Part shown: positions 1-64,000 of the stretch, in pieces
How the letters are laid out: the number at the start of each line of letters is the position of its first letter
Numbering within the stretch: the first letter of the stretch is position 1
Assembly (NCBI GenBank): GCA_021805025.1
Contig: JAJZGF010000003.1
Location: 26,948-90,947 of the forward strand
Origin: Acidobacteriota bacterium
GTDB lineage: Bacteria; Acidobacteriota; Terriglobia; Terriglobales; Acidobacteriaceae
Direction: 5' to 3'
DNA length: 64,000 bases
The notes under the pieces: generated by a model
What the model saw: the letters and a program-made list of their open reading frames with translations, nothing else
Told to the model about the DNA's origin: nothing
The model's database searches: none
Made by a program: the position numbers and the translations under genes

Positions 1-374
1 AAGTTCAGTTTGCCCTCTGATTGCTCGCGAATAAACTCTGCAGGCACTTCGCCGACTGTTTCAATATCCGTGCGCCAGTTATGCACGCGGAACAGCGCCT
101 GCGGCACATCGCCGAACATGCCTCTAAGTTGTGCAGGCTGCATGGCCGTGTGCGTGCCCAACGCGGGAAGCACCGCCTGCAAGTTCTCGCCATAGTGCTT
201 CCAGGCTGCGTGGGTAAGTGCGCCCGCTTGCGAGTGCGCCCGCGTCTGGTCCGGCGGGACCGCAAGCACGCGCCGGCGCGGACCCAGCTTTGCAAGGCTC
301 TCCGCCAGCAGATCATTCAGTTGACCCAAAGAAAAATCGGATTGGACGCTACCGACTGCGCAGTACAGACTCAT
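1..374 (-). CDS. LarA-family (DUF2088) lactate racemase-like protein, N-terminal part, truncated by window edge
   Basis: Own translation of the minus strand from ATG at 374: MSLYCAVGSVQSDFSLGQLNDLLAESLAKLGPRRRVLAVPPDQTRAHSQAGALTHAAWKHYG...LPALGTHTAMQPAQLRGMFGDVPQALFRVHNWRTDIETVGEVPAEFIREQSEGKLN; typical LarA N-domain motifs (PPDxTRxxS, ALGTHxxM). Absent from the ORF track because it has no stop inside the window. Confidence 0.85.
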   Translation of the reverse strand, partial: MSLYCAVGSVQSDFSLGQLNDLLAESLAKLGPRRRVLAVPPDQTRAHSQAGALTHAAWKHYGENLQAVLPALGTHTAMQPAQLRGMFGDVPQALFRVHNWRTDIETVGEVPAEFIREQSEGKLN

Positions 375-590
375 GCCATAAGATTACTCCCACAGACGCA
401 TGAGCGCCGACGAATGGAAAGGACCCGCGATGGGCAAGCGCCGCACCAGCCCAGGCACCCGACGCCATGCGCTACTGAACCACGCGCCACATGCTAGACT
501 TCCCCTGCATTGTGCAACGTTGCTGCTTGAGGCTTGAACCACATGCCCACCCGCAGTCAATGCAACTTCCCGTAGACCCAGGAGGCCGCT

Positions 591-2018
591 ATGCTTCGTG
601 CTCCATTCGATTTCAGAAGCCCCATGAATATCAGCCGCCGCCAGTTTTTCCAGTCCGCAGCTGCCACCGCGGCCATTATCGCCAGTCCCCTTGCCCGCGC
701 CAGCCGCATGCCTGCCTCGAACCGCATCACCATCGGCGTCATCGGCTGGGGCATGATGGGGCCGGCAAACACCAAATCCTTCCTCTCCTTTGACGATTGC
801 CAGGTCGTCGCTGCCTGCGACATCCACACCGGACACCTGCAGGCAGCGGTCGACACCGTCAACAGCCATTACGGCAATAAGGACTGCCGCGCCTATCACG
901 ACTATCGCGAGCTGATTGCGCGCGACGACATTGACGCCCTCATGATCGCCATTCCCGATCACTGGCACGCAATTGTCGCCACAGAGGCCGCCGCCCGCAA
1001 AAAGGACATCTACGGCGAAAAGCCGCTCGCCCGCACCATCGCCGAGCAGCAGGCTATCGTCCGCGCTGTCCAGCAGAACAACATCATCTGGCAAACCGGC
1101 TCCTGGCAGCGTTCCCTGCCCCAGTTCCATAAGGCGGCGGAGATCGTACGCAACGGCCTGATCGGCAACGTCAGCCATGTTGAGGTTGGCCTCCCCGGCG
1201 GCCATCACGACTTTCCCGGCACAGTTCCCTCGCTGCTCAAGCGCCTCGCGGCTCTTCCCGACAAGATCACCAGCCCTGCCCAGATCGTCCCCGGCACCCC
1301 CGCGTGGAACCTCGCAGTCACCGAGCCGCCACCCGAGCTCGACTACAACACCTGGATCGGCCCCTCCAAAATGGAGCCTTACATTGAGCAGCGCGTCTAC
1401 CAGAACTGGCGCTGGAACTACAACACCGGCGGCGGCCAGCTCCTGGACTGGATCGGCCACCACGGCGACATCGCACATTGGGGCCTTGGCTTTGACTCGA
1501 CCGGACCGTCTGAGGTCGAGGGCTTCGGCGAGTTCCCGCCCGCCCACGCCGTCTGGAACACCGCAACGAAGTACACCGTCGAGTGCCTCTATCGCAAAGA
1601 GGTGACAGGATATGCCAACGATGTCCACATCACCATCGCCGGAGGCTCGCCCGCCATTGCGATGGGAACCAAATGGATTGGCCCCGACGGGTGGGTCTGG
1701 GTGGACCGCAGCGGCTTTGACGCCTCAAATCCCGACTGGGTCAACGAGGAATCTCTTCCCGAAAGCCAACGCAAGGTCAAACTCTACGAGTCCTCCGAGC
1801 ATCGTCGCAACTTTCTCGACTGCGTCAAATCCCGCAAGCCCACCATCGCTCCCGTCGAGACGGCGCACCACTCGATCATCCCCGGCCATCTCGGCCTCAT
1901 CTCCATGCTCACCGGCCGCAAGCTCCAGTGGGACGTCGCCAACGAAACCATTCTCAACGACCCCGTGGCCAGCGCGCTGCTGACGCGCCCCTACCGGACG
2001 CCTTACAAGCTCGCGTGA
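591..2018 (+). CDS. Gfo/Idh/MocA family oxidoreductase with N-terminal twin-arginine-type signal
   Basis: SRRQFFQSAAATAAI signal, GVIGWGMMGPAN Rossmann motif, GEKPLARTIAE (EKP motif); AGGAGG just upstream of ATG 591. Confidence 0.9.
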   Translation: MLRAPFDFRSPMNISRRQFFQSAAATAAIIASPLARASRMPASNRITIGVIGWGMMGPANTKSFLSFDDCQVVAACDIHTGHLQAAVDTVNSHYGNKDCRAYHDYRELIARDDIDALMIAIPDHWHAIVATEAAARKKDIYGEKPLARTIAEQQAIVRAVQQNNIIWQTGSWQRSLPQFHKAAEIVRNGLIGNVSHVEVGLPGGHHDFPGTVPSLLKRLAALPDKITSPAQIVPGTPAWNLAVTEPPPELDYNTWIGPSKMEPYIEQRVYQNWRWNYNTGGGQLLDWIGHHGDIAHWGLGFDSTGPSEVEGFGEFPPAHAVWNTATKYTVECLYRKEVTGYANDVHITIAGGSPAIAMGTKWIGPDGWVWVDRSGFDASNPDWVNEESLPESQRKVKLYESSEHRRNFLDCVKSRKPTIAPVETAHHSIIPGHLGLISMLTGRKLQWDVANETILNDPVASALLTRPYRTPYKLA

Positions 2019-2094
2019 GTGCAAATCATTGCTGCTTTTTGCGGTAGACGGGGCGCCACGCAAGATGCCTGGCGCGCAGATCTCGCCGTCCGGT

Positions 2095-3336
2095 TCACTC
2101 GTACCGCAGCGCCTCAATCGGGTCCAGGTTCGCTGCGCGTATCGCCGGAATCATCCCGCTCACCAGCCCCGTAACAGCTAGGATCACCGTGGCCACAATC
2201 ACTGAGAGCGGCGAAATCTTCAAATAGATATCCGCACCCTCAGCGTGCAGGGCCAAAGCACTATAGAACGGAATTCGTCCCACCAATATCGACACTAGAT
2301 ACGCCAGCACAATTCCGCTCATGCCCCCCACACCAGTAATCACAAAAGCCTCTGCCAGAAACTGCAGCAGGATATGCCGCTTCTGCGCACCCAGCGCCTT
2401 CTCCACGCCAATCTCCCGGGTGCGCTGCTGCACCGCCACCAGCATGATGTTCATCAGTCCGATTCCCGCTATGCCCAGCGTGAGCGCGCCCACCAGGGAC
2501 AGCAGCACCTGCAGTGCCAGTGAGAGAATCTGGAACTGGTGCAGCTCGGTCATCAGGTTTGCAACATAAATGGCGTTGTGGTCTGAGGGCCGAAAGTGAT
2601 GCGCCACGGCCAGCGTCTCGCGCAGACTCTTCTCCACCATCTGGTAGTCGCCGCGATAGTTGAACCATATCCCATCAAGGTATTTCGTGTCCTTGATGTC
2701 GCTCATGGTACTGAACGGGACATAGATCTGGCGGTTGCGATCGTTGTCTTCGCCCTCCTGCATCTTGGGCGCCAGCACTCCGACGACGGTGAACAGCACG
2801 CCATTCAGCCGGATCGTCTCGCCCACTCCCCATCCGCCCGAGAAGAGCTTCGTCTTGGCTTCCGATCCAATCACGCATACGTGCGCCCGCTGCTGCTCTT
2901 CCTCGCCGTTAAAGAACCGCCCCTGATCCGTGTCCAGTTTCCAAATGTCCTGGAAAACGGGGAGCACGCCATTCACCGTCCACGTATAGGTGTGCAGGTC
3001 GTTCTGTACAGGCACATCTTTCTGCACCTGCGGCGAGATACGCTCAATCCCTGGAACACTGATCGCTACGCGGTCCAGATCGTCCTGGGTAAACCGCACC
3101 AGCACACCGGACTTCTCTCCGCCAGCCTGCTCGCTGGTACGACCCGGAAAGGTACCGATGATGTTGGTGCCCCACTGGGCAAAAATGGCCTCAATGGCGC
3201 GGCTGAATCCCGCGCCATAGGCCAGCAACAGCACCACCGTGGCGATTCCCCAGGCCATGCCAATCATGGTGATGGCCGTGCGCCGCCGGTTGTAGACCAT
3301 CGCCTCCCAGGCCTGACCCCAGATATCTTTGAACAT
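2095..3336 (-). CDS. ABC transporter permease, MacB/FtsX type
   Basis: N-terminal TM, MacB periplasmic core, C-terminal GIGLMNIMLVAVQQRTREIGVEKALGA motif. Confidence 0.9.
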   Translation of the reverse strand: MFKDIWGQAWEAMVYNRRRTAITMIGMAWGIATVVLLLAYGAGFSRAIEAIFAQWGTNIIGTFPGRTSEQAGGEKSGVLVRFTQDDLDRVAISVPGIERISPQVQKDVPVQNDLHTYTWTVNGVLPVFQDIWKLDTDQGRFFNGEEEQQRAHVCVIGSEAKTKLFSGGWGVGETIRLNGVLFTVVGVLAPKMQEGEDNDRNRQIYVPFSTMSDIKDTKYLDGIWFNYRGDYQMVEKSLRETLAVAHHFRPSDHNAIYVANLMTELHQFQILSLALQVLLSLVGALTLGIAGIGLMNIMLVAVQQRTREIGVEKALGAQKRHILLQFLAEAFVITGVGGMSGIVLAYLVSILVGRIPFYSALALHAEGADIYLKISPLSVIVATVILAVTGLVSGMIPAIRAANLDPIEALRYE

Positions 3337-3347
3337 GACGGCCTTCC

Positions 3348-4607
3348 TTACTCTCTGCGCAAAGCTTCAATCGGGTCCATCTGCGCCGCTTTGCTCGCCG
3401 GATAAAGCCCTGCGGCAATGCCGCTCAGCACCAGCGAACCAAGGGCCAACGCGGCCGACCACGGCACAAGACGCGGCGGATCCCACCCTGGCATCTTGTC
3501 CGTCAGAAACATCTGAAGCAGTGACATGAAGCCCGCCGACAGCGCAATGCCGATCAGGCCGCTGATACCCGTCAGCAACAGTCCTTCCCAAAAGAACTGC
3601 GACAGAACGCTGCGCTTGGTGGCGCCCAGCGCCTTCAGCAGGCCGATCTCACGTGTGCGCTCAGAGACAGACACCAGCATGATATTGATGATGCCCACCG
3701 CGCCCAGGCCCAGCGTCACAATGCCGACCCCGCCGAGAAATATATCCATCGCGCTGAAGATGGCTCCAATCATCTTTTCTTCCTGAATCGTATCGAACTC
3801 ATAAAAGGCATCCTTCATCGCGGGGTCGAAACCGTGGCGTTCAGCTATCACGCGATGCACGGCGGCCACCGCGGCATCAATCTCGCCTTTGGTGACGGGC
3901 TGATATTGAATCGATGTGAGCGCATCCTGAGGGATGTTGTAGCCCTTAAGCGGAAATAGCTCCTGCATGGTAGTCACAGGGACGTAAACCTTCTGGTCGT
4001 CGTAGTCGTTGTTCCCGCGGCTGATTTTGCCCACTGATCCGACTACGGTGAATGCGGTTCCATTGATGGTGATCGTCTCACCCAGCATGGGGCGGCCATT
4101 AAACAGCAGCGCCGCCGCCTTGAAGCCCAGCACCGCAACACGCCGCCGGTTCGCCAGATCGGCCGCGTCGATAAACCGACCCGTTGCCATCGGGATAAAA
4201 CGCACAACTGTGTAGTTCGGCTCCACGCCCATGACATGGCTGGAAGTGTTGGCCCACTGGCTCACTTCATAAAGATCGGAGCGACCCAGTTCCACCGTCA
4301 CGGCGCGCAACTCCCGCAGTTGACTGACAGCGGCCGCGTCGCCCATCGTCAACTCATAGGGACGCATTCCGGTGTGCTGGTTGGCAACCGCCGGAATGGT
4401 CCCGTTCCACATCATCACCAGGTCATTGCCCAGCGTAGCAAGTTGCCGGTGCTGGCCCGAACGAAACCCCTCGCCCAGACCCACCAGAACCAGCAACGAG
4501 CCCACGCCCCACGCGATCCCAAACATGGTCAGGAAACTGCGCAGCTTGTTTGCCGCAATCGCTCGAAGCACCTGCCCGAGAGTGTCCGTGAAGCTTTGCA
4601 TAATCAT
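3348..4607 (-). CDS. ABC transporter permease, MacB/FtsX type
   Basis: GIINIMLVSVSERTREIGLLKALGATKRSVLSQFF motif; paralogue of the downstream gene. Confidence 0.9.
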   Translation of the reverse strand: MIMQSFTDTLGQVLRAIAANKLRSFLTMFGIAWGVGSLLVLVGLGEGFRSGQHRQLATLGNDLVMMWNGTIPAVANQHTGMRPYELTMGDAAAVSQLRELRAVTVELGRSDLYEVSQWANTSSHVMGVEPNYTVVRFIPMATGRFIDAADLANRRRVAVLGFKAAALLFNGRPMLGETITINGTAFTVVGSVGKISRGNNDYDDQKVYVPVTTMQELFPLKGYNIPQDALTSIQYQPVTKGEIDAAVAAVHRVIAERHGFDPAMKDAFYEFDTIQEEKMIGAIFSAMDIFLGGVGIVTLGLGAVGIINIMLVSVSERTREIGLLKALGATKRSVLSQFFWEGLLLTGISGLIGIALSAGFMSLLQMFLTDKMPGWDPPRLVPWSAALALGSLVLSGIAAGLYPASKAAQMDPIEALRRE

Positions 4608-4774
4608 TGAACGCTCAGATCGCGCCGTGCGTAGAAAGAAACCCGCGCACGCAGCTGAGCGACTGCAATCGAATACGCAAAAGGTGGAGGGACAGTTCCG
4701 GCAGGATTGGTGAAAGCGGGGATCGAAAAGGAAATGGGCCCGGCGGGAGGTTCGCCAGACCCATTCGAATGAGC

Positions 4775-5812
4775 TTACTTCAACGAGTAAACAACTTGCA
4801 GTTCCTTATCCGCCAGGTTCTGCGGCAGCGGAGCATAGGAAAGAGCGGCGGAATCGTTCTGGCCGGACTTGACGATCCAGCTGAGCAGATCCTTGAGCAC
4901 CTTGCGATTTACGGGATTTGGGCCATCGACAGGCGCGATGATCCACGAGAAGCTGGAAATCGGATACGCATCGGCTCCGGGAGCGTTGGTGATGGAGACG
5001 CGGAAGTCCGCCGGCATATTCTTGACGCTGCCTGCCGCTGCGGTGGTGCTGGCGATGGATGCCGTAATCCAGTTCCCGGCGGCATTCTTGACGGCGCCGG
5101 AAGACATGTGGTTTTGCAGCGCATAGATCAGCTCGACGTAGCCAATGGCGCCAGGCAGCTGGCGCACAAGACCGGCAACGCCCTCATTGCCCTTGCCGCC
5201 CACTCCCACCGGCCAGCTGGGTGAAGTGCCTTTGCCAGGGCCCGCCGCCCAGTCCTTGCTCACCTTGCTCAGGTAGTCGGTCCAGACAAAGCTGGTGCCT
5301 GAGCCGTCCGAGCGGTGGACCACAATAATCTTCTGGTCCGGCAGATGCGCACCAGGGTTATCCTTCGCGATGCGGGCATCGTTCCAGTTGGAAATTTTCC
5401 CCATATAAATATCAGCCAGCACGTCGCCGCTGAATCTGAGGTTATTCACGCCGGGAATATTGAAAACGGGCATAACTGCGCCGAGTACGACGGGAAGGTG
5501 AACAAGCTTCACCTTGGATGAAGCCAGCATCTCATCGGTCATCGGCATGTCTGATGCGCCAAAGTCCACCAGCCCTTTGATCACCTGGGCGATGCCGCCT
5601 CCGGAGCCGATGGACTGGTAGTTAATCTCCACTCCGGGGTGCGCCGTGCTGTACTCATCAAACCACTTGGAAAAAATCGGGTAGTCGAAGGTTGATCCGG
5701 CTCCGGTCAGGTGCTGGGCCTGAACGGTACTGAGCGCAACCACAAATAAACCAACTGCAACCAAAGCTTTCTTCACGAAGAACTCCCTTGCGGATTTACC
5801 GACACTCATCAT
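4775..5812 (-). CDS. pstS: Phosphate ABC transporter substrate-binding protein PstS
   Basis: LTGAGSTFDYPIFSKWFDEY, IGSGGGIAQV, VHRSDGSGTSFVWTDYL. Confidence 0.93.
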   Translation of the reverse strand: MMSVGKSAREFFVKKALVAVGLFVVALSTVQAQHLTGAGSTFDYPIFSKWFDEYSTAHPGVEINYQSIGSGGGIAQVIKGLVDFGASDMPMTDEMLASSKVKLVHLPVVLGAVMPVFNIPGVNNLRFSGDVLADIYMGKISNWNDARIAKDNPGAHLPDQKIIVVHRSDGSGTSFVWTDYLSKVSKDWAAGPGKGTSPSWPVGVGGKGNEGVAGLVRQLPGAIGYVELIYALQNHMSSGAVKNAAGNWITASIASTTAAAGSVKNMPADFRVSITNAPGADAYPISSFSWIIAPVDGPNPVNRKVLKDLLSWIVKSGQNDSAALSYAPLPQNLADKELQVVYSLK

Positions 5813-5894
5813 TCTCTACTCGCAATGTTACTGGCGTTTGAAAGAACGGCAGAATTGGGCGCTTCCTGGTGCCGCCGTCGAGCGGACAGACCGG

Positions 5895-7346
5895 TCATGC
5901 TTCGGTCTTTGCAGGCTGGCTTGCCTCTGGCCGGGAGACCGGCGGCGCCAACGGCAGCGTGAAGTGGAAGTTTGCGCCTGCGCCCAGTTCACTTTCCACC
6001 GAGATGCGGCCCCCGTGCACCTGGACGATGTGCTTCACGATGGCGAGCCCCAGGCCAGTCCCGCCCGACTCGCGCGAACGAGCCTTGTCGACGCGGTAGA
6101 AGCGCTCGAAGATGCGCTCCAGGTGCTCCGAGGCGATGCCGGGACCAAAGTCCCGCACCCAGAACTCGATTCCCTCGGCCACCGGCCTGGCACCCACCTC
6201 GATCCGCTTACCAGAGCTGCCGTATTTCACAGCATTTTCAATCAGATTTCCGAATACCTGATTCATCGCGTCCGCATCGGCAATGACACAAGTGTCGGGC
6301 GCACCTGCAGACTGCAGTTCCACACCGGAATCCACCACAATGCCGCCCAGGGATTCAATCGCATCCTGCACCAGCGCCGATGCGCGCATGGGCTGTGCGG
6401 CGAGCTTGTAATCGGGACTCTCCACGCCAGCCAGGGCAAGCAGATCCTCCGTTAACCGGCTCATTCGGCTCACATTCTTCTGGATAATTCCAAGAAATTC
6501 GCGCGTCGTCCCCGGCCTGGGTTTCGGATCTTCAATCAGCGTCTCCACGTAGCCCTGGATCGACGTGAGCGGAGTACGCAGTTCGTGGCTGACGTTGGCA
6601 ATGAACTCCCGCCGCGATTTCTCCGCTGCCTCAATGCGGGTCACATCGTGCAGCACAGCCAGCGCGCCGCCAGAAGGCAGTGGTGCGGCATTGATCTCAA
6701 ACGTGCGGCCCGGCGCAAGCGAGTTGGAGCGGCCAAAGCGAACCTCGCGGCTCTCGATGGCGCCGCGTACACATGCCAGCAACTCGGGGTCGCGCACCGA
6801 GTGGACAAGCGGCCTGCCGGCGCGAATCTCAGTCCCCGCGATGCGCTGCATCACAGCATTCGACCAGCGCACCTGACCCTCGGCAGTGACGGCCACTACC
6901 GCCTCCTGCATGGAGTCAAGCATGGTTGCGAGTTCGTGTCGGCGGCTCTCAATCTCTGCAAAATTGCTGTCGAGACGCTCCGCGGTCTGGTTCAGCGCCG
7001 CCTCCATTGCGGAGAGTTCGTCGCCCCCTTGCGGGCTCAGGCGCGCGGAAAGATCGCCCTGCGCAATGTGTCGCGCGAAGTCCACCACACGTTGCAGTCT
7101 TGCTGTCACGCCCCCGGCAGCCCAGGCGGCCAGCGGCAGCGCCACGGTCAGGGCCAGCAGGCCAGACCACAGCGCCTCGCGATCGAGCCGATGCAGGGTT
7201 TCGGCCTGCGTGTGCTCCACGAAGTGCCGCAGAATCAACTCCATGGCCACCGTCTGAAAGACGAGCAACAACACAAACAGGGCCAGCAGCTTGGTAAAAA
7301 CTTTGCGGGTCAACAGAAGCCGCCCCCATCCGTCTTGATGCGGCAT
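5895..7346 (-). CDS. phoR: PhoR-like membrane sensor histidine kinase (TM, HAMP, PAS, HisKA, HATPase)
   Basis: FIANVSHELRTPLTSIQGYVETL, GTGLGLAIVKHIV; next to an OmpR/PhoB-family regulator and pstS. Confidence 0.88.
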   Translation of the reverse strand: MPHQDGWGRLLLTRKVFTKLLALFVLLLVFQTVAMELILRHFVEHTQAETLHRLDREALWSGLLALTVALPLAAWAAGGVTARLQRVVDFARHIAQGDLSARLSPQGGDELSAMEAALNQTAERLDSNFAEIESRRHELATMLDSMQEAVVAVTAEGQVRWSNAVMQRIAGTEIRAGRPLVHSVRDPELLACVRGAIESREVRFGRSNSLAPGRTFEINAAPLPSGGALAVLHDVTRIEAAEKSRREFIANVSHELRTPLTSIQGYVETLIEDPKPRPGTTREFLGIIQKNVSRMSRLTEDLLALAGVESPDYKLAAQPMRASALVQDAIESLGGIVVDSGVELQSAGAPDTCVIADADAMNQVFGNLIENAVKYGSSGKRIEVGARPVAEGIEFWVRDFGPGIASEHLERIFERFYRVDKARSRESGGTGLGLAIVKHIVQVHGGRISVESELGAGANFHFTLPLAPPVSRPEASQPAKTEA

Positions 7347-7367
7347 ATGCCTGCGCCGAATCAGCAG

Positions 7368-8102
7368 TTATTCGCCCTTGGGAATCTCGAAGCGGTAGCC
7401 GGCCCCGCGCACGGTTTTCAGGTAGCGCGGGTTCTCCGGGTCCACCTCGATTTTCTCACGGATGCGGCGTACATAAACGTCCACCGAGCGAGGCGTGACA
7501 AAGCGCGCATCGCCCCACACCGCATCCAGCAGATGGTCGCGGCTGAAGACGCGGCCGGGATGCCGGGCCAGGTAGTCGAGAAGACGAAACTCGGTGGCAG
7601 TGGTCGTGGTCAGCTCGCCGCGCACACGCAACTGCATCGCATTGGCATCGATGACAACCTCTTCAAAGCTGATAACAGAAGGCGTCGTGGGGCGCTCAAA
7701 ACGGCGCAGCACTGCCTTCACGCGGGCCACCAGCTCACGCGTGGCAAAAGGCTTGGTGATGTAGTCGTCGGCGCCCAGTTCCAGACCCAACACCCGGTCA
7801 TTTTCTCCCGCGCGGGCGGTGAGGAAGATAATCGGCACCGTGGAAAGACCCGGATGGCTGCGCAGCCTTCGGCATACGTCTAGCCCGTCGCCGCCCGGCA
7901 CCATAATGTCCAGCAGGAAGAGCGCCGGAGCCTGTCGCTCAGCGTCGGGAATCAGGTTATTGGGGGTCTGGAACAACCGAACGGCAAATCCCGCGGCTTC
8001 AAGATGGTGCTGCACCAGCCGCGAAATATCTGTGTCATCTTCCAGTACAAATACAGTCTGGCTCAACCGGTGTGCCCTTTCCCGGCGACCGTTGAAGATC
8101 AA
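7368..8102 (-). CDS. phoB: OmpR/PhoB-family response regulator
   Basis: Receiver domain VFVLEDDTDISR...LFLLDIMVPGGDGLDVCRRLR plus winged-helix DNA-binding domain ending RYLKTVRGAGYRFEIP. Confidence 0.88.
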   Translation of the reverse strand: MIFNGRRERAHRLSQTVFVLEDDTDISRLVQHHLEAAGFAVRLFQTPNNLIPDAERQAPALFLLDIMVPGGDGLDVCRRLRSHPGLSTVPIIFLTARAGENDRVLGLELGADDYITKPFATRELVARVKAVLRRFERPTTPSVISFEEVVIDANAMQLRVRGELTTTTATEFRLLDYLARHPGRVFSRDHLLDAVWGDARFVTPRSVDVYVRRIREKIEVDPENPRYLKTVRGAGYRFEIPKGE

Positions 8103-8200
8103 TCGTGCAGGCCGCCCGAGACCATGAACAGACTACTGCAGTCAGGCAAATAGATTGCAAACGTTGTGTGAATTTGCTCAGATGGCCGGCACCGCCCGAC

Positions 8201-8230
8201 GCAAAAAGCCCGTACAGAAGGGCTTTTTGC
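8201..8230. terminator. Terminator-like hairpin, symmetric (A-run on one side, T-run on the other)
   Basis: GCAAAAAGCCC-GTACAGAA-GGGCTTTTTGC, perfect 11-bp inverted repeat. Confidence 0.6.
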
Positions 8231-8400
8231 TTGACGCCTCGTGAGGACCTCTGCGAGACTCCGTGGGCGTACGGGAAGGCTGCAATTCATTGCTCCTCAA
8301 ATCTGCTGAACCGGGTCATATTCGGCCCAACCGCGGGCCTGCCGGTGTACAACGGCGTGCTCGCTTATCCGTTCGAGACACACAACCCATGGGAGGAACC

Positions 8401-9084
8401 ATGAAAAAGTATCTGGCAGAACTGGTTGGCACCTTCATTCTGGTGCTCTTTGGCTGTGGAACCGCCGTGGTGGCGGGCGACAAGGTGGGCATTCTAGGCA
8501 TCGCATTTGCCTTCGGATTTGCACTGATCGGCGCAGCCTACGGGATAGGCCCGATCTCCGGCTGTCATATCAATCCGGCCGTAAGCCTGGGTGTGTGGGC
8601 CGCAGGCCGGATGTCCCTCAAAGACATGATCGGCTACTGGGTCGGCCAGTTCGCGGGCGGCATTCTGGCAGCCTGGATTCTGAGCGTGATTGTGAGCGGT
8701 GTGGCGGGAGGATACAACATTGGCGCCAGCGGGCTCGGACAGGACGGCTGGGGGCCGGGCTACCAGGGCGGCTACAGCATGATGTCGGCGATTGCCTTCG
8801 AGTTTGTCGCGACGCTGATTTTCGTCACCGTCATTCTGGGCTCGACGCAGAAGAGCGCACCCTCGGGCTTTGCCGGCCTCGGCATCGGCATTACGCTGGT
8901 GGCGATTCACATCTTTGGCATCCACATCACCGGCGTGAGTGTGAACCCGGCGCGCAGTCTTGGACCCGCCCTGCTGGTGGGCGGAACGGCGCTCGCACAG
9001 GTCTGGTTGTTCCTGCTGATTCCAAGTGTGGCAGGTATTGCCGCCGGGTTGCTCTTCCGGACCAGGACACTGGAAGCAGACTAA
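8401..9084 (+). CDS. aqpZ: Aquaporin Z-like MIP family channel
   Basis: MKKYLAELVGTFILVLFGCGTAVVAG; two NPA motifs (GCHINPAVSLG, VSVNPARSLGPAL); GGAGGA SD upstream of ATG 8401. Confidence 0.93.
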   Translation: MKKYLAELVGTFILVLFGCGTAVVAGDKVGILGIAFAFGFALIGAAYGIGPISGCHINPAVSLGVWAAGRMSLKDMIGYWVGQFAGGILAAWILSVIVSGVAGGYNIGASGLGQDGWGPGYQGGYSMMSAIAFEFVATLIFVTVILGSTQKSAPSGFAGLGIGITLVAIHIFGIHITGVSVNPARSLGPALLVGGTALAQVWLFLLIPSVAGIAAGLLFRTRTLEAD

Positions 9085-9119
9085 GCCTACCCCCGCATCG
9101 CGCCACGATGGTCCGACAA

Positions 9120-9168
9120 CATGCCCCAGCCTTCAACCCCGAGCGGTTAGGCTGAAGACTGGGGCGTG
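9120..9168 (+). other. Intergenic hairpin between aqpZ and the TauE-like gene, no T-tract
   Basis: CATGCCCCAGCCTTCA (9120-9135) pairs with TGAAGACTGGGGCGTG (9153-9168), one mismatch and one G-U. Confidence 0.5.
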
Positions 9169-9200
9169 CACCACCGTCAGGATCGCGCCATGGGGGACAA

Positions 9201-9557
9201 ATGGTCTGGTTGACCTTGTTGATAGGGGTAGTTGTTGGAGCATTCTCCGGTGTGGTTGGGGTTGGCGGGGGCATCCTGTTCGTTCCCGCGCTGGTTTGGC
9301 TGCTCGGAATGGACCAGCACAAGGCGCAGGGCACGTCGCTCGGAGCCCTGCTTGCGCCGGTGGGGCTGCTGGCTTTTCTTGAGTACTATCGCAAAGGCGA
9401 AGCGGATGTTCGCGTGGCTGCGCTGCTGGCCGTAGGTTTTCTTGTCGGCGGATACTTTGGAGGCGCCGGGGCGCAGTATATCCCGGACCTGTGGCTGCGT
9501 CGCATCTTTGCTGTGACTTTGCTTGCCATCGGCGGCCGGATGTTGTTCCAGCATTGA
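9201..9557 (+). CDS. Half-length TauE/SafE-family membrane protein (118 aa)
   Basis: LTLLIGVVVGAFSGVVGVGGGILFVPALVWLLGMDQHKAQGTSLGALLAPVGLLAF, TauE/SafE signature. Confidence 0.85.
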   Translation: MVWLTLLIGVVVGAFSGVVGVGGGILFVPALVWLLGMDQHKAQGTSLGALLAPVGLLAFLEYYRKGEADVRVAALLAVGFLVGGYFGGAGAQYIPDLWLRRIFAVTLLAIGGRMLFQH

Positions 9558-9600
9558 AACACGCGCAAAACGAATCGAAGGTCCGGCAAAGTTTGTTGGC

Positions 9601-10338
9601 TTAAATTGACTGGACGGGCAAAAGCGTCAGATCGTCCACCAGACCGACTTCCTTCTGCACGAAAGGCTCTCCGTAGCGGACAGCGGCCAGCAGGCCGTAA
9701 TGCCGTGCCTCGGCGAAGGTCCGTTCGCGTATTTCATCCTCCGCCACAAAGAGGCCGCTGCCCTCCGGCTGGTTGGCGTACTGCGATCTGTAAGCCATCA
9801 GCGCGGCATGACGCTGCTCGATGAACGGCGTGATGTCCACAATGAAGCTGGGGCGCACATCCGCATACAGGCTGGCATAGACAATCTTGAATGGGCGATG
9901 CGGCTGACTGCCTGTTTCCACCTTGGACAAGCCAGCCAGAAAGCAGGCCTCGTAGCCCAGAGTCGCAGTTGTCGCATGGTCCGGGTGGCGCGCCTGCCAA
10001 TAGGGAAGGATGACTACGCGCGGGCGGAGTTCGCGCACCACGCGCGCAATCTTGACCCTGTTCTCCAGCGTATTCGCGATGGCTCCGTCGGGCAGGTCGA
10101 GCGCCACGCGCCAGCCCACGCCAAGCAATTGGGCAGCTTCGGCCGCTTCCGCGGCACGCTCCTGGGCGGTGCCTCGGGTTCCGGCTTCACCCTGCGTCAG
10201 ATCCAAAATCCCAGTGCGCAGGCCTCTTGCAGCCATTCTCAGCAGCGTGCCGCCGCAGGTCTGCTCCACGTCGTCGCGGTGCGCTGCAATCGCCAGAACG
10301 TCAACCGGCAAGGGATCGTCAGCGGCAGCCATGCTCAT
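9601..10338 (-). CDS. bshB1: Bacillithiol biosynthesis deacetylase BshB1-like (PIG-L/LmbE family)
   Basis: VDVLAIAAHRDDVEQTCGGTLLRMAARG, DLTQGEAGTRGTAQERAAEA, RHPDHATTATL. Confidence 0.85.
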   Translation of the reverse strand: MSMAAADDPLPVDVLAIAAHRDDVEQTCGGTLLRMAARGLRTGILDLTQGEAGTRGTAQERAAEAAEAAQLLGVGWRVALDLPDGAIANTLENRVKIARVVRELRPRVVILPYWQARHPDHATTATLGYEACFLAGLSKVETGSQPHRPFKIVYASLYADVRPSFIVDITPFIEQRHAALMAYRSQYANQPEGSGLFVAEDEIRERTFAEARHYGLLAAVRYGEPFVQKEVGLVDDLTLLPVQSI

Positions 10339-11783
10339 CAGTAGACCGTGTTATTCGCGTCGGTCGTGCCGTCCATAAAAGCCACGTCATAGGCAGTGCC
10401 GGTCACAGTGACGTATTGATTGTTGATTGCTGAGCCATCGTGCGTGCTGTAGATGTACACCTGGCCCCCTTGCGCCACATAAACCTTGTGGAGGGTTTCG
10501 ACATCCGCGATGCCTGTCAGATCGCCCAGATAGGGCTCGATCATCGTCACGCTGTTGGTCGCTGTGTTGTACATCGTCAGGCAGCCGTACGGTTGCCCCT
10601 TGGCAAAGCGCTCACCGTTGTTGCACTTCGTCATTCCAATCCACAGCGTGTTGTCGTCCGCCAGCAGCATCCGGCTCACGCCGCCCGGAAGTCCATCGCT
10701 GATCGGGGTCGCACTCCCCGCGGTATTGTTCAGCAGATTCAGCACTGTGAGATTCCCCGTGAACAAGCCATCAGGCTGTAGCTGCTGACCGACCACATAC
10801 ATCGTGGATCCAACTACAAGCGCATTGCTTGATCCCCCGGGCACAGGGATAAAGGGAAGCGACCCGGTCTTCGGCAACGTGCCCGACTGCTGCCCGATCT
10901 GGAATATAAGTGGACTCACCGCGATTGGCGTAACAGAGGAAGCTGTCCCGCCGCATTCAGGTCCGCAGTTCAGGATGTACGCCGTTCCGCCGTCCGATGA
11001 AAAGACAGCCTTGATCGGGCGGTCGAAAGTGAGTGGAGCGCCATAGTAGTTGCCGGTCGAGTCGATATTATCCGGGCTTTGCGCTTGCAGCAGGCACCAC
11101 AAGGGCGCATTCTGCGGCTCACAATCGACTGCGGCCTTTGGCCAGTTGCCGGGACCGCCCGCATAGGTGATCGTTTGCGCGGCGGTAAGTTGGCGCGTGT
11201 AATAGATGTAATTCGAATTCTGGACAAATGCGAGTGCGGCCGAACCACCCGGGTTGACACTCACACGGTAAACCCCGGGCAAGCTCAGGCTTGCCTCCTG
11301 GCTCGTAACGCGGTCGATCGCCGTCACGACGTGCGCAGCTTGGCTGGCTGCAAAGGCATACGCCTGGCTGCGCGTCACAAACACGCTGGATGAAACGCCA
11401 TTCAGGCCCGACACGGCCCCATTCGTTGCCTCTTTTGCGTAGCTGATGAACGTCAGGCTGCCATCCCCGGAGCCGTAGACAGCACCTGTCTGCTCTTCCG
11501 GCATGTTCTGGATGGTGACCGGAAGCGCCCCCGCATACCCCGTGATGGAGTATGTCTTGTTTATGTTGTCGTAGGCGTAGCGGATGTCGTAATACGCATC
11601 CACAAACTCGAGCGCACCCTTGGTAAAGGAGCTGGGGTTCTGGATTGCAATCAGCACTCGGTACAGCAATCCGCTCGGCGGCAACACACGGCCCGCGAAG
11701 TAGGTTGTGGAACCGCACCCTGCCAGAACAATTGCAGCCGCCAGTGCCCCGACGGTGCTCAACCATAGACTTCTCTTCTTCAA
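10338..11783 (-). CDS. Secreted lipoprotein, probable beta-propeller-like, function unknown
   Basis: Lipobox LSTVGALAAAIVLAGCGS; repetitive beta-rich sequence; stop overlaps the bshB1 start (TGATG). Confidence 0.7.
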   Translation of the reverse strand: MKKRSLWLSTVGALAAAIVLAGCGSTTYFAGRVLPPSGLLYRVLIAIQNPSSFTKGALEFVDAYYDIRYAYDNINKTYSITGYAGALPVTIQNMPEEQTGAVYGSGDGSLTFISYAKEATNGAVSGLNGVSSSVFVTRSQAYAFAASQAAHVVTAIDRVTSQEASLSLPGVYRVSVNPGGSAALAFVQNSNYIYYTRQLTAAQTITYAGGPGNWPKAAVDCEPQNAPLWCLLQAQSPDNIDSTGNYYGAPLTFDRPIKAVFSSDGGTAYILNCGPECGGTASSVTPIAVSPLIFQIGQQSGTLPKTGSLPFIPVPGGSSNALVVGSTMYVVGQQLQPDGLFTGNLTVLNLLNNTAGSATPISDGLPGGVSRMLLADDNTLWIGMTKCNNGERFAKGQPYGCLTMYNTATNSVTMIEPYLGDLTGIADVETLHKVYVAQGGQVYIYSTHDGSAINNQYVTVTGTAYDVAFMDGTTDANNTVY

Positions 11784-12114
11784 AATCCCTTACCTCGACA
11801 GAGCGTGCGGAGTGTGCCGACGCCTTTTAAGTGAATACGATAACCGGCGGTTGCAGTTCGCCCGGAACGGGCCAAAACAGCCCGCCTGAACTCGATTCCT
11901 GCATCCCTTTAGACTCTCGAAGTATAACAAAGCAGCCTGACCCTCTGACGGGTCGGCCCGCAGGCGATTGGAGAGCCCCCGGCGGACCCTGCGCACGTCA
12001 GAGCATCACGCTTGCTCTTGCAGCCCAGGCGCAGGACTCGGTTCCCGATCGTGCCGGACGGGCGAACACTCCGCCGACGCAACTTCGGTCTTGATGCGTT
12101 AGCATGACAACAGA

Positions 12115-13989
12115 ATGCCGCAATTCAGTGACATCCTTGCCGGACAACCAGCGCTCGCCGACGGCGCCATGGGGACAGTTCTCTACGCGCGCGGCATATT
12201 CATCAACCGCTGCTATGACGAGCTGAACCTCTCCGATCCCGGCCTGATCATGGCCGTGCATGAGGAGTACCTGCAGGCGGGCGCACAGATTCTGGAATCC
12301 AATACCTTCGGCGCGAACCGCTTCCGTCTCTCACGCCATGGGCTGGGCAGCAAGGTGGCGGAGATCAACACCGCTGGAGTGCGGATTGCCCGCGAGGCCG
12401 TCGCGCATCTGCGCGAGAAGCAGGCGGGCGAGGCCTGGGTCGCCGGCTCAGTAGGCCCACTGGGTGTGCGGCTGGAACCGCTCGGCAAGACTGGCCTTGA
12501 GGAAGCTCGCGCCGCATTCGCCGAGCAGATTCGCGCATTGGCTGAAGCCGGCGCCGATCTCCTCATCATTGAAACCATGCCGGCTTTGAATGAGGCCCGT
12601 GAAGCGCTGCTTGCCGCTGAAGAGACCGCGCCTCATCTGCCCGTGCTGGTTATGGTCACCGTTGACGACGAGAGCAACTGTCTTGACGGATCCTCCCCGC
12701 AACAGGCCGCGGCGCTACTCACCGAGTGGGGCGCAGGAGCGATCGGCGTCAACTGCTCCACGGGGCCCTCCGCCGTACTCACCGCCGTTGAAGCGATGCG
12801 CTCTGCCACCACGCTGCCCATCGCCGCCATGCCCAACGCCGGCCTGCCGCGCGCCGTCGAAGGCCGCAACATCTATCTCTGCTCGCCCGAGTACATGGCC
12901 AGTTTTGCGCGCAAGGCCATCGCCGCGGGGGCACAGATTGTCGGCGGCTGCTGCGGCACCACGCCCAACCATATCCGCGCCATGCGCTCGGCCATGCGAG
13001 CCATCGACGCACAAACGCGCGTCGCCGAAGGCCACGCTACCGCCGTGCTCAGCAACGAAACGCCGCCGGCTTCACTCGGCCAACGCTCGCGGCTTGGTTC
13101 CCTCATCGAACAAGGAACTTTTGTCACGATGGTCGAGATAGTGCCGCCCAAAGGCATCGACTGCTCCGCCGAAATCGAAGGCGCGCAGCTTCTAGCGCAG
13201 CTCGGCGTCCACTCCATCAACGTGCCGGACTCGCCGCGCGCCTCGGCCCGCATGAGCGCGCAAAGCCTCTGCATCCAGATTCAGCAGCAAACCAGCATCG
13301 AGACGGTGCTCCACTACACCTGCCGCGATCGCAATGTGCTGTCCATCCAGTCGGACCTCCTGGGAGCGTCGTCCATCGGCCTCCGCAACATACTTTGCCT
13401 CACAGGTGACCCGCCCAAACTGGGCAACTACCCGGATGCCACCGCGGTGTTCGACGTGGATTCTATCGGCCTCGTAAACCTGGTGCGGCGCCTCAACCAC
13501 GGGCTCGACATCGGGGCAAACTCGATAGGAGCCTCGACGAATTTCACCATCGGCGTCGCGGCGAACCCTGGCGCACCGGACATCGAGCACGAACTGCGCC
13601 GCTTCGCTTTTAAGGTGGAGGCAGGCGCGGAGTACGCCATCACCCAGCCGGTCTTTGACCTGCGCCTTCTGGAAGAGTTCCTCAAACGCATCGAGCAGCA
13701 TCGCATCCCCGTCATTGCCGGCATCTGGCCCCTTACCAGCCTGCGCAACGCAGAGTTCATGAAGAACGATCTGCGTGTCTCCATGCCGGAGGAAATCATG
13801 CTGCGCATGGCGCAGGCCGACACGCCGGAAGCGGCGCGCAAGGAAGGCATCAACATCGCGCAGCAGATGATGGAGGCAGTCCGTCCCTACGTGCAGGGTG
13901 TCCAGGTCAGCGCGCCCTTTGGCCGCTACGCCGCCGCTGCCGAGGTAATTGCGAGCGTGCTGCCACCGGCGCCCAGGGTGAAGGAGTAA
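12115..13989 (+). CDS. Bifunctional homocysteine S-methyltransferase / methylenetetrahydrofolate reductase
   Basis: N-terminal homocysteine S-methyltransferase domain (ADGAMGTVLYARG, VGGCCGTTPNHIRA) fused to a MetF domain (NILCLTGDPPKLGNYPDATAVFDVDSIGLV). Confidence 0.93.
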   Translation: MPQFSDILAGQPALADGAMGTVLYARGIFINRCYDELNLSDPGLIMAVHEEYLQAGAQILESNTFGANRFRLSRHGLGSKVAEINTAGVRIAREAVAHLREKQAGEAWVAGSVGPLGVRLEPLGKTGLEEARAAFAEQIRALAEAGADLLIIETMPALNEAREALLAAEETAPHLPVLVMVTVDDESNCLDGSSPQQAAALLTEWGAGAIGVNCSTGPSAVLTAVEAMRSATTLPIAAMPNAGLPRAVEGRNIYLCSPEYMASFARKAIAAGAQIVGGCCGTTPNHIRAMRSAMRAIDAQTRVAEGHATAVLSNETPPASLGQRSRLGSLIEQGTFVTMVEIVPPKGIDCSAEIEGAQLLAQLGVHSINVPDSPRASARMSAQSLCIQIQQQTSIETVLHYTCRDRNVLSIQSDLLGASSIGLRNILCLTGDPPKLGNYPDATAVFDVDSIGLVNLVRRLNHGLDIGANSIGASTNFTIGVAANPGAPDIEHELRRFAFKVEAGAEYAITQPVFDLRLLEEFLKRIEQHRIPVIAGIWPLTSLRNAEFMKNDLRVSMPEEIMLRMAQADTPEAARKEGINIAQQMMEAVRPYVQGVQVSAPFGRYAAAAEVIASVLPPAPRVKE

Positions 13990-13994
13990 GACCC

Positions 13995-14216
13995 ATGCCA
14001 TCCTTTGAAGAGTCTCTGCAAAAACTCGAAAGCATTGTCGAGCAGATGGAGAAGGGCGACCTCAGCCTGGAGGACTCGCTCAAGCTGTTTGAAGAGGGCG
14101 TGGCTCTCTCGACGGCCTGCAAGAAAGAACTGGACGAGGCCGAAGGCAAGGTCCAGATGCTCATCAAGCAACGCGACGGCTCCTTCAAGGCAGAGTTGTT
14201 CCCCCCGGAAAAGTAA
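13995..14216 (+). CDS. xseB: Exodeoxyribonuclease VII small subunit
   Basis: MPSFEESLQKLESIVEQMEKGDLSLEDSLKLFEEGVALSTACKKELDEAEGKVQML. Confidence 0.95.
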   Translation: MPSFEESLQKLESIVEQMEKGDLSLEDSLKLFEEGVALSTACKKELDEAEGKVQMLIKQRDGSFKAELFPPEK

Positions 14217-14283
14217 CCCGCTCACCGCGTTGACGTGCGCGGATCCCCCTTCGATCCTCCATTGAATATTCCGGCGCTGTGCC

Positions 14284-15297
14284 TCACCCCAGCATCTGCG
14301 GCCGATGCGCTGTTCCGTCAAAGTGGGTGCTCGTCTTGTAGAGCTCGAACTTGCCTTCCTGCGAGGCGGCTTTTGTGCGATCGAGCAGGCTGGCCACCTG
14401 CGCCTCAGACATTGGCTGAAAGGTCCGCGCCGCTTGCAGCGCCTGGTCGAGCACTGCCTGATTGTCGATGCCCGTAATTTGGGTCGAGATGGGCAAGTTG
14501 AGACAATAGTGCAGGCACTCGATCGGCTTCACGGTCTTGCTGTCGAGGATGAAGTGGTCGCCGAATGCCTTCATGCCTAACGCGCCGATGTTTTCGCGAT
14601 TCAGGATGGGCAGAACATCATGGCCAAAGCTGCGGAAGTGCGCGTCCATCACGTTGAGCGGCATCTGCACGGCGTCAAAGTGGAAGCTGCGTGCACGCGC
14701 CTCATTCAGCATGCGCAGATGCACATACGGGTCCTTGTGGCCGGTGAAGCCAATATAGCGAACCTTGCCCGCCTTCTTCGCGTCCAGCATGGCCTCCATC
14801 GCGCCGCCCTCGGCGAAGATGCGGTCGGGGTCTTCGAGGCGAATGACCTCGTGGAACTGCATCAGGTCGACGTGGTCGGTTTGCAGGCGCTGCAACGATT
14901 CGTTGATCTGCTGCGCGGCGGCAGCTTTGGTGCGACCATCGATCTTCGTCATCAGAAAAACCTTGTTCCGATATCCGTCCGCCAGCGCCCTGCCCATGCG
15001 TGCCTCGCTGACGCCGTCGTTGTAATCCCAGCAATTGTCCATAAAGGTGATGCCGCGGTCGATGGCCTGGCGAATCAACTGAATGGACTCCTGCTCCTCA
15101 AGCGACGGCTTGCCGATGTGGTAGCCGCCAAGGCCAATGGCCGAGATACGCTCCCCGGTGCTGCCTAGCGTGCGATAGATCATGCCCTCTGCCTCGGGCG
15201 CCTTCCCCTCCGCGTGCAGCATGGGCGTCAAAAGACGCTCTGTGGCCGCCACGCTCACCGCCGTCGTTGCCGTCTTCAAGAAATCGCGCCGATCCAT
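14284..15297 (-). CDS. Aldo/keto reductase with N-terminal Tat-like leader
   Basis: MDRRDFLKTATTAV; MIYRTLGSTGERISAIGLGGYHIG; MDNCWDYNDGVSEARMGRAL. Confidence 0.9.
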   Translation of the reverse strand: MDRRDFLKTATTAVSVAATERLLTPMLHAEGKAPEAEGMIYRTLGSTGERISAIGLGGYHIGKPSLEEQESIQLIRQAIDRGITFMDNCWDYNDGVSEARMGRALADGYRNKVFLMTKIDGRTKAAAAQQINESLQRLQTDHVDLMQFHEVIRLEDPDRIFAEGGAMEAMLDAKKAGKVRYIGFTGHKDPYVHLRMLNEARARSFHFDAVQMPLNVMDAHFRSFGHDVLPILNRENIGALGMKAFGDHFILDSKTVKPIECLHYCLNLPISTQITGIDNQAVLDQALQAARTFQPMSEAQVASLLDRTKAASQEGKFELYKTSTHFDGTAHRPQMLG

Positions 15298-15333
15298 AGT
15301 TCCTCCGTTTTGCCTTGTGGGTCTACTCCATAC

Positions 15334-15870
15334 TCAGTGAGGCATCAGCCTCGCACGAAGCCATTGTTGCAGCGGCGGCGAGACGCGGTCTAATGCGGCC
15401 AGGTGAAAGACGGGCTTTCCCAGGCCAGGCATCTCCCCATCGGGACCACGCAGGATGGTCGCGTCTGCCCGCCGCCGGAGCCTTTCAAAGGATGGCTTCC
15501 GTTCGCCGTCTGCTCCTGCGTCAACCGCCAGGCATAGATCCGGCTGCACAAAGTCCACGATTCGATTGGACTCGAAGATCAAGGGGGAATCGCGCTCTAT
15601 ACGCGACCAAAGCGCGTGGATGACCTGTGCAAGCATTTCATCCTGCGCAGAGACGAGCAGCGCACGGCTTGCGCCGGCGGCCAGATACCGCGCAGTGTCG
15701 GTCGCCTGCCCTGCAGTGGTCTCTTCCCAGATAGGTTCACGCTCGCCGTGTGCGTGACTGGTGATTTTGACCGCAGTCCAGGCAAACTCGCGCAGAGCCG
15801 CAATCAGTCCGCAGATGACTGCGGTCTTCCCCACGTTTCTACCGCTGCCCCCAACAATGATGACCGGCAC
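15334..15870 (-). CDS. P-loop NTPase, MobB-like
   Basis: MPVIIVGGSGRNVGKTAVICGLIAAL Walker A; MobB-like architecture. Confidence 0.6.
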   Translation of the reverse strand: MPVIIVGGSGRNVGKTAVICGLIAALREFAWTAVKITSHAHGEREPIWEETTAGQATDTARYLAAGASRALLVSAQDEMLAQVIHALWSRIERDSPLIFESNRIVDFVQPDLCLAVDAGADGERKPSFERLRRRADATILRGPDGEMPGLGKPVFHLAALDRVSPPLQQWLRARLMPH

Positions 15871-15872
15871 GG

Positions 15873-16898
15873 CTACTCCTTGCCGTCAGACTTGCCGTGG
15901 CTCTTGGCAAGGCGGGCGAGCGTGGCCTGCTCCCGCAGCACCTGCTTGAGCGGACGCGCCGGCGTGCCGAAGAAGACCGTTCCAGGCTTGTGGCCTTCAT
16001 TGGTCAGCGTTTTGCCGTTAAAGACGCCGGACTGGCCGCCCAATATGACTCCAGGTCCGACGTGTGCGTGGTCGCCGATGCCCACCTGACCTGCAATCAC
16101 CGCCCCGCTGCCCACCGTACTTGACCCCGAGATTCCCGTCAGCGCCACGAGAATTACGTCCTCGCCGATCTCGCAGTTGTGTCCCACGTGGACGAGATTG
16201 TCAATCTTCGTTCCCCTGCCGATGCGCGTCTCCTTCAGTGCGCCGCGGTCTATCGTTGAGTTTGCCCCGATCTCCACATCGTCTTCAATCACCAGGGTGC
16301 CTTGCTGCGGAAATTGAGTGTAAGCGCCCGTCTTGGCATCGCGCACATAGCCAAAACCGTCCGCGCCCAGCACCGCACCGGCGTGGACCAGCACCCGATC
16401 GCCCAGTGCGACGCCCGGATAGAGCACGGCGCGCGGATAGATGCGGCAATCGGCGCCGATGCGAACGCCGTGACCGATGACCGCGCCCGCCTCGATGCGA
16501 GTGCCCGCGCCAATATGCGCGTCACCCTCAACGACTGCGGCCGCGCCTACCGTCACGCCTACGCCCAGGCTGGCAGTCACAGCAACAATTGCTGCGGGGT
16601 GGATGCCCACCGCGGAAGGCTGCGGAGCCAGCAGCCTGGCCGCGCGAGCAAACCAGAGACGGGGCTGGTCGGTCTCAACGATAGACTTGCCGGGCGGGTA
16701 GGCGTCCGCTTGGCCCGGCTGCAACACAATCACGCCCGCATTGCTGCCCAGAGCCTCCGCAGCCGTTGCTCTTGTGTCCGAGAAAATCAGATCAAAGAGG
16801 CCCGCGCGCTCATAGGAACTCACGTCTTTGACGTTCCACCCCGGATCGCCCTGCGCCAGCTTGCCGCCCAGCTTCTCTACCAGCTCACCCAGCGTCAT
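15873..16898 (-). CDS. lpxD: UDP-3-O-(3-hydroxyacyl)glucosamine N-acyltransferase
   Basis: MTLGELVEKLGGKLAQGDP...; left-handed beta-helix hexapeptide repeats; LVHVGHNCEIGEDVILVALTGISGSSTVGSGAVIAGQVGIGDH. The listed 448-aa ORF starts too far upstream. Confidence 0.92.
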   Translation of the reverse strand: MTLGELVEKLGGKLAQGDPGWNVKDVSSYERAGLFDLIFSDTRATAAEALGSNAGVIVLQPGQADAYPPGKSIVETDQPRLWFARAARLLAPQPSAVGIHPAAIVAVTASLGVGVTVGAAAVVEGDAHIGAGTRIEAGAVIGHGVRIGADCRIYPRAVLYPGVALGDRVLVHAGAVLGADGFGYVRDAKTGAYTQFPQQGTLVIEDDVEIGANSTIDRGALKETRIGRGTKIDNLVHVGHNCEIGEDVILVALTGISGSSTVGSGAVIAGQVGIGDHAHVGPGVILGGQSGVFNGKTLTNEGHKPGTVFFGTPARPLKQVLREQATLARLAKSHGKSDGKE

Positions 16899-16911
16899 CC
16901 GTCTCTCTCCT

Positions 16912-17811
16912 CTAGTAAAGACCCGGCTCGCCCACGGGCCTCGTCTTCCAGCGCCGATGAATCCACAGCCACTGGTCAGCATAGCGTCTGATCCATGCCT
17001 CGGTGGTCGCGGCGCACTGTTGCGTGGCGGCCAGCACATCGGCCTCCGCGTCGCCGGTGCGCGCAAACTCCAACTCCGGGCCGAAGTGCAGCACATACTG
17101 GCCCTCATCCTGCTCCCACAGCATAAAGCCGGGCAGCACCGCCGCACCGGTCTTGAGCGCCACGCGCGCCAGGCCTGAACCCGTGCATGCCTTGCGTCCG
17201 AAGAAGTCCACAAAGACACCCTGCGGCGGCGTCATGTTGGTGTCCATCAGGATGCCGACGGTTTGGCCCTCATGCATGGCCTTCAACAGGCCGCGCGCAA
17301 AGTCATTCTTGTGCAGCACGCGATTCCCGTGCAGACAGCGGATGCCGTTGACGAACTCATCGAGCGGACGATTGTCGAGACGCCGGATGACCATGCTCAT
17401 CGGATAGCCCATCAGCGAGTGGTAAAAGCTTGACAGCTCCCACGCACCCAGGTGGCCTGTGAGCACCAGCACGCCTTTGCCGCGGTCCCGCGCTGCCAGG
17501 TAGTGGTCCAGGCCCTCGGTGCGAATCCAGGCGCGCGTATTCTGCGGCGTGTAGCGCTTCATGCGGCAGAACTCAACGAGCTGCCAGCCCAGATGCCGGT
17601 AGACGCCGCGCAGTATCTTTTCTCTTGATGCAGAAGAGCGTTCCGGAAGAGCGAGTTGCAGGTTGCGCTGGCCCACTCGGCGTAGCCGGCCCAGTCCCAG
17701 GTACACAGTCCAGGCCAACACTCCGGCAATCAGCCGCGCCCACGAGCGCGGCATGCGCCCCAGGATGCGCACCACGGCCAGCACCAGCCCGGATTCAAGC
17801 TCTTCCCGCAT
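16912..17811 (-). CDS. Lysophospholipid / lipid A acyltransferase family (LpxL/HtrB-like)
   Basis: GVLVLTGHLGAWELSSFYHSLMGYPMSMVIRRLDN, HX4D/E-type acyltransferase; upstream of lpxD. Confidence 0.88.
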   Translation of the reverse strand: MREELESGLVLAVVRILGRMPRSWARLIAGVLAWTVYLGLGRLRRVGQRNLQLALPERSSASREKILRGVYRHLGWQLVEFCRMKRYTPQNTRAWIRTEGLDHYLAARDRGKGVLVLTGHLGAWELSSFYHSLMGYPMSMVIRRLDNRPLDEFVNGIRCLHGNRVLHKNDFARGLLKAMHEGQTVGILMDTNMTPPQGVFVDFFGRKACTGSGLARVALKTGAAVLPGFMLWEQDEGQYVLHFGPELEFARTGDAEADVLAATQQCAATTEAWIRRYADQWLWIHRRWKTRPVGEPGLY

Positions 17812-17900
17812 AATTGTGGCAAAAGCTTAGTGTAGGGCATGGACGGTTGGCATACGGGGGCGGCGCGGCATCATGACAGCCGTCTGCCGCGCAATGAAAA

Positions 17901-17924
17901 GGACGGCCCGCTCGCGGACCGCCC
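17901..17924 (-). terminator. Probable intrinsic terminator of the SYLF-domain gene
   Basis: On the minus strand an imperfect GC-rich stem (GGGCGGTCCG-CGAG-CGGGCCGTCC) followed by TTTT, about 23 bp after the stop at 17947. Confidence 0.55.
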
Positions 17925-17946
17925 TTCCTTGCTGCTTCAACGTTGC

Positions 17947-18639
17947 CTATTTGTGATCTTTTGATGCTACGAAGTACTTTGCCACGCTGCGTACAAACGG
18001 AGCCGCGGCCGGAGGCACGGCCACGTTGCCTTTCAGGATGGACTCAAAGGTGTGCTGTGCGCCGTAATACGTGTTGGTGTCATCCATGTTCTGGCTGACG
18101 CTGGTGCCGTCCAGGTCAATGCCGGCAAACAGGCCTTTGTTGCGTGAATAGCTGAGGAGCTCGGCGTTCATCTTCCAGTCCGTTGAAGCCTGGCCCGCAC
18201 GTCCCACCGGACCTGCTGCCGCCGACGCATCCGCGCCGATCTTGAACTTGCTCTTCAGCAGATCCTGAAAGCCCTTGTCATTGACGGCAACCAGGACCAG
18301 GTCCGTCGACTGCCCGCCGATCTGGAAGCCGAAGGAGCCGCCCGCCATGCGGATGAAAACCGGCGCACTCCAGCCGTGGCCCGTGCGGCAGGTCACCACA
18401 CCCTGTCCGTACTGGCCGCCAAAGATGAACGCACCCTTCAACATGCCTGGCACAACGCCCACACAGGTGGCTTGTTGCAGGATGTCCGTGGGAATGCTGT
18501 GATCTGGAGCGCCCATTATCTGCTCCAGAACGGTCTTCGCGGAATCAATCCGATCCTGCAGGTCCTGCTTGGAAGATGCCGCAAACGAGGTGCATGTGAC
18601 CAGAAAACAGAAGCAAATTGCGGAAATTACCTTCTTCAT
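17947..18639 (-). CDS. Lipid-binding SYLF domain protein (Ysc84-like), secreted
   Basis: Signal MKKVISAICFCFLVTCTSFAAS; GVVPGMLKGAFIFGGQYGQGVVTCRTGHGWSAPVFIRMAGGSFGFQIGGQSTDLVLV. Confidence 0.9.
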   Translation of the reverse strand: MKKVISAICFCFLVTCTSFAASSKQDLQDRIDSAKTVLEQIMGAPDHSIPTDILQQATCVGVVPGMLKGAFIFGGQYGQGVVTCRTGHGWSAPVFIRMAGGSFGFQIGGQSTDLVLVAVNDKGFQDLLKSKFKIGADASAAAGPVGRAGQASTDWKMNAELLSYSRNKGLFAGIDLDGTSVSQNMDDTNTYYGAQHTFESILKGNVAVPPAAAPFVRSVAKYFVASKDHK

Positions 18640-18989
18640 GGGTGAGTCCTTTCGTCGAACGCCAATTGATGGCGTTAGTCTGGGGTGTATTCGCAATAGA
18701 CGGTGCTTTGGCTGTGGGGTAAGCCCGCCCGCAAGAGGCAAAAACTCTATCATCCACCGATCCGATCATCCGGCAAAGCCCTCCGCATTTTTCAGGATGT
18801 TCGCCAGCCGGGAAGTTACCGGATCGCACCCGCGCGAGGAACCAGAAGCTTACATGGACCGCAAACGCAAAAAGGCCTTTACGTGTTCATAGGCTTGGAT
18901 GCTGGATGCTTGGTTCGGGTGGGCTGATCGCACAAAAATAGGGGCTTCGTACTTCCGAGGGAATATCCACCCGAAATTCAGAAAAAAGA

Positions 18990-19031
18990 GGAGTTCCCAG
19001 GCTTCATGCGGACATGCCGCCTGGGAGCTCC
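18990..19031 (-). terminator. Rho-independent terminator (minus strand), likely for the LuxR-type gene
   Basis: Minus strand GGAGCTCCCAGGC...GCCTGGGAACTCC (13 bp, one G-U), loop GGCATGTCCGCATGAA, followed by TCTTTTTTC. Confidence 0.7.
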
Positions 19032-19161
19032 TTTCCCCAGATCTGCGTTGTTTCTGTGATCGAGTTTCCGGTAATCGGCGATTGGGTACAAGAGTACGAA
19101 AGGACTAGGTTATAGGTAATCGAAAATCGAATTACTGAAGTACTTGACCCCGCGCAGGAAG

Positions 19162-19845
19162 CTACTCCGGTCGCGCCATCTCCGGTCCTCGCAGAGCCAT
19201 CATCGAGAGTTCAATGCGGTTTTCCGCGCCTGTCTTCCGCATCAGCTTGCCAACGTGGGACTTCACGGTCCGTTCTTCGATGCCAAGCTTCACCGCGATT
19301 TCGCGGTTTGAGCGCGCCAGGAGAATCAGGTCCAGAACCTGTCTTTCGCGTGCTGTCAGATCCGGCAGCGGATTGGCTGGGCGCGCTTCTTTATCGGCAA
19401 GGAGCCTGTCGATCAGCTGCGCCAGAGAGCGCCTCGGAGCCCAGATGGAACCGGAAAGTGCCACCTCGATCGCATCGCGAATCGTTCGGGGACCGGCCGA
19501 CATGTCCAGATAGGCGCGAGCGCCCGCTACGATGGCCTCCATCACGAGTTCATCGTCGCTGTCAGAACCAATCACAATAAGCCGAATGGAGGGTTTAAGG
19601 CGACTGATCTGGCGCAATGTTTCCAGGCACCAGCATGAGGAGTTCAGATCCACGATCAGGTATCCGACCGCTGGATTCGCCAGCAAATCTTCCAGAGTTC
19701 CCACCACGGGCACCAACCGGGTCTGCCCCGGCTGAGGGGAATGCTCAAATACACCCCGCAAGCCTTCCATGCGGATCGGCTCGCCCGCAATGAGTCCTAC
19801 GGGGACGGTCTGCCGGCTGGTTCCTTGGTCCATACGAACTCTCAC
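19162..19845 (-). CDS. LuxR/NarL-family regulator with degenerate receiver domain
   Basis: C-terminal HTH LTARERQVLDLILLARSNREIAVKLGIEERTVKSHVGKLMRK; N-terminal receiver-like fold VGLIAGEPIRMEGL...YLIVDLNSS. Confidence 0.85.
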   Translation of the reverse strand: MRVRMDQGTSRQTVPVGLIAGEPIRMEGLRGVFEHSPQPGQTRLVPVVGTLEDLLANPAVGYLIVDLNSSCWCLETLRQISRLKPSIRLIVIGSDSDDELVMEAIVAGARAYLDMSAGPRTIRDAIEVALSGSIWAPRRSLAQLIDRLLADKEARPANPLPDLTARERQVLDLILLARSNREIAVKLGIEERTVKSHVGKLMRKTGAENRIELSMMALRGPEMARPE

Positions 19846-19955
19846 TGCGGTTGCCTCACCCTTCGGCGCCGTCCGGATTCAGATTCCTGACAGTGCTATC
19901 GGGCGTCGGCCATTCGATCGACAGGCGATCCTCATGCCGGGCCATGCTGTGCCAT

Positions 19956-20510
19956 TTACAGCTTGGGAAGCACAATTCCCTGCTGTTTCTGGTACTTGCC
20001 TTTGCGATCCGCATAGCTTACTTCGCAGACCTCATCGGACCGGAAAAACAGGATCTGGCAGAGCCCCTCGTTCGCGTACACCTTTGCCGGCAGCGGTGTA
20101 GTGTTTGAGATTTCAAGAGTCACAAACCCTTCCCACTCCGGCTCAAACGGTGTCACATTCACAATAATGCCGCAACGGGCGTACGTAGACTTCCCAACAC
20201 AGATGGTTAGCACGTTCCTGGGAATACGAAAGTACTCAACCGAACGAGCCAGGGCAAAAGAATTCGGCGGAATAATCACCGACTCCGCCTGCACGGAGAC
20301 AAAGGACCGCTCGTCAAAAGCCTTGGGGTCAATGATCGCGGAGTTCACGTTGGTAAATATCTTGAACTCATCGGTGACCCGAAGGTCATAGCCGTAGGAG
20401 GATAGGCCATAGGATATGACGCCCTCGCGAACCTGCTTTTCGCTGAAGGGCTCAATCATCTTGTGCTGCAGGGCCTGTTCCCTGATCCAACGGTCGCTCT
20501 GAATGGACAT
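19956..20510 (-). CDS. dcd: dCTP deaminase
   Basis: [91 protein letters not shown]. Confidence 0.96.
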
Positions 20511-20789
20511 ACTTCTCCTGTCGCGGCTCGCACATGAAGCCGGTCATTGGTTAAGTGGCGCACTAGGCCGCTCGAAAACTTCATCTTACGGAACGCGCAC
20601 TCCAATGACAACCTGTGCGAATCTCCGCGCATCTGTTGACTGCCTGAACTCTCTACGGGCCTCGCCCCAATCTAGGACGGAGAGAATCGCCCTTGAACCG
20701 GCATGGGCCGGGTGTTCCATCTTTGGCGCAAAATCTGTACCATCAACTGCGTAGGGCGTGGTACAGTCGATTTCAGTCGCGCATGCGAG

Positions 20790-21089
20790 GTGACCGCATT
20801 GATCAAGCAGGACATCGTACACCATGTAATCGAACGCACGGGCCTGCCGCGCACCAAGGCTGAGGCAGCCGTGGACACCGTGTTCGAAGGCCTGAAGCAG
20901 GCACTTGCCGCCGGAGAGCGCATTGAACTGCGCGGGTTTGGCGTCTTCAGCGTCCGAGCGCGCAAAACCGGCATCGGCCGCAACCCCCGCACCGGCACTG
21001 AGGTCAGCATCACGCCGGGCAAGGCCGTGCGTTTCAAGCCCGGCAAAGAACTGCATACCCTGGACACCGGCGGCGCACCCGGCAAATGA
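20790..21089 (+). CDS. HU/IHF family DNA-binding protein
   Basis: GTG start: VTALIKQDIVHHVIERTGLPRTKAEAAVDTVFEGLKQALAAGERIELRGFGVFSVRARKTGIGRNPRTGTEVSITPGKAVRFKPGKEL. Confidence 0.9.
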   Translation: MTALIKQDIVHHVIERTGLPRTKAEAAVDTVFEGLKQALAAGERIELRGFGVFSVRARKTGIGRNPRTGTEVSITPGKAVRFKPGKELHTLDTGGAPGK

Positions 21090-23098
21090 CGGCGCAGCCG
21101 GCCAGGCAGACTCGCTGTCTGGCGCAGGGAGCAGTACGGGCCGTTCGCAGGACCATTTGCGCCAGTGGACTGGCACTGCTGCTTGCCTGCTGTGGCTTGC
21201 TCCAGGCCCAGACCTTCAGCCTCGCCACGGACCGCGAGCCTGTGGCTTCGCTCGACGGCCTCTGGCGGCTCCATCCCGGCGACAACCCAGCCTGGGCCAG
21301 CCCCAACTTAGATGACTCCCAGTGGCCCCTGCTGCGCTCCGACGAGGACTGGGCCAGCCAGGGATACAAGGGCTACAGCGGCTTTGCGTGGTATCGCTTC
21401 CGTGTACAAATCCCGCCAGGATCAGACCACCTGTCCCTTCTGCTTCCCCCGATGAGGACCAGCTATCAGGTATTCGTGGACGGCAAACAGATTGGATCCT
21501 TCAGTCAGATGCCTCCACATTGGCTCGTGCGAATGTCCCTGCCAGCCGAATACCAACTGGATATTGGAAAGACGCCGGTGCCGGGAGAAGTAACGGTCGC
21601 TCTACGCGTATGGCACTGGTCTGGCTGGGCCAGGTATTGGGGCGGAGGCCCTCAGAGCGGCGGCGGAATGGCTGGACAGTCCAGCCTGATCGATGCACGC
21701 TTCCAGCGCCAGAGCGATTCTCGGTTGCTCAGGCTTGGCGGTACTTACTCGCTCGCGCTCCTGACAGCCATCTCAGGCACGATTGGCCTGCTCCTGTTTC
21801 TGATCCGGCGCAGGGAAACAGAGTATCTCTGGTTTGCGCTGAATCAGCTCGCCGACGCAATGTTCTATGGTTTGCACATTTATGCGAGTGTTCATGCCAT
21901 CCCGCTCTTTCGCAGAGATTCGGCGGGGGAATTGTTGAATGTGATTGCCGCCTTGAGTTTCGTCCTTTTTCTGCAGACGTTGTTGCATGGCCGCAGGTCC
22001 GTACTCTTTTACATGACGATTGCGGTCGTGGCGGCAGACCCCATCCTTTACTTCATGCTGATGCTTGGTCTTTGGCCCAGCGTGGGTTCCATGAATCTGA
22101 CCCAAGCGGCTTTATCGCTGGTCATTCTTGCCTGGTCCTGCGACCTTCTGATCAGGCGGGCAAAGGAGGGAGTGCCAGATGCCCGTCTGCTGCTGGCGCC
22201 CGTTCTCATCTCTCTGGGGGTGGGCTCCGTGAGCGCGGCGATCTGGGGAGCTTTTCAGCTTGGATGGCTGAAGACTTACTATCAGCCGTTCATTCTCTTC
22301 CAATCTCCGTTTTCCTTCGACGCCAATGACTTGATGGAGGTTCTGTTCCTCATCGCCATGCTGGCAATTCTCTCCAACCGCTTTATACGTTCGCGCAGCC
22401 AGGAAGAGCGATTTGCAAGCGAGGTGATGGCGGCGCGGAGCGTGCAGCAGTACCTCATCCCGGTGCACCTGCCGAATACACCCGGCCTCGCCATCGAAAG
22501 CGAATACCGCCCTGCCCGGGAAGTGGGCGGCGATTTCTTTCAGGTGCTGCCTCAGGCCGCGGATGGAAGCGTAATGATTGTAGTGGGTGACGTTGCCGGC
22601 CATGGACTCGAAGCGGGAATGCTTGCCACGCTCATCGTAGGCGCCATCCGCACTGCGGCGTCGTTCACCACGGATACGGCCCGCATCCTTGCGCTGCTCA
22701 ATGAGCGGATGCAGGGTCGTGGCCTCGCCACTTGCCTCGCGTTGCGCGTCGAGAAGGATGGCAACGCAACCTTGGCCAACGCCGGCCACCTGCCGCCGTA
22801 CCGGAACGGAAAAGAGCTGTCCATCGAGGGCGCACTCCCGCTCGGCGCAGCTCCCGGCATCGACTTCCCTGTTCTGCATTTCAAGCTCGTGGAAGGCGAC
22901 TCACTGATGCTGATGACCGATGGCGTCGCCGAAGCGCAAAACGCCGAGGGCCATCTCTTCGGCTTCGAGCGTATCGCAGAGTTGCTCCAGAAAGGCACCG
23001 CCGGCGCTGCTCTTGCCAACGCCGCGCAGGCCTTCGGTCAGCAAGACGACATCACTGTCCTCACCATCGCCCGCATGGCAGCAGCGGTCAGCGTTTGA
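21086..23098 (+). CDS. Membrane PP2C/SpoIIE-type phosphatase with N-terminal extracytoplasmic galactose-binding/GH2-like domain and multiple TM helices
   Basis: LDGLWRLHPGDNPAWASPNLDDSQW...; several TM segments; C-terminal SpoIIE AREVGGDFFQVLPQAADGSVMIVVGDVAGHGLEAGMLATLIVGAIR. Confidence 0.85.
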   Translation: MTAQPARQTRCLAQGAVRAVRRTICASGLALLLACCGLLQAQTFSLATDREPVASLDGLWRLHPGDNPAWASPNLDDSQWPLLRSDEDWASQGYKGYSGFAWYRFRVQIPPGSDHLSLLLPPMRTSYQVFVDGKQIGSFSQMPPHWLVRMSLPAEYQLDIGKTPVPGEVTVALRVWHWSGWARYWGGGPQSGGGMAGQSSLIDARFQRQSDSRLLRLGGTYSLALLTAISGTIGLLLFLIRRRETEYLWFALNQLADAMFYGLHIYASVHAIPLFRRDSAGELLNVIAALSFVLFLQTLLHGRRSVLFYMTIAVVAADPILYFMLMLGLWPSVGSMNLTQAALSLVILAWSCDLLIRRAKEGVPDARLLLAPVLISLGVGSVSAAIWGAFQLGWLKTYYQPFILFQSPFSFDANDLMEVLFLIAMLAILSNRFIRSRSQEERFASEVMAARSVQQYLIPVHLPNTPGLAIESEYRPAREVGGDFFQVLPQAADGSVMIVVGDVAGHGLEAGMLATLIVGAIRTAASFTTDTARILALLNERMQGRGLATCLALRVEKDGNATLANAGHLPPYRNGKELSIEGALPLGAAPGIDFPVLHFKLVEGDSLMLMTDGVAEAQNAEGHLFGFERIAELLQKGTAGAALANAAQAFGQQDDITVLTIARMAAAVSV

Positions 23099-23768
23099 AA
23101 CCTGTTGTAAGCGGGAATAGGGCTCCGAGTTCGGTGCGCTGATCGGATAGACATTCGGTCCCAACCCATCCCTTTCGTGCCACTGAGAAAAAAGGCAGGA
23201 AACGACCCACTCCGCCCGGTCGGCTCTCTCGTTCCATCGCGAACGCCCACCCGTTGCCCCGCCGCTATCCCCCCGCCGCGCGATCTTTTCTTTACCCCAT
23301 TCCATTCATAAAAACGCCGCGGCACTTCGGCGATCTTCGCAGCCCGTACCAAGCTCCCTCTCCCCTCTTGGAATCTCGCGATTTTGCTGATCCTGCGGAC
23401 TCTTTCCGCTACGTCCTATGCCATCCCCCGCAAATGCATTCCCGTCGGCGCATCGCCTCCTTCAACGGCCCTGCGGCCGGACCTTCGGCACTGCATCGTG
23501 TTCACTTGCACCCTATGCAGGCGCCGCACAAGCCTTCGCTGTTCGTTACTGCATTTGCGAATGGTGTCAGCGTGCAAATTCTCATTGACACTCTGTTATG
23601 GACGTGATGTAACTAAGAGCTACTCGTCCCCCACTCACAGTATTTGAGAGTAACTCCGACGTAGTAACTTGAGTTTCCCCTGGTTAGTTACCACAACGAA
23701 GCGTTCGCTTGCACCGGATTCTATGGGTGGCAGGCCGTCATTCGAGCGACGAGGAGGTCGTCTACGCG

Positions 23769-26621
23769 ATGAAAATTCACTTTCGTGCAAGTATGCTGCT
23801 GCTCTGTACTTGGAGCGCTTTCAGCCTTGGAGCCAAGGCCCAGACCACAACCGGAATTCAGCTCTTCGGCCCTGTGAATGTGCGGCTGTCGCAAACCGGA
23901 GCGAGCTACAGCACTCCTCTCGTCTTCAACACAAATACGTTGACGCTGTCCTGTCCCAGCACACCGACGGCAACGCTCTCCGGAACTGCAGACGGCATAG
24001 GCAATATCCTGGTGGACAATAACATTTTCGTAACTTCGCCGACCAAAGGCCCTGCAAACGTCTGCAAAGGCGGGCAGATTGACGACGGCGTGGCGTTCCC
24101 TGACTGTTTCACCGCCGCGTATCAGGGGCCCGCAGGTGACGGAAAACTTGACGGCGCCGATGTCGATACCGCTTTCTACCCCAACTCAAACATCACGATT
24201 GTATCGACCGGTGGAATTCCGCCCATTAATATCAGCGACTTTTTGACGAGCGGCACGCAGCAGTTGACGATTGCGCTTGAGGATGAAGGTGGCTATGTCG
24301 CGAGCTCAAGCGTGTACCTCAACACGAACTGCAGCCTCAGCGGCGTGCAGAACGGAGGTACGATCAGCGGCAACACAATCACCCCGACCAGCCAGCAAAA
24401 TCAGGACTTCAATTTCAATCCGCTAACGGGCCAGCAGATCGGTTTTGAATACGACTTGGCCGGCTCGTACGCAAACCAGAATGTAACCACCAATAACAGT
24501 GGCGCAATTCCTCAGGTGAGAGACTCAGGCCTGGCTTCAGGCGACTTTTCGACTTTCGTCACCGGGACTTCCTTTGCGACGTCAAGCTGCCTGGTACATA
24601 GCGGCGAACTTGTAGACGGCCAACCCGCGTGCAAACTGTACACATTGGAATGCACAACGGGTCAAGGCAGCTCCGCGGCGGGCGCAAATTGCCCGGTATC
24701 CCAAAAGCCCGACGAGGTCCTTCAAGAAGTGTTTGACGGACCGTCCTTTATATTGGCCGACATATCCACTGCGAAAGGGACGTTCCACGAAGGCATGGGC
24801 TTCCTGATGGCGAAGGAAGCGTGGACAGGGGGGCCCTGCACGTTCGACCCAGCTGAGACCGATCTCGCCAGTGAACTTTGCCCGCAGAATCTGCTGACCA
24901 CCTTCAGCGGGCCGGGATCGTTCACAAGCGGTGGCCAAACGACGCATCCGAACTCGACCTTCGTCTCTATTTATGGCGTGCCGGAGGATCTAACAACCGT
25001 CACGATGACGGATGGAAATGGCAGCCCCGTGACGCTGGGACCGGGCAATTGGACAAATAATCCCAATCCGAACTTCATGCTCTCCAGCCAGCCGCCCGAT
25101 CTAACCGGAATATCACTTCTGGGAGCGACAAATTTTGTAGCTGCCCCGATCCAAAGCATCAGTTATGGCCTTTCATCGGCCAACCAGGTGCCTGCGCCGG
25201 GCAGTACCGGCGGCACCGACACCAAGCTCCTCAATCCCGTAAGTTGTCCAACCCCAGGCAGTTCCAGCAACTCGGTCGCGCCTGTATTCGCCCCGCAAGG
25301 TGCGCAACCGCTCGCCCTCAAGAACGACGGATACTACGCATTGCATTACTACGCGCAAGACTGCGCCGGAACGCAGGAGCTGAAGTTTGTGCAGGACAAT
25401 TCAGGAAGCTGGACGACAAACTTCTATACTTACCCAATCAACTTGGATACAGGCACGCCAGATGCAACCCTGGCTCTTTCACCGGCAGGGTTGAGCTACT
25501 ACCAGGGCGAGATCGTAACGGCCACGTATAGCTGCTCCGATCCCCCGCTCATTCCATCAGGTGCCCCCGCTTCGGGTATCATAACCTGCGGCAGCCAATC
25601 CTTCGGTACGGGGGTCGCTTCGGCAGGCCCATTCACCTCACCGGTGAATACATCCATGGGAGGAGCGCAGAGCTTCACCCTGAACGTTGCGGATGCTGCA
25701 GGCAATCAGGCGCCTCAGTCCGTTTCTTACAGCGTGAACATCGACAGCCAGATCCGGTTCACTCTGGCATCCAACAGCATTATCTATCCGCTCGGCACTG
25801 AGGCGGATATCCAGGTCCTGAATACGAATGGAAGCGTACCGACCGGCAACGTGATCATCCTCGACAACGGCAACCAGGTCGCCACACTCAGCCTGAAGAG
25901 GGGCAGCGTGTACGACTACCTGAGCAATCTCCCTGCGGGTAAGCACTCGTTGAATGCGGAGTACATGGGCGACAGCTCGAATCCCGGCGGCTACTCGGCG
26001 GCCGTGCAGCTCACCGTTCTGCCGGTTCCTGTAAAGCTGACTGCTTCATGCTGGAACACACCGTATCCCTATGGCACGAACTTCCAGTGCGGTGTGTATG
26101 CAAGCTCGAACGCGGGTGCTCCGCAGGGCGTGATCACTTACTCCTACGACGGCGGCGCCCCGATCAGCCTTCCGCTGGTTGCCGGTACGGCCAACATTGT
26201 GCTCCCCAAGCCTCCGGTGGGAACCCACTCACTGGTGATCAGCTACCCGGCGCAGACAAACTATGCTGCCGCCGGCCCGCTGAGCGAGAGCTTTATGGTC
26301 ACGCCTGCTCCCGTCAACGTGCAGTTCACACCGTCGGCCTGGTACTTGACAGGAGGCAATTTGACGCTGACTGCAGCCGTTGCATCATGGAGTGCAGGTC
26401 CGCCCAATGCTACAGGTATGGTGACGTTTTCCTTCGGGAGCACCGTGCTCGGTGGTGCCGCTGTTCCGGTGAATGCTGCCGGGACTGCAAGCATCACGAT
26501 TCCCGCGGTGACCCTGCCCAACGGCACGGATCTTGTGACTGCCACCTACAGCAACGGAGCAAACTACGCCTCCGGGAGCACTTCCATCACCTTGCAGATT
26601 GCAGTGCCGACCGCGCCCTGA
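23769..26621 (+). CDS. Large secreted protein with Ig-like domains
   Basis: Signal MKIHFRASMLLLCTWSAFSLGAKAQ; Big_5-like repeats (VPTGNVIILDNGNQVATLSLKRGSVYDYLSNLPAGKHSLNAEYMGDS; NATGMVTFSFGSTVLGGAAV...). Confidence 0.85.
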   Translation: MKIHFRASMLLLCTWSAFSLGAKAQTTTGIQLFGPVNVRLSQTGASYSTPLVFNTNTLTLSCPSTPTATLSGTADGIGNILVDNNIFVTSPTKGPANVCKGGQIDDGVAFPDCFTAAYQGPAGDGKLDGADVDTAFYPNSNITIVSTGGIPPINISDFLTSGTQQLTIALEDEGGYVASSSVYLNTNCSLSGVQNGGTISGNTITPTSQQNQDFNFNPLTGQQIGFEYDLAGSYANQNVTTNNSGAIPQVRDSGLASGDFSTFVTGTSFATSSCLVHSGELVDGQPACKLYTLECTTGQGSSAAGANCPVSQKPDEVLQEVFDGPSFILADISTAKGTFHEGMGFLMAKEAWTGGPCTFDPAETDLASELCPQNLLTTFSGPGSFTSGGQTTHPNSTFVSIYGVPEDLTTVTMTDGNGSPVTLGPGNWTNNPNPNFMLSSQPPDLTGISLLGATNFVAAPIQSISYGLSSANQVPAPGSTGGTDTKLLNPVSCPTPGSSSNSVAPVFAPQGAQPLALKNDGYYALHYYAQDCAGTQELKFVQDNSGSWTTNFYTYPINLDTGTPDATLALSPAGLSYYQGEIVTATYSCSDPPLIPSGAPASGIITCGSQSFGTGVASAGPFTSPVNTSMGGAQSFTLNVADAAGNQAPQSVSYSVNIDSQIRFTLASNSIIYPLGTEADIQVLNTNGSVPTGNVIILDNGNQVATLSLKRGSVYDYLSNLPAGKHSLNAEYMGDSSNPGGYSAAVQLTVLPVPVKLTASCWNTPYPYGTNFQCGVYASSNAGAPQGVITYSYDGGAPISLPLVAGTANIVLPKPPVGTHSLVISYPAQTNYAAAGPLSESFMVTPAPVNVQFTPSAWYLTGGNLTLTAAVASWSAGPPNATGMVTFSFGSTVLGGAAVPVNAAGTASITIPAVTLPNGTDLVTATYSNGANYASGSTSITLQIAVPTAP

Positions 26622-26655
26622 GCGGTGACGCGACGTACCGCAGCCGCACTAGAAA

Positions 26656-26696
26656 GAGAGGGTCCGCAACATCTCGGCGGGCCCTCTCCTTTTTTT
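26656..26696 (+). terminator. Rho-independent terminator
   Basis: GAGAGGGTCCGC-AACATCTCG-GCGGGCCCTCTC (12 bp, one G-U) followed by CTTTTTTT, 35 bp after the Ig-like gene stop. Confidence 0.9.
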
Positions 26697-26893
26697 GACC
26701 GGTGAAGGTGACCAACTGCTCGCAACAACCGCCTGATGCGCACCGGCATGCGGCCCGCCCAAAGCGCAATGGAAGGGCTGATTCCAGCCACAGGGACAGA
26801 TTCTGTCTGCCATGGAACGTGCAAGGTCGGCGGAGACACGAGAATTTGAGCCTGACCGGGCTGAGCGGATCAACTGCGTCCTTGCTTCACGTC

Positions 26894-28969
26894 TTAGAAC
26901 GTTCTGGCAAGCCCCAGCGCCACAAGTTCCGTAGTAGATTCCTCGCCGGCTGCCAGTCGTGTCAGCGTAAGTACGGTAATATCGTCTTCCTGACCAAACG
27001 CCACGGCCGCCTCACTCGCCTCTTGAGCCGAAGGCCTTGCCGAGAAAAGCGTATTCATACGCTCAAAGCCGTAGAGCTCACCGTTCTTACTGCGCGCCTC
27101 CAGCAGCCCGTCCGTATAGAGGCTGAGCTGATCGCCGGGATTCAGACGAACAGCCACCTCCGTGAATTCCGCCTGGCTTAGCAGACCAAGCGGGAGCGAG
27201 GGTTCCAGGGTCAGTTCCTTGCCGTTCAAATAAGGCGGAAGGTGCCCTGCGTTGGCAAATGTTACTGTGCCATCCATATCGAGGCGACAAACGATTGTTG
27301 TGGCAAACCCGCCCTGCATGCGGCCTACGAGGCATTGATTCAGTGCAGACATAATCTTTTCAGGGCTGACGGAGCTTGCAGCCTCTGCGCGCATGACACC
27401 AACGATCATCGACACATTCATGGCGGCCTTCAGTCCTTTGCCGCTCACATCGCCCAGAGCGACAATCGTTGAGCCGTCAGGATTGGACAGTATCTGGAAG
27501 AAGTCGCCGCCGACCTCCTGTGCGGGCGTGTACGCACTGGTGACTGCATAGCCCTCCAGCGACGGCAGAGTTTCCGGGATGAGCATCTGCTGGATTTCCT
27601 TTGCGCTCTGTATCTCCTGCTCCAGGGCAGTGCGGCGCGCCTGCGTCTCCAGCACGTACCGGTAGACCGCGTAGAGAATCGCGGCAAACAGGGCCAGAGA
27701 AGTGAGCTTTTCGGGCCCGAAAACCACACCCTGAATCTGGAAACTGCGATTGTCGATGAGGTTGGAGTAAAGAGTCCAATGGGTGAACCGCTGCCCCAGG
27801 GCGCTGGAGTCGGCAATCGTGCGCATGAGTTGCAGCAAAAAAGCCGTGAGCGCAACAGCCCAGCGGGATGCATCGAGACGCCGGCGTAGAGCCAGGGCAA
27901 TTAAGGCAAATGGAAACACCTCAGAGAGCAGAATGCAAGTGCATAGAATCGCGTCTACCCACTGCATCCAGAGCGTTGCCTCACCCCAGAACAGGGCTAA
28001 CAATCCGTCGAGAATGCCAATGATTACGGTCGTGCGGGCAAGAACTTCCGTCCACTGCAGAACCCGCGGATCCTCGTTCAGTCTGAGAAGCCAGACAAGC
28101 AGGAACCACAGCGAAACGTTGGAGAGGACGTAAAGCGGCTGATTGATACATCGCGCCAACTCATAGGAAATGGGGATGAAGAAAAGATTCTGCAGAATTC
28201 CAAGTCCGACTGGCGTGACGGTAAAAACTCCAACCCACAGAAAGAGCTGCTCCTTGCGGCTGCGCGTCCAAAGAACAACACAGAGTAGCGCCACAAATGT
28301 CCGAAGCAGGACAAGGGAATAATCGAATAAATCCTGCTGGACCTCGTCCCACGTGATCGCCTTTTGGTTGAGTTCAATCGAATCGGGATCGCCGAGAGAG
28401 GGGACGGCATAAATCCCGCCCGACTCTGCGAGCGAGAAGATGTCCAGCGGCGCTTTCCAGACTCGAATGGCCAACACGCCCCCGGTGTCTCCATGGATCG
28501 GAAATGAGCGCGGGAAGACGCTGTAATACCAGTAGGCATGTGGTGGAAACTTGCCATAGCTGCCCACGAGCTTGCCATTCCAGTAGACATCGTAGGCGTC
28601 CTCCGCATCCGGAATCAGAACACGATACTGACCGGAGGCGCCGGGCTCCGGCATGATGCTGATGTGACGCCGATACCACGCGATCCCTGCGTAGGACGGA
28701 TGGCCTTGTGCGCCCCAGGGTGCATCCACCAGCAGCGACTCCCAAGCGGAGTCGTCGAAATCCGGGCGGGCCCATTGGGGGTCATCGCCGATATGGAACT
28801 GCCAGAGGCCGCCGAGATCAGCTGTCCCTTTGCCCATGCCGTCCAGCACCAGCGTGCGAGAGCTGGGAACTTGGGTTACACCCGGCTTCTGGGCGCGCAC
28901 CATCACCGTGAGGGCCGCCATAACAACCAGGATCTTCACCATGTTCGACCACTCGCGCTGGGAAGACAT
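26894..28969 (-). CDS. Membrane PP2C/SpoIIE-type phosphatase with N-terminal GH2-like sensor domain (paralogue of 21086-23098)
   Basis: LGGLWQFHIGDDPQWARPDFDDSAW...; TM region; AQEVGGDFFQILSNPDGSTIVALGDVSGKGLKAAMNVSMIVGVMRAEA. Confidence 0.85.
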   Translation of the reverse strand: MSSQREWSNMVKILVVMAALTVMVRAQKPGVTQVPSSRTLVLDGMGKGTADLGGLWQFHIGDDPQWARPDFDDSAWESLLVDAPWGAQGHPSYAGIAWYRRHISIMPEPGASGQYRVLIPDAEDAYDVYWNGKLVGSYGKFPPHAYWYYSVFPRSFPIHGDTGGVLAIRVWKAPLDIFSLAESGGIYAVPSLGDPDSIELNQKAITWDEVQQDLFDYSLVLLRTFVALLCVVLWTRSRKEQLFLWVGVFTVTPVGLGILQNLFFIPISYELARCINQPLYVLSNVSLWFLLVWLLRLNEDPRVLQWTEVLARTTVIIGILDGLLALFWGEATLWMQWVDAILCTCILLSEVFPFALIALALRRRLDASRWAVALTAFLLQLMRTIADSSALGQRFTHWTLYSNLIDNRSFQIQGVVFGPEKLTSLALFAAILYAVYRYVLETQARRTALEQEIQSAKEIQQMLIPETLPSLEGYAVTSAYTPAQEVGGDFFQILSNPDGSTIVALGDVSGKGLKAAMNVSMIVGVMRAEAASSVSPEKIMSALNQCLVGRMQGGFATTIVCRLDMDGTVTFANAGHLPPYLNGKELTLEPSLPLGLLSQAEFTEVAVRLNPGDQLSLYTDGLLEARSKNGELYGFERMNTLFSARPSAQEASEAAVAFGQEDDITVLTLTRLAAGEESTTELVALGLARTF

Positions 28970-29150
28970 GACGAAAGGATACTCCGTTCAAGACGATTTC
29001 AAAACGGTTGCGGGGAAGATGGGTAGAAGCGGGCCTGAGACCCAACCCGGCTTTTGCGCATCCCTCGGTTTAACCTGCGATTGTGCCTGTCTGGAAGGCA
29101 GAACCGGCACGCGGGGTCCTGGTCAAGACAACTGCTTTCTTCAATCATTT

Positions 29151-30761
29151 TCACTTGCTCTTCCAGTGCGCGCCGGGCCTGGCCACGGCATACATCTCCG
29201 CTCCAATCTGGTCGAACAACCCTTCACGATCCTTGTCGACAAAATATAGGTCGAAGTGGGTGCGATCCACGATGTACGTAAAGTGCGGATCGGCGCCCAG
29301 GCGGTTGAGCACCGTCTCGAACTTATGCGCGGCCCCGTCCAGATAGAACGTGTCGGCAGTCCCAACGATTAGATGAATGCGCCCCTTCAGGAGGGCCCGG
29401 CGCTCGGCCCACTCCTCTTCCACCCGATGAGCAAGGTCATAGTGATCGTGCCAATACGCAACGACCTCCGGATGGACCGCACCCGTCTGGTGGTCGAACA
29501 TCTGCTCTGGCGCCCCATCCTCGCCCTTGGGGGAAAAGACCCAGTCGAAGGAAGCAATCTGCCCGCCGAAGGGCCCCAAAACATCTTCCATGCGGGCAAA
29601 CTCTTCAAAAGTGGCGATGACTTTGCCATTGTTGCGAAAGATGGGAACGTCGGAACCGTCCGCGCGGTGGTATACATTGGCATTCGTTGCGTAGAGGTCA
29701 GTCCCCGTAAAATCGTGAAAGTCACTCGGGTCGGGTGAGGTGGACCAGGTGCCGCCAAAAATGTCGGGGTAGGTGACCTCGAGTTGTAAGGTCGCCCAAC
29801 CGCCGCTTGAATGGCCGTTGAGCAATCGCCCCGAGGGACGGGCGTCCATGTGGTACTTCCTTTCGAGATACGGAATAAACTCCTGTGTCAGCGCAGAGCC
29901 CCACGGCCCGTTGTTCACTGAGTCAGCGAACTCATGCGTGCCTTCCGGAATCGACTCATCGAGCATCACCCAGATCATCGGGGGCATCTTGCCGGCCTCC
30001 ATGCGAGCACGGAGTTGGAGACCCGCCACTAGCGCTCCGTCGATTCCGCCGCCAAAGCCATGAGTCCAGTACGCAGTCGGATACCTGACCGAGCGGCGGT
30101 CATTGTATCCCGGCGGCAGAATGACCCAGGCCGTGATGTTCACCCGATGACCCCAGAAACGGCCCAACTGAGGGCTCTCAAAAGTCTCAAGCTGGGCTAC
30201 CCCCGGCTTGACCTGCGCCCGGGCTGCAGCCAGCCTGGATGCCAGCATTGGATTCTCTTCCGGATGGTGGTCCAGCTTTAGAACAGGCTCGGCGCCCCCG
30301 CCCGGAGTCCAGGCCGGTAATGCGACAACCGGGCTGATCCAGTCCTGCCGGCTGCGACCGCTGTAGTTGTACGTGTGGTCCACGTCGAGCACCGCCTGGG
30401 CCTCGTATGTGGCGGCCGGCAGTGCCGAAAACGGCTTGGGGTAGGCCAGCTCGTCCGCATCGAACTCGACGGTCGAACCCGGAACCAGATCATGGACTTC
30501 GCGCGCCGCCACCCACGTATCATTGGGCCGGAATTCATTGATCTGGACCTCCTTGTCACCCGATCCTTGCTTCATAAAGACGAGCAGCCGTCCGCTGATC
30601 GGCTCAGAGACTGAGGTCGTAACCTGTACGCGAAAGAAAACGTGGGCCGGCACAGCGGCCGTCTGGCTATGCAATGGCAGAAGTGCGGCAGCAATCAATG
30701 CACCGCAGTTCCCCACTGCCGCAAAGCAGAGGGATATCCTCACACGCTCAAAACGCATCAC
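29151..30761 (-). CDS. Secreted alpha/beta-hydrolase, putative esterase D family
   Basis: YPTAYWTHGFGG, RLLNGHSSGGWATLQLEVTYPDIFGGTWSTSPDP (GHSSG nucleophile elbow). Confidence 0.82.
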   Translation of the reverse strand: MMRFERVRISLCFAAVGNCGALIAAALLPLHSQTAAVPAHVFFRVQVTTSVSEPISGRLLVFMKQGSGDKEVQINEFRPNDTWVAAREVHDLVPGSTVEFDADELAYPKPFSALPAATYEAQAVLDVDHTYNYSGRSRQDWISPVVALPAWTPGGGAEPVLKLDHHPEENPMLASRLAAARAQVKPGVAQLETFESPQLGRFWGHRVNITAWVILPPGYNDRRSVRYPTAYWTHGFGGGIDGALVAGLQLRARMEAGKMPPMIWVMLDESIPEGTHEFADSVNNGPWGSALTQEFIPYLERKYHMDARPSGRLLNGHSSGGWATLQLEVTYPDIFGGTWSTSPDPSDFHDFTGTDLYATNANVYHRADGSDVPIFRNNGKVIATFEEFARMEDVLGPFGGQIASFDWVFSPKGEDGAPEQMFDHQTGAVHPEVVAYWHDHYDLAHRVEEEWAERRALLKGRIHLIVGTADTFYLDGAAHKFETVLNRLGADPHFTYIVDRTHFDLYFVDKDREGLFDQIGAEMYAVARPGAHWKSK

Positions 30762-30870
30762 TTACCCCCGGGATGAAGCACGCTGGCTGAACGATCATTT
30801 CGAGTCTATCGGGGCAATCCGCGATGCAGCCATAAAAAAGCGCGACGCCCGTCCTACCTTCGCTGCACCA

Positions 30871-33375
30871 TCACATCAGCCGCTGTGCGTCCACATCCAC
30901 CACCAGGTTTCTGCGCGGAATCCCCAAGCCGTCTGCGTGCGCCAGAGCTTCACGAAGCGCCGCATTGAGGCCTTTGCGAGAGGTCGCCTTCAGGATAAGG
31001 TGAAAGCGATATACGCCCTTGATACGCGCGATCGGCGCCGTACATGGACCCAGCACGCGCACGCCCTCCGGCGCTGCCCGCTGGAACCACTTGCCCAGTG
31101 ACGCAGACCACCCCGCAGCCTCTTCCAGTTTTCCCGATTGAACAAGAATGTTCGCGAGCACGCCGAACGGCGGATAGTGCATCCAGCGGCGATATTTCAG
31201 CTCGCGCTCCACAAAGCTCGCATAGTCGTGCTTGCTCGCGGCGAGAACGGCATAGTGGTCGGGGTAGTAGGTTTGCACCACCACGCGGCCGATAAGCTCC
31301 CCTCGCCCCGCCCGCCCTGAGACCTGTGTCATGAGTTGAAAAACCCGCTCAGCCGCACGAAAATCCGGCATCGACAGCGCGTGATCGCAGCCCACTACTC
31401 CCACCAGCGTCACGCCGTGAATGTCGTGCCCTTTGGCAATCATCTGGGTGCCCACCAGCAGGTTGATCTCGCCGGAGTGCAGCCTGGCCAGCAGCCGCTC
31501 CAGATCGTGGCGCCCGCGCACCGTGTCGCGGTCCATGCGCCCAATGCGCGCCGAGGGAAATATCTCGGCCAGCCGCTCTTCCCCCTGCTGCGATCCAGCG
31601 CCCAGGTAGTAAAGATGCTCGCTGTCACACTCCGGACAGCGACCCGGCACCGAGCGCCGGTAGCCACAATAATGACATTCCAGCCGCTGCCCCTCTCGTG
31701 CCAGGCCATCCTCCTCGGCAGGCGGCTTATGGTGAGTCAGTGCAATCGCGCAGTTCTGGCACTCCAGCTTCTTTCCGCAGGCACGGCAGATCACTGCAAA
31801 TGAGTAGCCGCGGCGGTTGAGCAGAATCAGCGCCTGCTCGCCCCGGTCGAGCGCTGCCTGCGTCTCCTCCACAAGCCTGCGTGCAAAAAGCTGGTCCCGG
31901 CCTGTCTCCTGGAACTCGCGCCGCATGTCCACGAGCTCCACCTCCGGCAGCGGCCTGTCCTGCACGCGATCCCTCATCTCGATGCGCGCGTACTTGCCCT
32001 GCGCGGAGTTCTGCCACGTCTCCAGCGACGGCGTAGCCGAACCCAGCACCACCACGGCGCCCTCCAGCTTGGCGCGCATCACCGCCACGTCGCGCGCGTT
32101 GTAGCGTGGCGTCTCCTCCTGCTTGTAGCTCTGGTCATGTTCTTCATCCACCAGAATCAGTCCCAGTTTTGACGCCGGAGCAAAAATCGCCGAGCGCGTG
32201 CCCACCACAATCGGCGCCTCGCCGCGTTGAATACGGCGCCACTGCTCGCTGCGCTCCTCCGGCGTCAGCGCGGAGTGCAGCAGCGCCACGCGCGCTCCAA
32301 ACGCGGCGTCCAGGACACCGACCATCTGCGGGGTCAGCCCAATCTCCGGCACCAGTAGAATCGACGCCAATCCGCGATCGAGCGCCCGCTGCATAGCCGC
32401 CAGATACACCGCGGTCTTGCCGGAACCGGTGACACCGTGCAGCAGGAAGGGCTTGAAGCCGCCCAGCGCGGCCGCAACAGTCGCCAGCGCCTCCATTTGC
32501 GGCTCATTAAGTCGCACCGGCTCCGTGCGGCACGCGATCCCTCCCAGCCGAAACTCCACCGCGCGCTCCTCTATGCGTACCAGCCCGCGCCGCACCAGCG
32601 TCTGCAGAGTCGATGAAGGCAGCTCTTTGCGCCGCAACTCCGCCAGAGGCAGTTCGCCTCCCGATGCAGCCAGCTCCACCAGAATCGCCTGCTGCTTTTC
32701 AGTCAGAGCAGGCAGCCGCGCATCGGGAACGAGCACTGCAAACCGTTCCGTCCTGCGTGCATCGCGCTCCACCGCGGATGTCTCGCGGGCAATCCACTTT
32801 TTGCGCAGCATGGACGCCAGCACAGGCAGCGTGGCAGACGTGGCCGTGCGCAGGGTGGAAACTCGCACCGGCTCTCCCGATGCCAGCCTCTCCAGCACAC
32901 TCCGCACAAGGCTATGCTCCTCCGGCGACGCGTTGCGCCCCCCGGAGCGGCGTGGGGCCTGACTCATAATTCCCTCTTGCCCATCCCCATCCAGCCAGTT
33001 TGCCAGCACATCGCGCCCCTGGTCCGTGATGCGGTAGTAGACCGTGCGGCGCACCTCCGCCATCAGCGGCAACATGCCGCGCAGCACCTCGCCCAGCGGA
33101 GCCAGATAATACTGCGCAATCCACTCCGCCAGTTGCAGCAAATCTTCGCTCAATAGCGGCTCATCGTCGATCAGGGACTCGATCGGGCGCGCTTCAAAGC
33201 TGGTCGGCGCCGTCAACGAAATCCCTGTCACCACGCCAATCAGCTTCTCCTGGCGAAATGGAGCAATCACCCGTGCGCCGCGCAGCGGTTCCATCCCGGC
33301 CGGCACCGCATACGTAAATGTGCGATCCAGCGGCACCGGCAGCGCGACTTCACAATAGGCAGGCATGAGTGGCAA
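30871..33375 (-). CDS. priA: Primosomal protein N' (replication restart helicase)
   Basis: LLHGVTGSGKTAVYLAAMQ, LVDEEHDQSYKQEETPRYNARDVAVMRA, zinc-binding CxxC pairs (CRACGKKLECQNC, CHYCGYRRSVPGRCPEC). Confidence 0.97.
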   Translation of the reverse strand: MPLMPAYCEVALPVPLDRTFTYAVPAGMEPLRGARVIAPFRQEKLIGVVTGISLTAPTSFEARPIESLIDDEPLLSEDLLQLAEWIAQYYLAPLGEVLRGMLPLMAEVRRTVYYRITDQGRDVLANWLDGDGQEGIMSQAPRRSGGRNASPEEHSLVRSVLERLASGEPVRVSTLRTATSATLPVLASMLRKKWIARETSAVERDARRTERFAVLVPDARLPALTEKQQAILVELAASGGELPLAELRRKELPSSTLQTLVRRGLVRIEERAVEFRLGGIACRTEPVRLNEPQMEALATVAAALGGFKPFLLHGVTGSGKTAVYLAAMQRALDRGLASILLVPEIGLTPQMVGVLDAAFGARVALLHSALTPEERSEQWRRIQRGEAPIVVGTRSAIFAPASKLGLILVDEEHDQSYKQEETPRYNARDVAVMRAKLEGAVVVLGSATPSLETWQNSAQGKYARIEMRDRVQDRPLPEVELVDMRREFQETGRDQLFARRLVEETQAALDRGEQALILLNRRGYSFAVICRACGKKLECQNCAIALTHHKPPAEEDGLAREGQRLECHYCGYRRSVPGRCPECDSEHLYYLGAGSQQGEERLAEIFPSARIGRMDRDTVRGRHDLERLLARLHSGEINLLVGTQMIAKGHDIHGVTLVGVVGCDHALSMPDFRAAERVFQLMTQVSGRAGRGELIGRVVVQTYYPDHYAVLAASKHDYASFVERELKYRRWMHYPPFGVLANILVQSGKLEEAAGWSASLGKWFQRAAPEGVRVLGPCTAPIARIKGVYRFHLILKATSRKGLNAALREALAHADGLGIPRRNLVVDVDAQRLM

Positions 33376-33474
33376 GACTCAGTGTAGGGGATGCAGGCGC
33401 TGTGCTCCTCCGGGATTCGACCCTCGATTTGCACAACGGTGACCGCAGGCCCCGCGCAGTACAATTTCACTCTA

Positions 33475-34227
33475 ATGACACACTCCGGCCGCTCTTCCGA
33501 TGCCACCGCGCAAGATGCACCAAAGGATTCCACGCGTCCCGTCACCCTTTCGATCGACATCGGCGGCTCTGGCCTGAAGGCTATGCTGCTTGACCCCGCC
33601 GGGCAGCCGGTCAGCGAGCGCCAGCGCATAGCCACGCCCACTGTGCCCACACCCAAGCTGGTGCTTGACGCCCTCGACGGACTGAGAAAGCAGTTGGCCG
33701 CCTTTGATCGCGTCTCGGTCGGCTTTCCCGGCGTCATCAAACGCGGCTCCACGCTCACCGCCGCCAATCTCCACCCGGAGTGGGACGGCTATGCGCTCCA
33801 GAGCGAGCTCGAAAAGCGATGGAAAAAGCCCGTCCGAGTGGCCAATGACGCAGCGGTCCAGGGATACGGAGCGATCAGGGGAACCGGCGTCGAGCTTGTC
33901 CTCACCCTCGGCACCGGTCTGGGATCTTCCCTGTTCACGAGCGGCCGCCTCTGCCCCGGCCTCGAACTCGGACACCATCCCTGGCACAAGCACACTTATG
34001 AGGACTATCTTGGTCGCCGGGGACTCGACAAATACGGGAAAAAGGAGTGGAACAAACTGCTTCAGGAGGCCATCGACCAGACCGCAAAGCTGTTCAACTG
34101 GGATAGCCTCTACCTGGGTGGCGGCAACGCAAAGAAGATCGAGTTCAAGCTGCTGGAAAATGTCTCCATCATCTCCAACGAGACGGGCATCCTGGGCGGA
34201 GTCAAGCTATGGCAGGATCAGGCCTGA
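33475..34227 (+). CDS. ROK family sugar kinase, polyphosphate glucokinase-like
   Basis: VTLSIDIGGSGLKAMLLDPAG, VANDAAVQGYGAIRGTGVELVLTLGTGLGSSLFTSGRLCPGLELGHHPW. Confidence 0.8.
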   Translation: MTHSGRSSDATAQDAPKDSTRPVTLSIDIGGSGLKAMLLDPAGQPVSERQRIATPTVPTPKLVLDALDGLRKQLAAFDRVSVGFPGVIKRGSTLTAANLHPEWDGYALQSELEKRWKKPVRVANDAAVQGYGAIRGTGVELVLTLGTGLGSSLFTSGRLCPGLELGHHPWHKHTYEDYLGRRGLDKYGKKEWNKLLQEAIDQTAKLFNWDSLYLGGGNAKKIEFKLLENVSIISNETGILGGVKLWQDQA

Positions 34228-34312
34228 CGAAATCGCGCGCGGAAAGACGGTAAAGACGCGCCGACGCTGAGCAGGCTGCATCGTGCGGACGCAGGCTCAC
34301 TCCAGTACAGCC

Positions 34313-35164
34313 TTAGTCGCGTGCCGGCGCCTTCAGCCCCAGCTCCCGCATGGCGATCTGCAGATCCGCCCATGCCTCTTTCTTTTGCCGCGGATCGCGC
34401 AGAAGATACGCGGGATGATACGTCACAATCAGTTGGCTGCCGCGAAAAGCATGAACGCGCCCGCGAAGCCCTGCCAACGGCTGGCGTTGGCCCAGCAAGT
34501 AGGTAGCCGCCGTGGCGCCCAGCGCCACCAGCACCTGCGGCCGCACGACGTCAATCTGTCGAAACAAAAAAGGAGTGCAGGTATTTGCCTCGTCCGGCTC
34601 CGGCGTCCGATTGCCGGGCGGCCTGCATTTCACCACATTGGCAATGTAGACTTCTTCGCGCTTCAGTCCCATCGCCGCGATCATGTTATTCAAAAGTTGC
34701 CCCGCCCGTCCCACAAACGGCAGCCCCTGCGCGTCCTCGTCCGCACCCGGGCCTTCGCCCACAAACATCAGCCGCGCGTTAGGATCGCCGTCGGCAAACA
34801 CCAGCTTGTTGCGCCCCGTGTGCAGAGCGCAGCGCGTGCAGTCGCCGATCTCTTCGCGCAGGATGCGCAGCGCTTTCTCGCGCTCTGCGGGTGCAACGGC
34901 AGCACCCACACCCGGAGGCTCTGGGAATGACGTGCGTGGTGGAATGGGCTGGTCCTCCAAAGTGTTTGGGATGGGCATGTTTACCGGCTGTGCCTGACGA
35001 ACGGTCGCCGCGGACGGCTCCGCCTGGCCCGGCATGGAAGGAGCGTCTGCCAGCAGTGCCGGGTCCACCGGACGCCGATAAAGCTCATGCAGGCCAAGGT
35101 CGCGGTAGAAGCGCATACGCGCCGCGAGCGCCTCTTGCGTGGCCGAATCCAGCGATTGCCTCAC
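34313..35164 (-). CDS. Family 4 uracil-DNA glycosylase
   Basis: GDCTRCALHTGRNKLVFADGDPNARLMFVGEGPGADEDAQGLPFVGRAGQLLNNMI; ANVVKCRPPGNRTPEPDE; VTYHPAYLLRDP. Confidence 0.95.
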   Translation of the reverse strand: MRQSLDSATQEALAARMRFYRDLGLHELYRRPVDPALLADAPSMPGQAEPSAATVRQAQPVNMPIPNTLEDQPIPPRTSFPEPPGVGAAVAPAEREKALRILREEIGDCTRCALHTGRNKLVFADGDPNARLMFVGEGPGADEDAQGLPFVGRAGQLLNNMIAAMGLKREEVYIANVVKCRPPGNRTPEPDEANTCTPFLFRQIDVVRPQVLVALGATAATYLLGQRQPLAGLRGRVHAFRGSQLIVTYHPAYLLRDPRQKKEAWADLQIAMRELGLKAPARD

Positions 35165-35166
35165 GC

Positions 35167-36471
35167 CTAGCTCTCCACAATCAACTGCCGGCGCGGGGCA
35201 GGCGCCGCTTCAGACTCGCTAAGCACGCGATCCTGCGACGTTGTCTGATCAAGCTCCACCACCAGCGAGCGCGGTCTACGCAGCGTCACGATCTCGTCCA
35301 GAATACGGTCGGCAAGTTTGCGCTTCGGCATCTCCGGCAAATCGATCGCTGTCGTGAGCGTCAGGAAAGTCGCGGCGTTGTTGTCGGCATCAATGCCCAG
35401 GGTGTCGCCCGATATATCGTTCGCCACGATGGCGTCGGCGCCTTTGCGCAGCAGCTTGGCGCGCCCATTCTCTTTGCTGTTCTCTGTCTCTGCGGCAAAA
35501 CCCACAATCAGTTGCCCTGGCCGTCGCTGCCGAACCACCTCGGCAAGAATATCCTCCGTAGGCGCCAATTCGAGCGTCAGCGGCCCTGTGCGCTTCAGCT
35601 TCTGGTCTGAGACATGCACCGGGCGATAATCGGCCACTGCAGCCGCCTTGATGATCATTGTGGCATCGGCCATACGTTCCAGCACCGCGCTTCGCATCTG
35701 GTCGGCGGTCGTTACCTTGATCAGCTCGCAATGCGTCGGCGGGTGCAGCGCCGACGGCCCGCTGACCAGAATCACGCGCGCCCCGCGGCTCTGCGCCGCA
35801 TCGGCCAGGGCGTAGCCCATCTTGCCACTCGAGCGATTGCCTAGAAAACGCACCGGGTCCAGCGCCTCGCGCGTGCCGCCCGCAGTCACCAGCACGACCT
35901 CGCCGGCCATGTCATGGCGGCGCCCCAGCGCATTCAGCACGGCATCTGCAATCGCCTCGGGCTCTGCCATCCGTCCCGGACCAACCATCCCGCACGCCAG
36001 CGCTCCCGTGCCGGGCTCGATAACCCGCACGCCCCGCTGGCGCAGCAGCTCAAGATTCGCCTGCGTGGCCGGGTGCTCCCACATATTCACATTCATGGCA
36101 GGCGCAACCAGCACCGGCGCCTGAGTTGCCAGGTACATGGTTGTCAGAAAGTCGTCTGCGATGCCATGCGCGAACCGGGCCAGGATATTCGCTGTCGCCG
36201 GAGCCACAACGAGCGCTTCCGCCCACTGGGCTTCGCCAATGTGATCGATGCAGCTCTGCTCTGCGGCGGTATCAGAGGAGCCGGCCTCATCCCACAGGCT
36301 GGTGATTACTTTGTGGCTCGTGAGCGCTGCAAAGGTCAGCGGCTGGATAAAGCGAGTGGCCGCCTCCGTCATCACGACATGGACTTCCAGAGCCTGGCGC
36401 TGCAGGGCGCGCACCAGTTCCGCCGCTTTATAGGCGGCGATGCCGCCCGAGACACCAACCGTGACCCTCAT
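35167..36471 (-). CDS. coaBC: Bifunctional phosphopantothenoylcysteine decarboxylase / phosphopantothenate-cysteine ligase
   Basis: VGVSGGIAAYKAAELVRAL, APAMNVNMWEHPATQANL, VTAGGTREALDPVRFLGNRSSGKMGYALADAA. Confidence 0.96.
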   Translation of the reverse strand: MRVTVGVSGGIAAYKAAELVRALQRQALEVHVVMTEAATRFIQPLTFAALTSHKVITSLWDEAGSSDTAAEQSCIDHIGEAQWAEALVVAPATANILARFAHGIADDFLTTMYLATQAPVLVAPAMNVNMWEHPATQANLELLRQRGVRVIEPGTGALACGMVGPGRMAEPEAIADAVLNALGRRHDMAGEVVLVTAGGTREALDPVRFLGNRSSGKMGYALADAAQSRGARVILVSGPSALHPPTHCELIKVTTADQMRSAVLERMADATMIIKAAAVADYRPVHVSDQKLKRTGPLTLELAPTEDILAEVVRQRRPGQLIVGFAAETENSKENGRAKLLRKGADAIVANDISGDTLGIDADNNAATFLTLTTAIDLPEMPKRKLADRILDEIVTLRRPRSLVVELDQTTSQDRVLSESEAAPAPRRQLIVES

Positions 36472-36548
36472 AGCCTGATTGTAGACTGAATCATCTCCGC
36501 CGCGTATCCGCGGCGCCGTCCATGATCATCTAGACTCGGGCAGCCACT

Positions 36549-36794
36549 TCAATGCGCCATGATCGGCAGACCGCGATCCTCAATCAGCGGCTTCGTCACA
36601 GGTACATCCCCCTTCACATAGGCAATCTTGCCCGCGTTGACTTCATCCTGTGCAATGCGGCACACCTTGTTCGAAGGGCTAAGGACGAGCGCGGCAGAAC
36701 CGCTCTGCAGTTGGCGGGCGCGTCGCGCCGCCACCAGAACCTTGCGATAGTTCGAATCAAACTGGGTCTCAATCTTCATCGAGATCATCTCCAA
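36549..36794 (-). CDS. rpoZ: DNA-directed RNA polymerase omega subunit (putative; supported by synteny)
   Basis: FDSNYRKVLVAARRARQLQSG...AQDEVNAGKIAYV; between gmk and coaBC. Confidence 0.75.
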   Translation of the reverse strand: MEMISMKIETQFDSNYRKVLVAARRARQLQSGSAALVLSPSNKVCRIAQDEVNAGKIAYVKGDVPVTKPLIEDRGLPIMAH

Positions 36795-37509
36795 AGGGAA
36801 GTTGCTGTTGACCGTTCGAGCCGCCTATTCCGAAGGCCTCGAGGACCGGCTTGAGTCGGTCCTGTGAATTGGTCTGCCTGCAGGCTGCGGCCACCTCCAA
36901 CACCCTGCTCGAACGGAAGGCGATCGGCTCGCCATTGCGGTAGTAGCGCTCCGCCAGCACTATAGCCTCCAGTTGCGCCACCGTCCGGTCGAGAATGTCG
37001 TTGACCAAAATATAGCTGTAGTCGCGATAATTCTCAATCTCCTTGCTGGCTTCGCTCAGCCGCCGATACAGCTCCGACTCGTTGACCACGCCCTCGGCCC
37101 GGCTCCGGTTTCGCAGCCGCGTGCGAAGCACCTTGGGCGTTGGCGGCATCACAAAGATGCTCACCGCCTCCGCCATGCTCCGGCGCACCTGCGCCGCTCC
37201 CTGCACGTCAATATCCAGCAGCAGATCGTGCCCCTGACGCCGCGCATCATCCAGCGACAGACGCGACGTGCCGTAATAGTTCCCAAAGACCTCCGCGTAC
37301 TCCAGAAACATGTCCGCATCGCGCATCCGCTCAAATTCCGCGCGCGAAGTGAAGTGGTATTCGCGCCCATTCTCCTCTGAGCCGCGCGGCGGCCGCGTCG
37401 TCCATGAAATGGAGAAGTCTACGTTGGTCACTTGCTTGCGCAGTTCGCCAACCAGGGTGCTCTTGCCGGACCCAGACGGAGCCGAAATGATGAATAAGAT
37501 TCCCGCCAC
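36769..37509 (-). CDS. gmk: Guanylate kinase
   Basis: LFIISAPSGSGKSTLVGEL, SISWTTRPPRGSEENGREYHFTSRAEFERM. Confidence 0.97.
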   Translation of the reverse strand: MAGILFIISAPSGSGKSTLVGELRKQVTNVDFSISWTTRPPRGSEENGREYHFTSRAEFERMRDADMFLEYAEVFGNYYGTSRLSLDDARRQGHDLLLDIDVQGAAQVRRSMAEAVSIFVMPPTPKVLRTRLRNRSRAEGVVNESELYRRLSEASKEIENYRDYSYILVNDILDRTVAQLEAIVLAERYYRNGEPIAFRSSRVLEVAAACRQTNSQDRLKPVLEAFGIGGSNGQQQLPFGDDLDED

Positions 37510-37554
37510 TGTTCAGTCGTTCCCTTCGCCGTTGAATTAACGATTCTACAACGC

Positions 37555-38454
37555 CTATTCCACGTTCTGAATCTGTTCGCGCGCCTTTTCGATCTCCGCC
37601 TTCATTGCCAGGCCCAACTCGGTGATGCGCGTGCCTCGGCCGCCCACTCCGCCTGTCTTCGACAACAGCGTATTCGCTTCGCGATTCATCTCCTGGAGCA
37701 GAAAATCCAGCTTCTTGCCAACTTCACCTCCCGCTCCCAGCAGCTCGCGGAAGTGCTCGATGTGCGTCGTCATCCGCTCCAGTTCCTCGGCAATGTCGCT
37801 GCGGTCCACCAGCACGGCCACCTCTTCCAGAAGGCGCTGCCGGTTGAACTCCGCTCCGGTAGCGGCCGTCAGCCGCTGCGTCAGCCGCTCCTGGTAGTGA
37901 TGCTCCACCTCGGGACGCAGCAGCGCCACGCCTGCCACCGCCTCCGCAAGCCGGTCCAGAGAAGCGTACAGAATCCCTGCCAGCGCCTCTCCCTCCCGCG
38001 CGCGCATAACCTTCAGGCTGTCCAGCAAGGGGCCGATCTGCTGCCTCACACTCGCCGCCAGGGCACTCAGTTCCTCATCTCCAGTGCCGCGGCTCTCGCT
38101 TTGCAGCGCGCCCGGCAGCCGCAGCGCGGTATTCAGGTCCGGCCCACCCGCAAGGCCGAACTCCTCCTGCGCCGCCCTGAAGGCTCCCAGGTAGTTCGCC
38201 ACCAACTCGCGGTTGTAGCCCGTCTTCTGCTGCGCTGACCGGTCCGCAGAGAGCGTCAGCTCCACATGGCCGCGCACCAGGCTCTCCTTCAAAACACGCC
38301 GCAACTCCATCTCCAGGGCGTCCAGGCCGCTCGGCAGCCGCAACTGCACATCCAGAAAGCGATGATTCACGCTCTTCAGACTCAGCGTGTAAACAAGCTG
38401 ATCCTGCACCTGCACTTGTGCACGCGCAAATCCGGTCATCGAGTAAATAGCCAT
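37555..38454 (-). CDS. YicC/YloC family endoribonuclease
   Basis: YSMTGFARAQ, SVNHRFLDVQLRLP, GKKLDFLLQEMNREANTLLSK. Confidence 0.95.
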   Translation of the reverse strand: MAIYSMTGFARAQVQVQDQLVYTLSLKSVNHRFLDVQLRLPSGLDALEMELRRVLKESLVRGHVELTLSADRSAQQKTGYNRELVANYLGAFRAAQEEFGLAGGPDLNTALRLPGALQSESRGTGDEELSALAASVRQQIGPLLDSLKVMRAREGEALAGILYASLDRLAEAVAGVALLRPEVEHHYQERLTQRLTAATGAEFNRQRLLEEVAVLVDRSDIAEELERMTTHIEHFRELLGAGGEVGKKLDFLLQEMNREANTLLSKTGGVGGRGTRITELGLAMKAEIEKAREQIQNVE

Positions 38455-38459
38455 GTGTT

Positions 38460-40436
38460 CTACTTCCCTGCATCGGTGGAGATCAATGGCTCCGCCGGCA
38501 CCGCTTCGGGCGCATCCATGAACTGCAGTTGATAAAGCCTCTGGTACGTAGGCGACGACGTCAGCAGTTCCTCATGCGGACCAACCGCCGTGATCCGCCC
38601 ATCCTCCAGGACGGCGATGCGGTTGGCGCGGCGAATCGTACCGAGCCTGTGAGCAATCACCACCACCGTCCGCCCATGCATCAGGTTTGCCAGTGCCACC
38701 TGCACCAGCGACTCGCTCTCCGCATCCAGCGCGGAGGTCGCTTCGTCCAGAATCAGGATCGGCGCATCCTTCAGGATGGCCCGCGCAATCGCGATGCGCT
38801 GGCGTTCGCCGCCTGAAAGGCGAAAGCCCTTCTCGCCGATGACCGTGTCATACCCCTGCGGCATGCGCAGGATGAAGTCGTGCGCCAGCGCATTGCGCGC
38901 GGCCTTCTCCACCAGAGCGTGCTTCATATCCGGCTGGCCGTAGGCGATGTTGTGGCGCACCGTGTCATTAAAGAGAATCGTCTCCTGCGTCACCTGCGCA
39001 ATCTGGCGGCGCAGCGAGCCGAGCGTCAGATCGCGAACGTCCTGTCCGTCAATCAAAATGCGGCCCGACGTCACGTCAAAGAAGCGCGGAATAAGGTTGA
39101 CCAGCGTGCTCTTGCCCGCGCCGCTTGGCCCCACCAGGGCCAGAACCTCGCCTGCATGAACGTCCAGATCCACGTTGTGCAGAATCTGGTGTTCACCCTC
39201 CTCAGTCGAATACGAGAAGCCCACATCCTGAAACGCAATCGACCGCTGGAAGTCCTTCAATGTGGCAGCACGAGCCCGCTCCTTCACGTCATCCTTCGCG
39301 TCAAAAAAGCTGAAGATGGAAACCGACGCGCCCATCGCCTGCTGAAAACTGTTGTAAAAATAAGCAAACTTCCGCACCGGGTCGTAGAGCTTGAAGAGCA
39401 GAATGATGAATGCGCCGAACAATCCTATGGTCATGTGGCCGTGGAGAATCTCATTGCGCCCAATAAAAAGAAACATGGCAATGGCGATGGCGCCTATTGT
39501 GTCCATCAAAGGCGAGCTGATCGACTGAATGCGCACGCTGCGCAGATTAGCGCGGAACAGGCGCTTGGCCGCCTTCTGGAAACGAAGAATCTCCCACAGC
39601 TCAGTATTGAACGCCTTCACAATCCGATTGCCGGTCACTGTCTCATGCAAAATGTTCTGAATTTCGGCCAGCTTGTCCTGGCCGCTGCGGGTGCGGGTGC
39701 GAACTTCCCTGCCGATCTTGCGCGAGGAGGTGACCACCACCGGAATGAACAACACCAGAGCCCAGCTTAGATATCCACCAAGCTTGATCACCAGCGCCAT
39801 TCCGACGACGAAGGTGAAGAACTGTTGCAGAAACTCGCCGATGACCGAGCTGAGCGCGGTCTGCACCTTGTCCACGTCGTTGATGAGCGTGGAGAGAATC
39901 GTGCCTGTGGGGTGCTTCTGGAAGAAGCTCGAAGAGCGGCGCAATGTGGCTTCATAGAGGTGATTGCGCAGGTCGGTGATCGTGCCGAAGCCGGCGTAGT
40001 TGACCAGGTACGTGCCCAGGTAATCGCAAAGACCCTTCAAAAACGTGGAAGCCACAAGCGCAAAGGCCACTACATCCCAGGCATTGTGAATGTGCATGAA
40101 GTGAGGAATGAGGGCCCTGAGGTCAAAGTGCCACTGGCTCTTGGGAAGCCCGAGAAGGATTGGGCCTTCAGGCGTATCAGGCCGTAGAACCTTGTCGAAG
40201 ATGGGCTGCAAAAGCAGGACGCGAAAGGTATCAAGCACGCCGACGGCAGCCAGCAACAGCACGCCGGGCAGCCACTGCAGAGTGTACGGTAGCCCGTAAC
40301 GCACTAGACGGAGTGAACCCTTCATGCGGGCAGGCCTGCCTTGCAGTTGAAAGACGCCGGGATATGCCAACGGTGCGTGCGCAACTCCATCCACGTATTG
40401 TATCTGGATCAATCCCTCCAGGCCCCTTCGCATCAC
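38460..40436 (-). CDS. ABC exporter (TMD-NBD fusion), MsbA-like
   Basis: VGPSGAGKSTLVNLIPRFFDVTSGRILIDG, LSGGERQRIAIARAILKDAPILILDEATSALD. Confidence 0.92.
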   Translation of the reverse strand: MMRRGLEGLIQIQYVDGVAHAPLAYPGVFQLQGRPARMKGSLRLVRYGLPYTLQWLPGVLLLAAVGVLDTFRVLLLQPIFDKVLRPDTPEGPILLGLPKSQWHFDLRALIPHFMHIHNAWDVVAFALVASTFLKGLCDYLGTYLVNYAGFGTITDLRNHLYEATLRRSSSFFQKHPTGTILSTLINDVDKVQTALSSVIGEFLQQFFTFVVGMALVIKLGGYLSWALVLFIPVVVTSSRKIGREVRTRTRSGQDKLAEIQNILHETVTGNRIVKAFNTELWEILRFQKAAKRLFRANLRSVRIQSISSPLMDTIGAIAIAMFLFIGRNEILHGHMTIGLFGAFIILLFKLYDPVRKFAYFYNSFQQAMGASVSIFSFFDAKDDVKERARAATLKDFQRSIAFQDVGFSYSTEEGEHQILHNVDLDVHAGEVLALVGPSGAGKSTLVNLIPRFFDVTSGRILIDGQDVRDLTLGSLRRQIAQVTQETILFNDTVRHNIAYGQPDMKHALVEKAARNALAHDFILRMPQGYDTVIGEKGFRLSGGERQRIAIARAILKDAPILILDEATSALDAESESLVQVALANLMHGRTVVVIAHRLGTIRRANRIAVLEDGRITAVGPHEELLTSSPTYQRLYQLQFMDAPEAVPAEPLISTDAGK

Positions 40437-40539
40437 AGCCGTGAAGCCAACCCGTGCTGCTGCAGCTTGCCGCGAGCCAATCGCTGCGATACATCTGAGA
40501 TTGCAACCCGGCGCCCCGCTTCGTTGCTATCCTAGCCCT

Positions 40540-41127
40540 ATGCAGCCATCTGTGGTCCACCCCGGAGCGCAAAACCTGCGCACGTGCTTCCTCGATCGGG
40601 ACGGTGTTCTGAACCGCAAAATGCCCGAAGGCCGCTACGTCACTTCGTGGAGCGAATTCGAGATTCTCCCTGGCGTCATCCAGTCGATTGCCCGCTTAAA
40701 CCGTGCCGGAATCCGTGTGATCGTCGTGTCCAACCAGCGCGGAATCGCCAAGGGGCTCTACACATCTGCCGATGTAGATGCGATCCACGCGAGCTTTCAG
40801 GAGCAACTAAAGGCGCAGGGAGCGCAGATCGACCATTTCTACTTTTGCCCTCATGACAAGCAATCCTGTGACTGTCGCAAGCCACTGCCGGGCATGTTCG
40901 ACCAGGCCCGTCGCGACTTTCCCGAAATTGATCCGGCGCACAGCACCATGATCGGCGATTCCCTCTCAGACATTGAATTCGGGCGGAGGCTGGGCATGAG
41001 GACAGTTTTCGTTGAAGGCGACCGGGAACACCTGAAGGCCGGTGCGCCGGATGCTGCCCGGCTTGCTGACTTCCGCGTAGTTTCGCTTCCCGCAGCCGTC
41101 GATGCCCTTCTTGATTCCCGTCAATAA
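40540..41127 (+). CDS. gmhB: D-glycero-beta-D-manno-heptose 1,7-bisphosphate 7-phosphatase (HAD-IIIA)
   Basis: [44 protein letters not shown]. Confidence 0.85.
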
Positions 41128-43367
41128 GCGTGCAGTTCCTGGATCGCCTTCAGGATCGTCGCCGGCTGCGGCAGAATCACATCTTCAAGCACCGGCTGAT
41201 ACGCCACAAAGGTATCCATCGAACCCACTCTCTTCACCGGCGCATCCAGTTGGTCAAACAGTTCATCGGCAATGCGCGCGGCAATCTCGGCTCCATAGCC
41301 CCAGCTCAGCATGTCCTCATGGGCCACAATCACCCGGCTTGTCTTGCGCACCGAGTTGGCAATTGCCTCCCAGTCGTAGGGGTTCAGCGTGCGCAGATCA
41401 AGAATCTCCACATCAATTCCGCTCTCGCGTTGTGCTCTCTCCGCTGCCTGCAGAGCGCGCGGAACCACTGCGCCATAGGTCACAAGCGTCATGTGCTGCC
41501 CTGGTCGCACAATCCTCGCCTTTCCGAACGGAATCGCAAAATCCGGGCCGGGATACGCCGCACGGCCATACGTCTCGCGATAGAGGCGCTTGTGCTCCAG
41601 GAACAGCACGGGATCATCGCAGCGAATCGCCGTCCGCAGCAGCCCGTTGGCATCCAGCGCATTGGAAGGAAACACGACCCTCAAGCCGGGGATATGCGTA
41701 AACATGCTCTCGCCCGATTGCGAGTGATAGATCGCTCCGCCCGTCAAATAACCGCCAATCGGCACCCGTATCACCGCCGGCGCAGCCCAGGCTCCATTTG
41801 ACCGCCAGCGCATCAAGGCTAGCTCATTGCGAATCTGGTGCACGGCAGGCCAGATGTAGTCGAAAAACTGAATCTCCACGACGGGCTTCATGCCGCGCAC
41901 GGCATACCCCACGGCCCGGCCCACAATGTTCGCCTCCGCAAGCTGCGAATTAAAGACGCGCTCAGAACCGAACTTGGTCTGCAGGCCGGCGGTGAGTTTG
42001 AACACGCCGCCTTTCCCTTTCACCTCAGACAGCGCCGCTTCCCGGCTCGCATCCGCCACGTCCTCGCCGTACACCACAATGCGCGGATCGTGTCGCATTT
42101 CGTCCTGCAGGCATGCATTGATCAGGTCCGCCATCGTCCGCTGCGCAGCGCTCTTTCCGTTGGCTGCCTGCGGCTGCTCGGCGGCAAAGGCCGCTCGCGT
42201 CGGGTCCAGATCCTCTGAATACACGTGCCGCATGATACTGGCAGTCTCCGGCAGGGGTGCCAGCAGGGCCTGCTCCGCGGCCTCCGCGGCCTCGTGATCC
42301 ACCGCCTGCTCCAGAGCGGTAATCTCTTCGGCGGTCAGGATGCCTTCCCGCAGCAGCCGCATCTGCATCTTCGTCAGCGGATCCCTCATGGCATCCGATT
42401 CGCGCTCTGTCGCAGAGCGATAAAGCTTGTCGTCGTCTGATAGCGAGTGCGAGTACGGACGGATGCAGTGCCCATGCACAAACGCGGGGCCCAAGCCCGC
42501 CCGGCAATGTGCTGCCGCCGCCAGAAACGCGCGCAGACACGCCTCAGGATCCGTCCCGTCTACCTCGGCAAAAAAGAAGTTCGGAAAGTTAGCAACCAGC
42601 CGTGAAATATTCCCGCCCGGCGTATTCACTTCGACCGGAACACTGATCGCATAGCCGTTGTCTTCCACGCAGAAGATCACGGGCAGCTTATTGTTCGAGG
42701 CCGCGCTCAGCGCCTCCCAGAACTCGCCCTGCGACGTAGATCCCTCGCCGATCGTGGTCAGCACCACCTCATCGCTGTGGAACTGTACGTCATGAAATGC
42801 CCGATAATCCCCATCCACCTTTGCCGCCGCCTCAGGATGCCGGCTGAAGTACCGGCCGGCCTCTGCGCAACCCACAGCATGAAGAACCTGCGTCGCCGTT
42901 GAAGACGAAGTGCTGACAATGTGCAGTTCCGGACTGCTCCAGTGCGTCGGCATCTGCCTTCCACCGCTCGCCGGGTCCGTAGCCGCGCCAACTGCCTGCA
43001 GAAACATCTGTGCCGGAGTCACGCCCAGCGTCAGGCAAAGTGCGCGATCCCGATAGTAGGGGAAAAACCAGTCGTAGCCCGGCTTGAGCGCCAGGGCCGC
43101 TGCCACCTGCAGTGCCTCATGGCCGGCACCGGAGATCTGAAAGAAGATCTTCTGCTGCCGCTTGAGCATGATCTCGCGATCATCCACACGGCGCGAAAGA
43201 TACATCAGTCTGTAGACTTCCACTAGTTGTTCAGGAGCCAGTCCGGCAGCCGTTAACTGCCCGCGCGCACTGGAAACCGCAGATCCCATTGATGTCTCTC
43301 CCAAGTGCCGGTTCTCCGGCTGAAACATCCCTGATTGTAGCAACCCCTCCCGCAAAACCGCCCGCAT
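41121..43367 (-). CDS. Fused alpha+beta 2-oxoacid dehydrogenase E1 component (branched-chain/pyruvate type)
   Basis: E1-alpha half ([38 protein letters not shown]) followed by E1-beta half ([53 protein letters not shown]) in one 748-aa ORF. Confidence 0.93.
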
Positions 43368-43382
43368 CCTGACGCATCGCCG

Positions 43383-43904
43383 CTAACGCACCCGCGGCGT
43401 GAACGGTATCTGGATATCGGGTCCACCTGTAATCGCGTAGCTCATCTTATCCTTCACGCTGCGGGCCAGCTTCTCGATCTCGGCCACCTTGCGCAATTGA
43501 GCCGCTGTGAGCGAATCAGGGGGATCCCCACCAACCTCTCCGTTCAGCTCTTTGGCAAGCCTCAGGAGCCGGGCCGTATCGGTAACCAGCGCCCGCTGGC
43601 GTTCCTCGTTGAGCGCGCGCAATTGCTTTGCCGTGAGTTCTGCGGTCGGCATCGAAGTATTGTCAATTGGATTCCGCTGCGGCGCAATCCATACGCCCGA
43701 AGCGCTCGTTTGCCCGGCAGAAGCCGAAATGCTTGCGGCCGAGAAGGCGGCCATCACCGCAAAACTCCACCCCAGCCTCCTCCCACGCCGATTTCCGGGC
43801 GTCGAAATCAGAGAATGCCCGCTGGTCGATGACCCGTGTCCCCGTTCCCGCACGTGCCTGGATCCTGCAATGTCGCGACCCATCACTATGACCCTAGCCT
43901 CCAC
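43383..43904 (-). CDS. Small secreted or membrane-anchored helical protein, copy 1 of 3 in a tandem paralogous array
   Basis: N-terminal hydrophobic segment (WSFAVMAAFSAASISASA), C-terminal RALVTDTARLLRLAKELNGEV...QLRKVAEIEKLARSVKDKM. Confidence 0.7.
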   Translation of the reverse strand: MEARVIVMGRDIAGSRHVRERGHGSSTSGHSLISTPGNRRGRRLGWSFAVMAAFSAASISASAGQTSASGVWIAPQRNPIDNTSMPTAELTAKQLRALNEERQRALVTDTARLLRLAKELNGEVGGDPPDSLTAAQLRKVAEIEKLARSVKDKMSYAITGGPDIQIPFTPRVR

Positions 43905-44385
43905 CCACGGTGAGCTTCATCTTTTCCTGCACATCATGGGCCAGAATCTCAATCATCTCCGCCTCGCGCATCACCTCCACGGGCAATGGACTCTTGCCGA
44001 TCTTGTCCATCCTGGCCTTCAGATCTTTTGTCAGAATAAGAAGCTTGAGGCTTTCGACGTCAATCTGGCGTTTGCGCTCCGCATTGGCCGCGTCAAAATT
44101 CTGCCTCCGCAACTGATTCTCTTGCATGATCATCTGGTCGTTCGCGTTGGGGGGACGATTGGCCTCAGGCAAAATGATGGTCGCGGGCCTCGGTGGAACA
44201 CTGATGGACTGCGCGCCGAGCAGCATCGCCGACGAAATCCCGAGGATTGCCACCCGCCTCGCGCCGCGCAAGTGTGTTGCAGGATTCAAAATCCTTCCGC
44301 CGTCTCTCGCGTTTTCTTCTCTCCGGTTGCTCGGCATCATCCCTCCTCTCGCCCTGCCGTAGGCTTTTCGCCATCGGCCCGGCAA
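43894..44385 (-). CDS. Small secreted or membrane-anchored helical protein, copy 2 of 3
   Basis: Hydrophobic segment (VAILGISSAMLLGA), ERKRQIDVESLKLLILTKDLKARMDK...VMREAEMIEILAHDVQEKM. Confidence 0.7.
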   Translation of the reverse strand: MPGRWRKAYGRARGGMMPSNRREENARDGGRILNPATHLRGARRVAILGISSAMLLGAQSISVPPRPATIILPEANRPPNANDQMIMQENQLRRQNFDAANAERKRQIDVESLKLLILTKDLKARMDKIGKSPLPVEVMREAEMIEILAHDVQEKMKLTVGGG

Positions 44386-44410
44386 TCGCCTCCCTGACGC
44401 ATGCAGGTCC

Positions 44411-44875
44411 CTAGCTGGCGCCGGATGTCTGCTTGATTGTTTCCCTCACCGTGTGTGCCAGCTTCTCAATTTCATCCGCCTTGCGAATCACCGTCAGCGA
44501 TAGGGTGTCTTTGCTGGTCTTGTCCACTTCCGCCTTCAGAGCAATCGCCAAGGCAAGCAATCTGGCACTGTCGTCTGCCAGTTGCTGCTTTCGGGCTGCC
44601 TCCGCCGCCTCGGCCTTTTCCTTGCGAGAGGCCTTCTGGGGCGTCGCTCCCTGGCCTCCAGCGTTCGCGGGTGGATGGATGGCAGTTCCCTGCGACGGCG
44701 GGCCGTTGCCGGCTTGCACCTGCTTCTGGCCCTCTTGTGCCGTTCCGGTCCACACCGCGGCGGCGACCAGCAGAATCAGTCCGAACGTCCACTTTCCCCC
44801 GCGCCGATTCAACAGGCACTCAGCGATTGCGGCACTTGCAGACCAGTTTCTCCTCGGATTCAGCTGCATACCCAC
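44411..44875 (-). CDS. Small secreted or membrane-anchored helical protein, copy 3 of 3
   Basis: Hydrophobic segment (TFGLILLVAAAVWTG), ARKQQLADDSARLLALAIALKAEVDK...VIRKADEIEKLAHTVRETI. Confidence 0.7.
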   Translation of the reverse strand: MGMQLNPRRNWSASAAIAECLLNRRGGKWTFGLILLVAAAVWTGTAQEGQKQVQAGNGPPSQGTAIHPPANAGGQGATPQKASRKEKAEAAEAARKQQLADDSARLLALAIALKAEVDKTSKDTLSLTVIRKADEIEKLAHTVRETIKQTSGAS

Positions 44876-44993
44876 CTCCCGGCGCTTTGCAGTTCCTTGG
44901 CTTCCGCCAGGCTCGCCGCGGTGGCTCCGCCTCCGGCAAACTTGCTACCACGGCATTCCTGCGCACAGTCTAGTCTAGAAACAGGAGTTTGGG

Positions 44994-45995
44994 ATGCATC
45001 CTTTTTTGCTGGCAATCCGGACCGGCTGGTTCGCCCAGGGCCACTTCATGGGCAAAGTGCTCGACGAGTGGATCGACGACACGCAGGAGTTTCTCCACGT
45101 CAAGCTGCCCCACCTCATCATGGTGGCGATTATCGCCTTTATACTCAATCGCCTGCTGCGTCTCGCCACGGCCCGCATGGTCTACATCGCCGAGCAGCAC
45201 GCCGCCGGTCCCGGCCGAGTGGGCCAGGTCAAGACCCTCGCCGGCGTCATCCGCACCACCGGCCTGGCCATCATCGCCGCCATCGCCGGCATGCAGTTTC
45301 TTGCCGCTGTGGGCGTGGACATGGCGCCCCTGCTCGCCTCAGCCGGGGTGGCCGGCGTAGCCATCGGCCTGGCCGCACAGAACATCGTTCGCGACATGCT
45401 CAACGGCATCCTGATCCTCATTGAGGATCAATTCAACGTGGGAGATACTGTCCGCATCGCCGGAGTCGCAGGCGTCGTCGAAGCCATGACCCTGCGCAAA
45501 ACCACCGTACGCGACGCCGACGGCACCCTCTATGTCATTCCCAACTCCCAGATCACCACCGTCGCGAACCAGAGCATCGACTACTCCGTTGCCACGGTCA
45601 ACGTCAGCGTCGATTACTCCGCCGACCCCGACACCGTCCTCGCGCTCCTCCAGCAGATCGCTACGGACATTCGCACCAGCGAGACCTTCAGCGATGACTT
45701 TGTCGCGGACCCCCAAATCCTCGGCGTAGACGCCATCAAGGGCTCAGAGATGATCTTCCCAGTCGTCTTCAAAACGCGCGCTACCCGCCAATACGCCCCT
45801 GTCCGCGAATTCCGCCGCCGTGTGCGTCTTGCCCTGGAAGAGAAACATTTACTCCCCGGCAATCCGTACCGCGTCTTCAACCGCGCTGTAGATGCCGCCA
45901 CCGGATTGTCTCAGAAACCGTCAGTCGAAGCCCCCGCCGCGCATGATCCCACGGCAATCAAGGCTCCGGAAGGCAACCCATTCGCCGGAGAATAA
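44994..45995 (+). CDS. Small-conductance mechanosensitive channel, MscS family
   Basis: GVAGVAIGLAAQNIVRDMLNGILILIEDQFNVGDTVRIAGVAGVVEAMTLRKTTVRDADGTLYVIPNSQI. Confidence 0.95.
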   Translation: MHPFLLAIRTGWFAQGHFMGKVLDEWIDDTQEFLHVKLPHLIMVAIIAFILNRLLRLATARMVYIAEQHAAGPGRVGQVKTLAGVIRTTGLAIIAAIAGMQFLAAVGVDMAPLLASAGVAGVAIGLAAQNIVRDMLNGILILIEDQFNVGDTVRIAGVAGVVEAMTLRKTTVRDADGTLYVIPNSQITTVANQSIDYSVATVNVSVDYSADPDTVLALLQQIATDIRTSETFSDDFVADPQILGVDAIKGSEMIFPVVFKTRATRQYAPVREFRRRVRLALEEKHLLPGNPYRVFNRAVDAATGLSQKPSVEAPAAHDPTAIKAPEGNPFAGE

Positions 45996-46007
45996 ACTTA
46001 CCTCGAT

Positions 46008-48230
46008 CTACGCGCTCTCCGCGTCCGCTTTTTCCAGCGCCCGCAACAGCTCATCTGCATCGGTAATGGGCGGCAGGCAGGTGCGGCCCTTGCACACTAG
46101 CGCCCATGCCTTTGCACCGGCCGGGACAGGCACATGCAGCACCGTCTCTACCAGTGCTTCCGGCAGGCTGCCTGGGACCATGTGCGCAGCCTCAACCCGC
46201 ACAACCGTCTTGTGTACGCCAAAGCCCGCCAATGCCAGCGCCTCAAACTGGTCGGCATCTGCGCCTTTGCCCACCACAACCACCTGCAGAGGGTCCAGCA
46301 GCAGCCGCTCAAGAGCCAATCCGTAACTGCCGGCATAGAGTCCAAAATGCTCCACGATGCCGCCAAACGAGCCCAGCGTATCCTCAGCGATCTCGCGATA
46401 CGCGCTGCGCCCGCTCAGCGCCTCAAGCCGCAGCAGAGCGGCTGCCGCCGTCGGGTTTCCCGCTGGCGTCGGCGAGTCCTGCAGAGGCTTCCGCCGCGCA
46501 GCCAGAGCGCCAAGCGGTGCAGTGCCGTTCATCATCACGGCTGTGTCGTAGAACGCGCCTGCCGTGCGGTCATAAAAACGTTCCAGCATCGCGTCCGCCA
46601 ACTGCACCGCTGCCCGGTAAAACCGCATCTCGCCCGCAGCCAGCCATCCGTCAATGCAGGCATGGATCGTAAACGCATAATCGTCCAGATTTGCCGGAAC
46701 CCTTTCGGCCGGCATCGCTGCGTCGTGATACGCAATGACGTGCTGCAGCGCGGCTTCGCCGTCCCACGCCTCGGCCAGCAGGCGCGTCAAGGTCTTCACT
46801 GCAAACTCCCGCGCCGCGTCCAGGCGCAGCACGCGCGCCGCTTCAAAGTACGCGGCAACCGCCATCGCGTTCCAGCCGGTATAGAGCGTGCGATCAATAA
46901 AGGGCGCGGGCCTCGCATCCCGCGCAGCCAGCAGCTTGCGCCGCGCTCCTGCAATGATCCGTTCCAGTTCCGCAACCGTCCTGCCCGTATCCTCGGTCAG
47001 GTCTTCCAGCGCATGTTTGCGATGCAGCACGTTCCTGGCCGGGGCGTGGTGCATGTCGCCCAACTCGCCGATGTCGTAGTAAACCGTAGCCACTTCCAGC
47101 TCGGCCGGAGCAAGCACGGCACGCGCCTCATCCAGCGTCCACGTAAAGTAGTCTCCGTCGTCATCCAGATTGATATCCGCATCCTGCGAAGCGAAAAAGC
47201 CGCCCCGGAGGCGGTCGGTCAGCGTCGTATCCAGCCATGCAATCATCTCCATGGCAGTCCGCCGAAAATCCTCGTGCACATAGCTCTGGAAGCCATGCAC
47301 GTAGTTGCGCAGCAGCTCCGTGTTGTCATAGAGCATCTTCTCGAAATGCGGCACTACCCATCGCTCATCCACGCTATAGCGATGAAAGCCGCCTGCGAGC
47401 TGGTCATAGACGCCGCCGCGCGCCATCTTTTCCAGGGTCACCGTAAAGGCTTCGCCGGCCTGCTTGTTGCCCCTGTTCACGGCCAGATGCAGCAGCAGAT
47501 CCAGCGCCGCGGGATGGGGAAACTTGGGCTGCGAGCCGAAGCCGCCGTTGTGCGGGTCAAACTGCGCCAGCGCCGAGGCAGCCAGCTTTTCCGTCAGCGC
47601 GAGCGTCAGTTCACCGCCGCGCGCGGAAAAGCTCTCATTGTGTTCAATCGCCGCCATCACGCTCGATGCCGACTCCAGGGCTTCCTCGCGGCGCTCGCGC
47701 CACACCTGGGCCATCGTCAGCAGCACGCGGCCAAATCCGGGGCGACCGTGGCGGTCGTCACGCGGAAAATACGTTCCCCCGAAATACGGTCTGCCATCGG
47801 GCGTAAGAAACGCCGTCAGCGGCCACCCGCCCTGCCCGCTGATCGCAGACACCGCCGCCTGGTAGCGCGCGTCCACATCCGGACGCTCGTCGCGATCTAC
47901 CTTCACCGCCACATAGTGGTCGTTGATGATGCGCGCCATCTCCGGATCTTCGTAGGACTCGCGATCCATCACGTGGCACCAGTGACACCACACCGCTCCA
48001 ATATCCAGCAAAATCGGCTTGTCCTCAGCCTGCGCGTTCGCAAATGCCGCAGGACCCCACGCGTGCCAGTGCACCGGCTGATGCCGCGCCGAGCGCAGAT
48101 AGGAGGAGGGCGCGTGCTCAAGCTGATTCAGGTCGCCGGAAGAGGGAGAAGATTCCTGTTGCATGGGCTGAGAATACCGCAGTCTCGCTCCTGCCGCACG
48201 CGTGCCGGCCCGCACGCGCTCTCCGCGCAA
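46008..48230 (-). CDS. Thioredoxin-domain protein, YyaL/DUF255 family
   Basis: [81 protein letters not shown]-type motif. Confidence 0.95.
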
Positions 48231-48286
48231 CCATTACCGAAAGGATTGAAGTCCACGGCGCCCCGATGCGGCGCAGTGTGGCGCGT

Positions 48287-48841
48287 TCAGCTCTTCGCCA
48301 GCTCAGCTTCAATCGCCGCCAGCAACTCCGGCGCATCGGGCGCCGTGTCTGGCGAAAATCGCTTCACGATGCTGCCGCTGCGGCTCACAACAAACTTTTC
48401 GAAGTTCCAGGTCAACTCAGGTTCGGCGTTGGCTTCAATTCCGAAACCTTTCAGCTTCTCGCGAAATGGAATCTCAGCCAGACTTGTAGCCTTCGGCTGC
48501 GCCTCAATCAAAGCTGAATACAGCGGATGCTTCTCTGCGCCCACCACGGTGATCTTGCTGAACATGGGAAATTTGACACCGAAGTTGCCCGTGCAGAAGG
48601 ACTGAATCTCCGCATCGGTGCCTGGCTCCTGGCTCTTGAAGTCGTTGGCCGGAAAGCCCGCAACCACCAGCCCCTGCCCGCGATACTGCTCGTATATCTT
48701 CTCCAGCCCCTCATATTGCGGCGTCAGCCCGCACTTCGAGGCCACGTTCACCACCAGCAATACTTTGCCCTTGAACTCGCCCAGGGACGTGTCTTCTCCA
48801 GTAATCTTGCGGACCGGGATGTCGTAGATTGATGTGCTCAT
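48287..48841 (-). CDS. Glutathione peroxidase family protein
   Basis: VLLVVNVASKCGLTPQYEGLEKIYEQY, WNFEKFVVSRSGSIVKRFSPDTAP. Confidence 0.95.
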   Translation of the reverse strand: MSTSIYDIPVRKITGEDTSLGEFKGKVLLVVNVASKCGLTPQYEGLEKIYEQYRGQGLVVAGFPANDFKSQEPGTDAEIQSFCTGNFGVKFPMFSKITVVGAEKHPLYSALIEAQPKATSLAEIPFREKLKGFGIEANAEPELTWNFEKFVVSRSGSIVKRFSPDTAPDAPELLAAIEAELAKS

Positions 48842-48899
48842 GATTTCTCCTTTGGGGTGAGCGCGACTGCACACCGCAACCTGTGATCCGTTCGATCAC

Positions 48900-49934
48900 T
48901 CACGCAAGCAGGTGCTTCGCAACCTTGATGTATAACTCCACCGCTTCCAGCAGTTCCTTCTTGGCTAGCTTCTCATGCGGCGTATGCGCCACGTGAATCG
49001 ATCCCGGCCCCAGCAGCAGAGGCTCTCCCCAGTTACTCAGCTGCGGAATATCCGTGGTGAACTTGGCGATCATGGTCGGCAACCCCTCCACGGCGCGCAG
49101 CCGGACAAATGGAATATCCAGCGTGAAGTCCACCTCCGCCAGCCCTGCCGCGGCATCCACAATTGCCTTCCGCACCGGCGTCGAATCGCCCACCAGCCGC
49201 ACCAGCACCTGCGCTTCCGCCTTGTCGGCAATCACGTTCGGCGCATATCCACCCTGCACCTGGCCTATGTTCAGCGTGCTCGGTCCCACATCCTCCGTAA
49301 CCGGCAACTCCAATGCCAGCAGCCTGCCCAGCGCCTCCACCAGTTTGTGCACCGCACTTTCGCCCAGCTCAGGGTAGGCCGAATGCGCCATCTTGCCGCT
49401 TGAGCGCAGCACCGTGCGCAACGACCCCTTGGATGCCAGAGCCAGGCGGTTGTCCGTTGGCTCGCCGTTGATCAGAAACCGGCTGCCCTTCGGCGAAAGA
49501 TTGGCTACTTTCGCTCCGGCCGAGTCCCGCTCTTCGCCGGAGACAAACAGCATCCCCACGCGCAGGCCCGCTGCGCGCAGTGCCTCCGCCGCCGCTGCTT
49601 GCGCGGCAATGATGCCCTTGGCATCGGAAACTCCGCGCCCGTACAGGAACTCCGCATCCTCGCGAAACGGGATGTACGGCGGTACCGTGTCCAGGTGCGT
49701 CGAGAAAACAAGATCCGGCGTCTGCCCAAAGGTGCCTGCATAGATGTTCCAGCGCTTGTCATTCGACCCGCTCTCTGGAGGTTGCGGAACCGGTGTCTTT
49801 TCCACCACCCACCCGCGCTCCAGCAGGAATCGATTCAGAAACTCGCCAACCGCGCCTTCGTGATAGGTCGTGGACTCGATTGCGACCAATTCACGGGTTA
49901 GCTGAATGGGATCGATGGATGCAGAATCTGGCAT
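48900..49934 (-). CDS. M20 family metallopeptidase (ArgE/DapE type)
   Basis: LVFSTHLDTVPPYIPF, GRGVSDAKGIIAAQ, LFVSGEERDSAG. Confidence 0.92.
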   Translation of the reverse strand: MPDSASIDPIQLTRELVAIESTTYHEGAVGEFLNRFLLERGWVVEKTPVPQPPESGSNDKRWNIYAGTFGQTPDLVFSTHLDTVPPYIPFREDAEFLYGRGVSDAKGIIAAQAAAAEALRAAGLRVGMLFVSGEERDSAGAKVANLSPKGSRFLINGEPTDNRLALASKGSLRTVLRSSGKMAHSAYPELGESAVHKLVEALGRLLALELPVTEDVGPSTLNIGQVQGGYAPNVIADKAEAQVLVRLVGDSTPVRKAIVDAAAGLAEVDFTLDIPFVRLRAVEGLPTMIAKFTTDIPQLSNWGEPLLLGPGSIHVAHTPHEKLAKKELLEAVELYIKVAKHLLA

Positions 49935-50085
49935 GATGCTGCCAGAATACCTCATCAAGCGAACCGCCCCCTGCCAACGGCTTCTGGAAGACCCTCGCGC
50001 TCAGCATTTCAGGCTAGTTCAGCGATTTATTCTTCTGCCTGCTTCGGCCCCGCGATCCGGCCGGTGCGCGTAGAATATGGCCTGA

Positions 50086-50778
50086 ATGATCCACTCAAGT
50101 CCACCCGTTCATGCCGGTGCGCGGCTCCGCACGGTCGATCTCGTCGGCCCCGCGGGACGACTTGAAGCGCTCCTCAATGAAGGCTCGCCCGAAGCCCGCT
50201 TTGCCGCGCTCGTCTGCCATCCCCACCCCGCGGGCGGCGGATCCATGCACAACAAGGTTGTCTATCACGTCATGAAGGCGCTCAATGCCCCCGAGCGGGG
50301 ACTCTCGCTGCCTGTGCTCCGCTTCAACTTCCGCGGTACGGGCCTCAGCGAGGGCATCCACGACGGCCACGCCGAAACAGGCGATGTACTGGCCGCTCTC
50401 GACTGGCTTGAACGTGAGTTCGACTTGCCGATCGTCCTTACCGGATTCAGCTTCGGCGCAGCCATGGCAACCTTCGCCTGTTGCGACACGCTCCAGCCGC
50501 GCGCAAACCTGCACGCACTCGCTCTCCTGGGCCTGCCCACACAGGCTGCGGGCCGCTACTACCGCTACGCCTTCCTCCATCACTGTTCTCTACCCAAACT
50601 CTTCCTCAGCGGCGGCTGCGACGAGTACGCGCCCGCCGCAGATCTGCAACAGGTCGTTGCCCATGCGGCTGAACCCAAACAACTGGTGCTCCTACCCGGC
50701 GCCGATCACTTTTTTGCCGGCCGGCTTGAAGCGATGCAAAACACGCTCGCAGCCTGGCTCAAGGAGCAACTGGCATGA
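50086..50778 (+). CDS. Alpha/beta hydrolase
   Basis: ALVCHPHPAGGGSMHNKVVYHV, LRFNFRGTGLSEG, LTGFSFGAAMA. Confidence 0.9.
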   Translation: MIHSSPPVHAGARLRTVDLVGPAGRLEALLNEGSPEARFAALVCHPHPAGGGSMHNKVVYHVMKALNAPERGLSLPVLRFNFRGTGLSEGIHDGHAETGDVLAALDWLEREFDLPIVLTGFSFGAAMATFACCDTLQPRANLHALALLGLPTQAAGRYYRYAFLHHCSLPKLFLSGGCDEYAPAADLQQVVAHAAEPKQLVLLPGADHFFAGRLEAMQNTLAAWLKEQLA

Positions 50779-52226
50779 CCCCTGTCGCCGATTCCGCCCT
50801 CGACCCCCTCCACGCCATAGCCACTGAAATCTTCACCGGCGCCCTCGCCGCCTGCGATATTCCCTCCGCATTCGACCGTCGAGTTCGCTTTGAAGGCGGG
50901 GTCATCAAGCGTCTTTGGTCTGACGGCAGCGGCCCTGAGGAGATCAACCTTGCGGATTTCCGGCGCATCTTTGTCGTCGCCATGGGCAAGGCAGCCGGCC
51001 CCATGCTTGACGTGCTCCTTAGCCGAATGAAGCGCCGCAAGGGACTGCGCGGCATCTGCTGCTCCAAGTACCTGCCCGCGAAACGCAACTGGCGCTTCCG
51101 CTACTTCGAGGGCGGCCATCCCCTGCCCAATGAAGACTCCTTCGCTGCCGCTCGCGCTACGCTCGCTCTGCTCAAAAAAGCAAAGAAGGACACACTCATT
51201 TTTTTCCTCATCTCCGGCGGCGGCTCGGCCATGTTTGACCTGCCGCTCGACCCCCATATCTCGCTCGCTGACACGATCACCTTCCATGAAGTCCTGCTCG
51301 CCTCCGGCGCTCCCATTCACGAGATCAATACGCTTCGCAAGCACTTTTCCGCCGTCAAGGGCGGTCGTCTTGCCATGGCCGCGCCTGATGCCACAAAAAT
51401 CAGCCTGCTCGTCCCCGACGTCCCGCTTCGCTCTCTCGACGCGCTCTCTTCCGGTCCCACCTCGCCGGATCACACCACCGTCCTTGAAGTCCGCGACATC
51501 CTGGCAAGGTATTCCATGAGTGAAAAGCTCCCGCCGGCAATCCGTGGATTTCTTGAACGCCCGGATCTGCCGGAATCGCCCGGCAACAAAGGATGGCTGC
51601 CTCCGTTCTTCGCGCTGGCCGCGCGCGGCGCCTCGCAGTTCCGGCGCGTTGCGGCAGATGCGTCCATGGATGGAGAAAACAAGGCCTTTCGCGACTCGGT
51701 CTTTGAAATCCTGCTTTCCAGCCACGATCTGGTCGAAAATGCCCGCACCCTGGCCCAAAAGGCCGGCTACTTTGTCGCCGTGGACAACTCCTGCGACGAT
51801 TGGGACTATGCGGATGCCGCCCGCTATCTGCTCGGCCGCTTTCACGAGTTGCGCGCAATCCATCCGCGCCTCTGCCTTATCTCCGGCGGAGAGGTTACCG
51901 TCACCATGGATCGCACGCCCGGAGCCGGAGGACGCAACCAGCAATTCGCACTGGCCTGCGCAATCGACCTGGCAAGCTACCCCGGCGAATTGCTCACCGT
52001 CCTCAGCGCAGGATCTGACGGCATCGACGGTAACACCAGGACCGCCGGCGCCATCGCCGACCCCACCACTGTCCTCCGAGCCCAGGCTTTCGGCTTCGGC
52101 CCGGAGCAGTCATTGCACGACTTCAATGCCTGCCCGCTGTTCACCGCCCTGGGCGATGCCGTCGTCACTGGCCCCACCGGCCAGAATCTGCGCGATCTGC
52201 GTCTGCTCATCGCGCACCGTGCCTGA
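50775..52226 (+). CDS. Glycerate kinase (DUF4147 / GckA type)
   Basis: FVVAMGKAAGPMLDVLLSR, FLISGGGSAMFDLP, LISGGEVTVTMDRTPGAGGRNQQFALA; ATGA overlap with the previous gene. Confidence 0.93.
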   Translation: MTPVADSALDPLHAIATEIFTGALAACDIPSAFDRRVRFEGGVIKRLWSDGSGPEEINLADFRRIFVVAMGKAAGPMLDVLLSRMKRRKGLRGICCSKYLPAKRNWRFRYFEGGHPLPNEDSFAAARATLALLKKAKKDTLIFFLISGGGSAMFDLPLDPHISLADTITFHEVLLASGAPIHEINTLRKHFSAVKGGRLAMAAPDATKISLLVPDVPLRSLDALSSGPTSPDHTTVLEVRDILARYSMSEKLPPAIRGFLERPDLPESPGNKGWLPPFFALAARGASQFRRVAADASMDGENKAFRDSVFEILLSSHDLVENARTLAQKAGYFVAVDNSCDDWDYADAARYLLGRFHELRAIHPRLCLISGGEVTVTMDRTPGAGGRNQQFALACAIDLASYPGELLTVLSAGSDGIDGNTRTAGAIADPTTVLRAQAFGFGPEQSLHDFNACPLFTALGDAVVTGPTGQNLRDLRLLIAHRA

Positions 52227-52289
52227 TCGCGAAAAAGTGCTCCGGCCGGCACCGGAATTCAGAGGTCAAGCCGCCCACTTTTCGCGAAA
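52227..52289 (+). promoter_or_regulatory. Candidate LacI-family operator with extended inverted repeat
   Basis: TCGCGAAAAAGTG (52227-52239) inverted versus CACTTTTCGCGA (52276-52287); right copy contains the palindrome TTTCGCGAAA (52280-52289). Confidence 0.45.
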
Positions 52290-52317
52290 CAAGGCCAGTT
52301 GTTTTAGGATTAGGCTC

Positions 52318-53376
52318 GTGGCTCGACGTGCAATCCGCAAGACTCTAGAGAAAACCCCAGATATCCGCGCCGTGGCAACTCTCGCCAGGGTCTCCATCGC
52401 CACGGTCTCCAGAACCATCAACGGCGCACCGGTGGTGAGCGAAAGGCTTGCCAAACGCGTCTGGGCCGCCATTGAACAGCTCAATTACTTTCCCAATACA
52501 CTGGCCCGCAGCCTTGTCTCGGGCCGCAGTCGCATCCTTGGCATCATCGTTGAAAACATCACCAACCCTTTCTTCCCTGAACTCATCCAGAGTTTTGAAG
52601 AGATTGCAGTCGCCAACGGATACGAGATTCTCGTCAGTTCCTCCAATAGCGACCCCGCCATCCTCACAACCTGCGTCCGCCGCATGATCGAACGCAAGGT
52701 TGAAGGTGTCGCCGTGCTCACCTTCGGTGAAGAAGAACCCGTTCTCGAGCAGCTTGCCTACCACGACATCCCGATGGTCCTTGCGGAGTTCCACCTGGAT
52801 GACCCCAAGGCCAGCACCATCGTCCTCGATTACGCCACCGGGATTCGCGCAGCCGTTCAACACCTCGCAGAGCTGGGCCATCGCAAGATCGCTTTCCTCG
52901 CCGGCCCGCACTCCATCCACTCTGCTGTCACCCGCGAAAACGACTTCCGAACCGCCTTGCAGGAAGCCGGCCTCGCCATCCAGAAGAAATGGATCATCGA
53001 GTGCAATCACAAGCCCAGAGGCGGTATTGCAGGCTTCGAGCGGCTGCAGTCGCTAGCGTCACGCCCCACGGCAATCCTTTGCTCCAACGACATGACCGCC
53101 ATCGGCGTCCTCCGTGCCGCTTACCTCAAAGGCCTCAAGGTGCCACAGGATCTCTCCGTCATCGGTCTCGACGACATCGACTTTGCCGAGTTCACGCTCC
53201 CTCCGCTCACCACCATCCGCCTCTCCCGCGTTGAACTGGCCCGCGCCGCCTTCGAGGCATTGCGCCAGCAGGCTGAGCTTCCGCCAGGCGCCAAGGTGCA
53301 GCGCGAGTTCCTCGTCTCGACAAGTCTCGTCACTCGCGGCTCCACCGGCGCACCCCCAACCCAGCCGGCGGGGTAA
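52318..53376 (+). CDS. LacI family transcriptional regulator
   Basis: DIRAVATLARVSIATVSRTINGAPVVSERLAKRVWAAIEQLNYFPNTLARSLVSGRSRILGIIVENITNPFF; likely GTG start at 52318. Confidence 0.92.
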   Translation: MARRAIRKTLEKTPDIRAVATLARVSIATVSRTINGAPVVSERLAKRVWAAIEQLNYFPNTLARSLVSGRSRILGIIVENITNPFFPELIQSFEEIAVANGYEILVSSSNSDPAILTTCVRRMIERKVEGVAVLTFGEEEPVLEQLAYHDIPMVLAEFHLDDPKASTIVLDYATGIRAAVQHLAELGHRKIAFLAGPHSIHSAVTRENDFRTALQEAGLAIQKKWIIECNHKPRGGIAGFERLQSLASRPTAILCSNDMTAIGVLRAAYLKGLKVPQDLSVIGLDDIDFAEFTLPPLTTIRLSRVELARAAFEALRQQAELPPGAKVQREFLVSTSLVTRGSTGAPPTQPAG

Positions 53377-53506
53377 TCGCACCACCCGAGGTGCCTGGGA
53401 GACGGATTGCTCGCATTGCAGATCGATAAGGCAGCCGAACGGCAAAGCAGGCGACAGGCATTTCACTCGATACACAATCAAGATGACGGAAATGGCGCTG
53501 CTTTCG

Positions 53507-54881
53507 TCAGTGCCGATTCCCCGGCATCTCATGTCCGCCCTGATGCAAAACCATGGACGTAAACCTCCCGCTGGCATCCGGCACAAACTCAAACTCGGAA
53601 TACACCTGCGGCGCATAGAAATGCGGATGGCCATCCTTGACGCCCAGATACATCAGCGGCAGCGCCGGCTGTCCGGTTCCCTGCGCCGTCAATGCATCGC
53701 CGGAGACGGCAAAGGTGATTGCAAATGTCGGAGCCAGATCGTAAACGCCCGCAAACTTCGCCAATTCCTCCTTCGTGATGGGAACAGCTTGATATTCGCT
53801 CGGCAGCGTCACCGGCTTGCCCAGCGCCACGTCCAGCAGCTGATCGCCCATGGTGCCCGGCACCGCGCCGTTTACATTGCTCAGCACAATCACTGCGATG
53901 CGCCGATCCGGCACATAGGCAAGATGCGTATTGAATCCCTCGATGCCGCCTTCGTGGTCCACCACCTGAACGCCGTCTTTCGCCTGCACGAACACTCCCA
54001 GGCCGTAATTCCCCTTGCCCGGCGTGGTCATCAGCTTCAGTGAATCCGCCGAGAGAACCATGTCGCCAAACAGACCATGTTCCCACTTCAGCAGGTCTCC
54101 TGTGGTGGAGTAGATGGAGCCCGCGGCCCACGGCACCGACATTGACTCCGACCGAGCCACCATCAGCCCGCTTTCTCCCGGCCTGTAGCCTTCCGCTCGC
54201 TTCGGCAGAATCAACCCATCGTCATCCAGCCCGGAATCCTTCATCCCCAGCGGTTCAAAAATCCGCTCCCGCAGCAGGTCGCCGTACTTCTTGCCGCTCA
54301 CCTTTTCAATCACCGCGCCCAGCACCTCATAGTTCGAGTTGCTGTATTCAAACTTGCTGCCGGGCTCAAACTCCAACGGCTTATCTTCAAAAAACGCCAG
54401 CTCTTCGGCAGAAGTGTGCGGACTTGCCGCCCATGTACCAAAGGTTTTCAGATTGGTGAAGTTCGGAATTCCCGAGGTGTGCCCCAGTAGATTTGCCAGC
54501 GTAATCTTCTCCCAGGTCTTCGGCGCATCCGGCAGGTATTTGCTTGCCGGGTCGTTGATGTTCAGTTTGCCGTCCTGCTGCAGCAGCAGAACCAGCGTCG
54601 CCGTGAACTGTTTGGTCAGCGAGCCGAGCCGGAACTTCACATCAGGCGTGTTGGGAATCTCCCATTCCAGGTCCGCCATTCCATAGCCCTTGTCCAGCAG
54701 CACCTTGTCGCCGTCAGCGACCAGCACCGTGCCCATAAAGGCCTGATGGGGCGTGTAGGATGCAGCAATCTGGTTGAGCCGAGCCTTTACCGCCGCATCA
54801 TCCATTCCCTGAGCCGTGCCCCGTGCACACGCCGGCGCCCACAAAGCTGCCCATACGATTCCCACAATGAAACGCTTCATC
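53507..54881 (-). CDS. Serine hydrolase, class C beta-lactamase-like
   Basis: KFRLGSLTKQFTATLVLLL (SxxK), FEYSNSNYEVLGAVIEKVSG (YSN). Confidence 0.9.
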
Positions 54882-54997
54882 CGCAGTCCTCCTGGCCCAC
54901 GCGGGCTTTCCCATGTTCTGACGGGGCCAATTAAAGCACACGAAGGGGCATCTCTCCGAAGTCGCACCGTATTCGTTACGAAGATTGCGGTGGAAAG

Positions 54998-57214
54998 CTA
55001 TTTTCTGTCCAGTCGGAACGCCGCCGCCTTGAAATCCCCGCGGAAGCCTGGGTCCATATCCAGCCCATGGTTCATCCACCATGCGCCGCTGGCCGCGGCC
55101 GGCGTTCCCGCCCTCGCCTTGCCCTCTATCGAGGTCAGCGCATACTCCGCCGCCGGGTCCAGTCCTTTCAGCTTCAGCCGCGGAAACAGCCGCCCCTCTT
55201 GCGTCGAGTGAATGTAGAGAAACACCACGGACTGGCTCTTGTCGTGATTCACCGTCTGTGTCGCCGAGAACTCGCTCCCATTCAACGGAGAGATAAGCCG
55301 GTACAGATCGCCCTGCACAATCGTCGCCTGCACCGGGTGATACGCCGCAATCAGACGCTTGGCCGTGGCCGTCTCCTCGTCATTCCATTTGCCGATGTCC
55401 GCGCCTATCCCCAGCGAACCCTCCATCGAGCTCAACATCCGGTAGGTCAGTGAGGTCGCGCGCAGGTTCAGCCAGTGCGGCGAGTCCGTCACCCACGCCA
55501 TCATCACCTGCGGCGTGTAGGCATAAGTGAATCCGTCCTGCTGGGTCAGCCGGTCAAAAGGATCGGTGTTGTCCGATGGCCACACCTCATCGGCATACTT
55601 CAGAATCCCGAGATCCACGCGCCCGCCACCACCCGAGCAAGACTCCAGTTCCACCTTCGGATGCCGTTTGTGCAGTTCCTCGAGAATGCCGTAGAGGTTC
55701 TGCGTAAACGCGACATACACCTTCTTCTGTTCCGCTGCCGGCAACTGGTCCCATCCCGGTTCGCTCCAGTTGCGGTTATAGTCCCACTTCAGAAAGGCAA
55801 TGTCATTCTCCGTCAGCAGCTTGTCGAGGAAATCAAGCACGTAGTCGCGCACATCCGGCCGTGCAAGATTGAGCACAAGCTGGTTACGCAGCTCGCTCCG
55901 CGGACGCCCCGGAAAGTTCAGCACCCAGTCCGGGTGCCTGCGGTAGAGGTCCGAATTCGGATTCACCATCTCCGGCTCGACCCATAAGCCAAAGTCCATC
56001 CCCAACGCATGTACCTTGTCGATCAGCGGCTTCAGCCCATGGGGAAATTTCTCCGCGTTCACATACCAGTCGCCCAGCCCCGCGTGGTCGTCTTTGCGCT
56101 GGCCAAACCAGCCGTCATCCATGACAAAGCGGTCCACACCCAGCGCCGCTGCCTTCTCCGCCAGCGCCATCTGTCCCGCCTCGGTCACGTTGAACTCGGT
56201 GGCCTCCCACGAGTTGTAGATCACAGGCCGCGGCTTCGGCGCGGCATCCTCGCCGGTCCCAATCCGGTGCGGCAGAATATGCGCAATCTCAAAGTGGTGC
56301 AGCAGCCGCGATGCGCCGCCCAGTCCATGGGCAGAGTAGCCACCATAAAACACCGGCGTCTCCAGCTTTTCGCCGGGATGCAGCACATAGCCGAAGTCAA
56401 AGGGATTGAAGCCACCCGTCACCCGCACCTCGTCCAGCTGGTCTTGCTCCACGGTGATGCGCCACGAGCCGCTCCACGCCAGCGCGCCAAACCACACCTC
56501 GCCCGCATCCTCGCTCGGCGCGCCCGCCTGGATCGCAAACCACGGATTCGCCTGGTGACCCGTCGTCCCGCGCCGGCTCTCGATCACGCGCGCGCCCGGA
56601 TTCAGAGTCTCCTGCGTCAGCGTCCACTCGCCCGCCCAGCGCCCCGTCAGGTAGTTCAGTGAGTAGTGCGCCGGCGGCAGAGCCCACGCCGCCGCGGCAG
56701 CCTGCTCAATCGTTACCGGCTGCGATTCGCGATTCTCAATCGTCGCCGACCGCGCCAGAATCCCGGTCGCAGGGTCAATCGAGTAGTGCAGCGTCACATA
56801 GACCGCGCGCTGAATATCCTTCAGCACCACTTCGAAGCCGTTCGCCGTCGCCGTTTCGGCCTCGTAGTGCAGCACCAGATCGCGGTTGCCATCGGCAAAG
56901 GTCACCTTCAGCGCCGGCTCTACAAACAGTCCGGCGCCCCAACCCGCATACTCCTGCGGCGTGTTGGTGTAAGAAGAATCAAAGGATGCCCACTCCGGCA
57001 TCGGCACAGCCTGGCTAAACTGATCCTTCGCCCCCAGCCGCCCGCCCCAGTAGAGCTGCTGCAGTTCCCCGCGCGGATTCACACCGAAGACATAAGAAAC
57101 ATTCCCGCCATCTATTCGAAACACCTTGGCGGCTCCGTCATAGGTAGCGGCAGCTTGTCCGCCGGCAAGCGTACAGGCAACAAGCAACGCGCCTAATGTA
57201 AAGGCTTTCATCAT
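54998..57214 (-). CDS. Alpha-galactosidase (GH36-like), secreted
   Basis: RFVMDDGWFGQRKDDHAGLGDWYVNAEKFPHGLKPLIDKVHALGMDFGLWVEPEMVNPNSDLYRRHPDWVL; IAFLKWDYNR; LESCSGGGGRVDLGIL. Confidence 0.95.
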   Translation of the reverse strand: MMKAFTLGALLVACTLAGGQAAATYDGAAKVFRIDGGNVSYVFGVNPRGELQQLYWGGRLGAKDQFSQAVPMPEWASFDSSYTNTPQEYAGWGAGLFVEPALKVTFADGNRDLVLHYEAETATANGFEVVLKDIQRAVYVTLHYSIDPATGILARSATIENRESQPVTIEQAAAAAWALPPAHYSLNYLTGRWAGEWTLTQETLNPGARVIESRRGTTGHQANPWFAIQAGAPSEDAGEVWFGALAWSGSWRITVEQDQLDEVRVTGGFNPFDFGYVLHPGEKLETPVFYGGYSAHGLGGASRLLHHFEIAHILPHRIGTGEDAAPKPRPVIYNSWEATEFNVTEAGQMALAEKAAALGVDRFVMDDGWFGQRKDDHAGLGDWYVNAEKFPHGLKPLIDKVHALGMDFGLWVEPEMVNPNSDLYRRHPDWVLNFPGRPRSELRNQLVLNLARPDVRDYVLDFLDKLLTENDIAFLKWDYNRNWSEPGWDQLPAAEQKKVYVAFTQNLYGILEELHKRHPKVELESCSGGGGRVDLGILKYADEVWPSDNTDPFDRLTQQDGFTYAYTPQVMMAWVTDSPHWLNLRATSLTYRMLSSMEGSLGIGADIGKWNDEETATAKRLIAAYHPVQATIVQGDLYRLISPLNGSEFSATQTVNHDKSQSVVFLYIHSTQEGRLFPRLKLKGLDPAAEYALTSIEGKARAGTPAAASGAWWMNHGLDMDPGFRGDFKAAAFRLDRK

Positions 57215-57368
57215 CCGGCAAACCTCGCCTTTCTTTTCCAACCGGCCCATCATACCACCCCATCATCTGCTCTCGTGATCGGCGCGCACCACTACCGTTC
57301 ACCCGCACCGCACGCTGAACAACGCGCAGCAATGGTCTATCCTGTAGGCATCCTCGGAGGCCCCACAC

Positions 57369-58805
57369 GTGCTAGCTCTTACCTTCAAGCCCCCGGCGCG
57401 CCCTACACCCGCCGAACAGATCGCCGAGGCCCTCGAGCGTATTGGCCCACTGCACGGCGTCCCCCTCGATGAGCGCCTCTGGCTCGCACGCCACGGCGAA
57501 GAATTCATCGCCGAACCCGGCGACATCCTTTTTGAAGAGGGCACGCAAGCCGAGCACATGATCCTCATCCTCAAAGGTGAGATCCACGTCCGCCGTCAGC
57601 GCGGAGGACCCATGGCGCTGTTCATCGGCCGCGCCGGCCAGATGACTGGCCTGTTACCTTTCTCGCGCATGAAAACCTACGGCGGCCAGGGCTTTGCCGT
57701 CTCAAAAGCCTGGGCGCTCTTTATTCACCAGTCGCTCTTTCCTCAAATGCTGGCTGCCATCCCGACCATGACACAGCGCGTTGTAGCCACGCTGCTCGAC
57801 CGCGTCCGCGAGGTCACCCGCATCGAGCAGCAGGCGGAAAAGCTGACAGCACTGGGCAAACTGGCCGGCAATCTTGCCCACGAGCTCAACAATCCCGCAT
57901 CGGCCGCGCAGCGCGCAGCCGCCGGTCTCGTCACTGAATTGCGCGCCAACCGCGCAAACCGCTTCAAGCTCGTCAACCTCTGCCTCAATGAGGAACAGAT
58001 CCGCGCCGTCGAAGATTGGGAGCAACGCATCCTCAGCCGCAGCGCGGAGACCCACACAACCGATGCCGCGGCGATCATCAGCCGCGAAGAATCCCTCCGC
58101 AAATGGCTCACCGCACTGCCCTGCGAAGACGCCTGGGACGTCGCCGCACAACTCGGCGATCAGCTTGCCACCGTCGATGACCTCATCGCCTTGAGGGCTT
58201 TCCTTGAACCGCGCGAGCTGGGTGTCACCCTGCAGTACTTTGCCCGATACCTGCGCTCCACTCGCTCCGTTGACACGCTGCTCAACTCGACCGCGCGCAT
58301 CTTTGACCTCATCAGCGCCGTCAAGACTTACTCCTACATGGACCGCGCGCCCATTCTTGAAGTGGATGTCCCCGCCGGTCTCGATGCCACCGTGCAGATG
58401 CTTCAGTGGCGCATGAGGGGTGTCACCGTCGAGCGCGACTACCAGTCCGATCTTCCGTGCATCAGCGCCTATGGCAGCGAACTGAATCAGGTGTGGACCG
58501 CGCTCATGGAAAACGCCCTCGACGCCCTCGGCAACCAGGGCCACCTCAAGCTCTCCTGCCGTCTGGAGGGCGAAATGCTCCTCGTAGAAATCTGGGATAC
58601 CGGCCCCGGCATTCCGGCTGAGTTGCAGGACCGCATCTTTGAGCCGTTCTTCACCACAAAGGCGCCCGGCCAGGGACTAGGTCTGGGACTGGACAACGCC
58701 ATGCGCATCGTGCGCAAGCACCGCGGCCACTTGAGCGTACGCTCAGAGCCCGGCTCCACCTGCTTCCGTGTCCGCCTGCCCATGGACCAGTTGCAGGCCT
58801 ATTAG
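57369..58805 (+). CDS. Sensor histidine kinase with N-terminal cyclic-nucleotide-binding (CAP-ED)-like domain
   Basis: GEEFIAEPGDILFEEGTQAEHMILILKGEIHVRRQRGG; LGKLAGNLAHELNNPASAAQRAA; GQGLGLGLDNAMRIVRKHRGHLSVRSEPGSTCFRVRLP. Confidence 0.88.
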   Translation: MLALTFKPPARPTPAEQIAEALERIGPLHGVPLDERLWLARHGEEFIAEPGDILFEEGTQAEHMILILKGEIHVRRQRGGPMALFIGRAGQMTGLLPFSRMKTYGGQGFAVSKAWALFIHQSLFPQMLAAIPTMTQRVVATLLDRVREVTRIEQQAEKLTALGKLAGNLAHELNNPASAAQRAAAGLVTELRANRANRFKLVNLCLNEEQIRAVEDWEQRILSRSAETHTTDAAAIISREESLRKWLTALPCEDAWDVAAQLGDQLATVDDLIALRAFLEPRELGVTLQYFARYLRSTRSVDTLLNSTARIFDLISAVKTYSYMDRAPILEVDVPAGLDATVQMLQWRMRGVTVERDYQSDLPCISAYGSELNQVWTALMENALDALGNQGHLKLSCRLEGEMLLVEIWDTGPGIPAELQDRIFEPFFTTKAPGQGLGLGLDNAMRIVRKHRGHLSVRSEPGSTCFRVRLPMDQLQAY

Positions 58806-58826
58806 GATCCGCCGCGCGTCTCCGCG

Positions 58827-59300
58827 TCAGAACGACACATCCGCCGGCTCGGTCACACGGAGCACCGACTGGTCGCCTGTCTTCTGCTTCCAGGCCGCGC
58901 GAATGGCATCGATCTTGTCTCGATTTTCCTGGGTGTCTGGATAAAGAATGATCAGCATCTTGGTGTGCAGCCGCTCGGGTGCAGTTTCATTCTTGCCCTG
59001 CCACTGCCCGTACACGTCCACCACGCTTAGCCCATCCGGAAAGCGCGGCGTCACGTCCTTGTCGAGAAAGGCACGCCACTCCGCCTCGCCGATCCCCTTT
59101 TGCGGTTGATCCGCGGGCCCCAGGCCAAAATAAAGTTTGGTGTCGACCCAGCCTCTGGTCATGCCGGGATGCGCCGTATCGCCCGTCAGCGTGGGCGCAA
59201 CAGGCGCGGTTACCGGCCCGGTGCGGTGCGCGCAGCCTGCCAGCGTCACCGCCAGAGCAACCACAAAAACACAGCCGCACTGCCGCAACCTCGCGGTCAT
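58827..59300 (-). CDS. DUF3574 lipoprotein
   Basis: Lipobox VVALAVTLAGCAHRTG; TKLYFGLGPADQPQKGIGEAEWRAFLDKDVTPRFPDGLSVVDVYGQW...SVLRVTEPADVSF. Confidence 0.8.
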   Translation of the reverse strand: MTARLRQCGCVFVVALAVTLAGCAHRTGPVTAPVAPTLTGDTAHPGMTRGWVDTKLYFGLGPADQPQKGIGEAEWRAFLDKDVTPRFPDGLSVVDVYGQWQGKNETAPERLHTKMLIILYPDTQENRDKIDAIRAAWKQKTGDQSVLRVTEPADVSF

Positions 59301-59317
59301 TCTCTGTGGACCAGAGT

Positions 59318-59602
59318 TCATTTCTCGATTTCGACGCCCCGCCAAAATGCCACATACCCCTTGATCTTGCGAGCGGCAGGCTTGGGGTCGGGGTAGTACC
59401 AGGCTGCGTCAGGATTGTCCTGGCCGTCAATAAGAAGGCTCATGTAGCGAGCTTGCCCCTTCCAGGGGCACGTGGAGGTCGTGGAACTGGAGCGGAAATA
59501 CTCCCTCACCAGGCTCGCCTCGGGAAAATACACATTGCCTTCAACAACTTCCGTCGCATCGCTCTCCGCGACGACCTTACCATTCCAGATTGCTTTCGCC
59601 AT
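59318..59602 (-). CDS. DUF427 domain protein
   Basis: MAKAIWNGKVVAESDATEVVEGNVYFPEASLVREYFRSSSTTSTCPWKGQARYMSLLIDG...AAWYYPDPKPAARKIKGYVAFWRGVEIE. Confidence 0.92.
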   Translation of the reverse strand: MAKAIWNGKVVAESDATEVVEGNVYFPEASLVREYFRSSSTTSTCPWKGQARYMSLLIDGQDNPDAAWYYPDPKPAARKIKGYVAFWRGVEIEK

Positions 59603-59614
59603 GGCTCTACCGGC

Positions 59615-59678
59615 TCTTATCCGAGGATTGCCTCCTGCGAGCCGCCCTGGGCGGCTCGCAAAAAGCTGACGGATAAGA
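59615..59678 (-). promoter_or_regulatory. Nested inverted-repeat structured 5' UTR candidate upstream of the DUF427 gene
   Basis: Outer 9-bp arms TCTTATCCG (59615-59623)/CGGATAAGA (59670-59678); inner perfect 12-bp repeat TGCGAGCCGCCC-T-GGGCGGCTCGCA (59636-59660); small AGG-ATTG-CCT hairpin (59624-59633). Confidence 0.5.
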
Positions 59679-59726
59679 CACTAACAGAGATTTTCTGTCG
59701 TGGCGAGTCTGGCGGGCGAATCCAGA

Positions 59727-60050
59727 TTACTTGGCGGCTTCAATCGAGTCGATGTGAACGCTCTTCTTCGACTCATCCACTGAAGCCTTGACCGTCACAT
59801 GATCGCCATAGAACGACTTCACAGCATCCGGATTGTCGATCGCCCAGACTGCCTTTTTCGCCTCGTCCACAAACACCGGGGCCATCCCGCCGGCGATGCA
59901 CTTTTTCACGCAGGCCGCACCCGTTCCGGTGTGTTTGGCGCCGCACATCGAGTCGGAGATCCAGCCGTTAATCTGGGTGGAATCCGCAGCATTTGCAGCA
60001 ATCGCTGCCGACGACAGGACAAGGATCAGAACCGCAACAATTCGCTTCAC
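59727..60050 (-). CDS. Small secreted protein of unknown function (MCG / CxxxC cysteine motifs)
   Basis: Signal MKRIVAVLILVLSSAAIAANA; INGWISDSMCGAKHTGTGAACVKKCIAGGMAPVFVDEAKKAVWAIDNPD. Confidence 0.75.
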   Translation of the reverse strand: MKRIVAVLILVLSSAAIAANAADSTQINGWISDSMCGAKHTGTGAACVKKCIAGGMAPVFVDEAKKAVWAIDNPDAVKSFYGDHVTVKASVDESKKSVHIDSIEAAK

Positions 60051-60151
60051 TTGAACCTCCGGGGGGAATCTTACCTACTGACTAACATCATGCACCTCCG
60101 GCTACTCATTACACAAGAGCCGAGTGCCGCGGATTTGGCGAGACAAACAAA

Positions 60152-60610
60152 TCAGCCAGCCGCTTGTGGCTGTGCCGCCAGGCTCTTCCGTCGGGCCTCC
60201 AGGTTCTTAACAACTGCCTCATAACGCGCCGAAGCCACTGTAAACCGGTTCACAAGCTCTGAAGTCTTTACCATGAACATCGGGTTCTTCTCCCGGATTC
60301 CATCCAGAATATGCGCGAACTTGGCCAGCAGGAAGAATCCTTCCGCGTTGCAGTCCACATACAGTTCCGCGGAAACAGCTCCATGCAGCACCAGCGCCGC
60401 CGCCATCTCCCAGTAGGTCACCACCTGCCGGAACCAGGGATTGTGCGGATTGGCGGGGTTCGAGGCAACCGCGAAAAACTCTTCCGCCGTCGCCGGCCAC
60501 CACTCGCCCGTCATCCAGGCACGCGCCTGGCGCATTGTCCCTTCCGTGCGCAACTCATACAGCTTCAAAATGATCTCGGCATCTGCCGGGGTCGCAAGCA
60601 TTCGCTCCAT
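60152..60610 (-). CDS. Conserved hypothetical protein (DUF4760-like, tentative)
   Basis: LATPADAEIILKLYELRTEGTMRQARAWMTGEWWPATAEEFF...; coherent ORF between annotated genes. Confidence 0.6.
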   Translation of the reverse strand: MERMLATPADAEIILKLYELRTEGTMRQARAWMTGEWWPATAEEFFAVASNPANPHNPWFRQVVTYWEMAAALVLHGAVSAELYVDCNAEGFFLLAKFAHILDGIREKNPMFMVKTSELVNRFTVASARYEAVVKNLEARRKSLAAQPQAAG

Positions 60611-60673
60611 TCAGTATCTCCGCTGCCAATACTAACGGATTCAGACAGAACTTGCGCAGCACCCCAGCGAGCC

Positions 60674-63349
60674 TCAGACCGGCTGCAGTTCCTTCCTGCC
60701 ATCTGCCTTTTCCACCACCGGCCCATGCGTCTCTGCCGTCGGCGGCGGTGGCGCATCCCCGATGCGCTTTGAGTAGCCGCACACCACAGCACCTTCCGCG
60801 GGCTCGGCAGTCCTCTTGCCGCGCTTCCTGGGTGCTTCGTCCTCAGCCGCTTTCTTCTTGTTTGGGCACTCCAGGTAAACACCCGATTTCAGCGTCTTCT
60901 CCACCAGATACGGACTGCCGCACTGCGGGCACTTGGTGGGCACCGGCTTGTTGTTCGATGTAAAGTCGCACTTGGGATAATTCGTGCAGCCCCAGAAGAC
61001 ATTCCCGCGTCGCGCCTTGCGCTCTGCAATGTCTCCCTCGCCGCACTTCGGACACTTCATCCCTTCAATCAGGTTCTGCTTCACATACTTGCACTTGGGG
61101 TAGCCCGAGCAGGAGACAAACTCGCCGTACGTGCCCTGCCGCAGCACCAGAGGCTTGCCGCACACCGGGCAATCCTCGCCTGTCGGCTGCGGAGGCTTCT
61201 GCTGCTGCTTTTGGCTCAGCTTGCGAATCGTCTTGCACGGCGGATCCTCGCTATATCCGGGGCAGCTCATAAATGGACCCCACGGCCCGCGCTTCAGCAC
61301 CATCACCCGCCCGCAGTTCTCGCAGTACTCCTCCGTATCGCCCGCTTCCTGCGCCTCCGGCGTATTCAGGTCCGGCTTGGCCGCAATGTTTTCCTTGGTG
61401 AACGTACAACTCGTCGGATCCTTCTTGTTGTAGGCCGAGCAGGCGAAGAAGCTGCCGAACTTGCCCCACTTCAACAACAGCGGCGACCCGCACACCTCGC
61501 ACTTCTCATCCGTCAGCTTCTCCGTCCGCTTGATGTCTTCCATGTTCTTGCCGGCGTCCTTGAGCTCTTCCTCAAAGTAGCCGTAGAAGCCATTCAGAAG
61601 ATCGGTCCACTTCTCCTTGCCCTCTTCAATGTCATCCAGTTCTTCTTCCAGCTTGGCCGTGTACTTGGTGTCAAAGATGTACGGGAAGTTCTTCACCAGC
61701 AGATCACAGACCACCACGCCAATCTCCGTGGGATAGAACCGTCCGCGCGAGCCGCCGTGCTTCACCACGTACTCGCGGTCCTGAATCGTATTGATGATGG
61801 AAGCATAGGTCGAAGGCCGCCCGATTCCCCGCTCTTCCAACTCCTTCACCAGCGAGGCTTCGTTGTAGCGCGGCGGCGGATCGGTAAAGTGCTGCTCGTT
61901 CTCCAGCTTTTCCAGCTCCAGCGCCTTCACATTGTCAAGATTGGGCAGCTTGCTGCTCGACTCGTCCTCGTCTTCTTCCTTCTTTTCGCTGGATACTTCG
62001 TAGAGCTTGAGGAAGCCGTCGAACCGCATCACCGATCCGCTCACCCTGAAGTCATATGTCTTGCCGGTCTTTACGGAAACCGCCGCAATCTTCGCCGTCG
62101 TCACGTCAAACACCGCCGGCGTCATCTGCGACGCCACAAATCTGCGCCAGATCAGCGTGTAGAGTTTCAGTTGCTCGTCGCTCAGATAGCGCGCGATCGA
62201 CTCCGGTGTCCGCGAAGCGTCGGTCGGACGAATGGCTTCGTGCGCATCCTGGGCCGCCTTCTTGCCCTTATATTCGTTCGGCACATCCGGCAGGTACTTT
62301 GGCCCCAGTTGTTTGGCAATCCACTCGCGCGCCGCCACCTTGGCCTCCGGCGCGACGCGGGGCGAGTCGGTACGCATGTAGGTGATGAGGCCGACCGTTC
62401 CTTCTGCGCCTACATCGATGCCCTCGTAGAGTCGCTGCGCCACGCCCATCGTACGCCGCACATTGTAGCCCAGCTTGTTTGAGGCATCGCGCTGCAACTG
62501 GCTGGTGATGAACGGCGGCAGAGGCTTCCGCTGCTGCTCTCTGGATTGAACCGACGCCAGAGACCACTGCGCATCCTTGAGCGCAGCGACCACTTCATCC
62601 GTGACCTTCTTGTCAGGCAGTGCGTTGGCAATGAACTGCGCCTTGCCATCCTTGTCCTGGCCATTCGCGACCCGCACGGGCTCGCCATCGATTCCCACAA
62701 ACTTCGCCGTGAAGCCGGCATCGGCGCGGCGTTCCGGATGCAGCAGCGCGTCCAGTGTCCAATACTCCACCGGCTTGAAACCGGCAATCTCACGCTCGCG
62801 TTCCACAATCAGGCGCACCGCCACGGTCTGCACGCGGCCCGCGGAAAGCCCGCGTCGCACCTTGTCCCACAGCAGCGGAGAAATCTGATACCCCACCAGC
62901 CGGTCCAGTACGCGCCGCGTCTGTTGCGCATCCACCAGGTTCTGATCCACATCGCGCGCATGCTGGAATGCATCCTGAACGGCCTTCTTCGTAATCTCGT
63001 TGAAGGTCACGCGGTGAATTTTCTTCCGCTCCTTGGCGTTGGTGCCCAATTGCAGCGCCAGGTGGTACGCGATCGCCTCGCCTTCGCGATCCGGGTCAGG
63101 AGCAAGGTATATCTCGTCCGCCTTGGCCGCGGCCTTCTTCAACTGATCCACAACCTTTTCTTTGCCGGGTGACACGATCAGCTCCGGCTCGAAGGTCCGC
63201 TTCTCCAGTTCCACGCCAATCTCATTTTTGGGCAGATCCATGATGTGCCCAACCGAAGCACGGACCTCAAAGCCCTTGCCGAGATACTTCTCGATCGTCT
63301 TTGCCTTCGCAGGAGATTCGACGATCACCAGTGATTTGCTCATTTCCAT
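60674..63349 (-). CDS. topA: DNA topoisomerase I with multiple C-terminal zinc ribbons
   Basis: SLVIVESPAKAKTIEKYLGKGFEVRASVGHIMDLP, GLITYMRTDSPRVAPEA, repeated CxxC zinc-ribbon modules. Confidence 0.98.
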   Translation of the reverse strand: MEMSKSLVIVESPAKAKTIEKYLGKGFEVRASVGHIMDLPKNEIGVELEKRTFEPELIVSPGKEKVVDQLKKAAAKADEIYLAPDPDREGEAIAYHLALQLGTNAKERKKIHRVTFNEITKKAVQDAFQHARDVDQNLVDAQQTRRVLDRLVGYQISPLLWDKVRRGLSAGRVQTVAVRLIVEREREIAGFKPVEYWTLDALLHPERRADAGFTAKFVGIDGEPVRVANGQDKDGKAQFIANALPDKKVTDEVVAALKDAQWSLASVQSREQQRKPLPPFITSQLQRDASNKLGYNVRRTMGVAQRLYEGIDVGAEGTVGLITYMRTDSPRVAPEAKVAAREWIAKQLGPKYLPDVPNEYKGKKAAQDAHEAIRPTDASRTPESIARYLSDEQLKLYTLIWRRFVASQMTPAVFDVTTAKIAAVSVKTGKTYDFRVSGSVMRFDGFLKLYEVSSEKKEEDEDESSSKLPNLDNVKALELEKLENEQHFTDPPPRYNEASLVKELEERGIGRPSTYASIINTIQDREYVVKHGGSRGRFYPTEIGVVVCDLLVKNFPYIFDTKYTAKLEEELDDIEEGKEKWTDLLNGFYGYFEEELKDAGKNMEDIKRTEKLTDEKCEVCGSPLLLKWGKFGSFFACSAYNKKDPTSCTFTKENIAAKPDLNTPEAQEAGDTEEYCENCGRVMVLKRGPWGPFMSCPGYSEDPPCKTIRKLSQKQQQKPPQPTGEDCPVCGKPLVLRQGTYGEFVSCSGYPKCKYVKQNLIEGMKCPKCGEGDIAERKARRGNVFWGCTNYPKCDFTSNNKPVPTKCPQCGSPYLVEKTLKSGVYLECPNKKKAAEDEAPRKRGKRTAEPAEGAVVCGYSKRIGDAPPPPTAETHGPVVEKADGRKELQPV

Positions 63350-63629
63350 CCTTAAAGAACTGAAGCTCGATACCGTTTGGCCTGTTGGACTCCGGTTGGC
63401 CGATTCCGTTTCCTGCCGCCGTCTATCCGCTCCGCCGTGGACCGCGTTTGCCGCGCTCAGGACAATTTACGTTGCAAAAGTTGGAAGCTAACACGAAAGA
63501 CGGCTTCGTTTCCACTCGCAACAGCCATTCTCTGCGTTTCGCGTGCCTTTCGCGTCACGCGCAACAGCCTCATAACGCGTAGTTTTCGGGTGAAGGCAGG
63601 AGAGCCGGAAGCAGCACAGAAAAAACAAT

Positions 63630-64000
63630 TCACAGGGTACGCACATAGTTCTTGCCCGGCAGGCATCGCACCCGTCCGGTCATTTCCAGCTCGAACAAGG
63701 CCGTGAAAACCTCTGAGGAGGTCAGTTGCGTCTCCAGTTTTTCGAGCAGTTCGTCCATCTGGAGCGACTCATCCGACCGCAAAATCTCCAGGACCATTGC
63801 CTCTTCGGGCCGCAGCGCCGGCTCAGGCAAGAGAGATGCAAGGGCCTCGGGTTTGGATTCAACCCCCGCCTCGGATTCCAACTCGCGCCGCACTTGCGAG
63901 GGCAGGTCTTCCCACACGTCTTCCCATGAGGCCACCAGCTTTGCGCCCTGTTTAATCAGCGTGTTGGGGGTCCAGGAGTTCTTGTTCGTCACGTTGCCGG
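63630..64000 (-). CDS. dprA: DNA processing protein DprA, C-terminal part with winged helix, truncated by window edge
   Basis: Reading to the edge gives GNVTNKNSWTPNTLIKQGAKLVASWEDVWEDLP (DprA Rossmann end) followed by a helical winged-helix-like C-terminus; next to topA. Confidence 0.85.
   Translation of the reverse strand, partial: GNVTNKNSWTPNTLIKQGAKLVASWEDVWEDLPSQVRRELESEAGVESKPEALASLLPEPALRPEEAMVLEILRSDESLQMDELLEKLETQLTSSEVFTALFELEMTGRVRCLPGKNYVRTL

Follow-up and report, generated by a model that had tools for sequence, protein, structure and literature searches.

CnrX, ZraP, CpxP and Spy (PF13801 Metal_resist and PF07813 LTXXQ) are small exported periplasmic helical hairpins and, by Foldseek though not significantly, the closest solved folds to the proteins described here. 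They form a four-helix unit with two LTxxQ motifs, whereas each protein of the present family has one predicted hairpin, with LTxxQ in the C-type copies only, and the family shows neither a significant sequence or profile relation to them nor conserved metal ligands. The Skp/OmpH chaperones are likewise small exported helical proteins, with Skp-like chains ranking low among the Foldseek hits, but the present family has no OmpH match among the Pfam matches listed, lacks the trimerisation beta-barrel and has much shorter helices. The third comparison is with MscS-type channel loci: mscS is the conserved divergent neighbour of the genes in two taxonomic families, but by sequence the family proteins are no part of the channel, losses occur independently, and other neighbours are found elsewhere.

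The window is the whole stretch of DNA that was analysed, 64,000 nucleotides long. Within it, the three small minus-strand ORFs of the original prediction were confirmed in place; gene A adjoins mscS, B is central and C is distal. The features are as follows.

43383..43883, minus strand: gene C, distal paralogue, about 166 aa (ORF, homology to A and B; start uncertain)
43431..43628, minus strand: C-terminal conserved module of C (HMM match, AlphaFold)
43894..44337, minus strand: gene B, middle paralogue, 147 aa, LPEANRPPNANDQM linker retained (ORF, SD AGGAGG)
43903..44103, minus strand: C-terminal conserved module of B (HMM match)
44411..44869, minus strand: gene A, 152 aa, predicted signal peptide, low-complexity linker and C-terminal hairpin (ORF, SD GGGAGG 5' of the ATG)
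44423..44623, minus strand: C-terminal conserved module of A, a predicted two-helix hairpin (HMM match, AlphaFold)
44960..44981, plus strand: conserved element TGCGCACAGTCTAGTCTAGAAA 5' of the mscS ribosome-binding site, outside the array (near-invariance among relatives)
44994..45995, plus strand: mscS, 333 aa, divergent neighbour (Pfam MS_channel_2nd, E 3.4e-20)

Better starts than those of the first-called ORFs are ATG 44869 for A and ATG 44337 for B, each with the Shine-Dalgarno sequence listed above, and gene C probably starts at ATG 43883, 10 nt past the B stop, rather than at the GTG 43904 first proposed. The gap between A and B is 73 nt, B and C are tightly packed, and 124 bp separate A from mscS, ATG to ATG. 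About 40 loci have an orthologue of A in the corresponding place, and the genome itself carries exactly three family copies. Downstream of the array lies a gene for a 748-aa E1 dehydrogenase with fused E1_dh and transketolase domains (window 41121-43367).

Homology, constraint and distribution of the C-terminal module

The C-terminal modules of A, B and C, about 65 aa each, are homologous. BLASTP gave E 4e-19 for A-B (41% over 98 aa), 8e-11 for A-C and 6e-9 for B-C, and profiles built independently from the orthologue groups matched at E 1.1e-17 (A-B), 3.7e-22 (A-C) and 3.6e-15 (B-C), against a comparison level of E 0.02-0.56 from column-shuffled controls set against an unrelated helical family. 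The originally predicted homology of the three paralogues is borne out by both comparisons, and the alignment is significant in the HMM-HMM test. In comparison with the near relative L003 (Nei-Gojobori), dN/dS over the full genes was 0.29 for A, 0.23 for B and 0.31 for C; the cores gave 0-0.19, that of A having zero amino-acid changes at a dS of 0.14. It follows that A, B and C are real genes of which the C-module is the constrained part; the modules evolve under purifying selection. The earlier view that the duplications are old is supported. Against the L003 orthologues, dS was 0.67 for B, 0.21 for A and C and 0.09 for mscS, and the higher value of B suggests that this gene was exchanged through recombination.

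The linkers had been described as unrelated, which is correct for C only. The LPEANRLPDANDQM linker is common to A and B of several relatives, and LPEANRLPDANDQMxMxxQ is found in 18 of the 105 family rows, in both A-type and B-type genes; in the window, B retains the LPEANRLPDANDQMxM linker and the A copy has lost it.

No curated family in Pfam or NCBIfam covers the A, B and C proteins, which gave chance-level matches only, as did the aligned members when scanned and the profile searches of the PDB. The original statement that no named family is recognisable therefore stands, and the profile search placed the module in no characterised family of these three collections. Literature searches on the family found nothing, and tblastn of protein A against a plasmid collection gave zero matches. 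Profile A1, built from 47 modules, detected the family in 204 of the 250 class genomes and in 85 of 94 genera. In a phylum-wide sample of 297, every clear match fell within the class, and the three matches outside it were partial and marginal (E 3e-4 to 6e-4 per genome). We are confident that this is a class-specific exported hairpin family of Terriglobia, the class being assigned through named relatives (Terriglobus, Granulicella, Terracidiphilus, Acidobacteriaceae). Its presence in more than 80% of the sampled genomes of a dominant soil class to which it is nearly restricted, together with its absence from Pfam and NCBIfam, marks an annotation gap; the family can be searched for with the profile alignment and is usable as a lineage marker. 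The constrained hairpin and the repeated duplication suggest that a function in the envelope is widespread among these bacteria, which are hard to grow.

Long open frames in some members had raised domain fusion as a candidate, which was rejected; the long frames inspected keep the module C-terminal, and the extra length lies upstream of the signal-peptide-like segment. At one locus (L025:5519-5772) an A-type module is spread across two reading frames, possibly a frameshifted pseudogene or an assembly error.

Predicted export signals and fold

The family proteins begin with charged residues, after which come a hydrophobic stretch and an AxA-like site with Gln/Ala behind it; these N-termini look like Sec signal peptides, so export is predicted. 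Signal peptides were assigned by visual inspection and with simple rules; the AxA-like site was present in 91 of 103 proteins and, with start codons picked partly for the hydrophobic stretch, this site alone counts as semi-independent evidence. In the core alignment there is no conserved Cys, and most cores are slightly basic, with a median net charge of +3. The conserved L/I/V/A columns are spaced in a heptad-like, coiled-coil manner (L22, L25, L29 and V33; I52, L55, A56, V59 and M63 in core numbering), forming a continuous a/d hydrophobic stripe on the predicted C-terminal helical hairpin of 65 residues, and E53 and A56 are near-invariant.

For the mature protein A, AlphaFold gave a disordered linker followed by helices at 34-73 and 81-106, with a core pLDDT of about 75-91 and a pTM of only 0.47; for mature C, a disordered linker was followed by helices at 25-62 and 71-92. 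The modules of A and C probably adopt a two-helix hairpin fold in these models. The description of an envelope-associated helical family in the original prediction is supported.

Neighbourhood of mscS and history of the array

The sampled class includes the organism's own taxonomic family, Acidobacteriaceae (f1), and a second family (f6) in which the same neighbourhood recurs. Among genomes of the class sample that carry the family, divergent adjacency to mscS is seen in 45 of 54 from f1 and in 24 of 26 from f6; the other neighbours differ, with E1 dehydrogenase, DUF255 and hppA in f1 and DUF4760 and others in f6. The mscS neighbourhood is evolutionarily stable, and its ancestry in both f1 and f6 is well supported. 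In loci from the remaining families, mscS was beside a family gene in 0 of 24, and the recurring neighbours are hppA (f4, f11), homoserine dehydrogenase (f5), FHA and DinB genes (f7) and D-Ala-D-Ala ligase (f9). Because hppA lies beside the gene in f4, f11 and several f1 genera (L155, L157, L158, L160, L161, L167), the hppA-adjacent neighbourhood is probably old.

Of 43 f1 loci beside mscS in named genomes, one copy was found in 5, two in 22, three in 11 and four in 5. In the core tree, which has 65 columns and is poorly resolved, the single-copy genes of other families group with those f1 genes that are not duplicated, and copies A, B and C fall in f1-only groups, one for A and another for C with B. 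Extra f1 copies in four loci (L135, L136, L143, L144) lie between multihaem cytochrome and TPR genes, with an outer-membrane receptor nearby in three of the four; these neighbours suggest a separate secreted-protein cluster.

Within the 124 bp between the starts of A and mscS, the strongly conserved part is TGCGCACAGTCTAGTCTAGAAA, which abuts the mscS Shine-Dalgarno sequence and has no second exact copy in the genome. About 20 relatives carry it almost unchanged, and it grades to AGTATAGATAGA-like forms in others, while the remaining intergenic DNA diverges; this gradation suggests a -10 region, and the element is a probable candidate for the mscS core promoter or a regulator site. TGCGCACAGTCTAGTCTAGAAA is retained in L163, which is without the array. 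The element thus belongs to mscS, tracks this gene alone and persists without the family, which does not support a shared promoter. Neither a sigma-70-like site nor a conserved promoter for the array was found in the A-mscS intergenic region. The shared promoter region of about 120 bp that had been proposed is consequently not borne out, and a shared bidirectional promoter was rejected.

Candidate roles of the exported proteins

Descent from the LTXXQ/Metal_resist proteins (CpxP, Spy, CnrX, ZraP) would make the family a divergent member that acts in the periplasm as a sensor or chaperone responding to metal or stress, which is quite improbable. In Foldseek against the PDB, CnrX came first for model A with a probability of 0.91-0.95 and ZraP was also listed, but the E value of 0.47 is not significant; model C retrieved generic hairpins, and hairpins resemble many folds. 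In group C, helix 2 opens with LTxxQ, and hhalign against local LTXXQ members, the comparison set being LTXXQ/Metal_resist members of the same class, aligned 15 columns at E 5e-4 (prob 32). The motif occurs once and in group C only, A having DTLSLxV and B PLPxxV at this place, and the other groups gave E 0.03-0.58 against 0.02-0.56 for column-shuffled profiles, so LTXXQ membership was rejected by hhalign save for the 15-column match. Neither PF07813 nor PF13801 was listed for the window proteins or ranked among the 25 families that 90 members matched best. No His is conserved in the core (56 of 155 at the best candidate column), and conserved metal-binding His/Glu/Met of the CnrX/ZraP type were not found there. 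The family may nevertheless work like the periplasmic hairpin proteins CnrX and ZraP, outside the LTXXQ/Metal_resist families in these comparisons. A structural tether or spacer of the envelope, in which an Lpp-like coiled coil joins membrane to wall via the linker, is also unlikely. The long helix, charged surface, variable low-complexity linker and multiple paralogues would suit such a role, but a lipobox-like string occurs in only 5 of the 103 proteins, inconsistently, against the prevailing AxA-like site, and the variable tails carry neither a conserved C-terminal Lys/Arg attachment residue nor an OmpA-like domain.

The divergent adjacency in f1 and f6, kept despite the differing other neighbours, favours a periplasmic accessory or modulator of MscS whose hairpins, bound to the channel or anchoring it to the wall, would tune its gating; however, the absence of this adjacency in loci of other families, the extra f1 copies in outer-membrane receptor, TPR and cytochrome clusters, and losses in either direction make this role rather unlikely. 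In f1, the family occurs without an orthologous mscS in eight genomes, and mscS occurs without the family in two. In G009, DUF255 comes after two family genes and mscS is missing; G143, G047, G054, G119, G236 and G245 keep the family without an orthologous mscS; and in G224, which keeps the family, the sole MscS homologue is distant and on another contig. Conversely, G183 and G151 have kept mscS and lost the family, and in G163 mscS is present with its adjacency unresolved. Co-occurrence with mscS is thus not obligate, and the 2x2 table for f1 (46, 8, 2, 2) is not significant (Fisher p = 0.13). As the family and mscS are lost independently, an obligate MscS partnership is unlikely, and the osmotic role originally drawn from the linkage is not supported, given these losses and the other neighbours outside f1 and f6. 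An optional or regulatory link is possible, and the linkage, which persists where other gene order does not, is strong enough for a functional tie to be a real possibility. We consider it unlikely that a lineage-specific periplasmic module evolved beside MscS and modulates it in Acidobacteriaceae and the second family, with three specialised paralogues that hetero-oligomerise. If true, an MscS modulator of this kind would amount to an auxiliary protein for an MscS channel, located in the periplasm and forming a family of its own. Genomes with a natural loss on either side of the pair are suited to testing the partnership.

The reading that we tentatively prefer, at slightly less than an even chance, combines Terriglobia-specific, Sec-exported, self-associating hairpins that form a tandem array in Acidobacteriaceae with a role in envelope homeostasis as chaperone or scaffold. 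This grading is a compromise, the structural and evolutionary parts being much firmer than the functional part, and a chaperone-like role taken alone is doubtful. The proteins would be small and periplasmic, with a predicted signal peptide at the N-terminus followed by a disordered linker rich in Pro, Ala and Gln and by a predicted C-terminal alpha-helical hairpin of 65 residues. Two hairpins would pack as an antiparallel four-helix bundle, with A, B and C forming homo- or hetero-oligomers, and the product would act as a soluble envelope homeostasis factor, a small chaperone or scaffold that resembles CpxP, Spy and ZraP in its working and is not one of them. The array would have arisen by tandem duplication within Acidobacteriaceae from an ancestral gene of which most other families of the class have a single copy, and the adjacency to mscS would reflect an old, stable gene order, possibly a regulatory convenience, and not a partnership.

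Two loci show unusual arrangements. On the chromosome of Terriglobus roseus (NC_018014.1; L043 and L044), the array, mscS and flanking genes occur twice, at a distance of about 460 kb, and seem to belong to a duplicated segment. In L149 (G018), mscS on the plus strand is flanked on both sides by family genes on the minus strand.
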